This document shows, piece after piece, positions 1-64,000 of a DNA stretch of 64,000 bases. Location of the stretch: the NCBI GenBank assembly GCA_028281925.1, contig JANQIX010000057.1, forward strand, positions 62,001 to 126,000, in the 5' to 3' direction. The position numbers were made by a program, and so were the translations under genes. Position 1 is the stretch's first letter. Each line of letters begins with the position of its first letter. Under the pieces are notes generated by a model. The model saw only the letters and a program-made list of their open reading frames with translations. It had not been told where the DNA came from and did not search any database. The DNA is from Alphaproteobacteria bacterium. GTDB lineage: Bacteria > Pseudomonadota > Alphaproteobacteria > DSM-16000 > Inquilinaceae.

Positions 1-2
1 AT

Positions 3-332
3 GGCAGCCAGACACGGTCGTTCTGCTATGTGGACGATCTGATCGACGGCATGGTCCGGATGATGGAGTCCCCCGACGACGTCACGGGCCCGATCAATCT
101 CGGCAATCCGCGGGAGTTCACGATCCGGCAGCTGGCGGAACTGGTGGTCGAGCTGACCGGATCGACGTCGAAGATCGTCTACGAGCCGCTGCCGTCGGAC
201 GATCCGAAGCAGCGCTGCCCCGATATCTCGCGCGCCAAGGCGCTGTTGAACTGGACGCCGAAAGTGCCGCTGGAAGATGGGCTGGCCAATACCGTGGCGT
301 ATTTCCGCAGCGTACAGATGGCGGTGGCCTGA
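3..332 (+). CDS. UDP-glucuronate decarboxylase (Uxs-like), C-terminal part
   Basis: Partial gene running in from the left edge; about 109 residues are visible. The reading frame is open from base 3 and begins with [17 protein letters not shown], the conserved block of extended SDR enzymes that convert UDP-glucuronate to UDP-xylose. It is followed by the INLGNP and [10 protein letters not shown] motifs and the C-terminal helix typical of the family. The N-terminal Rossmann half and the YxxxK motif lie outside the window. It would supply UDP-xylose (or a related pentose) to the downstream glycan locus. A dTDP-glucose dehydratase-type SDR is the main alternative, but the DDPKQR block favours Uxs. 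Confidence 0.85.
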
Positions 333-363
333 CCAGCCTCGCGGCTCCGTTTCGAGGAATTGG

Positions 364-379
364 TTAACGCATCGGTAAC
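364..379 (+). promoter_or_regulatory. CtrA-like box TTAA-N7-GTAAC
   Basis: TTAA at 364-367 and GTAAC at 375-379, separated by seven bases. This is one mismatch from the CtrA full-site consensus TTAA-N7-TTAAC. It lies between the end of the Uxs-like gene and the likely GTG start at 450, so it is well placed to control the glycan operon. The same variant occurs at 61021-61036. Inference from sequence only. Confidence 0.35.
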
Positions 380-449
380 GCCGCAGAGCGCAGTATGCGT
401 GAAGACATGGCGGGCCGCTCCCCGGGCCGCCGAAGCGGGACCGACAGTC

Positions 450-1079
450 GTGAGATATGTGAGCCATCGCGGCTACTGGTGGACGCCGCAGGAAAAGAAC
501 AGTCCGGACGCCTTCCGGCGCGCGCTCGATCTTGGCTACGGGATCGAGCTGGACGTGCGCGACGCCTGCGGACGGCTTGTCGTCTCCCATGACCCGCCGA
601 CGGGCCAGGAGATGACCGTCGATGACTTCCTGGCACTGGCCCATGACTTCCGATGCGACGTGCCGATCGCGCTGAATCTCAAGGCCGATGGCCTGTGCGG
701 TCGGCTGAACGCCGCCCTTTCGGGCTCGCTGTTGCAGGACGCGTTCGTCTTCGACATGTCGATCCCCGACACCCTGGCCTATCTCGACAATGGCCCGAAC
801 GTGTTCGTACGGCAGAGCGAAGTGGAGCCGGACCCTTGTCTGCTGGATCGGGCCGCAGGCGTCTGGCTTGATGCGTTCTACGACGACACTTGGTTCGACG
901 AAGCGGTGATCACGGCGCATCTCGATGCCGGCCGGCGCGTCTGCCTAGTCTCGCCCGAACTGCATGGCCGCGAGCACGCGCCCGCCTGGGACCGCTGGGC
1001 CGACTGGTCGGCGATGGGCGACGAGCGGGTGCTGCTGTGCACCGACCATCCGGAAGAGGCGGAGAGACGCTTTGCCTGA
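450..1079 (+). CDS. GDPD/PI-PLC-like phosphodiesterase
   Basis: About 209 aa. The start shows HRG (His6-Arg7-Gly8), then an ELD metal-binding motif and a VSHDP motif, the order used by glycerophosphodiester phosphodiesterases of the TIM-barrel GDPD/PI-PLC fold. The protein is shorter than the usual ~250 aa. The frame is open back to a TTG at 360, but that stretch contains a CtrA-like box and no family motif, so I prefer GTG 450, close to the HRG motif. Its stop overlaps the next gene's TTG start. In an operon of sugar-activation genes it probably acts on a phosphodiester-linked sugar or lipid intermediate; the substrate is unknown. Confidence 0.7.
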   Translation: MRYVSHRGYWWTPQEKNSPDAFRRALDLGYGIELDVRDACGRLVVSHDPPTGQEMTVDDFLALAHDFRCDVPIALNLKADGLCGRLNAALSGSLLQDAFVFDMSIPDTLAYLDNGPNVFVRQSEVEPDPCLLDRAAGVWLDAFYDDTWFDEAVITAHLDAGRRVCLVSPELHGREHAPAWDRWADWSAMGDERVLLCTDHPEEAERRFA

Positions 1080-1767
1080 TCGGATCCGCACCGTCATTTT
1101 CGACATGGACGGCGTCCTTATCGACGCCAAAGACTGGCATTACGAGGCGCTGAACCGCGCTCTCGGCCTGTTCGGGTACGAGATCGGCCGGTACGACCAT
1201 CTGGTGACCTATGACGGCCTGCCGACGCGCACCAAGCTGGAAATGCTGTCGCGCGAACGCGGCCTGCCGCAAGGCCTGCATCCGCTGATCGGCGAGTTGA
1301 AGCAGCTCTACACGACGGAGATCGTGCACAGCCGCTGCAAGCCGACCTTTCAGCATCAGTACCTGCTGTCCCGGCTGAAGGCGATGGGCTATCGGCTGGC
1401 AGTGGCCTCCAATGCCGTGGGCGCGAGCGTCGAGCTGATGATGCGCAAGGCACATCTGATCGATTACTTCGACTGCCTGTTCAGCAATGAAGATGTTTCC
1501 CGGCCCAAGCCGGATCCGGAAATCTACCAGCTGACCATGGCTCGGCTGGAAGTGACGCCCGGTGAGAGCCTGATTGTCGAGGACAACCCCAAAGGCATTC
1601 AGGCGGCCCATCGCTCCGGCGCCCATGTTCTGGAGGTGGAAACGACGGCCGACGTCAAGCTGGACGCCATTCTGGCCCGGATCGCCGAGATCGAGCACCG
1701 CCGCCGACACCCCGTAGCCAATGCTGACGGCCCCGGCAGCGCCCTGACTGCGGAGCCGGCGCAGTGA
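1072..1767 (+). CDS. HAD-superfamily phosphatase (beta-phosphoglucomutase-like)
   Basis: About 231 aa. Motif I is FDMDGVL (nucleophile Asp11, acid/base Asp13); motif II lies in LAVASNA; the KPDP block and the acidic VEDNPKG motif follow, all in order. The helical cap (residues ~20-90) marks the subclass that includes beta-phosphoglucomutase and 2-deoxyglucose-6-phosphatase. TTG 1072 is chosen because GGAGAG lies 5-10 bases upstream and it overlaps the preceding stop, whereas the longer open frame gives only low-complexity residues. It likely dephosphorylates or isomerises a sugar phosphate before activation by the adjacent nucleotidyltransferases. Confidence 0.85.
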   Translation: MPDRIRTVIFDMDGVLIDAKDWHYEALNRALGLFGYEIGRYDHLVTYDGLPTRTKLEMLSRERGLPQGLHPLIGELKQLYTTEIVHSRCKPTFQHQYLLSRLKAMGYRLAVASNAVGASVELMMRKAHLIDYFDCLFSNEDVSRPKPDPEIYQLTMARLEVTPGESLIVEDNPKGIQAAHRSGAHVLEVETTADVKLDAILARIAEIEHRRRHPVANADGPGSALTAEPAQ

Positions 1768-2504
1768 ACGTTCTGGTTCTGCTTGGCGGCCCCAGCACAC
1801 AGTTCGAGCAGGCGGGCCACGTCTATCCCAAGCCCCTGATCGAAGTCGGCGGCGCGCCGATGATCGAGCGGGTGATCGACTGCTATGCACCGCTGGTAGG
1901 CGACGATGGCCAGTTCATCTTCGTCGTCCGCCGGCAGGACGATCAGCGCTATCACCTGGGCTCGGTCATTCGTCTCCTGGTGCCGTCCGCCGTGGTCATC
2001 CAGATGCCGGAAGCCACTGGCGGCGCGGCGTGCACTGCGCTGTTGGCGATCGACCATATCGGCAACGATACGCCGCTGGTGATTTGCAACGGCGATCAGA
2101 TCGTCGAAGCGGATCTGGCCTCCGCCATCGCCGACTTCAGGGCACGGCAGTTGGACGGCGGCGTGATCGCCTTCCGCGCGGTCCATCCGCGCTGGTCTTA
2201 CGTGCGCTGCGACGAGAGCGGCCTGGTGGTCGAGGCGAGCGAGAAGCGCCCGATCAGCCAGCTCGCCACCGCGGGCGTCTACTATTACCGCCGAGGGCTG
2301 GACTTCGTGCTGGCCGCGGGCGAATCGATCAAGAAAGACGCCCATGTGGATGGCGCTTTCTATGTCTGCCCCACCTACAACGAGCTGATCCTGCAGGGAG
2401 CACGGGTGGGCGTCCACGAAATCGACCGGGGCCGCTACCATTCGCTGGCCACGCCGCCCGGCCTGGTGCAATACGAAGATCACCTGTCACGACTGAGGGC
2501 CTGA
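1764..2504 (+). CDS. Sugar-phosphate nucleotidyltransferase with degenerate signature
   Basis: 246 aa. GTG start overlaps the upstream TGA. It has the NTP_transferase fold: an N-terminal glycine loop, YPKPLIEVGG, a GGAACT segment and NGDQ for the metal Asp. The usual GxGxRF loop reads GGPSTQF, with Gln13 where the conserved Arg normally binds the nucleotide phosphates. It is a paralogue of the gene at 2865-3665, which keeps the Arg. It could be a working enzyme with altered nucleotide use, or a regulatory or inactive partner of its paralogue. Confidence 0.8.
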   Translation: MNVLVLLGGPSTQFEQAGHVYPKPLIEVGGAPMIERVIDCYAPLVGDDGQFIFVVRRQDDQRYHLGSVIRLLVPSAVVIQMPEATGGAACTALLAIDHIGNDTPLVICNGDQIVEADLASAIADFRARQLDGGVIAFRAVHPRWSYVRCDESGLVVEASEKRPISQLATAGVYYYRRGLDFVLAAGESIKKDAHVDGAFYVCPTYNELILQGARVGVHEIDRGRYHSLATPPGLVQYEDHLSRLRA

Positions 2505-2510
2505 GGCGCC

Positions 2511-2846
2511 GTGCGCCACTATCGCCTGGAAGACATGCGCGGCGGCTGGTTCGTCGGCGGTTTTCAACCGACGGCGCTGGCCAGCGATGCCGCTGAGGTC
2601 GCGGTCAAGCAGTATCGCGAGGGCGACCGCGAAGCGGCGCATGTTCACCGCGTCGCCACCGAAGTGACGCTGATCCTGGAGGGGGAAGCGGTGATGGCCG
2701 GGCGCACTTGGCGGTCAGGCGATATCGTCGTTCTCGACCCCGGCGAGCCCACGGACTTCGCGGCACTCACCGATGTGATGACGGTGGTCGTGAAGCTGCC
2801 GAGCGTGCCTGGCGACAAGTATCCCGCCGACGCGGCCGAGGCGTAA
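2511..2846 (+). CDS. Small cupin-domain protein
   Basis: 111 aa, GTG start 6 bp after the previous gene. It has a single cupin barrel: HVHRVATEV (metal-ligand motif 1) and a GDIVVLDPGEP turn (motif 2). Single-domain cupins in sugar-activation operons can be isomerases, epimerases or sugar-acid binding proteins. The position between two nucleotidyltransferases suggests it acts on the same sugar phosphate or nucleotide sugar. I cannot name the reaction. Confidence 0.75.
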   Translation: MRHYRLEDMRGGWFVGGFQPTALASDAAEVAVKQYREGDREAAHVHRVATEVTLILEGEAVMAGRTWRSGDIVVLDPGEPTDFAALTDVMTVVVKLPSVPGDKYPADAAEA

Positions 2847-2864
2847 GCGAAGGGGCCCGCGCCG

Positions 2865-3665
2865 GTGAACACCGCACAGCCGCTGAACATCGTCGTCCCG
2901 ATGGCCGGGCGAGGCAGCCGGTTTGCGGAGGCCGGCTATACCGTCCCCAAGCCGCTGATCCCGATACACGGGCGCGCGATGATCGACGTCGTGATCGCCA
3001 ATCTGAGACCTGCTGGCTCGCACCGGTTCATCTTCATCTGCCAGCGCGCGCATCTGGAGAGCTGGAACCTGGCGGCGCGGCTGGAGGCGATGGCGCCGGG
3101 CTGCAGCATCCTGGCGCTTGACGGCATCACCGAGGGTGCTGCCTGCACGGTGCTGACCGCCCGCGAACTGATCGATACCGACGCGCCGCTGATGATCGCC
3201 AATTGCGACCAATGGGTCGATTTCGATATGGGCCGCTATCTGCAGGCGCAGGACGAAGGCCGTCTCGACGGACTGATCATGACCATGCGGGCCGACGATC
3301 CGAAATGGTCCTATGCCCGCATCGGTCCCGACGGATTGGTGACCGAGGTGGTCGAAAAGCAGGTGGTCTCGAACCAGGCGACCACCGGGATCTACAGCTA
3401 CCGTCACGGGCGCCATTTCGTGGCTGCCGCCGCCGCCATGATCGCTGACGATGAACGGGTCAACGGCGAGTTCTACGTGGCGCCCGCCTACAACCGCATG
3501 ATCGCAGAGGGCGGCCGCGTCGGCTGGTACGACGTGGGTGGCGTCGGCGCCGGCATGTACGGTCTCGGCACGCCTGAGGATCTCGAGCGCTTCCTGGCCA
3601 TGGATATCTCCCGCCGGGCTGCCGATGCGGCCCGTCCGGCCACCGCCGATCCATTGCCCGCCTGA
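2865..3665 (+). CDS. Sugar-phosphate nucleotidyltransferase (canonical)
   Basis: 266 aa, GTG start. It carries the complete signature MAGRGSRF (Arg19), VPKPLIPIHG, GAACTVL and NCDQ. It belongs to the same subfamily as the gene at 1764-2504 and is likely a CDP/UDP/GDP-sugar pyrophosphorylase making an activated sugar for the surface glycan. The C-terminus after about residue 245 is low-complexity Ala/Pro. The CDP-paratose epimerase-like genes downstream make a CDP-sugar plausible, but nucleotide specificity cannot be read from the sequence. Confidence 0.85.
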   Translation: MNTAQPLNIVVPMAGRGSRFAEAGYTVPKPLIPIHGRAMIDVVIANLRPAGSHRFIFICQRAHLESWNLAARLEAMAPGCSILALDGITEGAACTVLTARELIDTDAPLMIANCDQWVDFDMGRYLQAQDEGRLDGLIMTMRADDPKWSYARIGPDGLVTEVVEKQVVSNQATTGIYSYRHGRHFVAAAAAMIADDERVNGEFYVAPAYNRMIAEGGRVGWYDVGGVGAGMYGLGTPEDLERFLAMDISRRAADAARPATADPLPA

Positions 3666-3672
3666 AGCCGCG

Positions 3673-4848
3673 ATGAACGGCCGCCCCATCTTGAGCGTCG
3701 TGGTCACGGTCAGTGGCCGGCCGGACTACTTTCGCGAAACGCTAGCTTCGCTCCACGCCCAGACCTTTGACGGGTTTGAGTTGATCGTGAGCGACGACTC
3801 GCCCTGGGACACGGATCGGGCGGCGATCCGCGACGCAACGAACGCATTCGCAGAAACCCATCCCTGCGCCGTTCGCTACCTTTTCACCCAGCCGAAGCTC
3901 GGCCAGGCGGGCAACATGAACCGCGGGCTGGAGGCAGCGGCGGGCCGCTATATCCGCATGCTGCACGACGATGATGTGCTGGCCGCAAACTGCCTGGCCG
4001 ACGAGATGGCGGTGTTGACCGAGCACGGTGGCGCGGTGGAGATCGTCTATTCCTACCCCCAGCCGTTCACCGACGTGTTCGAGGCCCGGCGGGCCGAGGG
4101 GCATGTGCTGTTGCCGGCGCGTACACTGCTGATCGAAACCCTCTGTGTCGCCACGGCCCTTCCGTCGGCGCTGGTATTCTCCCGCGCTGCGATCGACCGC
4201 GGCCTGAGGCTGCCGACGGACTATCACTTCCTCTGTGACTGGCGTTTCTTTCTCGACCTCGTCATCTCTGAGGCCAAGCATGACCGGTCGATCGCCAGGC
4301 TGAACGGCCGCTTCCTGGGCTGGCGTCAACACGAAGGCTCAGTGACCCGCACCCTCTGGGACGTGCATCACCGCGAACACCGCGACATGATCGGCCGGAT
4401 CGCGCAAGAGGGCATCCTGGATCATGGCTTCGGGTTCACGGATGACGAAATCGAGCGCTTCTTCGTCCGCGCACTCGATTACCGCCGGCAGAGGCTGCGG
4501 CAGGATACTGCGCGCCAGCGCCCGCTTTCGCCCGACCGGATGCTGACCTTGGTGGCGCTGCTGCTGGACGACTGTTTCTCCGTCCCCGATCCGTCTCGGC
4601 TAGTAGATCGGACCGAATTCTGGGGTCTTGCCGTCGACACGCTGCAAGATCACGCTGAAGACATCCGGCCGGCCGAACTGATCGAGGCATTCGGCCGGTC
4701 CGCCGATGGGGCCTATGCCTCCGCCCTGCGGGACCTTGCAACGGCGGTCGCGAAGCAAGGGCAGTCCTCTGCGGCCTCTACGGCTGTCAGGGCGGCTAAG
4801 CTCGCACGCGTTGAGACCGGCATGGCGCCAGCAGGTGAAGCGCAATGA
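3673..4848 (+). CDS. Family 2 glycosyltransferase
   Basis: 391 aa. GT-A fold: SVVVTVSGRPDYFRETLASL at the N-terminus, LIVSDDSP, then MLHDDDV with the metal/nucleotide-sugar DxD. The C-terminal ~170 residues are helical and unassigned. ATG 3673 is preferred because it directly precedes the GT-A strand; the frame is open further upstream but overlaps the previous gene. No membrane segments, so a cytoplasmic transferase acting on a lipid-linked glycan is likely. Donor and acceptor unknown. Confidence 0.85.
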   Translation: MNGRPILSVVVTVSGRPDYFRETLASLHAQTFDGFELIVSDDSPWDTDRAAIRDATNAFAETHPCAVRYLFTQPKLGQAGNMNRGLEAAAGRYIRMLHDDDVLAANCLADEMAVLTEHGGAVEIVYSYPQPFTDVFEARRAEGHVLLPARTLLIETLCVATALPSALVFSRAAIDRGLRLPTDYHFLCDWRFFLDLVISEAKHDRSIARLNGRFLGWRQHEGSVTRTLWDVHHREHRDMIGRIAQEGILDHGFGFTDDEIERFFVRALDYRRQRLRQDTARQRPLSPDRMLTLVALLLDDCFSVPDPSRLVDRTEFWGLAVDTLQDHAEDIRPAELIEAFGRSADGAYASALRDLATAVAKQGQSSAASTAVRAAKLARVETGMAPAGEAQ

Positions 4849-4873
4849 CCGACCGTAATCCGGACTTGGAGTG

Positions 4874-5944
4874 ATGACACCAGAGCGCATTCTAATCACC
4901 GGCGGTGCAGGCTTTGTCGGGTCATCCCTGGCGCTTGCCTGGAAGCGCGACTGGCCGGACACGACGGTGATCGCATTTGACAACCTGCGCAGGCGCGGCA
5001 GCGAGCTGGCGTTGGCCCGGCTGAAGCAGGCAGGCGTGGCCTTTCACCACGGCGATGTGCGCGTTGCGGGCGACCTGGAAGAGGTCGGCGCCTTCGACCT
5101 GTTGCTTGAGTGTTCCGCCGAACCGGCTGCCAGTGCTGGCTATGGCGGCAGCCCGGCCTATGTGCTGGACACCAATCTAGGCGGCACCATCAACTGCCTG
5201 GAGGCGGCGCGGCGGCACGGCGCGGCCATGGTGTTCCTGTCCACCAGCCGGGTCTATCCCATCGACCCGCTGCGCGCCCTGCCGCTGGAGCTCGTGGGCG
5301 GCCGCTTGGAGATCAGCCCGGGCGCCGCCGGCCTTGGCTGGTCGGCAGCTGGCATTGCGGAAGACTTTCCCCTGGCCGGCCACCGCACCCTCTACGGCAC
5401 GACCAAGCTGGCCTCAGAACTGCTGATCGCGGAATACGGCGCCATGTATGGCCTGCGATCGGTCATCAACCGGTGCGGCGTGCTGACGGGCCCATGGCAG
5501 ATGGGCAAGGTCGACCAGGGCGTGGTGGTGCTGTGGGCGGCGCGCCACCATTTCGGCGGCACGCTCAGCTATATCGGCTTCGGCGGCGAGGGCACGCAGG
5601 TGCGCGATGTCCTGCATGTGGATGACCTTTACGACCTGGTGCGTATCCAAGTCGGCAATCTCGATCGCCATGCCGGCGCGACCTACAATGTCGGCGGCGG
5701 GCCGGCCCTGAGCCTGTCTCTGTTGGAGCTGACGGCAGCCTGCCGGCAGCGGTCCGGCCGCACGATCCCCATCGGCAGCGACCCGGTAACCCGGGAGTCC
5801 GACGTTCCCTATTTCGTTACCGATTCCGGCAGTGTGACGGCTGCCACCGGCTGGACGCCGCAGCGCAACCTGGCAAGTTTGGTTAACGATATATTCACGT
5901 GGATTGAGGAAAACGAGACAAGCCTGGCTGGAATACTCGGCTAG
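4874..5944 (+). CDS. NAD-dependent epimerase, CDP-paratose 2-epimerase-like (first copy)
   Basis: 356 aa extended SDR. It shows ITGGAGFVGSSL (NAD-binding GxxGxxG), FLSTSRVY, and the catalytic pair in LYGTTKLASE (Tyr174, Lys178). The later block QVRDVLHVDDL and the C-terminal VGGG matches the CDP-tyvelose/paratose 2-epimerase branch. A GTG sits immediately before the ATG; either could start. It forms a tandem pair with the next gene, which has lost the catalytic Tyr. Expected role: C2 epimerisation of a CDP- or other NDP-deoxysugar. Confidence 0.85.
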   Translation: MTPERILITGGAGFVGSSLALAWKRDWPDTTVIAFDNLRRRGSELALARLKQAGVAFHHGDVRVAGDLEEVGAFDLLLECSAEPAASAGYGGSPAYVLDTNLGGTINCLEAARRHGAAMVFLSTSRVYPIDPLRALPLELVGGRLEISPGAAGLGWSAAGIAEDFPLAGHRTLYGTTKLASELLIAEYGAMYGLRSVINRCGVLTGPWQMGKVDQGVVVLWAARHHFGGTLSYIGFGGEGTQVRDVLHVDDLYDLVRIQVGNLDRHAGATYNVGGGPALSLSLLELTAACRQRSGRTIPIGSDPVTRESDVPYFVTDSGSVTAATGWTPQRNLASLVNDIFTWIEENETSLAGILG

Positions 5945-5980
5945 CCTTTTTCTTCGTCTCGCAATCTCGGGAACAGGGTC

Positions 5981-7054
5981 ATGAGCATAGCGGTCGTCAC
6001 AGGTTCGGCCGGCCTTATCGGTGCGGAAACCTGTCGCCAGTTCGCCGATCTGGGGCTTGATGTCGTCGGCATCGACAATGACATGCGCCGCTACTTCTTC
6101 GGCCCCGAGGCCAGCACGTCGGCCACGCGCGCGCATCTCCAGAGCCAGCTGCGCGGTTACCGCCACGTCGATCAGGACATTCGCGACGCCGAGGGCATCG
6201 ATACCCTGCTGCGCGGCATCGGCAGCGACGTTTCGGTGATCATCCATACCGCAGCCCAGCCATCGCATGACTGGGCGGCACGCGAGCCCTTCACGGACTT
6301 CTCCGTCAACGCCAACGGCACCTTGAACCTGCTGGAGGCAGCGCGGCGCCATTGCCCCGAAACGGTCTTCATCTTCACCAGCACCAACAAGGTCTATGGC
6401 GACCGGCCGAACTCACTGCCGCTGCAAGAGCTGGACACACGCTGGGAGATCGCGCCGGATCACGCCTATCACGCCTTCGGCATTGATGAGGACATGAGCA
6501 TCGATGCCAGCCTGCACAGCCTGTTCGGGGCATCGAAGGTGGCGGCCGACGTGCTGGTGCAGGAATACGGGCGGTATTTCGGCATGCGCACGGCCGTGTT
6601 CCGCGGCGGCTGCCTGACCGGTCCCGACCATGCGGGCGCCGAACTGCACGGCTTCCTCGCCTATCTCGCCAAATGCGCCGTCACCGGCCGGCCCTACACG
6701 GTGTTCGGCTATAAGGGCAAGCAGGTCCGCGACAACATCCATGCCGAAGACCTGGTCTCGGCGTTCCGGGCGTTCTTCGCCGCACCGCGGGTGGCCGAGG
6801 TCTACAACATCGGCGGTGCGCGCCGGTCGCATTGCTCGATGCTCGAAGCCATCGCCCTGTGCGAGGGCCTGACCGGCCGGCCCCTGAACTGGTCTTACGA
6901 AGAGACCAACCGCGTCGGCGATCACATCTGGTGGGTCAGCGACACCCGCAAGTTCGAAGGGCACTTCCCCGATTGGCAGCCGATCCACACCGTGGAAACG
7001 ATCCTGCGCGAGATCGTGGAGCGCCACACCGCCCCGCTGGCCGCCGTCGGCTGA
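5981..7054 (+). CDS. CDP-paratose 2-epimerase-like SDR with Phe in place of catalytic Tyr
   Basis: 357 aa. N-terminal [10 protein letters not shown] nucleotide loop, [19 protein letters not shown] and YNIGG motifs place it close to CDP-tyvelose epimerase (RfbE type). The YxxxK position reads [10 protein letters not shown], so Phe182-x-x-x-Lys186. My recollection is that a whole subgroup of such proteins shares the LFGASK motif, which argues against a sequencing error. Preceded by a 36-bp gap; a TTAA-N7-TTCAC sequence lies about 85 bp upstream, inside the previous gene. It may work as a partner of the preceding canonical epimerase or use a different proton donor. Confidence 0.8.
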
Positions 7055-7068
7055 GGCCCGCCCTCGCC

Positions 7069-8289
7069 ATGGCGGTGATCGAAGAGTGCACGGACGAGGT
7101 TCGGCCCGCTTCGCAACGCCGGCCGACCGTGCACATCGTCGACCCCGGATTCATCGTTCCTGTCGGTCATCACCAAGAGGTCAACCGCCTCTTGATCGAA
7201 CACTGCGATCGCGAGGGCCTGGACTGCCGTGTGCTGGCAGAGCGGCGCTGCGATCCGGCGATCCTGGCCGAACGCCGTGGCATCGGCGTGTTCCAGCATC
7301 ACATGTATTTCTGGCCGCCCGACGATCTTGAGACGATCCGGTATGCCGGCGAGACCAACCTCGCCGCTGAGGCCATCTTGGACGAGCACGTGTCGCCGCA
7401 TCTGCGCCCCGGCGACACCGTGCTGTGCCACACCATCAGCCATCTCTATCTGATCGGCCTGATTCGCTGGTTCGCTAAGCTGACCGTGCCAGGAGTGCGG
7501 CTGCGCCTGGTGCTGCGGTTCCCGCCCAGCTTCCAATGCGCGCCCACGAACCGGCAGGCAGCGGAAACGCTGTTCCGCTACGGACTTGAGCGGTGGGCCG
7601 CGCATTCGGGCGATGCCGTTCTTTTCGCCGATACGCCAAACCTGCAGCGATACTACCACGACCTGGCCGGCGTCGAGACGCGGCTGGTTCCTGTTTCCAT
7701 CGACTTCGACCAGCGGCATCCGCCAATGGCGACCTCAGAAGCCCCGTCCGGCGCGCCGCATTTCCTGTTCGTCGGCGACGGACGTCCCGAGAAGGGGTTC
7801 GACCTGCTACCAGCGGCGATCGAGCACTTCCGGGAAAGCGGCGGCGACGGCCGCTTCACGATCCAGTGCTGGGGCGGTGCGCACGAGACAAGGGCGCAGC
7901 TCGAGGCACTGGGCGATGCGGTCACGCTGGTAGACAAGCCGCTGGTGGGCGAGGCCTATGACCGCTTCCTGGCGTCAGGGGATGCCGTGCTGGTGCCCTA
8001 CAGCCCCGATGCCTACCACTTGCGTACATCGCATATCCTGGTGGAAGCGCTCGGCTGCGGCTTGCCCGTGATTACAACGGCAGGCACCTGGATGGCCGAC
8101 GAGCTGGTCCGTTTCGACGCGGATGCTGGGGTTTTGGCCACACGTTTCGATGCCACAGCGATTGCCGAGGCAATGCTTGCCTTCGGTTCCGACCGAGACC
8201 GCGTGTCGACAAAGGCGCGCGCTATCGCGGGCGACGTCCGCGCGACACACAACGCCCACACATTCTGCGAAACCCTGCTGGCCGGATAG
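7069..8289 (+). CDS. Glycosyltransferase, GT-B (family 4-like)
   Basis: 406 aa. The C-terminal half has the GT4 layout: FLFVGDGRPEKGFDLL (start of the donor domain), a Gly-rich ILVEALGCGLPVITT block for nucleotide binding, and a C-terminal helix. The N-terminal half begins with VHIVDPGFIVPVGHH, a typical GT-B acceptor-domain opening. ATG 7069 lies 12 bp after the previous gene. Last plus-strand gene of the first glycan run; it converges on the minus-strand block. Confidence 0.8.
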   Translation: MAVIEECTDEVRPASQRRPTVHIVDPGFIVPVGHHQEVNRLLIEHCDREGLDCRVLAERRCDPAILAERRGIGVFQHHMYFWPPDDLETIRYAGETNLAAEAILDEHVSPHLRPGDTVLCHTISHLYLIGLIRWFAKLTVPGVRLRLVLRFPPSFQCAPTNRQAAETLFRYGLERWAAHSGDAVLFADTPNLQRYYHDLAGVETRLVPVSIDFDQRHPPMATSEAPSGAPHFLFVGDGRPEKGFDLLPAAIEHFRESGGDGRFTIQCWGGAHETRAQLEALGDAVTLVDKPLVGEAYDRFLASGDAVLVPYSPDAYHLRTSHILVEALGCGLPVITTAGTWMADELVRFDADAGVLATRFDATAIAEAMLAFGSDRDRVSTKARAIAGDVRATHNAHTFCETLLAG

Positions 8290-8346
8290 CAGCCTCGTCG
8301 CACCGTCAGCCGGCTGGCGCGGCGTGCGCCCCGGATACGGCGCCCT

Positions 8347-9579
8347 TCACCGGAACAGGTCGGGCATGTGGTCGGCCTGGATCCAGGCGTCGCGGCGTCC
8401 GTCGCGCAGCGACTTCGAAAGATCAGCATTGCGGTAAGGCGGCCCCTCGCCGGCCGCAACCTCGTGGACAAGGCGGCCGAGTGCGCTGTCTGGCCCGGTC
8501 GGAAAGCGCTGAGCGATCTCGGCAGCCGTCGCACGGGCACCCGTGCGCAGGGTCCCGCTTTCCAGCGCCTCGGCAACGCATTCGGCGAGCGCGTCAACCG
8601 ATGGCGCCAGCCGGACCGCCGCATCGCTGGCAAACAGTCGCGCCAATTCGCCGACGGCCGTGGCGCAGACCGGAACGCTGGCCGCCAGGGCGGCAATCGC
8701 CTCACCAGCATCCCGGGTTGCGCCCCCGGCATCGTCGGGCCACGGCAACAGCAGAAGATCGAGATTGCCGAGCCAGTCCAGGAACCCGTCAACCGAACCG
8801 CGATCGGACCTCTCGATCGTGATGTTCTGGTTCGCTGCAATCAACTCATGCACACGTGGCCACAAGGCGCCAGACCCGGAGATCAGGACCGAAACGCGAT
8901 CCCTAAGCCGATCGGGCAGATGGGCAACACAGTCAAGGGCGACCAGCAGCTCGCGCGCATCTTCGACGCTGTCTATCCGGCCCGACCAGCCCACGCGAAT
9001 TCGCCCGCCCGCAGCTGAATACGGCGCCGCAGTCGCGGTGCCGGGAACAGTCGTCGGCCACAGCAAGGCGCTGCCGCCGGCCAGGGGGCGCACAGCGTCG
9101 TCCAGTGGCTTGGATGCAGCGACGCAGGCGGCACTGGCACTCGCAACGGTCGCCAGCAGACTTTCGCCCGCAAAGGAGGGTAACCGGGCGGCGAGACGAT
9201 CGAACCCCTGCTCCGCCCCGCCGAGATCACGGCCGTCATAGTCAAGGATGATGCGGTTGCCGCGATAGGCGAAGGTCAAGATCACGCCGAAGGCGAACGT
9301 GCCCAGCCCACGGCAGAGAATCAGGGCGTCCCGATGCCCGTGAAGACGGTCATAGAGCGCAAGGTTGCGAGCCCACTGGTCACGGACCGGATCGCCGTAA
9401 CTCGCGACTTCCGGTGCGATCGCGTCCGCCATCGAGATGACCGTGACCGGCAGACCCAGATCTCGAAACACCGCCATATACATGGCATGGCGCAGATCGG
9501 CGGACAGGTCCGCCGCAGGCAGATCGGTGACGACCACGGCCTCCGTCATCGCCAGCGGCGCTCGTCTCTCGGCACTCAT
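8347..9579 (-). CDS. Glycosyltransferase-like protein (GT-B)
   Basis: 410 aa. Its ATG overlaps the stop of the upstream gene (ATGA at 9576-9579), which fixes the start and indicates translational coupling. N-terminal half: LILCRGLGTFAFG and IILDYDGRDLG. C-terminal half: GGRIRVGWSGRID, ISGSGALW, DLLLLPWPDDAG, ALAASVPVCATAVGE, the usual spacing of a GT4 donor domain. No signal peptide or membrane segment. Donor and acceptor unknown. Confidence 0.72.
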   Translation of the reverse strand: MSAERRAPLAMTEAVVVTDLPAADLSADLRHAMYMAVFRDLGLPVTVISMADAIAPEVASYGDPVRDQWARNLALYDRLHGHRDALILCRGLGTFAFGVILTFAYRGNRIILDYDGRDLGGAEQGFDRLAARLPSFAGESLLATVASASAACVAASKPLDDAVRPLAGGSALLWPTTVPGTATAAPYSAAGGRIRVGWSGRIDSVEDARELLVALDCVAHLPDRLRDRVSVLISGSGALWPRVHELIAANQNITIERSDRGSVDGFLDWLGNLDLLLLPWPDDAGGATRDAGEAIAALAASVPVCATAVGELARLFASDAAVRLAPSVDALAECVAEALESGTLRTGARATAAEIAQRFPTGPDSALGRLVHEVAAGEGPPYRNADLSKSLRDGRRDAWIQADHMPDLFR

Positions 9580-12179
9580 GACGCCGCTCCTGCCGTGCGG
9601 GGCCGGACCACGACGGCCCAATCGGATAACGTTCCGTCGGGGCTCCGCGCCAGATGCTCCACACCCAAGATGCCAAGGCCGCGGCCTGCAAGTTCAGCCA
9701 TCATGCCCGGCAGCGTCCGTATCAGACCGTTGCCGCCTCCGGACGGCAGCACCGGATGACGGTCCGCCGTCACCATGCGCGCCAAAACATAGCTGCGGGC
9801 CGGCAGGCCGGCCGCCAGCGTTTCAAGCCAAGCATCGACCGTGGCGTCGTCGCCGAAGCTGGGACGCGGATCCAGCAGCAGCACCGCATCGAACAGCCGG
9901 CCGGACGCCATCATGCTCTCTGCGGAAAGCCGCTCGGGATCGCGCATCACCAGCCGTTCGCCCTCCGGCAAAGCTGAATCGGGGTCGACCAAGGCGAACG
10001 CGCCGCGTTCAGGCAGGACACGGTCGGCCAAGTGGCGCAGGGCCAGGGCCAAGCCGTCGCCCCCAGCAAGCCAATCCAGAGCTGCCGCTGCACGCCGCGG
10101 CGGTGCCTCGTCATCAGCCAGGAACCGATCACGATCGAAGAGGACGCCAGGTATCGGCGGCGGCAAGTCGACATTGGTGTGGAATGCAACAAGCGCGGCG
10201 AGCCAGTCGGCCACCGTCTCGTCGGCGGCATTCGCCTGCATCAGCCACGCCTCTTTGAAGCCAAGCGGTTCCACACCAGGCGGCGACTGGCGTGCGCAAA
10301 TCCGCTGCCATGAGAAGGCGTCTTTCATGACACAAGCAGCCGTCCCGCCCGGCAGCAGCAATTGGCTCAGGCCACGGGCCCTGAGCGCGGACCGGAACAT
10401 GCCCGTGGCAAAGGCACGGGCGGCAACCGGAACTGCGGACCAGAGCGGTGCCAGCGACAGTCCGCGCCCAGCCAGCATGAACGTGCTGACAAAGCTGTCG
10501 TGATGGACCGGCACGTTCCCAAGAACGACATGGCTGCGATACTCGCGACCCTCCCTGTCCCTGAGGGCGGCGCGCGACATGGCCAGATCCAGCTCGTGCA
10601 GGACTATCGATTGCCACAAGCTCTGCAGGTGACCTTCGCGATAGGCATTACCGGCGGCAAGATAGGCAACGGCGTCGCACCCTTGCGCGACAGCCACATG
10701 CGTGCCCACGGCCAGGGCAGTGCATCCGCCGTCGCCCGGCTCGATCGGCAGGGGAACGTACTCTATGCCGGCATCCGCCGGCGGCGGCACCTCGACGCCG
10801 ACACCGACGCAGTAGTGCCGAACGTCCAGACCCTGCTCTCGGACGCTTTGCTGGCTGTCTCTCAACGCCGCGATCTCGTCCGGACCGTAGGGTGTGACGA
10901 CGGCGAGGCGCCCCCTTTCCATCTGCCGCCGCGTCGTCATGATCACGGGGGGATCGCCGGGACGACGGGCCAGCCACCGCGTGTGCCCGCGCTTGAACGC
11001 CGACAGATCCGTCGTCGTGATCTCCCGGCCGGCCGAGGCGCGCAGGATCTCGTCCAGCGGTGGCGGCGCACCACCGGGGGCGGTCCAGGGCAGGTACGGG
11101 TCCGCGCGCATCACCGAAACAGTATCGGCCACCATTCTGGTCAGCAGGGCGGCACAGGTCTCAGCCGATTCAGCGATGCCGGCTGTCCAGTCCCGCCCGG
11201 CCTGTGCCAGGTCGCGTGGCAAGGTCTGGCCGGCTTCGGTCAGGCTCTTGCCGCGCTCGCACTCCGAGACATGCGAGAAGTGCAGCACGCTGATCGACAC
11301 CAGTCCCGTCGGCAAGCCCCAGGTCATTCGCACGGGCGTGCGGTTTGCAAACACCACATCACTGCGCGTGTCGGCGGTGCCCCAGTCCAGATCGATCGCG
11401 GCCGTAACGCCGTCGTCCGCCATCCGAACGGCGAGCGCCTGGGTCAGCAGACCCGCAACACCGCTTGCGGCAGGCTGCTCGGCCAGAAACCGGTCACCCG
11501 GCATGCAGTCCGTCGCATAGACGCGCAGGCCGAACCCGGCTTCGTCGGTCGCCACCTGCAGGGCCGCAATCAAGTCCGAGCGCCGCGGCTCGGTGCGCAG
11601 CCGCGTCAGCAGGCCGAGAACGATCTTCGCGCCCTCCGGCGGAGCCTCCCCGGCGTCGCGGAAATGGAGTGGTAGGGCCGTCTGCTGCGCACTGACAATT
11701 CCGTGGTGAAGCTGCACGCGAAGGCGCGCCGCCAGGGCGTCGGCCGGCAATCGATCCAGATCGGTTAAGACATCCGTCCGCCCCATTGCCCCGTGCCGCA
11801 AGAGGACGGCACGGACGTGGTCCACCAGCCCTGCCTCCACTCGGTCGCTTGCGGCGAAGGCAGCTGCCCGCTCTTGCACCACCAACGCCAGGTTGGCGTC
11901 AGCTGCGAGCGCGCAGTCGAAGTGGTCGATCGCCGTATCGAGATCGCCGAGACGCCTGGATGCCATGCCGGCCGCCAGATGGGCCAGGGCATCGCCGGGC
12001 CGATCGGCCAGCGCCGCGGCGGCGGCCACCTTGGCGTCCGCGGGCCGGCCCGCCCTGACCAGCGCAAACGCATGCTCAAGCGGGAACTGCGGCGCCTCGG
12101 CCAATGCCGCCAAAGCCAGGTCGAGACGGCCAAGCCGCTGGTGTCGCCGGCTTTCCGCCCGATGGTCGATCGTCGTCAT
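9576..12179 (-). CDS. Large TPR-containing glycosyltransferase-like protein
   Basis: About 867 aa. Residues ~10-140 form TPR-like helices (repeated LAHLAAGMASRRLGDLDTA type units). The middle has a GT-A-like stretch starting near MERGRLAVVTPYGPDEI. The C-terminal ~200 residues, including LFDAVLLLDPRPSF and RGLGILGVEHL, resemble the end of a Rossmann-type domain. I recognise the architecture only loosely. ATG 12179 precedes the TPR region; a GTG at 12206 is possible. It is coupled to the following glycosyltransferase by a 4-bp overlap. Confidence 0.6.
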   Translation of the reverse strand: MTTIDHRAESRRHQRLGRLDLALAALAEAPQFPLEHAFALVRAGRPADAKVAAAAALADRPGDALAHLAAGMASRRLGDLDTAIDHFDCALAADANLALVVQERAAAFAASDRVEAGLVDHVRAVLLRHGAMGRTDVLTDLDRLPADALAARLRVQLHHGIVSAQQTALPLHFRDAGEAPPEGAKIVLGLLTRLRTEPRRSDLIAALQVATDEAGFGLRVYATDCMPGDRFLAEQPAASGVAGLLTQALAVRMADDGVTAAIDLDWGTADTRSDVVFANRTPVRMTWGLPTGLVSISVLHFSHVSECERGKSLTEAGQTLPRDLAQAGRDWTAGIAESAETCAALLTRMVADTVSVMRADPYLPWTAPGGAPPPLDEILRASAGREITTTDLSAFKRGHTRWLARRPGDPPVIMTTRRQMERGRLAVVTPYGPDEIAALRDSQQSVREQGLDVRHYCVGVGVEVPPPADAGIEYVPLPIEPGDGGCTALAVGTHVAVAQGCDAVAYLAAGNAYREGHLQSLWQSIVLHELDLAMSRAALRDREGREYRSHVVLGNVPVHHDSFVSTFMLAGRGLSLAPLWSAVPVAARAFATGMFRSALRARGLSQLLLPGGTAACVMKDAFSWQRICARQSPPGVEPLGFKEAWLMQANAADETVADWLAALVAFHTNVDLPPPIPGVLFDRDRFLADDEAPPRRAAAALDWLAGGDGLALALRHLADRVLPERGAFALVDPDSALPEGERLVMRDPERLSAESMMASGRLFDAVLLLDPRPSFGDDATVDAWLETLAAGLPARSYVLARMVTADRHPVLPSGGGNGLIRTLPGMMAELAGRGLGILGVEHLARSPDGTLSDWAVVVRPRTAGAAS

Positions 12180-12246
12180 GGGGCTATCGGGTCGGCGACA
12201 GCGCACCGACCATGGCTAATCCGAGAGCGCCGGCGGACTGCCCGCA

Positions 12247-13422
12247 TCACCTCCGTGCTGCGATGCAGAGATTTGGCCCATAGAGATGCTTCCAATCGTA
12301 CAGCCCCGTTTCTACGGATGTGAAACCGAAACGCTTCAGCGCCTCTACGATGTCGTCCCGATACAGCCAGTGCACAGATTCCTGCAACCCACCGAGGTGG
12401 TTCGTCGACTGAGTGCCATCCGCATAGTGGAAACATCGTGTCTTGTACTCGAACCCATCGATCGATCGTGTCTCATCACGATCGTGGGCGAAGCGCCACG
12501 ACAGATGTGCATTCGACTCGATGTGCTCGTCATCATAGAAGTGCGTCCAAAGGAACAGCCGGTCCGTTTTCTCGGCACATTGGCGAAGGAACTCCATAGG
12601 ACGCGCCTGATGATACAGCACGCCTGACGCAAAGATCAGGTCGAAACGACGGTCAACTTTATCCAGGTACTGAATGAAGTTGCCAAGCAGGAACCGAGTC
12701 CGATCCATCTCGAACAGGTTCTTGACGATCAGACACCGCAAGAATGCCCGCGGGTTCGCTTCCACGGCCGTCAGGCGACCGGCATTGTGGACCTTCTCGA
12801 GCTGGTAGGTATGGCCGCCTTCGTAGGGCCCCAACTCCAGCACATCCATCCCGTCAATGGGTCCAAGCTTCTCGACCGCCCATTTCACGCGCGGGTCGTC
12901 AAACAGCGGCGCCCAGCCAGCCCGGACATCCGGCAGCGGTAGCTGACAGAGCCAGTCGCCACCAAAGATATCGACGTCATGCTGCGGATGCGGGGCGAGC
13001 GAGATCATGGCGTCATTGATCTGTCCGGGCTCGAGCCGGTGATCCGTCTGACGTCGATGTGCATCGGCTTCGGCGATCAGGTGAGCCGTCACAGTCTTTG
13101 CGAAGCCGCACGCCTCAAGGTGCGGGAGGTACTTATCGTGGCCGCGAAAGCTGCAGATCAAGACACAGCCAGACAGGTCGAGCGCGCGGCAGGCCTCGAA
13201 GTCATAGCAGGGCAGGCCGCAGAACGGTTCGGACTTCAGGATATCAACAAATCCGAGAACCTCGATGCCCTGCCGCTGACAGGCCTGCAGAACAAAGACA
13301 CCTTCGTCGTTGCCGCAGAAGATGTACGCTGGCCGGCCGCGAGGCAGCCCATCTTCAAGATAGATCGTCTCGATGTCCTGCACGCGGTCCAAGATCGTGT
13401 CCATTGGTCCAATCGCTTTCAT
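12247..13422 (-). CDS. SAM-dependent methyltransferase with N-terminal nucleotide-binding-like domain
   Basis: 391 aa. Residues ~25-125 look like a Rossmann-like sugar/nucleotide module (RGRPAYIFCGNDEG, VLGFVDI). Residues ~185-300 are a class I methyltransferase: GMDVLELGPYEGGHTYQL is motif I, LTAVEANP motif II and FDLIFASGVLYHQ the post-II/III region. It sits between two glycosyltransferases, so it probably methylates a sugar residue. ATG 13422 start; substrate unknown. Confidence 0.8.
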   Translation of the reverse strand: MKAIGPMDTILDRVQDIETIYLEDGLPRGRPAYIFCGNDEGVFVLQACQRQGIEVLGFVDILKSEPFCGLPCYDFEACRALDLSGCVLICSFRGHDKYLPHLEACGFAKTVTAHLIAEADAHRRQTDHRLEPGQINDAMISLAPHPQHDVDIFGGDWLCQLPLPDVRAGWAPLFDDPRVKWAVEKLGPIDGMDVLELGPYEGGHTYQLEKVHNAGRLTAVEANPRAFLRCLIVKNLFEMDRTRFLLGNFIQYLDKVDRRFDLIFASGVLYHQARPMEFLRQCAEKTDRLFLWTHFYDDEHIESNAHLSWRFAHDRDETRSIDGFEYKTRCFHYADGTQSTNHLGGLQESVHWLYRDDIVEALKRFGFTSVETGLYDWKHLYGPNLCIAARR

Positions 13423-13449
13423 CGTCGTGTTTTGCCGGTAGGCGCGCCC

Positions 13450-14664
13450 TCACATGAGCCGTTCGAGCACGGCCTCCACTTGAGGGCCGATGGCATCGAA
13501 GCAGAATTCTTGGCGGATGGTCTCGTGGCCCCGGCGCGCCATGGTCTTGCGCCGCTCGGCATCGGCGATCAGCGTGGTCAGGCGATCAGTGAATTCCGCC
13601 GTGTCGCTTGCCAGCATGCCCGTCTCGCCGTCTTCCAGGATGTGCGCAGGCTCCCCGGTCGCCGACGCGCAGACGGCCAGCCCCATAGCCATGTATTCGA
13701 ACATCTTGGTCGGTGACTTCGCCCGCGTGTACTTGTTCTCCATCAGGAACATCAGACCGATATCCATCTGCGCCAGGAGCGCCGGCATGCGGTCCGGTTC
13801 CAGAAAACTGTGCGTCCTGATCTGGTCTGCGGCCTCGGCTTCTTCAGCAAGCTCGCGAGCCATGGCGGCCGCCATCGGTGCCATGCTGCCGAAAGCCAAC
13901 AAGTTCAGGCAGGCGCCCTGACGCACATCCGCCGGCACGTCCAGGAAGCAACGCACAATGTTCAGGTAGTCGCGCATCATCGCGCCGTTCCAGATCGACC
14001 CGGGCCAGATGATGTTCACACGGTCCGTCGGTATGGGCAGGGGCGCTTCGGCCTTGTCGCGCAGCGCGATATCGAACAGCTGGGTGTCGACCACCGTTCG
14101 GATCAGATGCGTGTTCTCGTTATAGGCCGTCAGCATGTCGCGCAGGACCGTAGACGACGCAACGCACGCGTCGGCCTTGCCCGCCGCATCGCCCATCATT
14201 CGGCGCGGATGGAAGTCGTCCATCATGGCGGCCAGCGGCCCGGCGGTGAAATTGATCTCCACGTCGTTGTCGTCGTAGTCGAAGACAAGTCGGTTGCCAC
14301 CAGCGACGGCTGCCATACCGGCGGCGATGTAGTTGATGTCCGCTTTCTGCGTGTAGAGGACCGCCTTCGAAGTCTCGGCGATGACCGCTATCGCATCCAG
14401 CAGCCGCCCGAACAGATAGCGGTCCATCAAGGGCCAGTTGTTGCGCGGGATATGGGAAATGCCGTCGGGCTTTGTGAAGTCGTCGGTCATCGACAGCACT
14501 TCCGTTTTCCAGCCTCGCCGATTCAGCTCGCGCGAAAAGCCGAAGGCTCTGACGCGCGACGGCGCGTCGTGATAGCCGTCGGCCGGAACGAACAGCACGT
14601 CGGCATGGCGGCACCGTTCCACGAGCTGGTCGAGATCAGGTCTGCCGGGATTGGCGTGTGGCAT
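13450..14664 (-). CDS. Glycosyltransferase, GT-B (family 4)
   Basis: 404 aa. N-terminal half with DVLFVPADGYHDAPSRVRA and FDYDDNDVE. C-terminal half with NIIWPGSIWNG, the DIGLMFL strand and KSPTKMFEYMAMGLAVCAS, the acidic EX7E-like donor-binding block of family 4 enzymes, followed by a typical C-terminal helix. 27 bp upstream of the methyltransferase gene in the same direction. Cytoplasmic; sugar specificity unknown. Confidence 0.85.
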   Translation of the reverse strand: MPHANPGRPDLDQLVERCRHADVLFVPADGYHDAPSRVRAFGFSRELNRRGWKTEVLSMTDDFTKPDGISHIPRNNWPLMDRYLFGRLLDAIAVIAETSKAVLYTQKADINYIAAGMAAVAGGNRLVFDYDDNDVEINFTAGPLAAMMDDFHPRRMMGDAAGKADACVASSTVLRDMLTAYNENTHLIRTVVDTQLFDIALRDKAEAPLPIPTDRVNIIWPGSIWNGAMMRDYLNIVRCFLDVPADVRQGACLNLLAFGSMAPMAAAMARELAEEAEAADQIRTHSFLEPDRMPALLAQMDIGLMFLMENKYTRAKSPTKMFEYMAMGLAVCASATGEPAHILEDGETGMLASDTAEFTDRLTTLIADAERRKTMARRGHETIRQEFCFDAIGPQVEAVLERLM

Positions 14665-14734
14665 GGCTGGGTCTGGCCTCGCTGGCTAAGGGCTCTTCGC
14701 AGCGCAGCAGCGCCGGTCGCGCCGCGCGCCGGCC

Positions 14735-16120
14735 TCAGGCGACCGCGCGGGCGAAGTTTTCCAGCTGCCGCTGCAACTGCTCCATCTTCACTTTGCCATC
14801 GCCGGTGATCGTATAGCCATCGTCGACATGGGCGCCCTTGTACCGGTCCAGCGACTTCCGCTCTTTCAGGGTGTGCAGGGGCGTGCCCTCCATCTCCGCG
14901 GTGCCGGATTCCTGGTATGTGTGCAGGGGCATCGAAGCGATGTACTGCTTGGTCTCAAGCATCTGAGCCGGGGTCTCACCGGGCAGTCCGTAGGTGAAGG
15001 TGCCGTGCACCGTGATCCCGATTTCTTTCAGGAAGAACACCACGTTGCGCGCCTCTTCCAGGTTGAGACGCTTGTTAACGATGGTGTCGATCACCTGCTG
15101 GTTGCCGCTCTCGAACCCGATCTTAACGTGGTAGCAGCCGGACTCCTTCATGGCGACCCAGGTATCGCGCTTGATGGTGTCCGCCCGGCACATAGCCGAC
15201 CAGGGTAGGTCGATCCCTTTCATCACCTCTGAAATGCCAAGCACATGGCGGTCGGCGAGATTGAAGGTATCGTCATCGAAGTAGACGCACGAGATATTAT
15301 AGGTGTCGCGCAGATGTCGCACGAAGCCGTCGATGTATTCCGGTGAATAGAACCGTACCGACCGCTTGCTAGTCCCGTCCGGATCATTGCCGGTCATGAC
15401 GGCCGGCCAGACACAGAAGATGCACTTGTACGGGCAGCCGCGGCTGGCCCAGATCGGTGCCTGCGGCTGTTCCAGCGTGGTCTGGGGGCGGTCGCGGAAT
15501 GGATGTGCGTGGTCCCAGTAACGGCCGATGTGCAGCTTGTCGAAATAGGGAAAGGGCGAGGCGTTCATCTCATCCGTCGACAGCATGTCGTAGTCGATGA
15601 AGCCAGACTCGCCCTGAACGACGCGCGTGGCACCCTTCTCGTACTCGCCGCGAATGCAAGCGTGCACCGGGAATCTCTCCAGGATCTCTTTGTGCTTCAC
15701 GGTGATGGGGCCGGTAATCACGAGCTTCGACCGCGGGCTGAGCTGATGCATCAGCCGCACCATCTTGGCGTCATGATCCCAGCTCGACGACGCGCTCTCA
15801 AAGAAGATGTAGTCGTAATGCGTCCGAGTCATGTAGTCGAAGAAGGCCTGATAGCTTTCGCGCAGTGCAATACTGTCGCGAAAGTCGACTTCTGCGCCGG
15901 TCTCGCGGGCGACGTAGGTGGTCGCATACCCCATGAAAAAGGGATACGGCATGTACTCGCGCCAAACCGGCTGATCAGGGCGAGACTCGGTGACAACGGT
16001 ATAGGGCCACCGGGAGCCCGCGCGGATGCCGGCGCGCACGACCATCTCATACGGTCCGTCCCCCCGATCGGAAAACGGGATGCCGGGCCACCAGGGGGGG
16101 TTGCAGAAAAGCACACGCAT
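14735..16120 (-). CDS. B12-binding-type radical SAM protein
   Basis: 461 aa. It opens with MRVLFCNPPWWPG as in cobalamin-binding-domain radical SAM enzymes. Residues ~40-190 resemble the B12-binding Rossmann domain but lack an obvious DxHxxG. The radical SAM cluster is ASRGCPYKCIFC with Cys229, Cys233 and Cys236. ATG 16120 has GAGGA upstream; the open frame continues but without domain content. Enzymes of this class methylate unactivated carbons or rearrange substrates; here it may act on a sugar or lipid of the glycan. Divergent from the next gene. Confidence 0.82.
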   Translation of the reverse strand: MRVLFCNPPWWPGIPFSDRGDGPYEMVVRAGIRAGSRWPYTVVTESRPDQPVWREYMPYPFFMGYATTYVARETGAEVDFRDSIALRESYQAFFDYMTRTHYDYIFFESASSSWDHDAKMVRLMHQLSPRSKLVITGPITVKHKEILERFPVHACIRGEYEKGATRVVQGESGFIDYDMLSTDEMNASPFPYFDKLHIGRYWDHAHPFRDRPQTTLEQPQAPIWASRGCPYKCIFCVWPAVMTGNDPDGTSKRSVRFYSPEYIDGFVRHLRDTYNISCVYFDDDTFNLADRHVLGISEVMKGIDLPWSAMCRADTIKRDTWVAMKESGCYHVKIGFESGNQQVIDTIVNKRLNLEEARNVVFFLKEIGITVHGTFTYGLPGETPAQMLETKQYIASMPLHTYQESGTAEMEGTPLHTLKERKSLDRYKGAHVDDGYTITGDGKVKMEQLQRQLENFARAVA

Positions 16121-16220
16121 GAGCGTCGTTCCTCGCGAGATGAGCCGAACGGTGACAGCCAACGCGCCGATCTGGCCACGTCTGCCTATGGTCGTACGCT
16201 TGTTGTCCCTCAGCACCGCT

Positions 16221-16238
16221 TTAAGAAAAGTTAACCAA
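16221..16238 (+). promoter_or_regulatory. TTAA-N6-TTAACCAA motif in divergent intergenic region
   Basis: TTAA at 16221-16224 and TTAACCAA at 16231-16238, six bases apart, between the radical SAM gene and the methyltransferase gene. A close relative (CTAA-N6-TTAACCAA) is at 19252-19269 in another divergent region of the glycan locus. It resembles CtrA sites, but with a 6- rather than 7-base spacer; the regulator is not certain. Confidence 0.3.
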
Positions 16239-16260
16239 CCGGCTGCCACACCATAATCCG

Positions 16261-17115
16261 ATGTCGTGCGCGGCAGAGGTGCCGGGGCCCGACACGACCA
16301 GCGGCGTTGGGCAGGGGACGGAAAGGGATTTGCTCGTGTCCGATGTTCAACATCTCGACCCATTCGAGATCGAGCTGTCCACATATTCGGTGCCTGCGGA
16401 TCTGCCTGACCCGGCAACAGCCGCCGCGTTCTTTGCCGGCGAGAAAACGGGATCTGCCGCCCTGCAGTTCCTGGAAACCGCCCTGTCGTCAGGCGCGCTG
16501 CCGTTGGACGACGGGTTCGACAGGATCATCCACCCCGGGGCGATCTTTCTGCACGACGCCCATCTGCTCTACTATCTGACTCGCAGTCTTCGGCCGGAGA
16601 TGGTGGTCGAGACGGGCTTCGGCTATGGGCTGTCAGCCGCGCTCTTGCTCTCTGCGATGCGGGTGAATGGCCGTGGGACATTGGTTTCAATGGACCCCAT
16701 CCTGCAATCACCCTCGCCCGCGGGGGTCAGGCTGCTGGCCAAACTGGGGCTGGAGGGCCATCGCCCTGTTGCCGAACCGTCGGCTTTGGGCTTGGCGGCC
16801 ATGGCAGCGAAGTATCGAGAGCCGAGACTCAAGCTGTCCTTCGTCGACGGCAGCCACCACTTCGATGCGAAGATGATCGACTTCTACCTCTTGGACAGAA
16901 TGACCGAGGTGCATGGGATCATCGCGCTGCACGACCCCGACGGCTCGGCGGTCGAAACGCTGATCAGTTTTATTGAGGCCAATCGGCCCTACCGCGTCGC
17001 CAGGCCGGTCTCGACCCTGGCCATCTGCCAGAAGCTGGAGCACGACACCCGGCTCTGGGATCACTTCGTTCCGTTCCACGTGAGCCAGCGGCATCACGGG
17101 AGCGGACTGATCTAA
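16261..17115 (+). CDS. Class I SAM-dependent methyltransferase (Methyltransf_24-like)
   Basis: 284 aa from ATG 16261. Motif I is VVETGFGYGLSAALLL, then LVSMDP and FVDGSHHFDAKMIDFYLLD, which match the CmcI/Methyltransf_24 branch. An in-frame GTG at 16336 has AAGGGA seven bases upstream and could be the true start; residues 1-25 carry no domain signal but have host-like third-position GC. Role: likely O- or N-methylation of a glycan sugar. Confidence 0.75.
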   Translation: MSCAAEVPGPDTTSGVGQGTERDLLVSDVQHLDPFEIELSTYSVPADLPDPATAAAFFAGEKTGSAALQFLETALSSGALPLDDGFDRIIHPGAIFLHDAHLLYYLTRSLRPEMVVETGFGYGLSAALLLSAMRVNGRGTLVSMDPILQSPSPAGVRLLAKLGLEGHRPVAEPSALGLAAMAAKYREPRLKLSFVDGSHHFDAKMIDFYLLDRMTEVHGIIALHDPDGSAVETLISFIEANRPYRVARPVSTLAICQKLEHDTRLWDHFVPFHVSQRHHGSGLI

Positions 17116-17154
17116 GCCCGTTGGCCGCAAGCCAGGCGACGTACGGAGGGGTCC

Positions 17155-18396
17155 ATGCAGCGGCTGGCGTCAGGTCTCGATCGGATCCGACCTGGCATGA
17201 CCCGCCTTGTCGGCTGGGGCACGGGGAAGACCCTGGATGCGTTGATCGGTGGCTTTCCCCACCGCCTTGAGTATCTGGTGGAGGCCGTCGATCACACTCT
17301 GTGGGGGCGTCACCGCCACGGCCTTGCCGTGGCCGGGCCAGGGCGGTTGGCCAGCGAGCCGCCGGACCACGTGGTGGTCGTCGTCTTCTCCAACTACTAC
17401 GACGACTGCTGCCGGCAGATCGCTGCACTCGGCCCCTTTACCGTCATTCCAGCCATCGACGCGTCGACCGCGTCGCGGATTGGCGAGATCACGCGCGCTG
17501 CCGCGGCTGCGCAGCCGCGGTTGTCTGGCGCGCAGCATGATCATGCCATCTTGATCCAGGGTCCGCTGGTCGCTGGCGTCACGGAACAGGCGGTGAAGGC
17601 CTATTGCGGCCTTTACCCGAAGGCCCTGCTGATCTTGAGCACGTGGCAGACGGCCGATCCGCAGCTCTTGGCGACCCTGGGCCCGTATGTCGACCTCTGT
17701 CTGACCTCCGCCCCGCCCGACACGCCCGGCCGCCGCAATCGAAACATGCAGCTTGTCTCGACGCTGCGGGGGCTAGAAGCCGTCCGCGATGCCGGCGTGG
17801 GACACGTCTTGAAGACGCGCACGGACGTCGCCCTCTTGGCGGAAGATCTGCCTGAGAGGCTAGCGGCGCTGCAGAGGCAGACGCGACGGCCCGCCTGTGA
17901 CCGCTACGGCCTTGCCGGGCCCATCGTGGTCGGCCAAACCTTCACGCGGACCTATGTGCCTTACTTCCCGTCCGATATCGTGATGTTCGGGCATACGGCG
18001 GACCTGCTGCGCTATTGGTCGCGATCGCCGGATGGCCCTGAAGACGCGGCATCGGACTTCGGCGACGTCCGGCTGTTGAGCCTGCGTCGGTTCGGGCTGG
18101 ACGGAGCTTCGCCGGAAAGCTGGTTCTGCCTGGATTTCCTGCGCCGGATCGGCTGGCCCGTCGAGGGCACACTGCGCGACGGGTGGCGGGCTTTGTCGGA
18201 GCTGTTCGTGGTTGTCGACGATGCCTGGCTGGGCATGCTCTGGGCCAAGATGCCATCGCTGGCCTATCGGCCGAGCGTAGCGCTGGAGACGTTCAGCCAC
18301 GAACGCTGGAAGCTGCTGCGCGACGGCGACGAAACGGCCTTGGGAGCATTGGAACGCAGAGTCGACATCGACAGCGTTCGCATCGGCGACGCGTGA
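17155..18396 (+). CDS. WavE-like lipopolysaccharide synthesis protein
   Basis: 413 aa, ATG with CGGAGGGG upstream. Residues ~125-330 carry the WavE pattern: AILIQGPLVAG, ALLILSTWQT, RNRNMQLVSTLRGLE, VLKTRTDVALL and YFPSDIVMFG. WavE is needed for LPS core synthesis in Vibrio cholerae and looks glycosyltransferase-like. The N-terminal ~120 residues, including GMTRLVGWGTGKTLD, form an extra small domain. In this locus it probably adds a core or O-antigen sugar. Confidence 0.72.
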   Translation: MQRLASGLDRIRPGMTRLVGWGTGKTLDALIGGFPHRLEYLVEAVDHTLWGRHRHGLAVAGPGRLASEPPDHVVVVVFSNYYDDCCRQIAALGPFTVIPAIDASTASRIGEITRAAAAAQPRLSGAQHDHAILIQGPLVAGVTEQAVKAYCGLYPKALLILSTWQTADPQLLATLGPYVDLCLTSAPPDTPGRRNRNMQLVSTLRGLEAVRDAGVGHVLKTRTDVALLAEDLPERLAALQRQTRRPACDRYGLAGPIVVGQTFTRTYVPYFPSDIVMFGHTADLLRYWSRSPDGPEDAASDFGDVRLLSLRRFGLDGASPESWFCLDFLRRIGWPVEGTLRDGWRALSELFVVVDDAWLGMLWAKMPSLAYRPSVALETFSHERWKLLRDGDETALGALERRVDIDSVRIGDA

Positions 18397-18409
18397 GCGC
18401 GGGCGGCGA

Positions 18410-19138
18410 CTACCTGTTCGGCGGCTTCAAGCCGGTGCGGGAGTTGTTTGTCGACCGATGGAACAGCGGCCAATTGCCAATGGCATCGAAATACTCGTTG
18501 GCCGCCCGGCGGCAGCCTTCGTTGTAGCCATAATCGTCGACGATGATTACGCCCCCTGGCACCAATGACGGATAGAGATTCTCAAGCTCGACCTTGGTGC
18601 TGTAGTAGGTGTCCGTGTCCAGGCGCAGCAAGGCGATGCGGCCGTTGTCCGCAGCTGCCGTCGTATCTTCCACATTGCCGGGAACATAGAAGATCTTGTC
18701 TTCCGGATACCCGGTCTCAGCGACGTTGGCACGGGTCACATGCATGAAGTTGGTCGTGGTGCCCGTGACCGGCTGACCATAGCGATTAATGTCATGCTCG
18801 GTGATCACGCCGGTGAACATCTCGAAGCTGTCGTACAGAACCACACGACGATCCTCGACACCGACAGACTGCAGCGTGCGCAGGATCATCATCACCGACC
18901 CGCCGAAATAGACGCCGCATTCGACGATATCGCCGTCGATGCCCTGTTCCACGATATAGCGGGTGCTGGAATAGAGCGCCCAAAGCGCCGCGCAATTCAG
19001 CTGCGTGCATTCATAGACCTCCGCGGCGATCCGCCAAAAGGTCTCGTCATGCATGTCGTAGAAGGTTCGGCGCAGTTCGGCCTCGTCGAACGGTGCCTGG
19101 CCGGTCTGGTGGCCAAGCTCGGCCAGCGTAATGGGCAT
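18410..19138 (-). CDS. TylF/MycF-type O-methyltransferase
   Basis: 242 aa. TylF-family hallmarks: GIDGDIVECGVYFGGSVMMIL (SAM site), VVLYDSFEMF, and RLDTDTYYSTK plus GGVIIVDDYG, where the Asp residues bind the catalytic Mg2+. MycF and TylF methylate sugar hydroxyls on macrolides; homologues in glycan loci methylate deoxysugars. It converges with the WavE-like gene (13-bp gap) and diverges from the next gene. Confidence 0.85.
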   Translation of the reverse strand: MPITLAELGHQTGQAPFDEAELRRTFYDMHDETFWRIAAEVYECTQLNCAALWALYSSTRYIVEQGIDGDIVECGVYFGGSVMMILRTLQSVGVEDRRVVLYDSFEMFTGVITEHDINRYGQPVTGTTTNFMHVTRANVAETGYPEDKIFYVPGNVEDTTAAADNGRIALLRLDTDTYYSTKVELENLYPSLVPGGVIIVDDYGYNEGCRRAANEYFDAIGNWPLFHRSTNNSRTGLKPPNR

Positions 19139-19251
19139 AAGCGATCGCCTGTATGCATCCTGCGTGCCGGGAGACGGCGCAGATACTGCCCGAAGCCCGG
19201 CTGACCCCGCAACGTGCCAGCGGCCATGCCGGGCCCATAGGGCTGTTCCCT

Positions 19252-19269
19252 CTAAGAGTTGTTAACCAA
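19252..19269 (+). promoter_or_regulatory. CTAA-N6-TTAACCAA motif in divergent intergenic region
   Basis: CTAA at 19252-19255 and TTAACCAA at 19262-19269, six bases apart, in the 246-bp region between the TylF-like gene and the glycosyltransferase-like gene. It shares the octamer and spacing with the site at 16221-16238, so both divergent promoters may answer to the same regulator. The rest of the region is GC-rich with a G/C hairpin near 19316-19337. Confidence 0.3.
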
Positions 19270-19384
19270 AGCCGGTCAAGCTTTCGCGTGGCCGGCGTGC
19301 CGGCGGCCGGCCTTCCCCCAAGTCTGCACCAAGGGGGGCATTCAAAGCAGTTAGCACCGGCGCCTTTCTGGAGGGTGATCAGGC

Positions 19385-20629
19385 ATGAGCCACAAACCCA
19401 TGGTCGTCGCCTTTATCGGGCAGGACAGAAACGGATGCAGCCGCCACGTTTCGACGATGACGAACAACGGGCTGACCGATCTTGGGCTTGCGACCGGCAT
19501 CGTCGATCTCGCCAAGCCCGGTCACAGCGATGACTTCGCAGCACTGGTCGCGAGCCATCCCCTGCTGTTCTGCTATGGGTTCCAGGGCGTCGGTGCGCGG
19601 CTGACGCATCCCAGTGGCCAGAACCTCTGGGACCGTCTGCAGGTGCCCTTTCTGTCTCTGCTGTTCGATCACCCCTGCTACATGCCGGCCAATCACAGCG
19701 TCGACAGCGAATACGTCATAAGCTGCTACCACGCGCGCGATTTCTACGATGTCCACCGCTGCCATCTGACCGACCGTCAGCCGGCCTGCCTGCTGCGCCC
19801 GGCCTACGAGGCGCTAGACCACCGCCCGCGCATCGCCTGGGCGGATCGGGACGTGCCGCTCTTGTATCTCAAGACCGGCAACAACCCGGAGGAGCTGTCG
19901 CGATCGTGGGCGGCGTTCCCAAAGACGGTTCAGTCGATCATCTGGGACGTCGTTGCGGAGGCTGCCAAGGGCAATGGTCCGAACCTGGTCGATCTTCTGC
20001 ACGCCCGGCTGCTGGCCGACGACCTGTCGATCCCGGTGCGCACGGAACTGTTTTGGTCGCTGGTGCGCAATGTCGACGACTATATCCGGCGCGTGCGCAG
20101 CACCCGCATGGCCGAGGCCCTAAAACCGCTGGATGCCCTGATCATCGGCGCCAACTGGGACCATATCGACAAGACGGGCGCGCGGGCCCGCTTCCTGCCG
20201 CCCGTACCCGCGGCCGAGGGCCTCGAGCTGTTTGCGAGGGCGCGCTTCGTTGTGAACACGAACCCGTTCATGAACCACGGGTTTCACGAGCGCGCGGCGC
20301 AGGGCGTGCTGTTCGGCGCCGCCGTGGTGACGGACGACAACCTCTTCACCCGACAGCATATGGGCGATATGCCGTCGGTCTTCCGCTTCCAATGGATGTC
20401 GGACGATCTGACCGGAGCGATCCGAGACTTCGCCGAACGGACACCGTTCACCCAGGACGACCTGAACCTCGCCGAGCACCAGATCCTGCAACAGTTCGCC
20501 TCAACGACCTATCAAAACAGGGTTCTCGAGATCGTTCGCATCCGCCGCCAGGTCCACTACGCCAGCGGCATCGTCAGCGAAGGGTTCACCGACCCGCAGC
20601 AGGCCAATCGTCAGCATGCCGCGGAATAG
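19385..20629 (+). CDS. Glycosyltransferase-like protein (CgeB/GT1-like)
   Basis: 414 aa, ATG 19385 with GGAGGG 8 bases upstream. N-terminal MVVAFIGQDRNGCSRHV and a LLFCYGFQGVG strand; the C-terminal half has GLELFARARFVVNTNPFMNHGFHERAAQGVLFGAAVVTD, the glycosyl-transfer motif of Glyco_trans_1_2/CgeB-type proteins. Probably a cytoplasmic transferase or a spore/capsule maturation-type homologue. Activity not established. Confidence 0.65.
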   Translation: MSHKPMVVAFIGQDRNGCSRHVSTMTNNGLTDLGLATGIVDLAKPGHSDDFAALVASHPLLFCYGFQGVGARLTHPSGQNLWDRLQVPFLSLLFDHPCYMPANHSVDSEYVISCYHARDFYDVHRCHLTDRQPACLLRPAYEALDHRPRIAWADRDVPLLYLKTGNNPEELSRSWAAFPKTVQSIIWDVVAEAAKGNGPNLVDLLHARLLADDLSIPVRTELFWSLVRNVDDYIRRVRSTRMAEALKPLDALIIGANWDHIDKTGARARFLPPVPAAEGLELFARARFVVNTNPFMNHGFHERAAQGVLFGAAVVTDDNLFTRQHMGDMPSVFRFQWMSDDLTGAIRDFAERTPFTQDDLNLAEHQILQQFASTTYQNRVLEIVRIRRQVHYASGIVSEGFTDPQQANRQHAAE

Positions 20630-20634
20630 CGCCG

Positions 20635-21444
20635 TCAATCGACCTCTGGCGTTGCCGCGGACCCGGCCAACAGGCCGCCGTCGATCGACAGTTCCGCGCC
20701 GGTCATATAGGCGGCCTCGTCAGACGCCAGCATAACGCACAGCGCGGCCACCTCTTCCGGCCTGCCGAACCGGCGCAAGGGGGTGTCGGCGACCAGCGCC
20801 GCCATGCGCGCCTCGCGATCCGGGCCGGATCCCAGCATCGGTTCCCACATCGGCGTCAGCACTGCGCCGGGATGGATGGAATTGCAGCGGATCTTCAGCC
20901 CCTGTTCAGCACAATAGAGTGCGACCGTCTTCGTATGGTTGCGGACGGCAGCCTTGGACGACGCATAGGCCGCAGCGGCCGGAATGCCGACCAGTCCCGA
21001 CCGCGAAGAGATGTTGATGATTGAACCTTCGCCAGTCCGCCGCATGGCCCGGATGGCGTGCTTGCAGCCGAGGAATACGCCGTCGAGGTTGGTGGCGTGC
21101 ACGGCGCGCCAGTCCTCAAGTGTTGCATTCTCGGGGTCGTGTGGGACCGGTCGGGCCTCGAAACCGGTGACGCCGGCATTGTTGACAACGATATCCAGTC
21201 GCTGCTCGCGCGTCAGCACGTCATCGACGACCCGTCGCCAGTCCTCTTCGTTGCGGACGTCGAGATCGTCGAACCGGGCGTGCTGCGGATCGATCGCAGC
21301 AGCGACCCGACGCGCACCCTCGTTCTCCAGGTCGGTGACAACGACAAACGCGCCTTCCGCGGCAAAGACGCGGGCAATGGCCTCTCCGATACCCCGGGCG
21401 GCGCCTGTCACCAGAGCGATCTTGCCGTCTAATCTGGCTCCCAT
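20635..21444 (-). CDS. Short-chain dehydrogenase/reductase
   Basis: 269 aa classical [13 protein letters not shown] is the NAD(P) loop, VNNAGV and NISSRSG contain the catalytic Ser region, and YASSKAAV the Tyr-x-x-x-Lys; GAELSIDGG is the C-terminal motif. ATG 21444 has GGGG spaced 5-7 bases upstream; the frame extends much further but without family residues. Substrate unknown; it may be unrelated to glycan synthesis. Confidence 0.88.
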
Positions 21445-21451
21445 CCGGCCC

Positions 21452-21835
21452 CTACCTCGGTGTCGTTGCCGTCTCGTCGCCCAAGGCAGCGGCGCAGAAA
21501 TCGTCGAGCGCGCGCCCGATCGCCAGTGAGGCGGTGTGCGGCAGCTCGTCAGTTCCCGGCGTCCAGGCGCGGATGCCGGGCACGAGGTCCTCCGCGCTCG
21601 CGATGTTCCCATCCCGACACTGCCGCACAATCGAGTTACCTCGGTGATCGTACACACGGATACTACCCACCGCGTCAGAGATGAAGGAAAGCGCCGCCTC
21701 TTCGTCCGTCTCGAGCGCGGCCACCAACTCCTCGACTGAGTCGAAGTACGGCGGTGTGCCCCACCGAACCTGGGTCGCGGCGACACCTACCAAGATGGCG
21801 ACGGCCAGTGCAGTAAATCCGCTGGTCCGTGTCAT
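21452..21835 (-). CDS. Small secreted Rap1a-like protein (copy 1)
   Basis: About 127 aa. N-terminal hydrophobic segment ([19 protein letters not shown]) works as a signal peptide or anchor. Mature part: a helix with [20 protein letters not shown], two Cys (RQCRDG and DDFCAAAL), and [10 protein letters not shown]. The order of an internal FIxGA helix, Cys, LVPxI helix and terminal FC resembles Rap1a/Tai immunity-type proteins. It is a tandem paralogue of the next gene. ATG 21835 is preferred to TTG 21859. No partner toxin was seen nearby. Confidence 0.6.
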
Positions 21836-21971
21836 TGTCACCAGCCTGATCCCAGCCAAATCAGATGCCGCCTGCGCTACCAGCGGCCATGACGGCAGTC
21901 GAGTGCGGGTCTCGTCGACCGCTGATAGGACCGGGCGGTCGCCGAACCGACGGCGCCCGGAGTGCTTCGAC

Positions 21972-22373
21972 CTATTCGGGCACTGTCACTTCCCCCTCAC
22001 CCAGGGCGTCCGCGCAGAAATCCGCCAGCCCGTGCAAGACCGCAGTCGCAGCATAGCCCACAACCCCAGAGACATCGGGTTGCGCCTCGATCTGGGCCCT
22101 TATGGCGGGCACGAGATCCTCCGCGCCGGCAAAGGTGACGGTGAGGCATTGCGGCACCCACCACAGCATGGGATCCCCCTGGCCACCGCGAAGGTGAAGC
22201 ACCCCGATTGCCCCGGAAATGAACGCCAGCGCCGCCGGTTCGTTGGCGTCGAGCGCTGCTTCCAGTTCTTCGCCCGATGCCACATGGCCGAAGCGGGACA
22301 GGTGTTCCTGTGCGCCCGCGGGCGCCGCCATGGCACCGAAGCCCGCCAAGACCAGCCCGCAGAGCCGCATCAT
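21972..22373 (-). CDS. Small secreted Rap1a-like protein (copy 2)
   Basis: 133 aa. ATGATG start with GGGAGG 7 bases upstream. Signal peptide ends at about AAPAGA-QE. Mature domain has AALAFISGAIGVLHL, PQCLTVTFAGAEDLVPAIRAQIEAQPDVSG and ADFCADALG, with two conserved Cys likely forming a disulfide. It is related to the gene at 21452-21835 and matches the Rap1a-like pattern better. Function unknown; periplasmic. Confidence 0.65.
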   Translation of the reverse strand: MMRLCGLVLAGFGAMAAPAGAQEHLSRFGHVASGEELEAALDANEPAALAFISGAIGVLHLRGGQGDPMLWWVPQCLTVTFAGAEDLVPAIRAQIEAQPDVSGVVGYAATAVLHGLADFCADALGEGEVTVPE

Positions 22374-22429
22374 CGGTCAGCCTCCCAACGCACGTGGGTT
22401 TACATTCGGCCCGATCCTCAACCCGCGTC

Positions 22430-23041
22430 TCACCACAGCGATTGCCTGGCCCGTTCTGGCCACGCACGGTCATAGGTGTCGCCGCCGATACGGTCCTCGC
22501 TTATTGCAGCCAGGATCCTGCCGGGCGTTGGCAGGTTGCCCGGGCGGACATGCCGGTCCGGATTCCACAGTTCGGACCGGACGATAGCGCGGGCGCATTG
22601 GAAATAGATCGCCTCTACGGTCATCACGACGACCGACCGCGGCGGCTTGCCATCGACGGCGAACGAGGCCAGCAGGTCGGCATCGGTCGTCACGTTGGCC
22701 AGGCCGTTGACCCTGAGCGTGGTTCCGGAGCCGGGGATCAGGAACAGGAGCGCCGCGCGCGGGTCCCGCACGATGTTGCGCAGGGAATCGATGCGGTTGT
22801 TGCCGCGCCGATCGGGCAGCATCAGCGTGCGCTCATCGCCAATGCGCACAACGCTGCCCAGATCGCCACGCGGGGAGCAGTCCAAACCCTCAGGGCCTGC
22901 GGTCGCCAGAATGACGAACGGCGAGGCCTCGATCAGCGTGCGATACTCCGGCGTGATTCGATCAACTTCTTTGACGGTTGATGCCTCTTGAGGCAGGCCA
23001 TAGATCGCCTCAAGCTCTGCGACAGTCGTGACGACGGACAT
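22430..23041 (-). CDS. FMN-dependent PPOX-type flavoprotein (pyridoxamine 5'-phosphate oxidase family)
   Basis: 203 aa. Split-barrel FMN-binding fold: SPFVILATAGPEGLDCSPRGD, RTLMLPDRRGNNRIDSLRNI and LFLIPGSGTTLRVNG are characteristic of the MSMEG_1061-type subfamily. ATG 23041 chosen because upstream codons in frame lack domain signal. Probably a flavin- or F420-type reductase rather than a true PNP oxidase. Not obviously linked to the glycan genes. Confidence 0.8.
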   Translation of the reverse strand: MSVVTTVAELEAIYGLPQEASTVKEVDRITPEYRTLIEASPFVILATAGPEGLDCSPRGDLGSVVRIGDERTLMLPDRRGNNRIDSLRNIVRDPRAALLFLIPGSGTTLRVNGLANVTTDADLLASFAVDGKPPRSVVVMTVEAIYFQCARAIVRSELWNPDRHVRPGNLPTPGRILAAISEDRIGGDTYDRAWPERARQSLW

Positions 23042-23397
23042 GATCTGATCCCAGCGACAAGGAGCGTGAACGGGCATGCGGCAGGTCGATGCCCTCGGCC
23101 ATTGCGCACGGACGGTATCATGAATGCCCGCTGGCCGTCGCCGCCAAGGCGCCGTTGATCTCTGGCGGCGAGCGGCGGACAGACGGCGCAGGGCGGCAAC
23201 CTGAACAGAACGTCCAAGCTCCGACCATCCTGCCTTGCCCGGCGGGCATACCGGCGAGCACAATCGCCGCGCCATGGCATTGACCGCGTCCATAACCTTC
23301 CCCGACCCGCCGGCCACGGATCCCAGGTCGGTTAGAACAGCCTGCGCCGCGTGCCGACGCGGGGCCTTCATCGACCTTCGCGCCTGAGGGCTTGGTA
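23042..23397. other. 356-bp divergent intergenic region without a supported gene
   Basis: Between the FMN flavoprotein (minus) and the methyltransferase (plus). Frames on both strands are open in this GC-rich stretch, but none has a recognisable domain, a good start context or consistent neighbours. GAGGG at 23386-23390 is the ribosome binding site for GTG 23398. No clear promoter hexamers or repeats. Confidence 0.5.
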
Positions 23398-24324
23398 GTG
23401 TTCGGCCGCCTTTTCAGGCGCAAACCCCGGCACACTCCGCCCGCGGCCCGACCGATCCGGCTGCGGATGAAGCGCCTCGGCCGGCGCCTCGGCCTCTTCC
23501 GCAAGCCAATCATGGGCGCACGGATCCCGCCGACACCTGAGAACATAGAAAGCGGCTATTGGGGCACCTGCGTCACGACGCGCCGTCACCGAGAGCTGGT
23601 CGAGCTCTTCGAGCAATACGAAGTGCCGAAGGATGCTCGTATCCTCGATGTCGGCTGCTCGAAGGGCTTTCTTGCAGCCGCCCTGGCCCATCACGGCTGG
23701 ACCGGGCTGACCGGCTGTGATCGCCTGGTTCCGGACGACCGTCCGCCGGACCAGAAAGACTATGTGGACTTCCGCCACCTGCTGGACTACCGGCGGATCG
23801 ATCTCGACATCGATGGCCTGGCCCCGCTGCCGGCGGATGCGTTCGACGTGGTCGTCTGCTCCGAAGTGCTCGAGCATCTCGAAGCGCCATCTTTCCTGTT
23901 CAAGGAATTCCAGCGCGTTCTGCGCCCCGGCGGCCGTGTGTTCATGGAGGTCCCAAACACCGGGAACGTTTTCGAGAAGCTCCGGTTTCTCAGAACATCA
24001 AACTTCTCCCGCTATGCCTATCGCGACGACCGCAGCCACCGAACACATATCTCGATCTTCACGCCGGACGTGATCCGATTGCTGGCCGTGCGCAGCGATT
24101 TTGAGATCGTAGACTTCGTTGGCGGCTACGCGATGTTCTGGAATGAGTTTCTGTTCCCCGGGCGCAAGGTATCGACGCGCTGGAGCTACGGCCTGAACGT
24201 CGTTCTGCACAGTGTGCGCACAACGCCGTGGACAGATGATGAGAGGATGGACGTCGGCCGCACCTGGCAGCCTGCTGCCGCCTTGCCGGCGGACCACGGT
24301 CGCGGGCACAATCCGGACCCATGA
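23398..24324 (+). CDS. Class I SAM-dependent methyltransferase
   Basis: About 308 aa from GTG 23398. After a basic N-terminus (~45 residues), motif I is RILDVGCSKGFLAAAL, then CDRLVP, FDVVVCSEVLEHLEAP and LRPGGRVFMEVPN, a UbiE/Methyltransf_11 layout. TTG 23392 is also in frame but too close to the GAGGG. Similar proteins are common in LPS/capsule loci. Its stop forms an ATGA overlap with a 52-codon ORF. Confidence 0.85.
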   Translation: MFGRLFRRKPRHTPPAARPIRLRMKRLGRRLGLFRKPIMGARIPPTPENIESGYWGTCVTTRRHRELVELFEQYEVPKDARILDVGCSKGFLAAALAHHGWTGLTGCDRLVPDDRPPDQKDYVDFRHLLDYRRIDLDIDGLAPLPADAFDVVVCSEVLEHLEAPSFLFKEFQRVLRPGGRVFMEVPNTGNVFEKLRFLRTSNFSRYAYRDDRSHRTHISIFTPDVIRLLAVRSDFEIVDFVGGYAMFWNEFLFPGRKVSTRWSYGLNVVLHSVRTTPWTDDERMDVGRTWQPAAALPADHGRGHNPDP

Positions 24325-24479
24325 TCGTCGTGCTTCACAATCTGCTGACGCGCCGAGAGTTGCGGGCCATCGTCGCTCTGGGCCGCGAAGAAGGCGTCAA
24401 TGGCCTGCGATCGGTCGCGCGTGTGGGCGGAAGCATGACCGCGTCCGCAACCGGGCGGAGGCAAGCCCATGACGTCTGA
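24321..24479 (+). CDS. Small ORF, 52 aa, possible remnant
   Basis: Starts with ATGA overlapping the methyltransferase stop and ends 11 bp inside the next gene. Its N-terminal MIVVLHNLLTRRELRAI resembles the opening helix of 2OG-Fe(II) oxygenases (a strand plus LSxxEL helix), after which similarity stops. It could be a translated linker peptide, a truncated oxygenase remnant or noise. Coupling by overlap on both sides is the only positive evidence. Confidence 0.3.
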   Translation: MIVVLHNLLTRRELRAIVALGREEGVNGLRSVARVGGSMTASATGRRQAHDV

Positions 24480-25212
24480 GATCATCGACCCCGCTGGCGA
24501 ACCGGATCGGCATACGCTGTCGCCCGAGGGCCAGCCCATCGGGCTGCCGCTAACGGACTGGGAGGGGGCGCCCGTGCCGAAGCGGGTCACGCTGGTCGGC
24601 AAGCAGACAGTGGCGAGCCCGCTGATGCCCCATCAAGCCCGCACCCTCTTTCCAGCTTATGCCGCAGATGAGACCGGACGTGTCTGGACGTATATGACGA
24701 AGGGGCCCTTCGGCCATGAGTTGGAGCTGGCGGTCTGGATTGCGCAGCTGGCGGACAAGCGCGACCCGCTGTTCTTCCATCTCGCCCACGCCGACGGTGC
24801 TCCCATCGGCGTCGCCTCACTGATGCGCATCGATCCCGCGGCCGGATCCATAGAAATCGGCAACATCGCCATCGTTCCGGCAGCGCAAAGGACCCGGGCT
24901 GCGACGGAGGCCCTGTTCCTGTTGATGCACTATGCCATGGACCACCTGGGCTATCGGCGCCTGGAGTGGAAGTGCGACGCGCTGAATGCCCCGTCACGCC
25001 GCGCTGCGGCGCGCTTCGGCTTCCGGTTTGAGGGCATCTTCCTGAACGCCACCGTCTATAAGGGCCGCAACCGCGACACCGCCTGGTTCGCCATCACGGA
25101 TGCCGAATGGCCGTCACGGCAGGCGGCCTTCTTCGCCTGGCTGCAGGACGACAATTTCGACGCCGAAGGGCGGCAACGGCAGCCGCTCGCCGCTTTCAGG
25201 ATCGGCGACTGA
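24469..25212 (+). CDS. GNAT-family N-acetyltransferase (RimJ/RimL type)
   Basis: 247 aa. GNAT fold: PIGVASLMRIDPAAGSIEIGNIAI (beta strands 3-4), then the acetyl-CoA loop region PAAQRTRAATEALFLL and GYRRLEWKCDALNAPSRRAAARFGFRFEG, the block shared by RimJ/RimL enzymes. ATG 24469 has GGAGG about 9 bases upstream. RimJ/L relatives acetylate protein N-termini or small amines; substrate unknown. Confidence 0.88.
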   Translation: MTSEIIDPAGEPDRHTLSPEGQPIGLPLTDWEGAPVPKRVTLVGKQTVASPLMPHQARTLFPAYAADETGRVWTYMTKGPFGHELELAVWIAQLADKRDPLFFHLAHADGAPIGVASLMRIDPAAGSIEIGNIAIVPAAQRTRAATEALFLLMHYAMDHLGYRRLEWKCDALNAPSRRAAARFGFRFEGIFLNATVYKGRNRDTAWFAITDAEWPSRQAAFFAWLQDDNFDAEGRQRQPLAAFRIGD

Positions 25213-25241
25213 CCCGCCGCCCGACACTCTGGCGGACGCCG

Positions 25242-25715
25242 TTAGGCCGGTTCGGCAAGAACCGCGGTCGGCGCAGTGCCCATGAGCCTGCGGAAGTCCT
25301 CAGCCCCGACCTGCACCAGGGATTCGTGATCGCCGCCCTCGAAGAACACGGTTTGTGCATATCTCAGGCTCTGGTCCCACATGGCATTCAAGCCGTAGGC
25401 GCCCGCGATCGCCGGCACCGCGCCGAAATCGCAGTCGCCGAACAACCGCTCCAATTCATCCTCCACCGCCATTTCGAGGCGATGCCGGCCGGTCGCTTCA
25501 TGGATATGGGGCAGTTTGAGCTTGTATGTCGCCGGCATCACGGCGACCAGATACCCTTTCTCATCCTTCAGCACGACCGCTTTGGCCACACAGTCGCCAG
25601 GCACTTGGGCAGCCTCCGCGGTGTGTAGGCTGTCCTCGGTACGACCGTGCCTGACCACCTGATACCTGACATGGTGGTCGTCCAGATACGTCCGTAGTGT
25701 GGGTGAAAGTGACAT
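25242..25715 (-). CDS. YbaK/EbsC-family aminoacyl-tRNA deacylase-like protein
   Basis: 157 aa. YbaK fold: VVRHGRTEDSLHTAEAAQVPGDCVAKAVVLKDEKGYLVAVMPA, with the lysine used in trans-editing (AKAVVLKD), and a GAVPAI pocket. ATG 25715 is preceded by GGAGGGG at a good distance. YbaK-like proteins clear mischarged tRNAs (often Cys-tRNA-Pro). Divergent from the DksA-like gene. Confidence 0.85.
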   Translation of the reverse strand: MSLSPTLRTYLDDHHVRYQVVRHGRTEDSLHTAEAAQVPGDCVAKAVVLKDEKGYLVAVMPATYKLKLPHIHEATGRHRLEMAVEDELERLFGDCDFGAVPAIAGAYGLNAMWDQSLRYAQTVFFEGGDHESLVQVGAEDFRRLMGTAPTAVLAEPA

Positions 25716-25830
25716 GGTCGGCCCCTCCATCATTGCTGGAAGCCTGACCAAGAATTGTAGCACACTCGTCCATTGCCGGTGCGGGCGGCGGCTGCATGGC
25801 CCTGCCCGGAGCACGGGAGGGACCGCAGCC

Positions 25831-26172
25831 ATGACCGATCGGCCTAACCTGGATGCTACCGTCATTCGTCATGCCCTGGAGCAAGAGCGCGACGAGCTGC
25901 TGCAGCTCAGTACATCGGCGAAGGAGGTGCGGCGGCCGGTGGAGCTCGACCAGCAGAGCGTCGGGCGCCTGTCCCGCATCGACGCGATGCAGGTGCAGGC
26001 CATGGCCCAGGCCGTCGAGACGCGGCGCAAGGCCAGGCTGCAGCGGATCGATGCATCGTTGCGGCGGCTCGATCGCGGAGACTACGGCTACTGCGTGGAA
26101 TGCGGCGAAGAGATCTCGCCGAAACGCCTCGACATCGATCCGACAACGACGCGGTGCATCAGCTGCGGATGA
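25831..26172 (+). CDS. DksA/TraR-family zinc-finger transcription factor
   Basis: 113 aa. Coiled-coil N-terminal two thirds (EQERDELLQLS... RRKARLQRIDASLRRLDRGDYGYC) and a C4 zinc finger: CVECG and CISCG with the DksA-type spacer. It is shorter than canonical DksA and lacks the DxxDxA tip, so it is a DksA-like/TraR-C4 protein acting on RNA polymerase. ATG 25831 has GGGAGGG upstream. Confidence 0.85.
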   Translation: MTDRPNLDATVIRHALEQERDELLQLSTSAKEVRRPVELDQQSVGRLSRIDAMQVQAMAQAVETRRKARLQRIDASLRRLDRGDYGYCVECGEEISPKRLDIDPTTTRCISCG

Positions 26173-26354
26173 CAGACGGACAGGCGGCAGTCAGCGCACT
26201 GTCGGCCGGCGGTATCCTTGCCAAGGCTGGCTGTTCGACCGTGAACCTGATCGTGCTTCCACTGCTTCTGATCCCGATGGTCACGACCTTGGAGTACGCC
26301 CTGTCCAAACGAGCGCCTGGCCGCTGCGTAAGCCGGCGCCCCTCTTCGCGGTAG
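26169..26354 (+). CDS. Possible small membrane protein
   Basis: 61 aa, starting in an ATGA overlap with the DksA-like stop. Residues ~25-45 (VNLIVLPLLLIPMVTTL) are strongly hydrophobic and could span the membrane; the C-terminus is basic. No recognised domain. Overlap with the upstream stop suggests translational coupling, but nothing else supports it. Confidence 0.35.
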   Translation: MTDGQAAVSALSAGGILAKAGCSTVNLIVLPLLLIPMVTTLEYALSKRAPGRCVSRRPSSR

Positions 26355-26371
26355 GGCCGCCCTCGCGCGGC

Positions 26372-27157
26372 TCAGTCCGCTGGGGCGGCCCCGCGCTCGT
26401 CTCGAGACAGCCGGGCGGCGAAGCGCAGGCGGACATAGTCGGCCGTCCACCGGCTGCGATCGTCGCGCAGCGCAAGCGCCAGCAGCGCCACCGCCTCATC
26501 CCGCGCCGCCGCACGCTCGGCCTCCGGAAGGGCCGACAACAACGGGCCGGCGAAGGTGTCGAGCCAACCTGACATATCGGTCGGCAGCGGCGTTGGCCGC
26601 GGGATCAGTTCCGTCGTCGAGACTGCGAAACCGTGTGCCTCCAACCGTTCGCGGTACGCTTCCGCCGTTGGGAAGTACCAGACCAGGTGGGCGCGCGGGT
26701 CGATGCCGCGGCGCTGAAGCACGGCGCTGAGCGCCACCTTCACGGCAGCGACATTGCCGTGCCCCCCGAACTCGCCGACAAACCGGCCACCGGGCTTGAG
26801 TGCCCGCGCCACCCCGGCCAGAACGGCATCGGCATCGCGCATCCAATGCAGCGCTGCGTTGGAGAAGACGGCGTCGAATTCAGACTCGAAGCCGAGCCTC
26901 TGACCGTCTGCCACATGCGCGTCGATCCCACGGCTGCGCGCGCGTTCCACCATGGACGGAGCACTGTCGACACCCACCACGGTGACCCCCGCCGCCGCAA
27001 TCTCAACACTCAACGTGCCGTCGCCGCAGCCCAGATCCAGGATCCGTTCTCCCGCCCTGGGGCCCAGCAGGTCGAGCACCGGACGGCCGAGCGCCGGAAC
27101 GAAATCCGCGTGCCGGCAGTAGATGTCGGCATCCCAATGCTGCTTCGCCTCGTTCAT
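26372..27157 (-). CDS. Class I SAM-dependent methyltransferase (Tam-like)
   Basis: 261 aa. Motif I is RILDLGCGDGTLSVEIAAAG, with VVGVDSAPSMVERAR, FDAVFSNAALHWM and LKPGGRFVGEFGG following. The ALHWM block and the C-terminal half resemble trans-aconitate 2-methyltransferase and relatives. A GTG precedes the ATG; ATG 27157 chosen. Probably a small-molecule methyltransferase; not clearly part of the glycan locus. Confidence 0.85.
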   Translation of the reverse strand: MNEAKQHWDADIYCRHADFVPALGRPVLDLLGPRAGERILDLGCGDGTLSVEIAAAGVTVVGVDSAPSMVERARSRGIDAHVADGQRLGFESEFDAVFSNAALHWMRDADAVLAGVARALKPGGRFVGEFGGHGNVAAVKVALSAVLQRRGIDPRAHLVWYFPTAEAYRERLEAHGFAVSTTELIPRPTPLPTDMSGWLDTFAGPLLSALPEAERAAARDEAVALLALALRDDRSRWTADYVRLRFAARLSRDERGAAPAD

Positions 27158-27263
27158 CACTCTTTCAATTGTGTTGCATCTACTGCTTGCCTAGCGTGCC
27201 ATAAGGCCAATGTCTAACCTACGACTGGCCTTCTGGCCATGGGACGGGGACGATCGGACAAGG

Positions 27264-28058
27264 ATGATGCGAACGGCCTTGATGCTGCTGGGCGCTCTCG
27301 CGCTGGCCGTCACCGGAGGCGTCCCGGCACCGGCGACGGCACAGATTCAGTCGTTCTTCGGCAACGACGATCGGGAATTCGTGACGCCCGACAGGATGCC
27401 CTGGCGCGCCATCGGCAAGTTGACTTTTCCGGATGGCGGGCACTGCTCCGGTGCCCTGGTCAGCGATCGGGTCGTCCTGACTTCCGCCCATTGTATGTTC
27501 GCCGAAGGCTCCCAGTCCTATCTGCTGCCGCCGGTAGACTTCCGGCTCGGCTTCCATAAGGGCGAAGCGGTCGGTATCTCCCGTGTGCGGAGCTTCTGGT
27601 ACCCCAGAGACTACGAGAACACCGAGACCGCGCCGCTGGGGTCGGATGAGGATGGACTGGACTATGCCTTTGTTCTGTTGGAGGAGCCGCTGGGCGCCGA
27701 TGTCGGCCATTTCGCCGTGCATGAGCTGACCAGCAGCGACCTTCATCGCGCCGGCCAGCGGGCCTGGCAGCGGCTCACACAAGCCGGTTACAGCGGCGAT
27801 ACTGCCGACCAGCTGACGATTCACCGCACCTGCAACGCCATCAGCTTTCTGCCCAACAATACCATGTCGCATGAATGCGATATCATGTCCGGCGATAGCG
27901 GCTCGCCGATCTTCTATGAGGATGAACGTGGCTTCAGTATCGTCGCGGTGACCTCGTCCATCTATCAGGGACGGCAGTCGGTCAACATCGCCGTCGACAG
28001 TCGCGCCTTCCTGCGCGACCTCCGTCGGTTTCTCGATCACTACGACCCGCCCCGGTAA
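27264..28058 (+). CDS. Secreted trypsin-like serine protease (S1)
   Basis: 264 aa. Signal peptide MMRTALMLLGALALAVTGG ending near ATA-QI. Catalytic triad is visible: TSAHC (His76), LDYAFV (Asp133) and GDSGSP (Ser212). The frame opens 18 codons earlier, but ATG 27264 is directly followed by the signal peptide. The GDSGSP context and lack of membrane domain suggest an exported trypsin-like protease. Monocistronic; divergent from the methyltransferase. Confidence 0.9.
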   Translation: MMRTALMLLGALALAVTGGVPAPATAQIQSFFGNDDREFVTPDRMPWRAIGKLTFPDGGHCSGALVSDRVVLTSAHCMFAEGSQSYLLPPVDFRLGFHKGEAVGISRVRSFWYPRDYENTETAPLGSDEDGLDYAFVLLEEPLGADVGHFAVHELTSSDLHRAGQRAWQRLTQAGYSGDTADQLTIHRTCNAISFLPNNTMSHECDIMSGDSGSPIFYEDERGFSIVAVTSSIYQGRQSVNIAVDSRAFLRDLRRFLDHYDPPR

Positions 28059-28126
28059 GATTCAGGCGCGGCCGGCACCGGCATACGTTCTTGATTTGTT
28101 CGGACCTCTAGGCCTAATCTGCGGGC

Positions 28127-29209
28127 ATGGTCGATGCCATGCCCGATCGCCCACGCAAGGGCCGGGGGGCCGTAAGTAACCCCACCGGCCGGTTCGAACC
28201 GCACCAGCGTGCCGCGGTCGATGACGGATGGGCGCATGACGAGACCGACGATCTGCCCCCGCTGCCAACGGTTCTGTCGGTCGACACGTCACGAAAGATC
28301 ATCGCTCGCAACGAGTCTCCCGACGTGCCGTTCGATCGGTCCATCAACCCCTATCGGGGGTGTGAGCATGGCTGCGTCTATTGCTTTGCCCGTCCCAGCC
28401 ACGCCTATCTGGGCCTCTCGCCGGGTCTCGATTTCGAAACGCGTCTGTTCTACAAGCCCGATGCCGCCAAGCTGCTGGCGGCGGAGCTGCGCCGCCCCGG
28501 TTACAAACCCGCTACGATCGCAATCGGCGCCAACACCGACCCCTATCAGCCGGTGGAGCGGAAGCTGGGGCTGACACGCGCGGTCCTGCAGGTGCTTTCG
28601 GATTTCAACCACCCGGCGGGGCTGATTACCAAATCGTCCCTGGTCATTCGCGATCTCGACCTTCTGGCGGACATGGCCCGGCGGCGGCTGGCCCATCTCT
28701 GCGTCTCCGTCACGACGCTGGACGAGGGTCTCGCCCGTACGCTGGAACCGCGGGCGGCAACGCCGAAGCGCCGGCTGGAGGCGATCCGCCAGGCCGCGGC
28801 CGCGGGCGTCCCCGTGGCGGTGCTCACTTCGCCCATGATCCCCGGCCTGAACGATACGGAGATGGAACGAATCCTCGAGGCGGCGGCGGAGGCCGGGGCA
28901 ACCAGCGCCAACTATACCCTGATCCGCCTGCCGCTGGAGATCGCCGGCCTGTTCGAGGAATGGTTGCGCAGCCACACGCCCGACCGCGCCGACAAGGTGC
29001 TGAACCGCATCCGGCAAATGCGCGGCGGCAACCTCTATGAGGCCAGCTTCGGCCGGCGTATGCGCGGCTCGGGCACCGAAGCGGACCTGTTGTCCGACCG
29101 CTTCGCAGCGGCGTGCCGGCGCCTGGGGTTGGGCCCGCGCGGCTTCCTCTTGGACAATAGTCGCTTCTCCCGGCCACCAGCCATGGGCGACCAGCTTTCG
29201 CTGCTTTAG
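28127..29209 (+). CDS. PA0069-family radical SAM protein
   Basis: 360 aa. The radical SAM cluster lies in NPYRGCEHGCVYCFARP (CxxxCxxC). IGANTDPYQPVERKL and ITKSSLVIRDLDLL are characteristic of the SplB-like PA0069 family. The C-terminus ends in RPPAMGDQLSLL. Function is not established for this family. The order PA0069-like, rnhB, ccrM is one I expect in alphaproteobacteria. Confidence 0.88.
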   Translation: MVDAMPDRPRKGRGAVSNPTGRFEPHQRAAVDDGWAHDETDDLPPLPTVLSVDTSRKIIARNESPDVPFDRSINPYRGCEHGCVYCFARPSHAYLGLSPGLDFETRLFYKPDAAKLLAAELRRPGYKPATIAIGANTDPYQPVERKLGLTRAVLQVLSDFNHPAGLITKSSLVIRDLDLLADMARRRLAHLCVSVTTLDEGLARTLEPRAATPKRRLEAIRQAAAAGVPVAVLTSPMIPGLNDTEMERILEAAAEAGATSANYTLIRLPLEIAGLFEEWLRSHTPDRADKVLNRIRQMRGGNLYEASFGRRMRGSGTEADLLSDRFAAACRRLGLGPRGFLLDNSRFSRPPAMGDQLSLL

Positions 29210-29272
29210 TCCGTGCTGAGCCAAGCGGTCGGGCTTCAAGATCTGGACGATCGAGGCCAAGTCAGCTACAAG

Positions 29273-29926
29273 ATGGGCGATCTTTCGCATCGGAAAGTCC
29301 CCCCTCCCTTGCCCGATCTATCGATAGAGCGTGCACACGGCGCCCCCACAAGCGCCATCGCAGGTGTCGATGAGGTGGGCCGCGGCCCGCTGGCCGGCCC
29401 GGTGATCGCTGCGGCCGTGATCCTGCCTGGCACGGGCCTGCCGCACGATCTCAGCGCCGCCATCGACGACAGCAAATCGGTGCCGGCGCGCCTGCGCGCG
29501 ACCATCGCGCCTCGCCTTTCGGACCTTGCGGCAGTTGGTATCGGCCGGGCGGAACCGGCGGAGATCGACGACCTGAACATTCTGCAGGCCTCGCTGTTGG
29601 CCATGGCCCGTGCGATCTCGGCACTGCCGCTGCGACCGGACCTGGCCCTGATCGACGGCACTTGGGTGCCCAGCCACCTGCCTTGCGCCGCCTTGCCGGT
29701 GGTGCGTGGCGACGGCATCAGCCTGTCGATCGCGGCCGCGTCGATCATCGCCAAAGAGGCGCGCGACGCCGAGATGCGGGCGCTGGCCACAAGCCATCCG
29801 GGCTATGGCTGGGAACGCAATGCAGGTTATCCGACCGTGGAACACCGAGCAGCGATCGCGCGCCTGGGCCTGACACCGCATCACCGCCGCAGCTTCGGCC
29901 CTTGCGCCCGCCACGCCGCCGCTTGA
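29273..29926 (+). CDS. rnhB: Ribonuclease HII
   Basis: 217 aa from ATG 29273. IAGVDEVGRGPLAGPV carries the catalytic Asp-Glu pair; DDSKSV, LIDGT and SIAAASIIAKEARDAEM supply the remaining acidic residues. It removes ribonucleotides and RNA primers from DNA. The frame opens at 29213, but the first 20 codons look non-coding. It sits directly upstream of ccrM. Confidence 0.93.
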   Translation: MGDLSHRKVPPPLPDLSIERAHGAPTSAIAGVDEVGRGPLAGPVIAAAVILPGTGLPHDLSAAIDDSKSVPARLRATIAPRLSDLAAVGIGRAEPAEIDDLNILQASLLAMARAISALPLRPDLALIDGTWVPSHLPCAALPVVRGDGISLSIAAASIIAKEARDAEMRALATSHPGYGWERNAGYPTVEHRAAIARLGLTPHHRRSFGPCARHAAA

Positions 29927-29946
29927 GCATGCCTCTGAGGGCGGCA

Positions 29947-31140
<1,194 letters not shown>

Positions 31141-31142
<2 letters not shown>

Positions 31143-31278
31143 CGGACCGAGATCCGTCCGGTCGTCGCCTAACCGTCATCCTCGCGAAGGCGAGGATCTT
31201 GCTGCCACAGGGCAGAGCAAGCCGGCGGGTGATGTCCGCCTTCGCGGATATGGCGGTATTGCCGCCATCAGGCGGACA
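31141..31278. repeat. Cluster of palindromic elements between ccrM and the next gene
   Basis: Three hairpin-forming units. GACGGA/TCCGTC at 31141-31158 adjoins the ccrM stop. ATCCTCGC-GAAG-GCGAGGAT is a perfect 8-bp stem at 31178-31197. A nested structure at 31233-31278 pairs TGTCCGCC with GGCGGACA outside and ATGGCGG with CCGCCAT inside. The middle unit looks like the palindromic dispersed repeats of many alphaproteobacteria. They may also act as a transcription terminator or mRNA stabiliser, though no U tract follows. Confidence 0.55.
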
Positions 31279-31328
31279 CGATCTCTTGGCTTCTGCCGGT
31301 CAGACGTTCTGCGCCGTGAGGCTGCCCC

Positions 31329-32339
31329 ATGATCACGCTCGATGGCTTGACCCTGGTCGTCCGGTTTACCGACCTGCACGAAGACGCGATTGCGGAGATC
31401 GGGTTCCAGCGCACGCTACGCATCCCGGATGACGGCCGCACCTATCCGCTGCCGCCTGGTCTGGGGCCCTTCCCTTTGCGGCTGATCGACGGCCTGACCG
31501 ACGGCGTGCCCGAGGCCTGGGTCGCACGCGGCGGCGTGGTGATGCCCATGCACCAAGCCGAGGCCATGTGGATCAGCTTCCCCGGCACCCGGGGATATGG
31601 CTATCCCTTCGCCGTGAAGGTGGCGACAGGCGGCATCAACGCCATCACCGGCGAGGCCTGGACCGACGGTCTGCACGACGATCCGCAGGACTATCTGGTG
31701 CTGCCGGACCAGCCCTGGCTGGACGGCTATTGTGTGGAAAAGGGCAGCATCCGCCAATTCGTCGCCATGCCGCTGGGAACGGGCTATTCGGCGGAGGAAC
31801 AGTTGACCGGCAACGCCGACATCGGAGGCCTGCAGCTGCAAGCCTATCCCATGAAACCCGAGCGGTACGAGCAGCTGAAGCGGGAGGGACGAACACGGGG
31901 CACGATGGACTTCATGATGCCCCAGGCCGCTCTGGGGTCCTCCGCGGAGCCCATGGGCCTCGCCCCCGGCGGCCGCATGAAGCAGGACCTCTATGACGAC
32001 GCTTACGGCCTGGACGCGTGGGACCAATCGCGGTCAGCCCGGTGCTTCGTCGCGATCGTCAATTCGCTGGGCTGGCTGGACCTCACGGGCACGGCCCCGC
32101 CCTGGCGACCACCCGCGGCCCGGGAATACGACGCCCACGGCCTGCCCTGGTTCGACTATTACGCCGGCGATGCCAAGGCGCTGGAGGGTGCCGCCAAGCT
32201 GGCGGGCCTGAAGAGCGTGGCCGAATTGGGTCGGCAGAAGCGCGTGACCCCGCTGCCGGAAAACCAGTCGACGGAGGCGGGGCGCGTCATTCCCCTAGGC
32301 CCCGGCGGCCACCCAGTGGTGCGGGAGGGCACGTGGTAG
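31329..32339 (+). CDS. Conserved hypothetical protein overlapping cobD
   Basis: 336 aa. Features recalled from a conserved unknown family: MWISFPGTRGYGYPFAVKV, VTGEAWTDG-type, LPDQPWLDGYCVEKGSIRQFVAMPLG and LTGNADIGGLQLQAYP. No signal peptide or membrane segment, no known active-site motif. Its stop overlaps the GTG start of the threonine-phosphate decarboxylase by 7 bp, so the two are probably co-translated. Function unknown; a link to cobalamin is only contextual. Confidence 0.7.
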   Translation: MITLDGLTLVVRFTDLHEDAIAEIGFQRTLRIPDDGRTYPLPPGLGPFPLRLIDGLTDGVPEAWVARGGVVMPMHQAEAMWISFPGTRGYGYPFAVKVATGGINAITGEAWTDGLHDDPQDYLVLPDQPWLDGYCVEKGSIRQFVAMPLGTGYSAEEQLTGNADIGGLQLQAYPMKPERYEQLKREGRTRGTMDFMMPQAALGSSAEPMGLAPGGRMKQDLYDDAYGLDAWDQSRSARCFVAIVNSLGWLDLTGTAPPWRPPAAREYDAHGLPWFDYYAGDAKALEGAAKLAGLKSVAELGRQKRVTPLPENQSTEAGRVIPLGPGGHPVVREGTW

Positions 32340-33334
32340 ACCACGATCCGGCGGTCCGCCACGGCGGCGACCTGGCTGCGGCCGTCGCCAGATACGGCAC
32401 CGGGCCGGAGGGCTGGCTGGACCTTTCCACCGGCATCAACCCGCATCCCTATCCCATGCCGGAGCTGCCGGCTGAAGTGTGGACGCGCCTGCCTCAGGCC
32501 GATGCCGAGGCAGCCCTACTGGAGGCCGCTGCCGGCTATTACGGCGTAGACGGCGCGGCCCATATCGTGGCGGCGCCTGGTACCCAGGCCTTGATCCAGT
32601 GGCTGGCCCGTCTGCAGCACCGGGCCGACGTGGCCGTAGTCGGCCCGACCTATGGCGAGCACGCGGCCCAATGGCGCCTGGCCGGCCACCGCGTGAGCGA
32701 GATCTCCGACCCCGAAGAGGGCGCGGATGCCGCCGTCCTGATCATCGTCAACCCCAACAACCCCGACGGCCGCATCATTCCCCGCGACGCCATGCTGGAC
32801 CTGGCCGATCGGCGCGCCGCTCGCGGTGGCCTGTTGATCGTCGACGAGGCCTTCGCCGACGTCGCGCCCGAAGCCAGCATCTCCGATGCCGCGGGTCGCC
32901 CGGGCCTGATCATCCTCCGCTCCTTCGGGAAATTCTTCGGCCTGCCGGGCTTGCGCCTCGGCTTCGCCCTTGCGCCCCTGCCCTTCGCCCGCCGGATACG
33001 CATAGCGCTGGGGGCGTGGGCGGTAAGCGGGCCAGCGCTGGAGGTGGGGGCGCAGGCGATGGCCGACATCGGATGGATTGAGGGAATGCGCGTGAGGTTG
33101 GCAGAAGAAGCGGCGCAGTTCGACGAGATGCTTGCGGCCGCAGATCTCAGCATTGCCGGCGGCACCCACTTGTTCCGTTTGGTTGCTACGGAACATGCTA
33201 GTGAGCTGTTCGCGCACCTCGCCAGGCGGCATGTGCTTACCCGTCCGTTCGACTACTGCCCCAACTGGCTTCGTCTTGGTTTGCCGAAGGGTGGCCGACA
33301 CCTAGGACGGCTGGCGGAAGCGCTGTCAGGCTGA
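32333..33334 (+). CDS. cobD: Threonine-phosphate decarboxylase (cobalamin aminopropanol arm)
   Basis: 333 aa PLP-dependent fold-I enzyme. LDLSTGINPHPYP opening, NPNNPDGR, DEAFAD and LRSFGKFFGLPGLRLGF with the PLP lysine. It makes (R)-1-amino-2-propanol phosphate for the nucleotide loop of B12 (CobC in the Pseudomonas denitrificans scheme). GTG 32333 has GGGAGGG upstream and overlaps the previous gene. It lies 5 kb before the riboswitch-led B12 operon. Confidence 0.88.
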   Translation: MVDHDPAVRHGGDLAAAVARYGTGPEGWLDLSTGINPHPYPMPELPAEVWTRLPQADAEAALLEAAAGYYGVDGAAHIVAAPGTQALIQWLARLQHRADVAVVGPTYGEHAAQWRLAGHRVSEISDPEEGADAAVLIIVNPNNPDGRIIPRDAMLDLADRRAARGGLLIVDEAFADVAPEASISDAAGRPGLIILRSFGKFFGLPGLRLGFALAPLPFARRIRIALGAWAVSGPALEVGAQAMADIGWIEGMRVRLAEEAAQFDEMLAAADLSIAGGTHLFRLVATEHASELFAHLARRHVLTRPFDYCPNWLRLGLPKGGRHLGRLAEALSG

Positions 33335-33536
33335 GGGCAGCCGCGTTCTCATCGACCGAGGACCAAACTCACTCGCCGGCCGCTGAGGCCGTAGCCCAGA
33401 TCAGTAGGCGAGCCACCCAACACGTCGGCTCCCACCCCAGCCGCCGAATTAGTGTAGTCTGTTGACGTCATCCCGGTTATCCCTTCAGTCTCCGGGCAGC
33501 CGATCGTTCGCGGATGGGGGCGCGAGGCGGAAGCTA

Positions 33537-36500
33537 ATGTCGAAACCTGTTGGCCTGTTGGCGGACGACCCTGCCGGGCTGGAGCTGTGCCGGCGGCTCT
33601 ATGAGCGGTCGGGGATCGCCATCTTCCAATCTTCGCCCGAGGGGCGGTACCTCCGGGCCAATCCGGCCGGGGCGCGCATGCACGGCTATGACAGCGAGGC
33701 CGCGCTGCTGCAGGCCGTTCGGGAAATCGGCTGCGAAATCTACTGCAACCCCAAAGACCGCGAGATGATGCGCGCCCTCATTGAGGAGCACGGCGCGGTT
33801 GAGGGCTTCGAATGCCAGATCTATCGGCACCGCACCGGAGAGCGCTTCTGGGTGCGGCAGAACATCTATCCTGTCACGGATGACGATGGCCGGCTCTTGC
33901 ACTGGGAAGGCTATGTCGAAGACGTCACAGACCGCAAACGCGCCGAGGAAGCGCTGCAACGCTATCGCGACGAGCTGGAGCGGCGGGTGGAGGACCGCAC
34001 GGCCCAGCTCCGGGAACGGGAGGAGCGCTACCGCACCATCTTCGATGGTGCTTCGGTGGGCATCGGGCGCATCTGGCTGGGCACCGGCCGGCTGATCGTC
34101 TCCAACGAGACACTGGCCCGGATCTTCGGCTTCGATACGGTCGAGGAGTTCGTCGCGGAGTTCGTGTTCACCGAGCACTATGTCGACCCTACCGACCATG
34201 CGCGCCTGATGGAAAGCTATGAGACGGCGCCGGGCACGCCGATCGAATGCGCCTTCGTCAAGCGGGATGGCTCGGCCGTCATCGTCCAGGCCCATGCCAT
34301 GGTGAACGATGCGGAGGGCTATCTCGACGTCGTCGCCATCGACATCACCAGCCAGAAGCGAGCGGAGCGGGCGCTGGTGGAGAGCGAAGAGCGGCTGAGC
34401 AGCCTATTGAAGAACTCGCCATCCGCCATCTGCATGCATGACCTCGACGCACGCTTCCGCATGGTCAACACGCGGTTCTGCGAGTGGTTCGGCATGATCG
34501 CGGAGGACGTCATCGGTAAGACCACGCATGAGGTCGCTCCGCTGGAATTCGGCGAACGCTGCCTTCGTATGCACAACGAGGTTCTGACAAGCGGCGAGAC
34601 ACGGGAGGCGGAGTTCGAGCTGCCCTTCGCCGACGGCACGCTGCATTCCGTCATCGTCACCAAGTTTCCCGTTTCGGGCCCGGACGGCGTGACGGTCGGC
34701 GTCGGCGCCATCAAGACCGACAATACCGAGCGCAAGCGGGCCGAAGAGGCCATCCGGGTCAGCCAACAGCGTCTGCAGCGTACAGTGACGCTGGCATCGG
34801 TCGGCTATTTCGTTTGGGACCTGATTGAAGATAAATGCATCGACTGTTCGGAAGAATACGCGCGTCTGCACGGCATGACTGTCGAAGAATACATGCAGAA
34901 AAGTGCCACGTTGGAGCACGATATTCTGCATATTCATCCGGATGATCGCCAGAGCTACCAAGATCTCTACGAAGCGAGCCGAGACGGCCGGATTCCCTTC
35001 AATATGGAATACCGGATACAGGCCCCGAGCGGCGAGATCCGGTACATCCGCGAAGTCGAAGAGCATGTGGAGTACGTTGACGGGCGCGCCGCCCGCGCGG
35101 ACGGCATGATCCAGGACATTACGGATCTGAAACGGGCGGAGGAGGAACTCCGTCGCTCGGAGGAGAATCTGCGCAACGTCGTGGACCAGGCGGGCGATGC
35201 GCTATTCATCATCGACCCCTTGAACGGCCGATTTCTCGACGTCAACACCCAGGCCTGCACGTCTTTAGGGTATAGCCGCGACGAGCTGCTGAAACTGTCG
35301 GTTCCTGAAATCGATGTCGACTACATAGCCAAGAACCTGCGAGCTCCGACCGCCAAGCTGGTTCCGGGTGAAGTGGTGGCCATAGAGGGAACGCATCAGC
35401 GCAAGGACGGGTCGGTCTTTCCGGTCGAGATCCGGGTGAGCGCGATGCACATGCAGGGGCAGCGCCGCACCCTGGCACTGGCCCGCGACATCACCGACCG
35501 GCGGCGCACTGAGGAACGGCTGCGCCAAGCCCAGAAGATGGAAGCGGTCGGCCAACTGACCGGCGGCGTGGCCCACGACTTCAACAACATCCTGGCCGTA
35601 ATCCGCGGCAACGCCCAGCTGCTGGCGGATATCGAGGGACTGGACAGCCCGTTCCTGAAAGCGGTCCTGAGTGCGACGGATCGCGGCGCGGACCTGACCC
35701 ATCGTCTGCTCGCCTTCTCGCGCCGCCAGGCATTGCAGCCGCGCGCCACAGACGTCGCCAGGCTGACTGAGGGCATGACGGAGCTGTTGCGGCGGACCTT
35801 GGGGGCCACGATCGCGTTCGATATCCGCTCGAGCCCGGACCTCAGGCAGGCGATGGCCGATCCTGGCCAGGTGGAAAGCGCGCTGCTGAACCTTGCGCTG
35901 AACGCGCGGGATGCCATGCCCGGGGGCGGCAGGCTTACGATCACCTGCGCCAACGCCAGGCTGGACGACGCCTATGTGGCGGAGAACCCCGAAACGACGA
36001 CCGGCGACTATGTCCTGCTGGCCGTCAGCGACGACGGCACAGGCATGTCGCCTGAGGTACAGACCCACGCCTTCGAGCCCTTCTTCACCACCAAGGGTGT
36101 GGGCAAAGGCACCGGCCTGGGTCTCTCCATGGTCTACGGCTTCGCCCGGCAGTCCGGCGGACATGTCACGATCTGCAGCGAGGAAGGCAGGGGAACGACC
36201 GTCAGGCTCTATCTGCCGCTGGCTGAAGACGCCGCGTCGGCAGAGGACGTGCGCCAGGACCAGCCCACCCCTAAAGGTCAGGGCGAAACCATCCTGGTGA
36301 TCGAGGACGACGCAGACGTGCGGGCGCTGGCTGTGCGGCTGTTGGAAGCCCTTGGCTATCGGGCGATCGACGTCGCGACCGCCGCCGCAGCGCGGGATGT
36401 GCTGGCCGACGGGCATGCTGTCGATATGGTGCTGTCGGACGTGATCCTGCCAGACGGGGTCAGCGGGCCGGAGTTCGCCGAACGCGCCCGCCAGGCCTAT

Positions 36501-36713
36501 CCGGGCCTGAGGGTCGTCTTCATGTCGGGCTATGCACCCGATGCAACGAGGCGCGACGGCTCGCTGGGGGCGGACACCGTGCTCTTGCACAAACCCTTCC
36601 AGATGGCCCAGCTCGCAAGGGTGCTGCGCGAGGCGCTTGATGGCGGCGCCGCACTTGGTGATCCGCAAGACCACCTGTCGGCCGACGATGTCGTCGAACG
36701 GAAACCGGGGTAA
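33537..36713 (+). CDS. Multi-PAS hybrid sensor histidine kinase
   Basis: 1058 aa, cytoplasmic, no membrane segment. Five PAS modules begin near residues 10, 164, 286, 411 and 542, with a short coiled coil (about 145-165). HisKA has GGVAHDFNNIL (phospho-His680); HATPase carries NLALNARDAMPGGG and a G-box; a C-terminal REC domain has the phospho-acceptor in LSDVILPDG (Asp968). ATG 33537 has GAGG upstream. Hybrid type implies a phosphorelay; no histidine phosphotransferase or response regulator is adjacent. Confidence 0.9.
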   Translation: MSKPVGLLADDPAGLELCRRLYERSGIAIFQSSPEGRYLRANPAGARMHGYDSEAALLQAVREIGCEIYCNPKDREMMRALIEEHGAVEGFECQIYRHRTGERFWVRQNIYPVTDDDGRLLHWEGYVEDVTDRKRAEEALQRYRDELERRVEDRTAQLREREERYRTIFDGASVGIGRIWLGTGRLIVSNETLARIFGFDTVEEFVAEFVFTEHYVDPTDHARLMESYETAPGTPIECAFVKRDGSAVIVQAHAMVNDAEGYLDVVAIDITSQKRAERALVESEERLSSLLKNSPSAICMHDLDARFRMVNTRFCEWFGMIAEDVIGKTTHEVAPLEFGERCLRMHNEVLTSGETREAEFELPFADGTLHSVIVTKFPVSGPDGVTVGVGAIKTDNTERKRAEEAIRVSQQRLQRTVTLASVGYFVWDLIEDKCIDCSEEYARLHGMTVEEYMQKSATLEHDILHIHPDDRQSYQDLYEASRDGRIPFNMEYRIQAPSGEIRYIREVEEHVEYVDGRAARADGMIQDITDLKRAEEELRRSEENLRNVVDQAGDALFIIDPLNGRFLDVNTQACTSLGYSRDELLKLSVPEIDVDYIAKNLRAPTAKLVPGEVVAIEGTHQRKDGSVFPVEIRVSAMHMQGQRRTLALARDITDRRRTEERLRQAQKMEAVGQLTGGVAHDFNNILAVIRGNAQLLADIEGLDSPFLKAVLSATDRGADLTHRLLAFSRRQALQPRATDVARLTEGMTELLRRTLGATIAFDIRSSPDLRQAMADPGQVESALLNLALNARDAMPGGGRLTITCANARLDDAYVAENPETTTGDYVLLAVSDDGTGMSPEVQTHAFEPFFTTKGVGKGTGLGLSMVYGFARQSGGHVTICSEEGRGTTVRLYLPLAEDAASAEDVRQDQPTPKGQGETILVIEDDADVRALAVRLLEALGYRAIDVATAAAARDVLADGHAVDMVLSDVILPDGVSGPEFAERARQAYPGLRVVFMSGYAPDATRRDGSLGADTVLLHKPFQMAQLARVLREALDGGAALGDPQDHLSADDVVERKPG

Positions 36714-36769
36714 CAGGGTCGAGAGGGCCGGCGCGAACCGAGGTTCATCGCTTTGACGACCTCTCGTCC

Positions 36770-36979
36770 TTACGACCCTTCAGAGCGCGCCGGACGACCA
36801 AACAGGCTTGCAAGCCAGCCTTTACGCACGGCGCGGGGGTTGCCCGGAAGAGGGCGCGCAGCTTTGATCCGCGATTGTGCCTCAAGGTCGTGCGTTCGAA
36901 TGGCGTGCTCAGCGCAGCCGCAGCCTTCGTTCAACGCGATCTTCTCGTAGTAGAACCGTTCGAAGCTCTTGTCCGGCAT
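36770..36979 (-). CDS. Small protein, function unknown (69 aa)
   Basis: Begins MPDKSFERFYYEKIALNEGCGCAE with two Cys in a CxC pair, then a basic C-terminus with a PLPGNPRAVRKGW stretch. GAGAC sits upstream of the ATG, and third-position GC in the first half matches the neighbours. Convergent with the histidine kinase gene. No recognised family. Confidence 0.45.
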   Translation of the reverse strand: MPDKSFERFYYEKIALNEGCGCAEHAIRTHDLEAQSRIKAARPLPGNPRAVRKGWLASLFGRPARSEGS

Positions 36980-37034
36980 GTCCGCGTCTCGCAGTTCATC
37001 GACTATCGGGCAACATCGTACCGTCATTCGGGGC

Positions 37035-38042
37035 TCATATTGCGCCGATCGACCGATCGGCACAAACGCCGGCGATCAGCCGGTGCGGGATGACCACCTC
37101 CGATACCAATTCGCGCCTTCGCGCTTGGGCCGCTTGCGGGCTCAGGTGGAGGCCCGCCGGCTCGAAGATGGAACCGGCGTGATCGAGGGCGAACAGCAAC
37201 CGGCCATCGGTAAAGGTTGCGCGCAGATGTCGACCCCTAGGGCGGTGGTCGGTCTGCAACGCGACGAACTCGTCGAGGAAACGCGGGCTCAGGAACTGCC
37301 GCACTTCCTCCGGCCGATCGGTGAAGACGTCGAACCTGTCGTCGAAGGCGGCATGGCCGGTCCTGACGGGCTCCAACCCTTCCGCGCCTCCCTCAATCGG
37401 CGCAATCTTCGTCACGCCGCCGAATTCGAACGGCAGGGCGATGGTGCCAAGCAGGCCGTGAAAGTCCGTACGGCCACCCTTCCCAGCGATCCCGATCCAC
37501 ACCCGCCTCACCTCGAATGATGTGCCGAGATGGGCTCCCGCCATCAGGTCATCCACCCGGTGGGAGAACTTGTCCAGCCGGCGGCTGAAGCCGTGAGTGC
37601 GGATCAAGCCGGCCGCAGCATATCCCTCGATCTCCGGAAACGTGTTGAGCGACGGGTTGTGGTACGGCTCAAACGTCAGCTCGCCGAGGCTGTCGCAAAT
37701 GGCTCCGATCACCTCATCGCGGGCTTGTTTGCGATGGCGGTGCATCGGCGTGTGGATCCACAGGATCGCCGCGACGATCGCCACCATGCAGCCGAAGATG
37801 ACCCCGCGATGCCCATCGGTCGCCCAGACCGCCAAGCCCATCGCCGGGGCAACGGCGCCGAAAAACAGGGCCAGCCGGCGAACCAGTACCGAGCGCTGAC
37901 GCAGCCGTTCCGCCTCGACCGCCTGCAGCCCAGGCGCAACGGTGCGCTGAAAGATGGGCACAGCATCAGCGTCCAGCGTATGGCTACCGTCAGCCGGCGT
38001 ATCAGAAAGTGTCTGTCCCGGTTCGCTCACGTCGTCTTCCAT
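37035..38042 (-). CDS. DUF3137-family membrane protein
   Basis: 335 aa. Two adjacent membrane segments near residues 52-96 (RRLALFFGAVAPAMGLAVWA and VIFGCMVAIVAAILWIH). The following soluble part carries YHNPSLNTFPEIEGYAAAGLI, GTSFEVRRVWIGI and DFHGLLGTIALPFEF, the DUF3137 signature. ATG 38042; the longer open frame overlaps the riboswitch and is not coding. Family function unknown; inner membrane. Divergent from the B12 operon. Confidence 0.75.
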   Translation of the reverse strand: MEDDVSEPGQTLSDTPADGSHTLDADAVPIFQRTVAPGLQAVEAERLRQRSVLVRRLALFFGAVAPAMGLAVWATDGHRGVIFGCMVAIVAAILWIHTPMHRHRKQARDEVIGAICDSLGELTFEPYHNPSLNTFPEIEGYAAAGLIRTHGFSRRLDKFSHRVDDLMAGAHLGTSFEVRRVWIGIAGKGGRTDFHGLLGTIALPFEFGGVTKIAPIEGGAEGLEPVRTGHAAFDDRFDVFTDRPEEVRQFLSPRFLDEFVALQTDHRPRGRHLRATFTDGRLLFALDHAGSIFEPAGLHLSPQAAQARRRELVSEVVIPHRLIAGVCADRSIGAI

Positions 38043-38111
38043 CAGAGGGGGTGTGCGCCAACAACGCCGCCAGCATGGCAAAAGCACGGCGGTTACGGCG
38101 GGCGCCCGCGA

Positions 38112-38141
38112 TTGACGTCTCGGCCGCCACCCTTCTATGGT
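38112..38141 (+). promoter_or_regulatory. Predicted sigma70-type promoter of the B12 operon
   Basis: TTGACG (-35) at 38112-38117 and TATGGT (-10) at 38136-38141, spacer 18 bp. Transcription would begin near 38148, just before the riboswitch's first stem. Prediction from the sequence only. Confidence 0.5.
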
Positions 38142-38154
38142 GCGTTCGTGATCC

Positions 38155-38356
38155 AAGCGCCGGTTTTGCGGGGCCTTACGGTTCCGCGAAGCCAACAGGG
38201 AACGCGGTGACGCCGGCAGATCGTCGGCAAAATCCGCGGCTGCCCCCGCAACTGTGAGCGGTGAGGCCCGTTCCGATCCCCTTGCCACTGGCCCCTTGGG
38301 CTGGGAAGGCGGGAACAGGGCCGCTGATCCGCGAGCCAGGAGACCTGCCGGCGCTT
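38155..38356 (+). ncRNA. Cobalamin (B12) riboswitch
   Basis: A 9-bp closing stem pairs AAGCGCCGG (38155-38163) with CCGGCGCTT (38348-38356). Inside are the conserved AACAGGGAACGCGGTG block (about 38194-38209), GCCCCCGCAACTGTGAGCGG (38242-38261), GCCACTGG (about 38284-38291) and the B12 box AGCCAGGAGACCTGCC (38334-38349). Adenosylcobalamin binding should repress cobU-cobW-cobN-cobO-cobQ. The expression platform lies at about 38357-38484; GGAGG at 38473-38477 is the likely sequestered ribosome site. Confidence 0.9.
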
Positions 38357-38484
38357 GGGACAGGACAAGACAGGCCACCGGGCGGGGTGTACCGGAGGCG
38401 GGTCGTCGATGGCCGCGCTCTGGCCTTTCGCAGATCCGCATTCCTCCCCCTCGCAACCGATGGCCTTAGGGCGGAGGTCGGGTA

Positions 38485-39030
38485 TTGGGCGCAGGCGGCA
38501 CGGCAGGCAGTTTGCCACGCGTTACGCTCGTGCTGGGCGGTGCGCGCTCCGGCAAGAGTGCCCACGCGGAAAGCCTGGTTGAGGCGTCTCGTGGCCGGCC
38601 TGTCTATCTGGCCACCGCTGCGGCCGGCGACGCGGAGATGGCCGAGCGGATCGCCCACCATCGCGCCCGACGCGGCCAGCGCTGGCAGACTGTCGAGGAG
38701 CCGCTGGAGCTGGCAGAGACGCTGGGCCGCGTCGCCGCGCCCGACACGGTTGTGCTGGTCGACTGCCTCACGCTTTGGCTTAGCAACCTCTATGGCGCCG
38801 GCCGTGACGTGCAGGACGAGTCCAACCGGCTGACCCATTCGCTCGACCATGTCTCGGGTCCGGTCGTGCTGGTCAGCAACGAGGTCGGCCTGGGCATCGT
38901 GCCTGACAACGCGCTGGCGCGGCAATTCCGAGACGACGCGGGGCGGCTGCACCAGGCAGTCGCCGAAATCGCCGACCGCGTCGTCTTCGTCGCCGCCGGC
39001 CTGCCGCTGACTCTCAAGTCCGTTTCGTAA
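38485..39030 (+). CDS. cobU: Bifunctional adenosylcobinamide kinase/guanylyltransferase
   Basis: 181 aa. VLGGARSGKSAHAE is the P-loop; VYLATAAAGDAEM, VDCLTLWLSNL and VSNEVGLGIVP match CobU/CobP. It phosphorylates and then GMP-activates adenosylcobinamide for nucleotide loop assembly. TTG 38485 has GGAGG with a 7-base gap; TTG 38512 is a weaker alternative. First gene behind the B12 riboswitch. Confidence 0.92.
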   Translation: MGAGGTAGSLPRVTLVLGGARSGKSAHAESLVEASRGRPVYLATAAAGDAEMAERIAHHRARRGQRWQTVEEPLELAETLGRVAAPDTVVLVDCLTLWLSNLYGAGRDVQDESNRLTHSLDHVSGPVVLVSNEVGLGIVPDNALARQFRDDAGRLHQAVAEIADRVVFVAAGLPLTLKSVS

Positions 39031-39045
39031 CCGGAAAGCCCCTTG

Positions 39046-40083
39046 ATGCGCACCCTTCAGAAGATTCCCGCCACCGTGATCACCGGCTTCCTCGGTGCCG
39101 GCAAGACCACACTGATCCGCCACCTGCTGCAGACGGCCGGCGGCCGGCGGCTGGCGCTGGTGATCAATGAATTCGGCGATATTGGCGTCGACGGCGAGAT
39201 CCTCCGGGGCTGCGGCGAGGAGGCCTGCGCACCGGGCGATATCGTGGAGCTGGCGAATGGCTGCCTTTGCTGCACGGTGGCCGACGACTTCGTGCCGACC
39301 ATCGAAACGCTGTTGGGCCGCGACGAGCCGCCGGAGCATATCGTGATCGAAACGAGCGGCTTGGCCCTGCCCAAGCCGCTGGTCAAGGCCTTCAACTGGC
39401 CCGAGGTGCGCACGCGCGTGACCGTGGACGGCGTGATCACTGTGATCGACGGCGCAGCCACGGCGGCCGGGCTGTTCGCCGCCGACCCCGAGGCCGTTGC
39501 CGCAGAGCGCGCCGCGGATGCCGCGATCGACCACGACGACCCGTTGGAGGAGTTGTTCGTCGACCAGCTGCAATGCGCCGACCTGGTGATCCTGAACAAG
39601 ACCGACCTGCTGGACGATGCGGGGCTGGACCGCGCCATGGCGGAGGTCGCAGACCGTTTGCGGCCAGGTGTGAAGGTTGTGCGCACCTCCCACGGCGGCA
39701 TCGATGCTGCTGTGCTGCTGGGCCTATCCGCAGCGGCCGAAGACGATCTGGACACGAGGCCGTCCGTGCACGATGCGGAGGACGAGCACGACCACGACGA
39801 CTTCACCAGCTTCCATGTTGATCTCGGCCACTTCCCAAGCCCCGGCGACTTGACGCGGCTGCTGACGCCGGTGCTGGCCGCACCGGAGGTGCTGCGCCTG
39901 AAGGGCTTCGCGGCGATCGCCGGCAAGCCCATGCGCTTGGCGGTCCAGGCCGTGGGCCAGCGGCTGGAGACCTATTTCGACCGACCCTGGACGGAGGATG
40001 AGCAGCCGGTGACGCGGCTGGTCGTGATCGGTGGGCGCGACATGGACCAGCCGGCCCTCCGCGCCGCGCTTGCCGCAGCCTAA
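39046..40083 (+). CDS. cobW: CobW-family GTPase/metallochaperone
   Basis: 345 aa. GFLGAGKTTL P-loop, the GCLCCT metal site, ETSGLALP and NKTD for GTP; an HDAEDEHDHDD acidic/His stretch lies between the G domain and C-terminal domain. CobW delivers cobalt to CobNST in aerobic B12 synthesis. ATG 39046 immediately follows a TTG. Followed 15 bp later by cobN. Confidence 0.93.
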   Translation: MRTLQKIPATVITGFLGAGKTTLIRHLLQTAGGRRLALVINEFGDIGVDGEILRGCGEEACAPGDIVELANGCLCCTVADDFVPTIETLLGRDEPPEHIVIETSGLALPKPLVKAFNWPEVRTRVTVDGVITVIDGAATAAGLFAADPEAVAAERAADAAIDHDDPLEELFVDQLQCADLVILNKTDLLDDAGLDRAMAEVADRLRPGVKVVRTSHGGIDAAVLLGLSAAAEDDLDTRPSVHDAEDEHDHDDFTSFHVDLGHFPSPGDLTRLLTPVLAAPEVLRLKGFAAIAGKPMRLAVQAVGQRLETYFDRPWTEDEQPVTRLVVIGGRDMDQPALRAALAAA

Positions 40084-40097
40084 GGAGCCGACAGCCC

Positions 40098-43000
40098 GTG
40101 CACCTTCTGGCGGCACAGCCGGGCGCGATCCTCGACGGATCCGAGGCCGTCGATCTGCAGCAGTCCCCTGCCGACATCGTCATCCTGTCCGCAGCCGATA
40201 CGGAGCTTGCGGCGCTGAGCGCGGCTCAGGCGCACCGCGGGGCCGACGCACCCAGCCTGCGCTTGGCCAATCTGATGCAGCTGGGCCACAACCTGTCGGT
40301 CGACGCCTATGTCGACGCCGTGATCGGCCAGGCGCGGCTGGTGCTGGTGCGCCTCTTGGGCGGTGCGGGCTATTGGCCCTATGGCGTGGAGCAGGTGGCG
40401 GCCGTCTGCCGCGACCGCGGCATCGCGCTGGCCTTCGTGCCGGGCGACGATCGGCCGGACCCGGAACTGGCCGAGCAGTCCACCCTGCCCTTCGATGCCT
40501 GCCATCGCCTGTGGCAGTACTGCGTACATGGCGGGCCGGACAACTATGCCGGCCTCTTGGCCTATGCGGCGCATCTGATCGGGCGGGACACTGACTGGGT
40601 AGAGCCCGTGCCGCTGCCGCGTGCCGGCCTCTACTGGCCGGGGCGCGAGCGTCCGGATGTCGGGATGATCGCCGCCGATTGGGCGCAAGGCGCGCCGACG
40701 GCGGCGATCGTCTTCTACCGCGCCCTGATGCAGGGCGGCGCCCTGGCACCGGTGGATGCGCTGATCAACGGGCTGCGCGTGGAGGGCTTGAACCCGCTGC
40801 CCATCTACGTTGCGAGCCTGAAGGATCCCGCCGCGTCGGCCCTGGTGGACGAGCTTTGCCGCAACCGATCGCCAGCGGTGGTGCTGAATGCCACCGGCTT
40901 TGCCCTTGCCACGCCGGGGGCGAAGGGCGCCTTCGATCCCTTCGCCGCAGCTGATTGCCCGGTCTTGCAGGTGGTCTTCTCCGGCGGCGACGAAGGCACC
41001 TGGGCCGCGGGCACGCGCGGGCTCGCACCCCGCGACCTGGCCATGAACATCGCGCTGCCAGAGGTGGACGGACGGGTGATCACGCGTGCCGTCTCGTTCA
41101 AGGCCGAAGCACGGTTCGATCCGGCAACACAGGCGCGCATTGCCACCTATCGCCCCGTCCCTGACCGCATCGGCTTCGTGGCAGAGCTGGCAGCCGCCTG
41201 GGCGCGGCTGCGCCGGTGCCCGGTGGCCGAGCGCCGCGTCGCCATCGTGCTGGCCAACTATCCCAACCGTGACGGCCGCTTGGGCAATGGCGTCGGGCTC
41301 GACACGCCCGCGAGCGTCGTGACTGTGCTGCGCGCCATGGCCGACGCGGGATACGCGGTCGATGGCATCCCGGAAGACGGCAACGCGTTGATGCGCCGGC
41401 TCGGTTCCGGCCCGACCAATGCGCTGGGCGATCGGGAGGCGCGGACGGGTGGCGCGACCCTGGAGCTGGCTGAGTATCGCGCAGTCTTCGAAGCGCTTCC
41501 GGCAGCGGTTCGCGACGCAGTCGGCGAGCGCTGGGGGGCGCCCGAGGCCGATCCCTTCTTCGCCGAGGGCGCCTTCCGGCTGAGCACGCTTCGGCTCGGC
41601 AACGTCACGATCGTGGTGCAACCGGCGCGCGGCTACAACATCGACCCCAAGGCCAGCTATCACGACCCCGACCTGCCGCCGCCGCACGGCTATCTCGCCG
41701 TTTACGCCTGGCTCCGGTCCGGCTTCGGCGCCCATGCCGTCGTCCATATGGGCAAGCACGGCAATCTGGAATGGCTGCCGGGCAAGGCCGTGGCGCTTTC
41801 ATGCGATTGCTTCCCCGAGGCCGCGCTGGGGCCGCTGCCCAATCTCGACCCGTTCATCGTCAACGATCCCGGCGAGGGCACGCAGGCCAAGCGGCGCACT
41901 GCGGCGGTGATCGTCGACCACCTGACACCGCCGCTGACGCGGGCGGAAAGCTACGGCCCGCTGAAGGATCTCGAGCTTCTGGTCGACGAATACTACGAGG
42001 CCGCCGGCGTCGACCCGCGGCGGCTGAAGGTGCTGGGCGACCAGATCCTGAACCTGGCGCGGTCCATCGGCCTGGCGGCCGACTGCGGCATGGCCGAGGA
42101 CGATACGGCCGACGAGTCTCTGTCGAAGCTCGACAACTACCTTTGCGAGCTAAAGGAGCTGCAGATCCGCGACGGCCTGCACGTCTTCGGGCAAGCGCCC
42201 ACGGATGGCCAGCGCACGGACCTGCTGGTGGCCCTTACCCGCGTACCCCGGGGAACGGGCAAGGATGCCGATGCCTCTCTGATCCGCGCCTTGGCCATGG
42301 ACCTGGAATTGGACGGCTTCGATCCCCTCGACTGCCGCCTTGGCGATCCATGGGCCGGCCCGACGCCACCGACACTGGCCAACGGTGCAGCCTGGCGAAC
42401 GAACGGCGATACGGTGGAGAGGCTGGAACGGTTGGCGCAGTCGCTCGTGGCCGGTGACCGTGGCGCCGAACCTGCCTGGTCGCGGACCCGCACTGTGCTT
42501 GATGCCGTCCATACGGACATCGCGCCCTCGCTGGACGACAGCGGAGCGCAGGAGATTGACGGTCTGCTGAAAGGGCTCGACGGCCGCTTCGTCCCGCCCG
42601 GCGCGTCGGGTGCGCCGACACGCGGTCGGCTGGACGTGCTGCCCACCGGCCGCAACTTCTATTCCGTCGACAACCGCACGGTGCCGACACCGGCTGCCTG
42701 GCAGCTCGGCTGGCAGTCGGCGGCCCTGCTGTTGGACCGGCATAGGCAGGAGGAAGGCGACTGGCCGCGTCGCCTGGCGCTGAGCGCCTGGGGCACGGCC
42801 AATATGCGCACCGGCGGCGACGATATCGCCCAGGCGTTGGCCCTGTTGGGCGTGCGGCCGGTCTGGGACAGCGCGTCGCGGCGCGTCACCGGCTTTGAGG
42901 TGATGCCGCTGTCGGTTCTGGACCGACCGCGCGTCGACGTGACCTTGCGTGTCTCGGGCTTCTTCCGCGATGCCTTTCCGTCCCAGATCGATCTTGTCGA

Positions 43001-43841
43001 CAGCGCCGTGCGCGCCGTCGCCGCGCTGGACGAGCCGGCCGACATGAACCCACTGGCGGACCAGGTGCGCACCGATGCCGAAGCCCTGGTTGCGGACGGT
43101 ATCGACCCGGCAGCGGCCGAGAGGCGGGCCGGCCACCGGGTCTTCGGTTCCAAGCCCGGTGCCTATGGCGCTGGCCTGCAGGCGCTGATCGACGAACGGG
43201 GCTGGGAGACCGCGGACGACCTGGCGCGCGCCTATCTCGCCTGGGGCGGCTATGCCTATGGCGACGGCGCCGACGGGGCGGCGGAACATGGCCTGTTCAC
43301 CCGACGGCTGGGCCAGGTCGAGTTGGTGGTCCACAACCAGGACAACCGCGAGCACGACCTGTTGGACAGCGACGACTATTACCAGTTCGAAGGCGGGCTG
43401 GCCGCCAGCGTCCACCACCTGTCCGGCCGCCGCCCGGTGGTCTACCACAACGACCACAGCCGCCCCGAACGCCCCGTCATCCGCAGCCTGCAGGAGGAGA
43501 TCGCGCGCACCGTGCGCGGTCGCGTGGTCAACCCGAAATGGATCCGCGGCGTCATGCGCCACGGCTACAAGGGCGCGTTCGAGATGGCGGCGACCGTCGA
43601 CTATCTGTTCGCCTTTGCCGCCACCACGCGCGCGGTGGCCGACCACCATTTCGACGCGGTCTACGACGCCTATATCGGCGACGGCACGGTGCGGCAGTTC
43701 CTGTTGGACAACAACCCGGCGGCAGCGGCGGAGATAGCCGACCGCCTGATCGAGGCGCAGGACCGCGGCCTGTGGCAGCCGCGCGCCAACATCGCCTACC
43801 ATGACCTGGCAAATCTTAAGGAAGAAGGACGCGGGAGATGA
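40098..43841 (+). CDS. cobN: Cobaltochelatase subunit CobN
   Basis: 1247 aa, GTG start with AAGGAG. Family blocks: HMGKHGNLEWLPGKAVALS, NIDPKASYHDPDLPPPHGYLA, DALLNDPGEGTQAKRR-type, VYHNDHSRPERP and NPKWIRGVMRHGYKGAFEM near the C-terminus. CobN inserts cobalt into hydrogenobyrinic acid a,c-diamide with the ATPase subunits CobS and CobT, which are not in the window. ATGA overlap links it to cobO. Confidence 0.95.
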   Translation: MHLLAAQPGAILDGSEAVDLQQSPADIVILSAADTELAALSAAQAHRGADAPSLRLANLMQLGHNLSVDAYVDAVIGQARLVLVRLLGGAGYWPYGVEQVAAVCRDRGIALAFVPGDDRPDPELAEQSTLPFDACHRLWQYCVHGGPDNYAGLLAYAAHLIGRDTDWVEPVPLPRAGLYWPGRERPDVGMIAADWAQGAPTAAIVFYRALMQGGALAPVDALINGLRVEGLNPLPIYVASLKDPAASALVDELCRNRSPAVVLNATGFALATPGAKGAFDPFAAADCPVLQVVFSGGDEGTWAAGTRGLAPRDLAMNIALPEVDGRVITRAVSFKAEARFDPATQARIATYRPVPDRIGFVAELAAAWARLRRCPVAERRVAIVLANYPNRDGRLGNGVGLDTPASVVTVLRAMADAGYAVDGIPEDGNALMRRLGSGPTNALGDREARTGGATLELAEYRAVFEALPAAVRDAVGERWGAPEADPFFAEGAFRLSTLRLGNVTIVVQPARGYNIDPKASYHDPDLPPPHGYLAVYAWLRSGFGAHAVVHMGKHGNLEWLPGKAVALSCDCFPEAALGPLPNLDPFIVNDPGEGTQAKRRTAAVIVDHLTPPLTRAESYGPLKDLELLVDEYYEAAGVDPRRLKVLGDQILNLARSIGLAADCGMAEDDTADESLSKLDNYLCELKELQIRDGLHVFGQAPTDGQRTDLLVALTRVPRGTGKDADASLIRALAMDLELDGFDPLDCRLGDPWAGPTPPTLANGAAWRTNGDTVERLERLAQSLVAGDRGAEPAWSRTRTVLDAVHTDIAPSLDDSGAQEIDGLLKGLDGRFVPPGASGAPTRGRLDVLPTGRNFYSVDNRTVPTPAAWQLGWQSAALLLDRHRQEEGDWPRRLALSAWGTANMRTGGDDIAQALALLGVRPVWDSASRRVTGFEVMPLSVLDRPRVDVTLRVSGFFRDAFPSQIDLVDSAVRAVAALDEPADMNPLADQVRTDAEALVADGIDPAAAERRAGHRVFGSKPGAYGAGLQALIDERGWETADDLARAYLAWGGYAYGDGADGAAEHGLFTRRLGQVELVVHNQDNREHDLLDSDDYYQFEGGLAASVHHLSGRRPVVYHNDHSRPERPVIRSLQEEIARTVRGRVVNPKWIRGVMRHGYKGAFEMAATVDYLFAFAATTRAVADHHFDAVYDAYIGDGTVRQFLLDNNPAAAAEIADRLIEAQDRGLWQPRANIAYHDLANLKEEGRGR

Positions 43842-44461
43842 GCGAGCAGCCGATGGACGATGCCGACCTCGACCGGCGCCATGCGGAGAAGATGGCCAAG
43901 AAGAAGGCCGCGCGCGACAAGATCATCGCCACCAAGACGATCGAGAAGGGTTTGCTGATCGTCCACACCGGCAAGGGCAAGGGCAAGTCGACTGCCGCCT
44001 TCGGCATGGTCTGCCGCGCCATCGGCCATGGCATGCGCGTTGGCGTCGTGCAGTTCGTGAAGGGCAAGTGGGAAACGGGCGAGCGCGTGGTGCTGGACCG
44101 CTTCCCCGATCAGGTAAGCCTGCACACCATGGGCGAGGGCTTCACCTGGGAAACGCAGGACCGCCAGCGCGACATCGCCGCCGCCGCTGCGGCATGGGAG
44201 CGCGCAAAGGCGCTGATCGCCGACCCGGCCTACGGCATGGTGCTGCTGGACGAGCTGAACATCGTGCTGCGCTACAGCTACCTGCCGATCGAAGAGGTGC
44301 TGGCGACGCTGGCGGCCCGGCCGCCGATGACGCATGTGATCGTCACCGGCCGCAATGCCAACGAGGCGCTGGTAGAGCAGGCCGACCTGGTCACCGACAT
44401 GACCATGGTCAAGCACCCGTTCCGCAGCGGCGTGAAGGCGCAGGCCGGCATCGAATTCTAG
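43838..44461 (+). CDS. cobO: Corrinoid adenosyltransferase CobO
   Basis: 207 aa. HTGKGKGKSTAAFG P-loop for ATP, LLDELNI and NANEALVEQADLVTDM are typical of CobO/BtuR. It transfers adenosyl to cob(I)yrinic acid a,c-diamide. Start overlaps the cobN stop (ATGA). Confidence 0.95.
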   Translation: MSEQPMDDADLDRRHAEKMAKKKAARDKIIATKTIEKGLLIVHTGKGKGKSTAAFGMVCRAIGHGMRVGVVQFVKGKWETGERVVLDRFPDQVSLHTMGEGFTWETQDRQRDIAAAAAAWERAKALIADPAYGMVLLDELNIVLRYSYLPIEEVLATLAARPPMTHVIVTGRNANEALVEQADLVTDMTMVKHPFRSGVKAQAGIEF

Positions 44462-44476
44462 GGCCGGACAACGCCG

Positions 44477-45946
44477 ATGCCGCGCACACCGGCGGTAATG
44501 GTGCAGGGCACCGGCTCCGACGTCGGCAAGTCGCTGCTGGTCGCCGGAATGGCCCGGGCCTTTGCCCGGCGCGGGCTGACGGTGCGGCCGTTCAAGCCGC
44601 AGAACATGTCGAACAACGCCGCAGTCACGGCCGATGGCGGCGAAATCGGGCGGGCCCAGGCGCTGCAGGCCCGCGCCGCCGGGGTCGCCCCGGTGATCGA
44701 CATGAACCCGGTGCTGCTGAAGCCGGAGACCGAGGTGGGAGCGCAGGTCGTCGTGCAAGGCCGCCGTGTGGCCACGCTGCAGGCCCGCGACTACGGCGCC
44801 TTCAAGCCCAGCCTGATGGGCGCGGTGCTGGAAAGCTACGAACGTCTCTCGGCCCAGGCCGACCTGGTGCTGATCGAAGGCGCTGGCAGCCCGGCGGAGG
44901 TCAACCTGCGCCGCGGCGACATCGCCAATATGGGCTTCGCCGAGGCCGCAGATGTTCCCGTGATCCTAGCCGCCGATATCGACCGTGGCGGCGTGATCGC
45001 CAGCCTGGTCGGAACCCACGCGGTGGTTACGGAGGCGGAGCGGGCCCGCATCCGCGGGTATATCGTCAACAAGTTCCGCGGCGACGTGCGGCTGTTCGAC
45101 GGCGGTCTGACGGTGATCGGCGAGCATACCGGCTGGCACAGCCTCGGCGTCGTTCCGTACTTCCCTGAGGCGCGCAAACTTCCGGCCGAAGACGCCGTGG
45201 CCTTGCAGCACCTTCAGGACGAGGGTCCCCGGCCGATCCGCATTGCCGTTCCCGTGTTCTCCCGTATCGCTAATTTCGACGACCTCGACCCGCTCAGGGC
45301 GGAGGAAGACGTTGCCGTCACGATGGTGCCGGCCGGACAGGCGCTGCCGGGTGACACCGATCTCGTGATCCTGCCCGGATCCAAATCCACTATCGGCGAT
45401 CTGGGGTACTTTCGCGCCCAAGGCTGGGATATCGATCTGGCCGCGCATGTGCGGCGCGGCGGCCATGTGCTGGGCTTGTGCGGCGGCTATCAGATGATGG
45501 GCCGCCGCCTGGACGATCCCGACGGCATCGAGGGCCCGCGTGGCGCCGTCGACGGCCTCGGCCTGCTGGATCTGGAGACCGTGCTGACACCGGACAAGAC
45601 GCTGGTGGAGGTCACGGGCCGCCATCTGCCGACCGAAACAGCCATCCGCGGCTATGAAATGCATATCGGCCGCACCACGGGGCCAGCTCTGGAGAGCCCT
45701 CTCTTGGATTTGGGGGGCCGGGCGGACGGGGCCCGATCCACCGACGGGCGCATTGCCGGCTGCTATGTGCACGGGCTTTTCGCGTCGGACGCGTTCCGCC
45801 ACGCGTTCCTGTCGACGCTCAAGTCCCGCACCGACGGCGGCTTGGCCTTCGATGCCGGCGTCGACGCCACATTGGACGCTCTGGCCGACCACCTGCAAAC
45901 CCATATCGACCTGGACCGGGTGCTGGCGATCGCCGGCTACAGATAG
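44477..45946 (+). CDS. cobQ: Cobyric acid synthase CobQ
   Basis: 489 aa. N-terminal ATP domain [11 protein letters not shown] and [10 protein letters not shown]-terminal glutaminase domain with [10 protein letters not shown] (nucleophile Cys) and a His toward the end. It amidates adenosylcobyrinic a,c-diamide at four carboxylates. The last gene of the riboswitch operon; its stop overlaps the convergent cbiB by 10 bp. Confidence 0.95.
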
Positions 45947-46932
45947 GCCGCCGCCGCGGCGAGGCCCGCGGCGAGGGCAATCAGCAGCATTGCGATCGCC
46001 ATCAGCCGGGCTGCGTCGCCGATGTCTTGGGCCGTTGCGTCCGACCGTCCACCAGCATTCATCCAGTGGTCGTCGACGACCTGCCCGCCATACCGGCGCG
46101 GACCGGCCAAGGCAAGGCCGAGGCCGCCGGCCATCGCCGCCTCGGGCCAGCCGGCATTGGGCGAGCGATGGCGGCGGGCGTCGCGGGCCATGGCCCGCAA
46201 GGCGCCGACCGCCGCCCCACGCGGGTGCAGGGCCGCCGCCACCACGATCAGCAGTCCCGACAGACGCGCCGGGATCAGGTTCACCAGATCGTCGAAGCGG
46301 GCAGAGGCCCAGCCGAATTGCAGATGCCGCGGCGTGCGGTGCCCGATCATGCTGTCGGCCGTGTTGACGGCCTTGTAGGCGATGATCCCGGGCAGGCCGG
46401 CAACCACGTACCAGAAGGCGGGCGCCACAACGCCGTCGGAGAAGTTCTCCGCGCAGCTCTCGATCGCTGCGCGCGCCACGGCCGGTGCATCCAGGCTCTC
46501 CGGGTCGCGGCCGACAATGTGGGCGACGGCGGCACGGCCGCCCGCAAGCCCGCCCGATCGCAACCCTTCGCCGACCGCTGAGACGTGGTCGAACAGGCTG
46601 CGCCCGGCGAGCAGAACAGCCACGATCAATGCCTCAGCGATCCCCCCCCACGAATGCAAGCCGGTGACGATAGAGAGCGACCAACCGATACCTGAACTCA
46701 CAAGAAGAAGGCAGACCAGGCAGAGAATGCCCGCCCAGCGGCGCTGTTTGTCGCTCCACCCATCGCGGTTCAGCCGTCGATCGAGCACCGAGACCAGCCG
46801 ACCGAACAGGACGATCGGGTGCGTCACGCGGGACCATAGCCAAGCGGGCTCGCCGACCAACGCATCCAGAAGAAGAGCGGCCGCAAGAATGCCGAACGAG
46901 CCGGGCCAGGGGAGATCGGTCCAAGGATCCAT
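45937..46932 (-). CDS. cbiB: Adenosylcobinamide-phosphate synthase CbiB
   Basis: 331 aa integral membrane protein with several hydrophobic segments. [23 protein letters not shown] near the start, [20 protein letters not shown] and [28 protein letters not shown] are the CbiB/CobD signature. It joins cobyric acid to aminopropanol phosphate made by the decarboxylase at 32333-33334. Opposite orientation to the operon. Confidence 0.93.
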
Positions 46933-47203
46933 GTCGGGAACGTAAGCCTGAGGATGCGCGAGCGCACCATCCGTCCGCGTCAGTCACCCCGGGTGGCCTC
47001 AGGCGGTCAAGTCCCGTTGCGACGTCCCGGGGTCGCGCGCCCGATAGCGGGCGGTAGGGCGACCGTGTCTAATGGCCTAAGAAGCCGAAGCGTTCCGATC
47101 ACCGTGGCCGTCCGATCCAGAGTGGCGCCCGGTGATGCACAAGGAACGCATCGGGAAGAATGGGTCCAACGCGAAAACCGCGTGGCGGGAGGAGAACTCG
47201 ACC

Positions 47204-48715
47204 ATGGCCAAGACGCGCCCCAACATCCTGCTGATCATGGCCGATCAGCTCGCCCCGCAGTTTCTGCCGGCCTATGGTCACCCCGTGGTGAAGACGCCGC
47301 ATCTGGACGGGTTGTGCGAGGACGCGGTGATCTTCGACGCGGCCTATTGCAACGCGCCGCTCTGTGCCCCGGCCCGCTATACGCTGATGAGCGGGCGGCA
47401 GCCGTCACACATTGGCGCCTGGGACAACGCGGCGGAGTTCGCAGCCGAGATACCCACCTTTGCCCACCATCTGGCGGCCGCGGGCTATCGCACCTGCCTC
47501 AGCGGCAAGATGCATTTCTGCGGCCCCGATCAGCTCCACGGGTTCGAAGACCGCCTGACGACGGACGTCTATCCCGCTGACTTCTCCTGGACGCCGGACT
47601 GGGACGATCCGCAGCGGCGGCTCGACTATTACCACACCATGGATGTCGTCCGCGAGGCGGGGCCGTGCCTGCGCTCGGCCTATCTGGACTTCGATGACGA
47701 GGTGACGTTCGCCGCGACACGCTACTTGTTCGATCTCGCCCGCGGCGGTGACGAGCGGCCGTTCTGCCTGGTTGCCGCCTACATCCATCCCCACGACCCC
47801 TATATCAACCGCCCGGAATACTGGGATCTCTATAACGACGACGCGATCGACCCGCCGGCGATCCCAGCGGCCGCAGCGCCGCGCGATGTGCATTCCGAAC
47901 GGCTGATCCAGGCGATGGGCATGGACGATCCGTGGCCGAGCGAGGCGACCGTGCGCCGGGCCCGCCGCGCCTACTACGCCTCGACCAGCTATATCGACGC
48001 CCAGGTTGGGGCCTTGATGAGGGCGCTGAACGAGGCGGGCTTCGCCGACGATACCGTCGTGCTGTTCACCTCAGACCACGGCGACATGCTGGGTGAGCGC
48101 GGGCTCTGGTTCAAGATGAGCTGGTTCGAGCACAGTGCCCGGGTACCCCTGATCGTCCGCGCCCCGGGGACCTTCGCCCCGCGCCGCGTCGCCTCTGCCG
48201 TTTCCCACGTCGATCTGATGGCCACGCTGGCGGAGATCGCGAACGACGGCGCCCCGTTCGGCGCGACCCCGACCGAAGGGCGGTCTCTCTTGCCGCATCT
48301 TTCCGGGCGCGATGGGCATGACGAGGTGATCGGCGAGTATTTCGGGGAAGGCACGGTAGAGCCGCTGTTCATGATCCGCCGCGGCACCCGCAAATTCGTC
48401 ACGGCGGCGGAAGACCCGCCGCAGCTCTATGACCTCGCCGCCGATCCGCACGAGATGGCCAATCTTGCGGAGAACCCGAACCATGCGGCCGAAGTCGAGG
48501 CGTTCCGCGCCGAGGCCGCGTCCAGATGGGACGCCTCCGCCTTGAAAGAGCGCGTGCTGGAGAGCCAGCGCCGCCGACACTTCATCGCCCCGATCCAGCG
48601 GGCCCAGGGCCGGTCATGGGACTACACGCCCCCGGCCGATGGCACGCGGACCTACATCCGCAACCACCTCAGCATCGCGGAGATCGAACGCCGTTCGCGA
48701 TTTCCGACAGTGTGA
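47204..48715 (+). CDS. betC: Choline-sulfatase
   Basis: 503 aa. NILLIMADQLAPQFLPAYGH opening; sulfatase signature CAPARY with Cys54 to be converted to formylglycine, the same residue number as in Sinorhizobium meliloti BetC. C-terminal ESQRRRHFIAPIQRAQGRSWDY...YIRNHL block is choline-sulfatase specific. GGGAGGAG lies upstream of ATG 47204. It releases choline from choline-O-sulfate. No betA/betB/betI neighbours in the window. Confidence 0.92.
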   Translation: MAKTRPNILLIMADQLAPQFLPAYGHPVVKTPHLDGLCEDAVIFDAAYCNAPLCAPARYTLMSGRQPSHIGAWDNAAEFAAEIPTFAHHLAAAGYRTCLSGKMHFCGPDQLHGFEDRLTTDVYPADFSWTPDWDDPQRRLDYYHTMDVVREAGPCLRSAYLDFDDEVTFAATRYLFDLARGGDERPFCLVAAYIHPHDPYINRPEYWDLYNDDAIDPPAIPAAAAPRDVHSERLIQAMGMDDPWPSEATVRRARRAYYASTSYIDAQVGALMRALNEAGFADDTVVLFTSDHGDMLGERGLWFKMSWFEHSARVPLIVRAPGTFAPRRVASAVSHVDLMATLAEIANDGAPFGATPTEGRSLLPHLSGRDGHDEVIGEYFGEGTVEPLFMIRRGTRKFVTAAEDPPQLYDLAADPHEMANLAENPNHAAEVEAFRAEAASRWDASALKERVLESQRRRHFIAPIQRAQGRSWDYTPPADGTRTYIRNHLSIAEIERRSRFPTV

Positions 48716-48753
48716 CGATTGTTTCGACGATTTTTGCGTCACTGGGAGAGATG

Positions 48754-48768
48754 CTGCCTGCTTGGCAG
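48754..48768 (+). terminator. Weak hairpin downstream of betC
   Basis: CTGCC-TGCTT-GGCAG stem-loop followed by ATTTATTGT. The 5-bp stem and modest U content make it at best a weak terminator for betC. Confidence 0.3.
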
Positions 48769-48827
48769 ATTTATTGTAGAGTCAGTTAGAGCCGAATTTC
48801 GCACAAGCAGGCTATTGGCCCTCACTG

Positions 48828-50024
48828 ATGTCGACCAGAAAGAGAGGAAACAGGCTTGAGAGATGGGAAATTGCCCTGATCAAGGCCATGCTGGTGCGAG
48901 GTGATTACAATGACCAAGATATTCTCGCATATTTCACAAGACCCACCCGCACTATAAACCATGCTCGGATTCTGGAGATCCGTACGGGTGCGAAGTACAA
49001 GACCGTGAGAGTTGCAACCGACATCGAGTTGGATGAATTCCTTTTTGCCTGGCCTAGCATCGATCCCGAAACCGGCTTGAACCAGCGCGGCGACGAGTTA
49101 CTCATTAAGGCACGTGAAGCAATGATTGCGGCCGTGCATATATTCAACAGTGCGGGCCTCACCTTCCGCACTGAATTATTTATCGTTACATGCATCATAG
49201 CGTGGACTTACCTTCTACACGCTTGTTTCCGCCGTGAAGGCATAGATTATCGCTACAAGAAGGGAGATGGAACTGTACTGAAGACCAGGCAGGGCGCGGA
49301 CTGCTATTGGGAGTTGGGCAAGTGCTTGCGCCATAGTCGATGCCCAACCTCAAAAGGCGCGGCAAAGAACCTGGAATTCTTGCTCGAGTTACGCCACGAA
49401 ATCGAACACAGGTCGACTAATCGCGTTGACGATGCGGTAAGCGCCAAGCTCCAGGCATGCTGCCTCAATTTCAACGACGCAATCAAATCGCTATTTGGCA
49501 CTCAATATGGATTGGAACGGAGATTGCCGATTGCGCTTCAGTTCGTCACCTTCGACGAAGATCAGCGTTCAGCGCTGAAAAGGAACAGTACGCTGCCTGC
49601 ACATATTGAAGCGTTTATCGATGCATTCGAACATGGACTGACCGAAGAGGAATATGCAGATCCGGCGTATCGGTACCGTGTGGCTTTCGTACCGATATCG
49701 GCAAACAGGGCGTCCAGCGCCGATGTCTCCATTGAGTTTATCAAAGGCGATACTGAGGAAGGACGCAAGATCAACCGAGTCCTCCTAAAAGAGGTGGACA
49801 GGCGTCGTTACACCGCAACGCAGGTTTGGAAATTGATGCAGGCGGAGGGATATCCGCACTTCAATCAGCAGGCCCACACGACGCTCTGGCAGGAGCTTGA
49901 TGCGAAGAATGTCGCTCGTGGATACGGGCGGGAAGGTGACTACAAGGGCACATGGGTATGGTACGACAGGTGGGTGGAGCGTGTCCGTGCCCATTGTCAG
50001 GAGCAATCCGAGCGATATCGGTAG
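48828..50024 (+). CDS. DUF3644/HEPN-like protein in an AT-rich islet
   Basis: 398 aa. N-terminal helix-turn-helix-like segment (NDQDILAYFTRPTRTINHARILEI). Around residues 90-290 it resembles DUF3644. Arg189-HEIE-His194 (in LRHEIEHRS) fits the Rx4-6H catalytic motif of HEPN ribonucleases, which act in abortive infection and toxin-antitoxin systems. Base composition is clearly more AT-rich than the flanking genes, and no strong Shine-Dalgarno precedes the ATG; signs of transfer. I am confident of the ORF and fairly confident of the HEPN-like motif; a defence role is inference. Confidence 0.7.
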   Translation: MSTRKRGNRLERWEIALIKAMLVRGDYNDQDILAYFTRPTRTINHARILEIRTGAKYKTVRVATDIELDEFLFAWPSIDPETGLNQRGDELLIKAREAMIAAVHIFNSAGLTFRTELFIVTCIIAWTYLLHACFRREGIDYRYKKGDGTVLKTRQGADCYWELGKCLRHSRCPTSKGAAKNLEFLLELRHEIEHRSTNRVDDAVSAKLQACCLNFNDAIKSLFGTQYGLERRLPIALQFVTFDEDQRSALKRNSTLPAHIEAFIDAFEHGLTEEEYADPAYRYRVAFVPISANRASSADVSIEFIKGDTEEGRKINRVLLKEVDRRRYTATQVWKLMQAEGYPHFNQQAHTTLWQELDAKNVARGYGREGDYKGTWVWYDRWVERVRAHCQEQSERYR

Positions 50025-50105
50025 AGGAGGCCATCGCTAGTCATTAAGGACACAAGAGAAACTTAGTCAACTGACGTAGTATCATCCTGATATTCTCTAT
50101 ATCTA

Positions 50106-50609
50106 TTAATCCTTTGAATTGCGCGATGGCAGCTCCATCATATTTCTTAGCTCATTCTCTGAATATGCAAGATCAAACTGGTGCACACCACGCCAGATTT
50201 GACCATGATTTTCCCATTTAACATCCAGATGAAAATCACCCAGCTCATCACCAAGACAGATTGGTATTGAAAAATGACTCTTGGGCCGAACACTATATTT
50301 CCTTATGTTTGTTTCGTAGATTTTCACTTGTTGTTCAATATCTAGATGACTGTCATTTGGAAATATAACTTCCACTCTATTTTTATTCCCAATTACAGCA
50401 GTCACTTGAATGCGTCCATGCGTAGGGTTGTTTATATTGAGAGATAGCATATTTATTTGCCTACCTATATCTTCATCAAGCCAATTTTCACCTTGATATC
50501 TATCAAGATAGAACCAAGGTCGCTGATCGCGAGCCCGCCATAGGATTGCGAGTATGACCCCGACCGTCGCGGCGAGCGCGGCGATCGCTGCCAAGATTGA
50601 ATTGACCAT
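50106..50609 (-). CDS. Membrane-anchored protein of unknown function in an AT-rich islet
   Basis: 167 aa. Residues ~3-23 form one hydrophobic segment (SILAAIAALAATVGVILAI), then a soluble domain beginning RARDQRPWFYLDRY. The first ~25-30 codons are GC-rich like the chromosome, the rest is strikingly AT-rich. Convergent with the DUF3644 gene, 81 bp apart. No family recognised; topology implies the C-terminal domain faces one side of the inner membrane. Confidence 0.65.
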   Translation of the reverse strand: MVNSILAAIAALAATVGVILAILWRARDQRPWFYLDRYQGENWLDEDIGRQINMLSLNINNPTHGRIQVTAVIGNKNRVEVIFPNDSHLDIEQQVKIYETNIRKYSVRPKSHFSIPICLGDELGDFHLDVKWENHGQIWRGVHQFDLAYSENELRNMMELPSRNSKD

Positions 50610-50782
50610 CTGTTTCTCCTCAGAACCAAACGGAGGCCACCCGAGGTCGATCGAAACTCATCCCCACACCGTCGCCCGAGACGAGTGGCCGAAAGCAGTA
50701 GCCGTATGGAAAGCTAGGGATCAGATCACTTTTTTTCGATGCGCCTATCTTCCGGGACGAAGTCGATGTCCAACACCCAGGA

Positions 50783-52249
50783 CTAACGGCCGTCAGTCAG
50801 CGACAGTACCCAGGCCTCGAGTGCCGCGGTGTCCGCGATCTCTCCGTCCCACGCAAGATCCGGCGCGATGGCGTCCTGCCGACCCGGAGCGGCGCTCAGA
50901 AACGCCTTTGTCGACAACGACATCCACGCCCAGCCGCTGGGCAGCGCCACCTGTCGTATCTCGCCGTAGAGGCCGTGGGCGCGGGTGGGCCAGCCGACCA
51001 GCGTGACGTCATCGATGGCGCGCAAGAGGTCGACGAACAGGAGGGCCGAGCTGAAGACGCGGCCGTCGATGATCACGAAGACCTGGCCCGCGTGCGGAGA
51101 CGGTGGCGGATCGGTGCGCACGGGCTCAGACGGCTCCCCGAGATGGGCGAGCGGCTCGCCGGCTGCGATCGCGGTGTCCAGGGCCGCCAGGATCGTGTCG
51201 AGGTAGCGCGCAAGGCCCGGATCGTCCGGACGGCTCACGCCCAGTGCATCGCGAAAGCTCTGGAAGTGGTCGCGGTTCGCGGGTGACGCGCGCATGGCGT
51301 CGGGGATGCCGGAATAGAGCTGCCCCTCACCCCAGGCCACCAGCGGCTCGCCATAGAGGGTGACGGCAAAGCCGCGCACTAGGAACGAGTTGCCGCCGCC
51401 GTTGCCGCGCAGGTCGAAGACGATGTCCGCGTCGGCGGGCGCCGCGTCGACCATCTGCCGCAACTCCTCCATCGCCTGCACGGCCGCGCCCGTCGGGGCC
51501 AAGGTGGGCAGCGAGATCCACAGCAAATCGTCGGAAATCCAGCGGCCGCCGATCTGAGGGGGATTGCCGAATGCGGCGGCCGCCAGCAGTGGCTGCAGCC
51601 AGCCCATGCGGGCCGGCGTCCAGGCCAGATCGAACGGCTGCTCCCCGCCGTCGACCAGGAACCGGCAGTGCTCCGGCCGCACCATATCGAGCTGCCCCTG
51701 ATCGAGGAACATCAGCGGCGCGGCCGACACACGATCCGCCGCCAATGCCCTGTTGCCTTGAAAGCGCAGGGCGTTGCGATGCAACAGCCAGTCGGCGTCG
51801 TGGTCGCCGCAGCCGACCAGTTCCGCGCCTAAGGGCGGGACGCCGACGCCAAGCATCGCCGACACGATGATCGCATCGCGGCGATAGGATGCTACGAATC
51901 CTGGGCCAAGCGACTCCGGTCGGGACACCGCCGCCCATTGCGGATGCTGCTGGTTTCCCCAAACGGCGAGATGGTGGTCTGGCAAGCCGTTGGCATACTC
52001 GATCAAGAGATAGAGGTATTGGGTGAGATCGGCCGCGCGATCGGCGCTGGCCATCGCTGCGTCAAACCCTTCCTCCAGCAGCGCGCGAAACTCCGGATCG
52101 AGTTCCGGACCAGGATGATCCGCCTCCACCAGATCATGGATCGCCTGCAGGTCTTGGCGCGCAAGAGACGGCCAGTCGGGTTCCTGCGCCCAGGTCTCGA
52201 ACGCGCCGAGAGCCAGCAGCAAGACCGCGATGCCCCAAGCTGGTCTCAT
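50783..52249 (-). CDS. Secreted S41-peptidase-like protein
   Basis: 488 aa. Signal peptide MRPAWGIAVLLLALGAFETWA. The C-terminal half looks like the S41 (C-terminal processing protease/tricorn core) fold: DADIVFDLRGNGGGNS, VFVIIDGRVFSSALLF with the nucleophile-region Ser, and TLVGWPTRAHGLYGE. ATG 52249 starts the signal peptide; the frame opens further upstream without signal. No PDZ domain is evident, so specificity is uncertain. Confidence 0.72.
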   Translation of the reverse strand: MRPAWGIAVLLLALGAFETWAQEPDWPSLARQDLQAIHDLVEADHPGPELDPEFRALLEEGFDAAMASADRAADLTQYLYLLIEYANGLPDHHLAVWGNQQHPQWAAVSRPESLGPGFVASYRRDAIIVSAMLGVGVPPLGAELVGCGDHDADWLLHRNALRFQGNRALAADRVSAAPLMFLDQGQLDMVRPEHCRFLVDGGEQPFDLAWTPARMGWLQPLLAAAAFGNPPQIGGRWISDDLLWISLPTLAPTGAAVQAMEELRQMVDAAPADADIVFDLRGNGGGNSFLVRGFAVTLYGEPLVAWGEGQLYSGIPDAMRASPANRDHFQSFRDALGVSRPDDPGLARYLDTILAALDTAIAAGEPLAHLGEPSEPVRTDPPPSPHAGQVFVIIDGRVFSSALLFVDLLRAIDDVTLVGWPTRAHGLYGEIRQVALPSGWAWMSLSTKAFLSAAPGRQDAIAPDLAWDGEIADTAALEAWVLSLTDGR

Positions 52250-52553
52250 CTCGCCAATCCCTTGGTCGGTCGCAGCACCGCGCAGCCGGACCCGATGGGC
52301 TCGACCATACTCGCATCGGCGATCTCGGAACACTGGGCTTTCCAACACGCCGTTTCCTGGGCCAGACTGCGCCCCGCGCACACCCGGGACACGGACCTGG
52401 TCGGTGACGGGAATCCTCCAAGGGTCCATTGCGGCTCGAGGAGGAGCGGGCGGATCTTGACGAGGCCCGCGTTGCAGCCGATGACTGGCCCGCCGGTACT
52501 TCTGCCGGTGGGATCCCAGGCGTGCGCCGCAGGTGGATCAAGGGAGGTCCCGT
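52250..52553. other. 304-bp divergent intergenic region upstream of cbiX
   Basis: It separates the S41-like gene and the cbiX operon. I looked for a second cobalamin riboswitch (B12 box, CGCAACTGT block, closing stem) and did not find one. AGGGAGG at 52541-52547 is the cbiX ribosome site. No clear promoter hexamers. Confidence 0.5.
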
Positions 52554-53603
52554 ATGGGCGACCGTTTTGGGGTGATGATCTGCGGCCATGGCAGCCGCGA
52601 CCCGCAGGCCGTAAAGGAATTCGCCGTTCTGTCGGAGAAGCTGACCGGCCGCTTCGGCGACTGGCCGGTGGACTACGGCTATCTGGAGTTTGCGCGGCCC
52701 GTGATCCGTGACGGGCTGGACCGGCTGCGCGAACGGCAGGTCAACCGCGTGCTGGCCGTGCCGGGCATGCTGTTCGCCGCCGGCCATGCCAAGAACGACA
52801 TCCCGTCGGTTCTCAACACCTATCAGGCCGGCCATGAAGGCCTGAGCATTCAGTACGGGCGCGAACTGGGGATCGACACGCGCATGGTACGGGCCGCCGG
52901 TGAGCGCGTCAGCGAGGCGCTGGCGGCGGCCGGCGACCATGTGCCGCGGCACGACACGGTGCTGGTTGTGGTCGGCCGCGGCGCGTCGGACCCCGACGCC
53001 AATTCCAACGTCGCCAAGGTGATGCGCCTGTTGTGGGAAGGCATGGGCTTCGGCTGGGGCGAGACCGCCTATTCCGGTGTCACCTTCCCGCTGGTGGAGC
53101 CGGCGCTCGAGCACGTGGCGCGCCTGGGCTTCCGCCGCGTCGTGGTGTTCCCCTATTTCCTGTTCACCGGGATCCTGGTGCAGCGGATCTATGACCACAC
53201 CGACCTGGTGGCCGCGCGGCATCCCGAAATTGAGTTCGTCAAAGCGCCCTATCTGAATGACCACCCGCTGGTGCTGGAAACCTTCGTCAGCCGCGTGAAC
53301 GAGATCCTGGAAGGTACCGGCAACATGAACTGCCAGATGTGCAAGTACCGGGAGCAGGTGCTGGGTTTCGAGGCCGAGATCGGGCTGGCGCAGGAAAGCC
53401 ACCACCATCACGTGGAAGGCATCGGCACCGACGCAGATCACCATCACCACGATCACGGCGATCATCATCACCACGGCCATGGTCATGGTCATGACCATCA
53501 CCATCATGGCGACGGACATGCTCAAGGGCACCACCATCCCTACCCGCATGCCGACCATCCGCTGGGACCCAAGAGCCTGCGCCAGTCGGAGGCTGCCGAT
53601 TGA
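52554..53603 (+). CDS. cbiX: Sirohydrochlorin cobaltochelatase-type protein CbiX (long form)
   Basis: 349 aa. CbiX domains: GVMICGHGSRDPQAVKEF (first active-site His) and a second copy with VVVGRGASDPDANSN. C-terminal MNCQMC (Cys260, Cys263) matches the MXCXXC iron-sulfur motif described for Bacillus megaterium CbiX-L. Residues ~282-338 are extraordinarily His-rich (about 26 His), suggesting cobalt storage or delivery. First gene of the second B12 operon; 4-bp overlap to cobH. Confidence 0.88.
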   Translation: MGDRFGVMICGHGSRDPQAVKEFAVLSEKLTGRFGDWPVDYGYLEFARPVIRDGLDRLRERQVNRVLAVPGMLFAAGHAKNDIPSVLNTYQAGHEGLSIQYGRELGIDTRMVRAAGERVSEALAAAGDHVPRHDTVLVVVGRGASDPDANSNVAKVMRLLWEGMGFGWGETAYSGVTFPLVEPALEHVARLGFRRVVVFPYFLFTGILVQRIYDHTDLVAARHPEIEFVKAPYLNDHPLVLETFVSRVNEILEGTGNMNCQMCKYREQVLGFEAEIGLAQESHHHHVEGIGTDADHHHHDHGDHHHHGHGHGHDHHHHGDGHAQGHHHPYPHADHPLGPKSLRQSEAAD

Positions 53604-54238
53604 GCGCGTTGCCCGCTTATCTGAGCGACCCGCACGCGATCTCGCGAAGCTCCACCGACATCATCCGGCGGGAGGCCGACCTCTCGGCATTGCCGCCAGA
53701 TCTGGCGCCGGTGGCGGTTCGCCTGATCCACACCTGCGGCATGACGGACATCACCGGCGATCTGGCCTTTGATCCGGACCTTGCGGCGGCCGGGTGTGGA
53801 GCGCTGGCAGCCGGCGCGCCCATTCTGGTCGACAGCCGCATGGTCGCCGCGGGCATCACGCGGTCGTTCCTTCCGGCCGGCAACGATGTCGTCTGCGGGC
53901 TGGACGATGCGCGGACGGCCGATATGGCCGTGCGAGACGGCACGACGCGATCGGCGGCAGCACTGGCGCTGCTGCAAGACAGGTTCGCCGGGGCTGTCAT
54001 CGCCATCGGTAACGCGCCGACGGCGCTGTTCCGCCTCTTGGAGCTTCTTGATGCGGGGGCGCCGCGACCGGCGGCGATCCTGGCCTTTCCCGTCGGCTTC
54101 GTCGGCGCGGCGGAGTCCAAGGCGGCGCTGGCGGAAGATGCCCGCGGGGTGCCCTTCCTGACGCTCTTGGGCCGTCGCGGCGGCAGCGCCATGGCGGCGG
54201 CGGCCGTCAATGGGCTTGCCGCCGGAGAGCCGGCATGA
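53600..54238 (+). CDS. cobH: Precorrin-8X methylmutase CobH
   Basis: 212 aa. IHTCGM contains the catalytic His44; ILVDSRMVAAGI and PVGFVGAAESK are the family's substrate blocks. It moves the C11 methyl to C12, giving hydrogenobyrinate. TTG start overlaps the cbiX stop; ATGA overlap to cobL. Confidence 0.93.
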   Translation: MSALPAYLSDPHAISRSSTDIIRREADLSALPPDLAPVAVRLIHTCGMTDITGDLAFDPDLAAAGCGALAAGAPILVDSRMVAAGITRSFLPAGNDVVCGLDDARTADMAVRDGTTRSAAALALLQDRFAGAVIAIGNAPTALFRLLELLDAGAPRPAAILAFPVGFVGAAESKAALAEDARGVPFLTLLGRRGGSAMAAAAVNGLAAGEPA

Positions 54239-55440
54239 CCACCTGGCTTTCCGTGATCGGCATCGGCGAAGATGGGCTTGAGGGCCTCTCGCCCGTTGCG
54301 CGCACGCTTCTCGCCAAGGCAGAGTTGCTGATCGGCGGCGAGCGCCACTTGGCGATGATCCCGGAGGACGGGCGGGAACGGCTTTGCTGGCCGAAGCCGC
54401 TGAAGACCGCGATCCCGGAGATCCTGCAGCGCAGCGGCCGCCAGGTGGCGGTTCTCGCCACCGGCGACCCCATGTGCTACGGCGTCGGCGCCCGGTTGGC
54501 GCGCGTCATTCCGGCGGAAGAGATGACGATCGTTCCGGCGCTGTCGGCCTTCAATCTCGCCTGCGCGCGCATGGCATGGTCGCTGCCGGACATCGAGACC
54601 GTGACGATCCATGGCCGGCCGAGAGAGATGATCGTCGCCAGCTTCTATCCCGGTGCCCGCATTCTGGCGCTGACGACCGGCGGCAGCACGCCGGCCGCCG
54701 TCGCGCGCATGCTGTGCGAGCACGGCTACGGGGACAGCCGCCTGACGGTGCTGGAGCGGATGGGCAGCCCGACGGAGCGTCGGCTGGACGGCGTCGCCCG
54801 AACCTGGCCGCACGAGCGCGCGGCCGATTTGAACACGCTCGCCGTCGAGTGCATCGCCGATCCCGGAACGGTCGCGCGCGCACGCCTGGCCGGATTGCCG
54901 GACGATGTGTTCGCCCATGACGGACAGCTGACCAAGCGGGAGGTGCGGGCCGCCACCCTGGCCCTGCTGGCGCCCCTGCCCGCCCAATGCCTCTGGGATG
55001 TGGGTGCCGGATGCGGCTCCGTCGGCATTGAATGGCTGCGCAGCCACCCCAACAACCGTGCCGTCGCCATTGAGCGGTCGGCTGAGCGCTGTGGCCTGGT
55101 TGCACGCAATGCCGCGAGCCTGGGCGCGCCGCTGCTGCAGGTGGTCGAGGGCGAGGCGCCGGACGCGCTCGCCGACCTCGACCCGCCAGACGCCGTTTTC
55201 ATCGGAGGTGGCATCGCGCGCGAGGGATTGGTGGAGGCCTGCTGGCAGGCCCTGCCGTCCGGCGGGCGATTGGCGGCGAACGTCGTGACCGTGGAGGGGG
55301 AGAGCGCCGTGTTCCAATGGCACGCCCGCCTGGGTGGCCAGCTTGGCCGGATCGCCGTTTCGCGTGGGGAAGCGGTCGGCCCGTTCACCGGATGGCGGCC
55401 GTTGATGCCGGTCACTCAATGGTCGGTGGTCAAGCCATGA
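54235..55440 (+). CDS. cobL: Precorrin-6Y C5,15-methyltransferase (decarboxylating) CobL
   Basis: 401 aa, CbiE plus CbiT fused. N-terminal tetrapyrrole methylase: VIGIGEDGLEGL, ATGDPMCYGVG and VPALSAFNLACAR. C-terminal class I methyltransferase: LWDVGAGCGSVGIEWLR, AIERSAERC, DAVFIGGG. It adds methyls at C5 and C15 and decarboxylates C12. ATGA overlap at both ends, so tight translational coupling. Confidence 0.93.
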   Translation: MTTWLSVIGIGEDGLEGLSPVARTLLAKAELLIGGERHLAMIPEDGRERLCWPKPLKTAIPEILQRSGRQVAVLATGDPMCYGVGARLARVIPAEEMTIVPALSAFNLACARMAWSLPDIETVTIHGRPREMIVASFYPGARILALTTGGSTPAAVARMLCEHGYGDSRLTVLERMGSPTERRLDGVARTWPHERAADLNTLAVECIADPGTVARARLAGLPDDVFAHDGQLTKREVRAATLALLAPLPAQCLWDVGAGCGSVGIEWLRSHPNNRAVAIERSAERCGLVARNAASLGAPLLQVVEGEAPDALADLDPPDAVFIGGGIAREGLVEACWQALPSGGRLAANVVTVEGESAVFQWHARLGGQLGRIAVSRGEAVGPFTGWRPLMPVTQWSVVKP

Positions 55441-56141
55441 CCGGCATTGCCTATGGCGTCGGCGTCGGCCCCGGAGATCCAGAGCTGATCACGCTGAAGG
55501 GCCTGCGGCTCATTCAGTGCGCACCGGTGATCGCCTATCCGGCACCGGAGACCGGCGACAGCCTGGCCCGTGCCATCGTTGCCCCCCACCTGCCGGGCGG
55601 CCAGTGCGAGATCGCCATCCGCATGCCCATGGTGGCCGAACGCTTCCCGGCGCAGGAGATCTATGATCGCGCCGCCAAGGACATCACCGCCGAACTCGAT
55701 GCCGGCCGCGACGTCGCCATCCTGTGCGAAGGCGATCCGTTCTTCTACGGGTCGTTCATGTACCTGTTCGGCCGGCTGGCCGAGGGCCACCGGGTGGAGG
55801 TGGTGCCCGGCGTTTCGTCGCTGAACGCCTGTGCTGCCGCCCTGGGTGCGCCGCTGGTAGCCCGCAACGACGTGTTGACCGTGGTCCCGGCCCCGCTCGC
55901 AGCCGATGAGTTGCGGCGACGGCTGGATGAGGCGGATGCCGTGGCCATCGTCAAGCCGGGACGACACTTCGCCAAGGTCCGCGACGTGCTTGAGGCAGCG
56001 GGGCTCTCAATGCACGCCCGCTATATCGAGCGCGCTACCATGGATCATCAGCGCATCCTGCCGCTGGCCGCGGTCGATCCGGCCGAGGTGCCCTATTTCT
56101 CCATGATCCTGGTGCACAAGCGCGGTGAGGCCTGGCGGTGA
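55437..56141 (+). CDS. cobI: Precorrin-2 C20-methyltransferase CobI
   Basis: 234 aa tetrapyrrole methylase. YGVGVGPGDPELITLKG opening, LCEGDPFFYGSFMYL and VPGVSSLNACAA. ATG 55437 overlaps the cobL stop; the longer frame upstream is antisense noise. Converts precorrin-2 to precorrin-3A. Confidence 0.93.
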   Translation: MTGIAYGVGVGPGDPELITLKGLRLIQCAPVIAYPAPETGDSLARAIVAPHLPGGQCEIAIRMPMVAERFPAQEIYDRAAKDITAELDAGRDVAILCEGDPFFYGSFMYLFGRLAEGHRVEVVPGVSSLNACAAALGAPLVARNDVLTVVPAPLAADELRRRLDEADAVAIVKPGRHFAKVRDVLEAAGLSMHARYIERATMDHQRILPLAAVDPAEVPYFSMILVHKRGEAWR

Positions 56142-58702
56142 CCGCGATCGTCGTGCTGACCGAAGGCGGCATGGCCACGGCCCGCCGCATTGCCGCAGCG
56201 CTGCCGGACGCGCTGATCCACGGGCTGGTCGGGAAGGTTTCCGAGCCCGATGTCGCGATGGACGATGTCGCGCCGACCCTGCGCCGGCTGTTCGCGGACG
56301 GTACGCCAATCGTCGGCATCTGCGCGGCCGGCATCCTGATCCGCACGCTAGCCCCGCTCTTGGACGACAAAGCCGCCGAGCCGCCGGTGCTGGCCATTGC
56401 CGAAGACGGCACCGCCGTCGTCCCGCTGCTGGGCGGCCATCGGGGCGCCAACGACCTTGCCCGCCGCCTTGCCGAAGTTCTCGGGGGCACGGCGGCGATC
56501 ACCACGGCGGGGGACCGCCGGTTCGGCGTGGCCCTCGACGCGCCGCCGGACGGGTGGCGGCTGGCCAATCCGCAGGACTACAAAGATTTCGTGGCCGCTC
56601 TCTTGGGCGGCGCTACCGTGCGGCTCGACGGCCCTGCCCCTTGGCTGGCCGATGCGCGCCTGCCCTGGGGCGACGACGCCCGTCTGACAGTGCAGGCGAC
56701 CGAAGCCGCCGCGCCGGGCGGCCCCGACCGGCTGGTCTACCATCCCAGAACACTGGTGGTGGGCGTCGGCTGCGAGCGCAATGCAGCGCCCGAAGCGCTG
56801 ATCGCGCTGGTCCGCTCCGCTCTGGCGGAGGCCGACCTTGCAGAGGGCGCGGTCGCTGGCGTGTTCTCGTTGGACCTCAAGGCCGACGAGGCCGCCGTGC
56901 ATGCCGTCGCCGCTGCGCTCGGTGTGCCTGCCCGCTTCTTCCCGGCAGACCGCTTGGAGGCGGAGACGCCACGGCTGGTCAATCCGTCGGACATCGTGTT
57001 CCGCGAGGTCGGGTGCCATGGCGTTGCCGAAGGGGCCGCCCTGGCAGCGGCCGGTCCGCATGCCGATCTCGTGATGCCGAAGCGCAAGGGCACCGGCGTG
57101 ACCTGCGCCATCGCCCGAGCGCCCGAGCCGATCGATGCCGCCCGGCTGGGCCGCCCACGGGGACATCTCGCGATCGTCGGCACCGGCCCCGGCGGGGCGG
57201 CCTGGCGGACGCCCGAGACGGAGGCGCTGGTGTCCGCCGCCGACATTCTGGTCGGCTACGGCCCTTACCTCGACCTGCTGGGCCCCCTTGCGCACGACAA
57301 GATCCGGCGCGCCTATGCCTTGGGCGAAGAGGAAGATCGCGTCCGAACCGCGCTTGACCTGGCCGCGGAAGGGCAGCGCGTGGCGCTGGTGTCGTCCGGG
57401 GATCCGGGCATCTATGCGATGGCGAGCCTGGCCTTCGAGTTGATCGACCGGGAAGACCGGCCCGATTGGCGCCGCACTGAGATCGTTGCGGCCCCCGGCG
57501 TGTCCGCCATGCAGCTTGCCGCCGCCCGTGTCGGCGCACCGCTGGGCCACGACTTCTGCGCCATCTCGCTGTCCGACCTGCTGACCCCCTGGGACACGAT
57601 CGATCACCGGCTGCGCGCCGCGGCGGAGGGGGACTTCGTTGTCGCCCTCTACAACCCGGCGTCGCAGCGCCGGCGGGAACAGCTGCGGCGCGCGCGGGAA
57701 ATCCTGCTGGCACATCGGCCGGCGGATACGCCTGTGATCCTGGCACGCGACCTTGGCCGTGAAGGTGAGACGGTGCAGGTCACCGACCTCAGATCGCTGT
57801 CGGTCGATATGGTCGACATGCTGACCATCGTGATCGTCGGCGCACGGTCGACACGCCGGTTCGACGATACCGCAGGTGCCGCCCGCGTCTACACGCCGAG
57901 GGGCTACAGCCGGGAGACGGCTGCCGAGCCGGCGCCCGCCATGGTGCATTTCATTGGCGCCGGGCCCGGGGCACCGGACCTGCTGACGATTCGCGGCCGC
58001 TCGCTGATCGCCACCGCGCCGGTGTGTCTCTATGCCGGCTCGCTGGTACCGCCGGAGGTCGTGGCCTATGCGCCGCCGGGTGCGCGCGTGATCGACACCG
58101 CGCCGTTGACGCTGGAGGAGATCCTGGACGAGATCTCGCGCGCCCATGCCGATGGCCGCAGCGTGGCGCGCGTGCACTCCGGCGACCCGTCGCTCTACGG
58201 GGCGATCGCGGAGCAGATGCGCCAGCTCGACCGGCTGGGCATCCCCTACGACATCACGCCGGGCGTGCCGGCCTATACCGCTGCCGCAGCAGCGCTGAAG
58301 ACGGAACTGACACTGCCGGAGATCAGCCAGACCATCATCCTGACCCGCACGGCCATGCAGACCTCGCCGATGCCGGAGGGCGAGGATCTCAACACGCTTG
58401 CTGCCACCGGCGCGACGCTGGCCATCCACCTGTCAATCCGCAACCTGCCGGAGATCCGTCGGTCGCTGGAGCCCCATTATGGGCCCGACGGCGCGGTTGC
58501 CGTCGTCCACCGGGCGAGCTGGCCGGACCAGCAGGTCATCCGCGGCACGCTGAGCGATATCGAGGCCAAGGTGCGCGCGGCGAAGATCACGCGAACGGCC
58601 CTGATCCTGGTCGGTGGCGTGCTGAGCGCGTCGGACTTCCCGGACAGCGCGCTCTATTCGCCGAAGCACGCCCATGTCCTGCGGCCAAAGCGCCGCAGAT
58701 GA
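56138..58702 (+). CDS. CbiG-CobJ-CobM triple fusion
   Basis: 854 aa. Residues ~1-340 are CbiG-like: the N-terminal half has VGICAAGILIRTLAPLL and LLGGHRGAN, followed by a CobE-like part with VVGVGCERNAAPEAL and VFSLDLKADE. Residues ~341-590 are a precorrin-3B C17-methyltransferase (CobJ/CbiH): LAIVGTGPGG, SSGDPGIYAMASL, APGVSAMQLAAARVGAP and ALYNPAS. Residues ~602-845 are a precorrin-4 C11-methyltransferase (CobM/CbiF): VHFIGAGPGAPDLLTIRG, VHSGDPSLYGAIAEQM and TPGVPAYTAAAA. All three catalyse consecutive ring-contraction-region steps, so the fusion would channel intermediates. Last gene of its operon. Confidence 0.92.
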   Translation: MTAIVVLTEGGMATARRIAAALPDALIHGLVGKVSEPDVAMDDVAPTLRRLFADGTPIVGICAAGILIRTLAPLLDDKAAEPPVLAIAEDGTAVVPLLGGHRGANDLARRLAEVLGGTAAITTAGDRRFGVALDAPPDGWRLANPQDYKDFVAALLGGATVRLDGPAPWLADARLPWGDDARLTVQATEAAAPGGPDRLVYHPRTLVVGVGCERNAAPEALIALVRSALAEADLAEGAVAGVFSLDLKADEAAVHAVAAALGVPARFFPADRLEAETPRLVNPSDIVFREVGCHGVAEGAALAAAGPHADLVMPKRKGTGVTCAIARAPEPIDAARLGRPRGHLAIVGTGPGGAAWRTPETEALVSAADILVGYGPYLDLLGPLAHDKIRRAYALGEEEDRVRTALDLAAEGQRVALVSSGDPGIYAMASLAFELIDREDRPDWRRTEIVAAPGVSAMQLAAARVGAPLGHDFCAISLSDLLTPWDTIDHRLRAAAEGDFVVALYNPASQRRREQLRRAREILLAHRPADTPVILARDLGREGETVQVTDLRSLSVDMVDMLTIVIVGARSTRRFDDTAGAARVYTPRGYSRETAAEPAPAMVHFIGAGPGAPDLLTIRGRSLIATAPVCLYAGSLVPPEVVAYAPPGARVIDTAPLTLEEILDEISRAHADGRSVARVHSGDPSLYGAIAEQMRQLDRLGIPYDITPGVPAYTAAAAALKTELTLPEISQTIILTRTAMQTSPMPEGEDLNTLAATGATLAIHLSIRNLPEIRRSLEPHYGPDGAVAVVHRASWPDQQVIRGTLSDIEAKVRAAKITRTALILVGGVLSASDFPDSALYSPKHAHVLRPKRRR

Positions 58703-58706
58703 CCCC

Positions 58707-60983
58707 TCACTTCTCTTCCAGCTTGATGATGACGCCGCGCTCGCCATTGGCGACGCGCCGCGCGTGAAGCGCGATCAGCGGATCATCCGGATACCGCTCA
58801 GTCAGGTCCTCTGCCATGTCGGCCAAGCCATCGGCTCCGTTCGACAGGGTCTCGTAGAATTCCTGGTATTCGCCCAGCAGGGTGGCATCGACGAGGTCAG
58901 GGTCGACCGGCTGGTAGGCTTCAACGGGCCTTTCCTTGCCCTTCAGGATCAGCGCGCCGACGGGCCGCACGGTGCGCGGCTGGCGGCAGGCCTGGATCGT
59001 CTCGCCGGTGATGCACACACGCGTACCGATATGCTTGTTCACACTTTCCACCCGCGCGGTCGTGTTGATGGCGTCGCCATGGGCTGTGTAGTCGAACCGC
59101 CGGCTGCCACCGAAGTTGCCGACGACCACTTCCCCGGTATTGACGCCGATCCGCGTCAGGCCGAACGGCAGCCCCTGTTCCACCTTCCGGCGGCGAAAGT
59201 CTTCCGCGAACCGGTCCAGGGCAAGCGCGCAACCCACGGCCAGATCGGCATGTTGCGGCTGGTCCACCGGAGCATTGAACATCGCATGCACGGCATCGCC
59301 GACGATCTTGTCGATCGTGCCCCCGTACTGCATGACGATCGCACACATTCCGTCCAGATACTCGTTCAGCAGGGTCACGAGCACCTCCGGCTTCGACTGC
59401 TCGGTGAAGCTGGTGAAGCCGGCGATGTCGGAGAAGAGGAAGGTGAGCTCACGTGTCTCACCCCCCAGCTTCAACCGCTCCGGATGCTCCAGCAGGCGGC
59501 CGACAAGCGCCGGCGCCAGGTACTGCGTAAAGGCCTGACGGATGAATCCGCGTTCCCGCTCGGTGCGCACATGCATGGCGGCGGAGATCACCAGATAGAC
59601 GGCAACCCCACCCAAGACCGGATAGGTCGGATCGAGCAGCAGCTTGGCCTCGCTGAACGCCAGCCAGGAACCGACCGCCGTCGCGGTGACGACAATCATT
59701 CCGACGATCGCGCCGAACAGCGCACCGACGCGCGGAAGCAGCAGGATCATCAGCAGGCTGAGGCCGATGAGCACGAACGACTCCGCCCCTGTGGCCCAAT
59801 CGGGGCGCTCAAGGAACCACCCTAGGATTGCTTGCTCCACCGCCTGAGCATGGATCAGGACGCCCGGCTCGAAGTCGTTGATGGGGGTCGCCCGAAGATC
59901 GGAGAGACCGGCAGCGCTGGACCCGATGAAGACGATATGCCCGGCGACGAGAGCCTGCAGATCCGCCGTGCCATCCAAGATGGCGGCGGCGGGAATGCTC
60001 CGCTCCGGGATCGTTCCGGTGTAGTGCAGCCACAGATTGCCGTCTGCCGTCAGCGGAATGTCGAAGGCCCCAACGCGCAAGGCCGTCAGGCCGCCGAAAT
60101 CGCTCAGCACAATCTCGCCGCTGGCGTCGGATGCCCGGGTGATCAGGGTCGATGCGCCCTGTGCCACCCTCAGGGCCTCCACAGGCAGTGTCGGATAGAC
60201 CTCATCGCGCAGCCGCTGCAGCATCGGTATGCGCCGGATCAGCTCATTCCCGCCGCCGCCGATACCGACGCTACCGTTGCCTGATGCCGCCGTTTCCAGA
60301 ACAGGCAGCGAGACTACCGCGCCGGCGAAACTCTCCAGAAAGCGCTGCGGCGGGCTGCCCGCGTTCACCAGGCCTGCAATCAACCGAGGCGTCGCATCGG
60401 TGCCCGCGCGGCTGAGGGCGAATGCCGTGACCGTGGGCACCTGGCGGATCACGTCGGCCAGGATCGCGTCATTGTCAGGAAGCTCGGCCACGCCACCCAG
60501 ATCGAACTGCCCCGCCAGATCAGCAAGCCGCGGGTTGGTGCGCCAGCTTTCCATCACCCGGGAGGGCGAGGCGCGGTCCGGTTCGGCAAGGATGATGTCC
60601 AGTGCTACAACCGCAGCCCCGGCGTTGCCCAGACGGGCCACCATCTCGGCCACAAGGTCGCGCGGCCACGGCCATTGTCCGTGGATGGCAAGCGACCCGT
60701 CGTCGATATCGATGACACGGACAGGTGCCGGTTCATAGGGCCGCGGCGAGAGTTCCTGATAGGTGTCGAACACCAGAAAGCGCAGCTCGGCCAGCAAGCC
60801 CGGATCGAAGGTCCGCAAGGCCAGCGCCGACAAGAGGGCGACGACCCCCAGCACGCTGGGCCTCACTATCGCCGACCAAGTCAATCGCCGTCGTGCCACG
60901 TTGCCGCACCTGACCTTCGGATTGCGGCTCGCAGTGTCGGGAGGAACGCCGGCAAGAGCAAGTACCCCGCTCTCGTGCACCAC
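58707..60983 (-). CDS. CHASE2-domain adenylate cyclase
   Basis: 758 aa. N-terminal membrane segment (about 43-60), then a CHASE2 periplasmic sensor domain with PAPVRVIDIDDGSLAIHGQWPWPR and IHAQAVEQAIL; three membrane segments (about 395-465); a class III cyclase domain with FSDIAGFTSF (metal Asp), IDKIVGDAVHAMF (second Asp and Lys) and FDYTAHGDAINTTAR. Start GTG 60983 lacks a clear ribosome site. Divergent from the TPR/barrel gene. It probably makes cAMP in response to an envelope or extracellular signal. Confidence 0.87.
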   Translation of the reverse strand: MVHESGVLALAGVPPDTASRNPKVRCGNVARRRLTWSAIVRPSVLGVVALLSALALRTFDPGLLAELRFLVFDTYQELSPRPYEPAPVRVIDIDDGSLAIHGQWPWPRDLVAEMVARLGNAGAAVVALDIILAEPDRASPSRVMESWRTNPRLADLAGQFDLGGVAELPDNDAILADVIRQVPTVTAFALSRAGTDATPRLIAGLVNAGSPPQRFLESFAGAVVSLPVLETAASGNGSVGIGGGGNELIRRIPMLQRLRDEVYPTLPVEALRVAQGASTLITRASDASGEIVLSDFGGLTALRVGAFDIPLTADGNLWLHYTGTIPERSIPAAAILDGTADLQALVAGHIVFIGSSAAGLSDLRATPINDFEPGVLIHAQAVEQAILGWFLERPDWATGAESFVLIGLSLLMILLLPRVGALFGAIVGMIVVTATAVGSWLAFSEAKLLLDPTYPVLGGVAVYLVISAAMHVRTERERGFIRQAFTQYLAPALVGRLLEHPERLKLGGETRELTFLFSDIAGFTSFTEQSKPEVLVTLLNEYLDGMCAIVMQYGGTIDKIVGDAVHAMFNAPVDQPQHADLAVGCALALDRFAEDFRRRKVEQGLPFGLTRIGVNTGEVVVGNFGGSRRFDYTAHGDAINTTARVESVNKHIGTRVCITGETIQACRQPRTVRPVGALILKGKERPVEAYQPVDPDLVDATLLGEYQEFYETLSNGADGLADMAEDLTERYPDDPLIALHARRVANGERGVIIKLEEK

Positions 60984-61020
60984 TGCTGCGCCGCCGCATA
61001 CCCCGGCGCTTCACCCTATA

Positions 61021-61036
61021 GTTACCAAAGCCTTAA
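61021..61036 (-). promoter_or_regulatory. CtrA-like box TTAA-N7-GTAAC
   Basis: On the minus strand TTAA (61033-61036) and GTAAC (61021-61025) with seven bases between. It lies in the 121-bp divergent region of the CHASE2 cyclase and TPR/barrel genes. Same variant as at 364-379. Inference from sequence. Confidence 0.35.
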
Positions 61037-61104
61037 GCGAAACGGTTGGTTGAGATACCATCGCAGCATAGACTTGCAAAAAACACGCGGCAGGGAGCCC
61101 GCTC

Positions 61105-62466
61105 GTGGATCGGCCACTTCGGCACATGTGCCAGGCGGCAGCCTTCGTCTTCTCGCTCTGCGCGGTACTCTGCAGTGCAGCGCCGGCGCTTGGCCAGACC
61201 TCCGACGAACTGTTCCAGGACCTTCTGGAGCGGCCGGGCGATGCTGAGCTGACGATACGCTATGCCGAGGCGGCGGCCGCGGAAGGTGATTTCGAGACCG
61301 CGGTTTCCGCACTGGAACGGCTGCTGCTGGTCGACGGCGGCCTTTCGGCGGTGAAGGTCCGCCTCGGCATCCTCTACCTGCGCATGCAATCGCCCGGAAC
61401 GGCGCGACGGTATCTGGAAGATGCGTTGGACGATCCGAACCTGACGGATCAAGAGGCCGAAGCGGCTGAACGGGCGCTGGCCGAAGCGGCCGACTCCGAA
61501 CAGCGGCATCGGCTCTCCGGCGCCCTCTATTTCGGCATCCGCTACCAATCCAACGCCAATTCCGGGCCGAACGAGGATGCGGCGCGCGATGCCGCAGAGG
61601 CCGGCGGAGGGGCCGCGGTGGATCCGGACGATTTGGCAAGGGCGGAGGAGCTGAGCGGGGACGACGACGGAAACGGTTTCATTCTAGGCACCGTGCGTCA
61701 CAGTTTCGATCTGCAGACGCAGAATTTCGCGGCCGTGGAAACGCGCGCGCTGTTCTACGGCACCCGGCACATCGACCAGTCGGACCTCAATACCGAAGCC
61801 TTCGAGGCTTCGACCGGCCTGCGCTTTGCACCCCTGCCAGACAGCGCCCCGGAGGCCACGATACGGCCGTTCGTCTGGACCCAGTATGTGCGCCGCGACG
61901 ACGATTCCCTGCGACTGTCCTTTGGCGGCGGTGTGAACGGTGACTTCGCGCCCGATCCGCAATGGTTGATCGATTGGACCGTACAAGTGGCCTACAACGA
62001 CTACTTCGTCACCGATACGCGGGAATTGGCCGACGAACGTGACAGCATCAGTGTCCAGGGCCGAGCGACTGGATACTACGCGCTGACGCGCGATCAGGTC
62101 GTTTCCGTCGGCGCCGGCGTGACGCGGAATTCGGCCGACGCAGACTTCAACAACTTCACGCGCGGGCGCCTGAATTTCGGGTACAGCTATCGCTTCGAGC
62201 CGCCCTTCGAATTCGTAGCGGCCCCTTGGCGACTATCGGTGTCCGCGGAAGGAAGCGTGACCGGATACGATGAGCCCGATCCGGTGGTCGACGCGGACAC
62301 GACCCGTCACGACATCAGAGGGCTCGTGCAGGTGACGCAAGAGATCGGTCTTGCGGATGATTTCGCGCTGGTGTTCGAGGGCGCGTATGAGCGGTCGTAT
62401 TCGAACATACCCTTATACGATTACGACAACGCCAGCGGCAGCGTCGGCGTCCGCTATCGTTTCTGA
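61105..62466 (+). CDS. TPR plus outer-membrane beta-barrel protein
   Basis: 453 aa, GTG with AGGGAG upstream. Signal peptide CQAAAFVFSLCAVLCSAAPALG. Residues ~35-130 form TPR helices; from ~140 to the C-terminal Phe the sequence has alternating polar/aromatic beta strands, ending SGSVGVRYRF as outer-membrane barrels do. The layout resembles the surface-lipoprotein assembly modifier (SLAM/DUF560) group. Upstream of a FecR-domain gene by 28 bp. Confidence 0.75.
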   Translation: MDRPLRHMCQAAAFVFSLCAVLCSAAPALGQTSDELFQDLLERPGDAELTIRYAEAAAAEGDFETAVSALERLLLVDGGLSAVKVRLGILYLRMQSPGTARRYLEDALDDPNLTDQEAEAAERALAEAADSEQRHRLSGALYFGIRYQSNANSGPNEDAARDAAEAGGGAAVDPDDLARAEELSGDDDGNGFILGTVRHSFDLQTQNFAAVETRALFYGTRHIDQSDLNTEAFEASTGLRFAPLPDSAPEATIRPFVWTQYVRRDDDSLRLSFGGGVNGDFAPDPQWLIDWTVQVAYNDYFVTDTRELADERDSISVQGRATGYYALTRDQVVSVGAGVTRNSADADFNNFTRGRLNFGYSYRFEPPFEFVAAPWRLSVSAEGSVTGYDEPDPVVDADTTRHDIRGLVQVTQEIGLADDFALVFEGAYERSYSNIPLYDYDNASGSVGVRYRF

Positions 62467-62494
62467 TCCGACGCAAGCCCGGGGGGTGAGGACA

Positions 62495-63376
62495 ATGCAC
62501 GCGGGTCTACGCCACTTCCTAACCGGTCTGCTGCTGACCTTGGCAACCGCTGGGGCCGCATTGGCGCAGCAGAGCCCCCGCATTGGCGTCACCACCACGG
62601 TCAACGACGCGACGAACGTTCAAGCTGCCGCTGGGGGCGATCGCATCCTGGCCGTCGGCGACGATGTCTTCTCGCGCGATACGATCGTCACCGACGGCAC
62701 CGGGCAGACGCATCTCTTGTTCCTCGACCAGTCGACGCTGACGGTCGGCCCGAACGCGGAAGTGCTGATCGACGAGTTCGTCTACAATCCTCAGGCCGGT
62801 GACGACCTGGGCCGCCTTGCCATCTCCGTCAATCAAGGCGTCATGCGGTTCGTCGGCGGCGCGCTCAGCAACACCGAAGACCAGGTGGAGATCACGACGC
62901 CGACGGCCACCCTGGCCATCCGCGGCGGCATCGTCGTCGTCCTGGTGCAGGGCGGCACCGGCGATACGCAAGTCATCTTCGTGTTCGGCGATTTCGTCGA
63001 TGTCACAGGCCCCGGCGGACAGACGGAAACGATCCGTCGGCGAGGCTATGCAGTCACCGTGTCGCCTGATGGTGTGAGCGAGCCGGAACCGGCGCCGCCG
63101 GAGGCGATCGATGCTGTGCTGGGCGCACTGGAAGGCCCGCCCGGCGACGGCTCGGAGGCCGAAAGCATCACACAGGCGTTCGGCGAACTGGGATTTGGCG
63201 AGGTTATCCTGACCATCAATGAACCGTTTGATACGGCCGGTCCCACAACGTCGGACATCGAGACCGATCTTGGCGTTCGCGATGCCGACGAGCAGCTGAT
63301 CCGGGACGTCATCGAGACGATCGAGTTGATTGAGGAAGAAGAAGTGGTGCCAGAGTGCGAGTGTTCGCCGGAATAG
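62495..63376 (+). CDS. FecR-domain secreted protein
   Basis: 293 aa, ATG with GGGGGTGAGG upstream. Signal peptide ending ALA-QQ. FecR domain: LAVGDDVFSRDTIVTDGTGQTHLLFLDQSTLTVGPNAEV, and GVMRFVGGALSNTEDQVEITTPTATLAIRGG. The C-terminal ~100 residues are acidic and Pro-rich, ending in a CEC motif. Periplasmic FecR domains commonly sense or couple envelope components; its partner here is likely the cyclase or barrel rather than a sigma factor, none of which is nearby. Confidence 0.8.
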   Translation: MHAGLRHFLTGLLLTLATAGAALAQQSPRIGVTTTVNDATNVQAAAGGDRILAVGDDVFSRDTIVTDGTGQTHLLFLDQSTLTVGPNAEVLIDEFVYNPQAGDDLGRLAISVNQGVMRFVGGALSNTEDQVEITTPTATLAIRGGIVVVLVQGGTGDTQVIFVFGDFVDVTGPGGQTETIRRRGYAVTVSPDGVSEPEPAPPEAIDAVLGALEGPPGDGSEAESITQAFGELGFGEVILTINEPFDTAGPTTSDIETDLGVRDADEQLIRDVIETIELIEEEEVVPECECSPE

Positions 63377-63406
63377 CCGCCATCGCAGCCGGGTAGACCC
63401 ACCGGG

Positions 63407-64000
63407 CTATCGCCGGACGACAATCCGCTGCACGTTGGGGATCGGCTGGAACGCTGCGATGTCCTGGGCCGGCCGGCCGAACAGATAGCCCTGCACATAG
63501 TCGCAGCCGCAGGTGCGGGCGAATTCCAGGGCGTCCGGATCGTCCACCATCTCCGCGATGCTGGCGATGTCGAGCCGCCGGCACAGATCCGTCAGCGCTG
63601 ACAGAAAAGCGGGACCCTTCTGAGCCCGCTTTGCACTGTTTAACGCCGATCCGTCGACCTTGACCGCGTCGATGTCCAGATGGCTCAGATACTCGAAGCT
63701 GGCCGCACCCGATCCGAAGTCGTCAAGGCAGACACGGTAGCCGAGCGATCTGAGCGACTGGGTGAACTCGTTGGCCGCTTTGAGATCGCTGATTTTCGCC
63801 GATTCCGTCAGCTCGAAACTCAGGCGCCCGACACTCCACCGGTTATCCGACAGCAGGCCATGCAACGCCCCGACGAAATCGGGCGTTTCAATGGAGTGGC
63901 CCGAGAAGTTCACCGCCAAAGCGTTCTCACCGCCCCGGCCACGGTCGGCCTGCAGCCAGTCCAGGGCCTTGCGCACGATCGCGAGGTCGAATTCGTGGAT
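63407..64000 (-). CDS. EAL-domain protein, C-terminal part
   Basis: At least 197 residues; the frame is open at the right edge and the N-terminus lies outside. Visible EAL-phosphodiesterase blocks: SFELTESA, CLDDFGSGAASFEYL, VKVDGSAL, IAEMVDDPDAL and YVQGYLFGRPAQD. The metal-binding acidic residues and Gln are kept, though AEGVE reads AEMVD. It could degrade c-di-GMP or only bind it; the EAL signature itself is not visible. Confidence 0.85.
   Translation of the reverse strand: MHEFDLAIVRKALDWLQADRGRGGENALAVNFSGHSIETPDFVGALHGLLSDNRWSVGRLSFELTESAKISDLKAANEFTQSLRSLGYRVCLDDFGSGAASFEYLSHLDIDAVKVDGSALNSAKRAQKGPAFLSALTDLCRRLDIASIAEMVDDPDALEFARTCGCDYVQGYLFGRPAQDIAAFQPIPNVQRIVVRR

Follow-up and report, generated by a model that had tools for sequence, protein, structure and literature searches.

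A stand-alone DUF3644 (PDC-S19) protein with a predicted HEPN ribonuclease fold as candidate defence cargo of an AT-rich islet in an alphaproteobacterial genome

In the 64,000-nucleotide stretch of alphaproteobacterial DNA described here (the window), an AT-rich islet carries what is probably a single functional cargo gene, encoding a predicted stand-alone HEPN RNase of the DUF3644 (PDC-S19) family that would most likely act as an abortive-infection effector triggered via DNA-binding-like domains. DUF3644/PDC-S19 and the HEPN kind of protein are both already known, the window protein is a fresh member, and for the genome itself it would be an ordinary acquired defence-type gene. What PDC-S19, a candidate-defence family, gains from this locus is a clear anatomy, named putative catalytic residues, and a natural insertion with clean boundaries whose empty site is seen in a congener, so that a single gene and two point mutants would suffice to test the defence claim. 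The features of the locus are as follows.

48727..50798, no strand: AT-rich islet of 2,072 bp, probably acquired, between betC and the S41-like gene; edges from blastn of window positions 44000-56000 against the congener (L052)
48828..50024, + strand: 398-aa protein of DUF3644 / PDC-S19, predicted to be an HTH-HEPN-wHTH ribonuclease (PF12358, 197.6 bits; PDC-S19, 386.4 bits; AF2 model)
48861..48986, + strand: N-terminal helix-turn-helix-like helices, residues 12-53 (AF2 helices 12-24, 29-36, and 45-53; small-terminase HTH match weak, Z 4.6)
49095..49496, + strand: predicted HEPN four-helix bundle, residues 90-223 (AF2 helices 90-107, 114-136, 176-193, and 201-223)
49392..49409, + strand: Rx4H motif R189-HEIE-H194 closing helix 3, the putative RNase active site (alignments A1 and A2)
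49800..50003, + strand: C-terminal winged-helix-like domain, approximately residues 325-392 (AF2 H-H-E-E-H, mostly high pLDDT; match to CarH residues 4-65, Z 6.1)
50106..50609, - strand: orphan one-pass membrane protein, 167 aa, with a beta-rich remainder (no homologue at E <= 0.001; low-confidence model)

The islet and its empty site

The islet has a GC content of 0.494 against 0.656 over the window, and in a scan by 2-kb windows those lying on the islet gave the lowest values, which confirms the drop in base composition that an earlier, sequence-only reading had placed between betC and the S41-like gene. The two ORFs inside it, at 48828-50024 (+; 398 aa) and 50106-50609 (-; 167 aa), lie where that reading had put them, and its limits of 48716-50780 are only a few bases off the edges, 48727 and 50798, given by the empty site of a congener. 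Metabolic genes (cobD, betC, and a CbiX-like gene) surround the islet, rather than a defence island. At 48754-48768, just within the left islet edge and 3' of betC, lies a small hairpin that resembles a terminator and has a T-rich tail; it did not rise above chance in the scan.

In the congener (G001, contig C142), which was the sole same-genus genome sampled and thus provides a single comparison, betC adjoins the S41-like gene (95 and 91% protein identity, respectively), with a 62-bp spacer where the window carries 2,072 bp. By blastn, the flanks are 90.2% identical up to position 48726 and 90.0% identical from 50799, and this similarity covers 4.7 kb on the left side of the islet and 5.2 kb on its right side; neither islet gene is present anywhere in the G001 genome. 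Recent acquisition, which had previously been deduced from composition only, thereby gains the empty site as a further line of evidence, and the suggested comparison of the betC/S41 junction found the islet absent from this relative. We consider the islet to be a horizontally acquired insertion, and its gain in the window's lineage is far more likely than a loss in G001 because its composition is atypical and its closest relatives occur in other taxa. Neither islet gene is an integrase, and searches returned neither terminal inverted repeats nor a duplicated target site that would be convincing at the islet ends, no second copy of the islet in the genome, and no tRNA gene in the 64-kb window.

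Domain layout and predicted fold

A full-domain Pfam match (PF12358; 197.6 bits versus a gathering cut-off of 27.6, covering 1-182 of the 183 Pfam positions) establishes the DUF3644 identity that had been proposed for the larger ORF product, and PADLOC matched the protein to PDC-S19 (386.4 bits, E 3e-116, covering 13-323 of the 325 model positions). Compared to DUF3644/PDC-S19, the window protein adds an N-terminal HTH-like region of ~88 residues that lies outside the PADLOC model. The helix-turn-helix-like segment suggested earlier for this end is upheld in part: three helices appear in the AF2 model, but Pfam finds no domain there, and neither the N- nor the C-terminal part, when searched alone, yielded a significant Pfam domain. 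The N-terminal region is common to most alphaproteobacterial homologues and is missing in three loci (L040, L058, and L059) whose DUF3644 proteins span ~326-331 aa; thus, the HTH-like N-terminus is an optional add-on.

The predicted motif R189-HEIE-H194 is present at 49392-49409, and its Arg and His are invariant both in alignment A1 (24/24; 23 homologues from genomes and plasmids) and in A2 (19/19; a second set including viral contigs), with homologues down to 20% identity. Residue 190, directly after the Arg, is always H, N, or D in the aligned homologues, and active HEPN domains have such a polar residue (H/N/D) after the R of Rx4-6H (PMC3710099). Structure prediction, which had been proposed as a check on the DUF3644 protein, gave a HEPN four-helix bundle: in the AlphaFold model built from A2 (mean pLDDT 74.8), helix 3 ends at residue 193 and is closed by the Rx4H motif; the model is a monomer, with low confidence at 234-253 and 284-325. 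When matches to solved structures were re-aligned (VIA), each of ranks 1-17 was a HEPN-superfamily fold, with HepT, Csm6, and sacsin among them, at Z 9.4 to 7.0 (best match 2hsb: Z 9.4, rmsd 2.6, 119 aligned), scores that can be modest for helical bundles; unrelated bundles start only below these 17 HEPN rows. DrrA was counted among the HEPN folds because it has been placed in the GlnE-like HEPN group (PMC3710099). The HEPN likeness is seen only per domain (VIA), as Foldseek searches of the whole DUF3644 protein against the PDB and a viral library gave no significant match, and a PDB sequence search with both islet proteins likewise returned nothing significant.

Relative to the closest homologues, the nucleotide identity (71-72%) is lower than the protein identity (78-79%), with a dN of 0.135 and a saturated dS, indicating that the DUF3644 protein has been under purifying selection. 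Overall, the sequence and model data support membership of the protein in the HEPN superfamily, with a predicted four-helix bundle that bears an invariant Rx4H motif.

Relatives, proposed function, and rival explanations

The DUF3644 gene is patchily distributed in the class, scoring over the cut-off in 14 of the 385 genomes sampled, and its GC content is below that of the measured flanks in nearly all loci. The nearest relatives (78-79% protein identity) occur in Chelatococcus, Flavimaribacter, and a Rhodospirillales MAG, and the first two adjoin ParB-, ArdC-like, and VirD4-like genes (read from translations) in conjugative-element-like loci. Further homologues are carried on Phaeobacter, Falsirhodobacter, Sinorhizobium, and Rhizobium plasmids, on prophage contigs (in one case adjoining lysis genes), and in chromosomal single-gene islets. 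Defence genes lie beside several of these relatives, namely an MTase and a Bse634I-type REase (type II R-M) together with Vsr in L011, an AriA/OLD/GajA-like (OLD/PARIS-like) ATPase-TOPRIM in L008 and L073, SoFic in L071, and TcmP (PDC-M30A) in L039; in L009, L010, and L072, the gene stands alone among housekeeping genes, which, like the metabolic surroundings of the islet, counts against the defence reading. The neighbouring defence genes are suggestive of a defence context for DUF3644 and, together with the PADLOC match to PDC-S19, agree with the candidate-defence status that had been put forward. PDC families are single-gene candidates derived from 'guilt by embedding' inside known immune systems and are mostly unvalidated (PMC12988326); no experiment tying DUF3644 to phage defence was found in the literature, and PDC-S19 is not named in any paper found.

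Some loci show further arrangements. In the Rhizobium leguminosarum plasmid pRL1 (L039, 7884-11735), the DUF3644 gene is split by an IS66-family insertion and adjoins the TcmP (PDC-M30A) and DUF5131 genes. Three viral contigs (L060, L063, and L064) hold a divergent DUF3644 gene in one slot, near a large primase-like gene and a cytosine-methyltransferase-like gene, and this slot is possibly a prophage cargo hotspot. Additionally, both in the window (39000-50024) and in L009 (1216-8408), a cobW-cobN-cobO cluster lies near the gene, with cobO as its nearer end, at a distance of 4.4 kb and 1.0 kb, respectively. L009 is the Rhodospirillales MAG locus whose DUF3644 protein is 78% identical, and the DNA adjoining its gene could not be aligned with that of the window; the shared location could reflect either chance or a shared insertion neighbourhood.

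In the mechanism that we consider most likely, the DUF3644 protein would be a latent, metal-independent HEPN-type RNase that stays inactive until infection. Two subunits would pair, such that both Rx4H motifs build one RNA-cutting site, and the DNA-binding-like domains on either side, the likely sensors, would detect or attach to either invading DNA or a structure of phage replication. Upon activation, host and phage RNA would be cut and the infection halted at the cell's expense. A more general version, which we advance tentatively and with considerable doubt, is that DUF3644 proteins are self-contained sensor-effectors: their two DNA-binding-like ends would directly recognise foreign DNA as it enters or replicates and would activate the HEPN RNase without an antitoxin, second messenger, or partner protein.

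The rival explanation that deserves most attention, although we regard it as unlikely, is that the gene belongs to the maintenance or addiction machinery of plasmids and conjugative elements (as the toxin half of a TA pair), was stranded in the chromosome, and has no defence role. Relatives are indeed common on plasmids, near ParB, ArdC-like, and VirD4-like genes, and HEPN-MNT toxins have the same fold; however, the homologues show neither a conserved partner gene nor conserved flanking DNA, an Rfam antitoxin RNA was not found, and the gene is solitary in most loci, including chromosomal islets, which leaves room only for an unlinked or internal antitoxin. HEPN folds also occur in non-catalytic regulators, and it is improbable, in our estimation, that the window protein is a DNA-binding regulator of this kind, using the fold without catalysis as in MtlR-like proteins: its HTH-like and winged-helix-like ends and the presence of MtlR among the structural matches (Z 5.3-5.8) would suit this role, but an Arg and His kept invariant down to 20% identity would be needless in a non-catalytic bundle, and there is no conserved neighbour to regulate. 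We give very little credence to the view that the gene is a neutral passenger left by an earlier insertion and now without function; an integrase or flanking repeats were not found, and the insertion was judged from a single congener comparison, but the 398-codon frame is intact, all family-invariant residues are kept, and purifying selection is apparent versus the homologues.

The islet had also been read as a two-gene candidate defence module. In such a module, comparable with HEPN-TM, the HEPN effector would act with a membrane partner (a sensor, anchor, or antitoxin). Both genes do lie inside one 2-kb insertion, and the membrane ORF is preceded by a plausible ribosome-binding site (GAGGAG, then the ATG) and encodes one hydrophobic helix followed by basic residues. 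However, it is convergent to the DUF3644 gene rather than in an operon with it, PADLOC gave no match for its product, searches of 96 relatives, 385 class genomes, a plasmid collection, and viral contigs yielded no homologue at E <= 0.001 (one marginal match, E 0.004, was seen in the class set), and it lies beside DUF3644 in none of the relatives inspected. As described earlier, the ORF is GC-rich at its start and AT-rich thereafter, falling from GC 0.616 and GC3 0.70 in the first 33 codons to GC 0.368 and GC3 0.29 in the rest, and this abrupt change suggests a chimeric passenger. A Pfam match to WxLIP_HBD (E 3e-4) was below the cut-off, and the single-sequence structure model is of low confidence. 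With a convergent gene that is composite in composition and absent beside DUF3644 in the relatives inspected, the two-gene module is unsupported and seems to us improbable; a role of the membrane gene as the HEPN partner is unlikely, and it is best treated as an unrelated islet passenger. A stand-alone DUF3644 effector remains our preferred reading of the islet.

Comparison with known systems

DUF3644 has been assigned to the HEPN superfamily, and the EC042_2821 family, which overlaps DUF3644, is listed with fused winged helices and an occurrence in R-M operons (PMC3710099). Like this family, the window protein joins a predicted HEPN domain bearing Rx4-6H to a winged-helix-like domain, and its relative in L011 lies beside R-M genes; unlike it, in that EC042_2821-type proteins can have an N-terminal wHTH and a C-terminal REase, the window protein has a C-terminus that models as a winged helix, with no REase domain seen. 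The protein also resembles HEPN-MNT (HepT/MntA) in its predicted HEPN fold (Z 8.6-9.2 to HepT chains), but no nucleotidyltransferase partner is present in the islet and none was noted beside the inspected homologues. Set against the gene arrangement of two-gene HEPN-TM defence, a HEPN gene with a conserved membrane-protein partner, the membrane ORF of the islet is convergent and has neither a PADLOC match nor a homologue at E <= 0.001. For an RNA antitoxin of the AbiF/AbiD type (a structured ncRNA upstream of the gene and conserved with it), no Rfam match was found in 48300-51000 up to E 1, and the upstream DNA of homologues with 58-79% identity showed no similarity to that of the window; such an RNA may yet be unlinked or fast-evolving.

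Tha, a single-gene HEPN RNase with an RNSIMH motif from a Staphylococcus aureus prophage, is a proven anti-phage abortive system (PMC11087260). Like Tha, the DUF3644 protein is a predicted one-protein HEPN RNase with an R-x4-H motif and with family members encoded in prophages; no sequence family link was seen, and abortive defence is proven for Tha and predicted for DUF3644. Tha lacks a recognisable N-terminal domain and has an overlapping inhibitor gene, whereas the window protein has two nucleic-acid-binding-like domains and no linked inhibitor. If the proposed reading is true, DUF3644 would extend the known abortive systems by a HEPN one that consists of a single gene and carries DNA-binding-like sensor domains.
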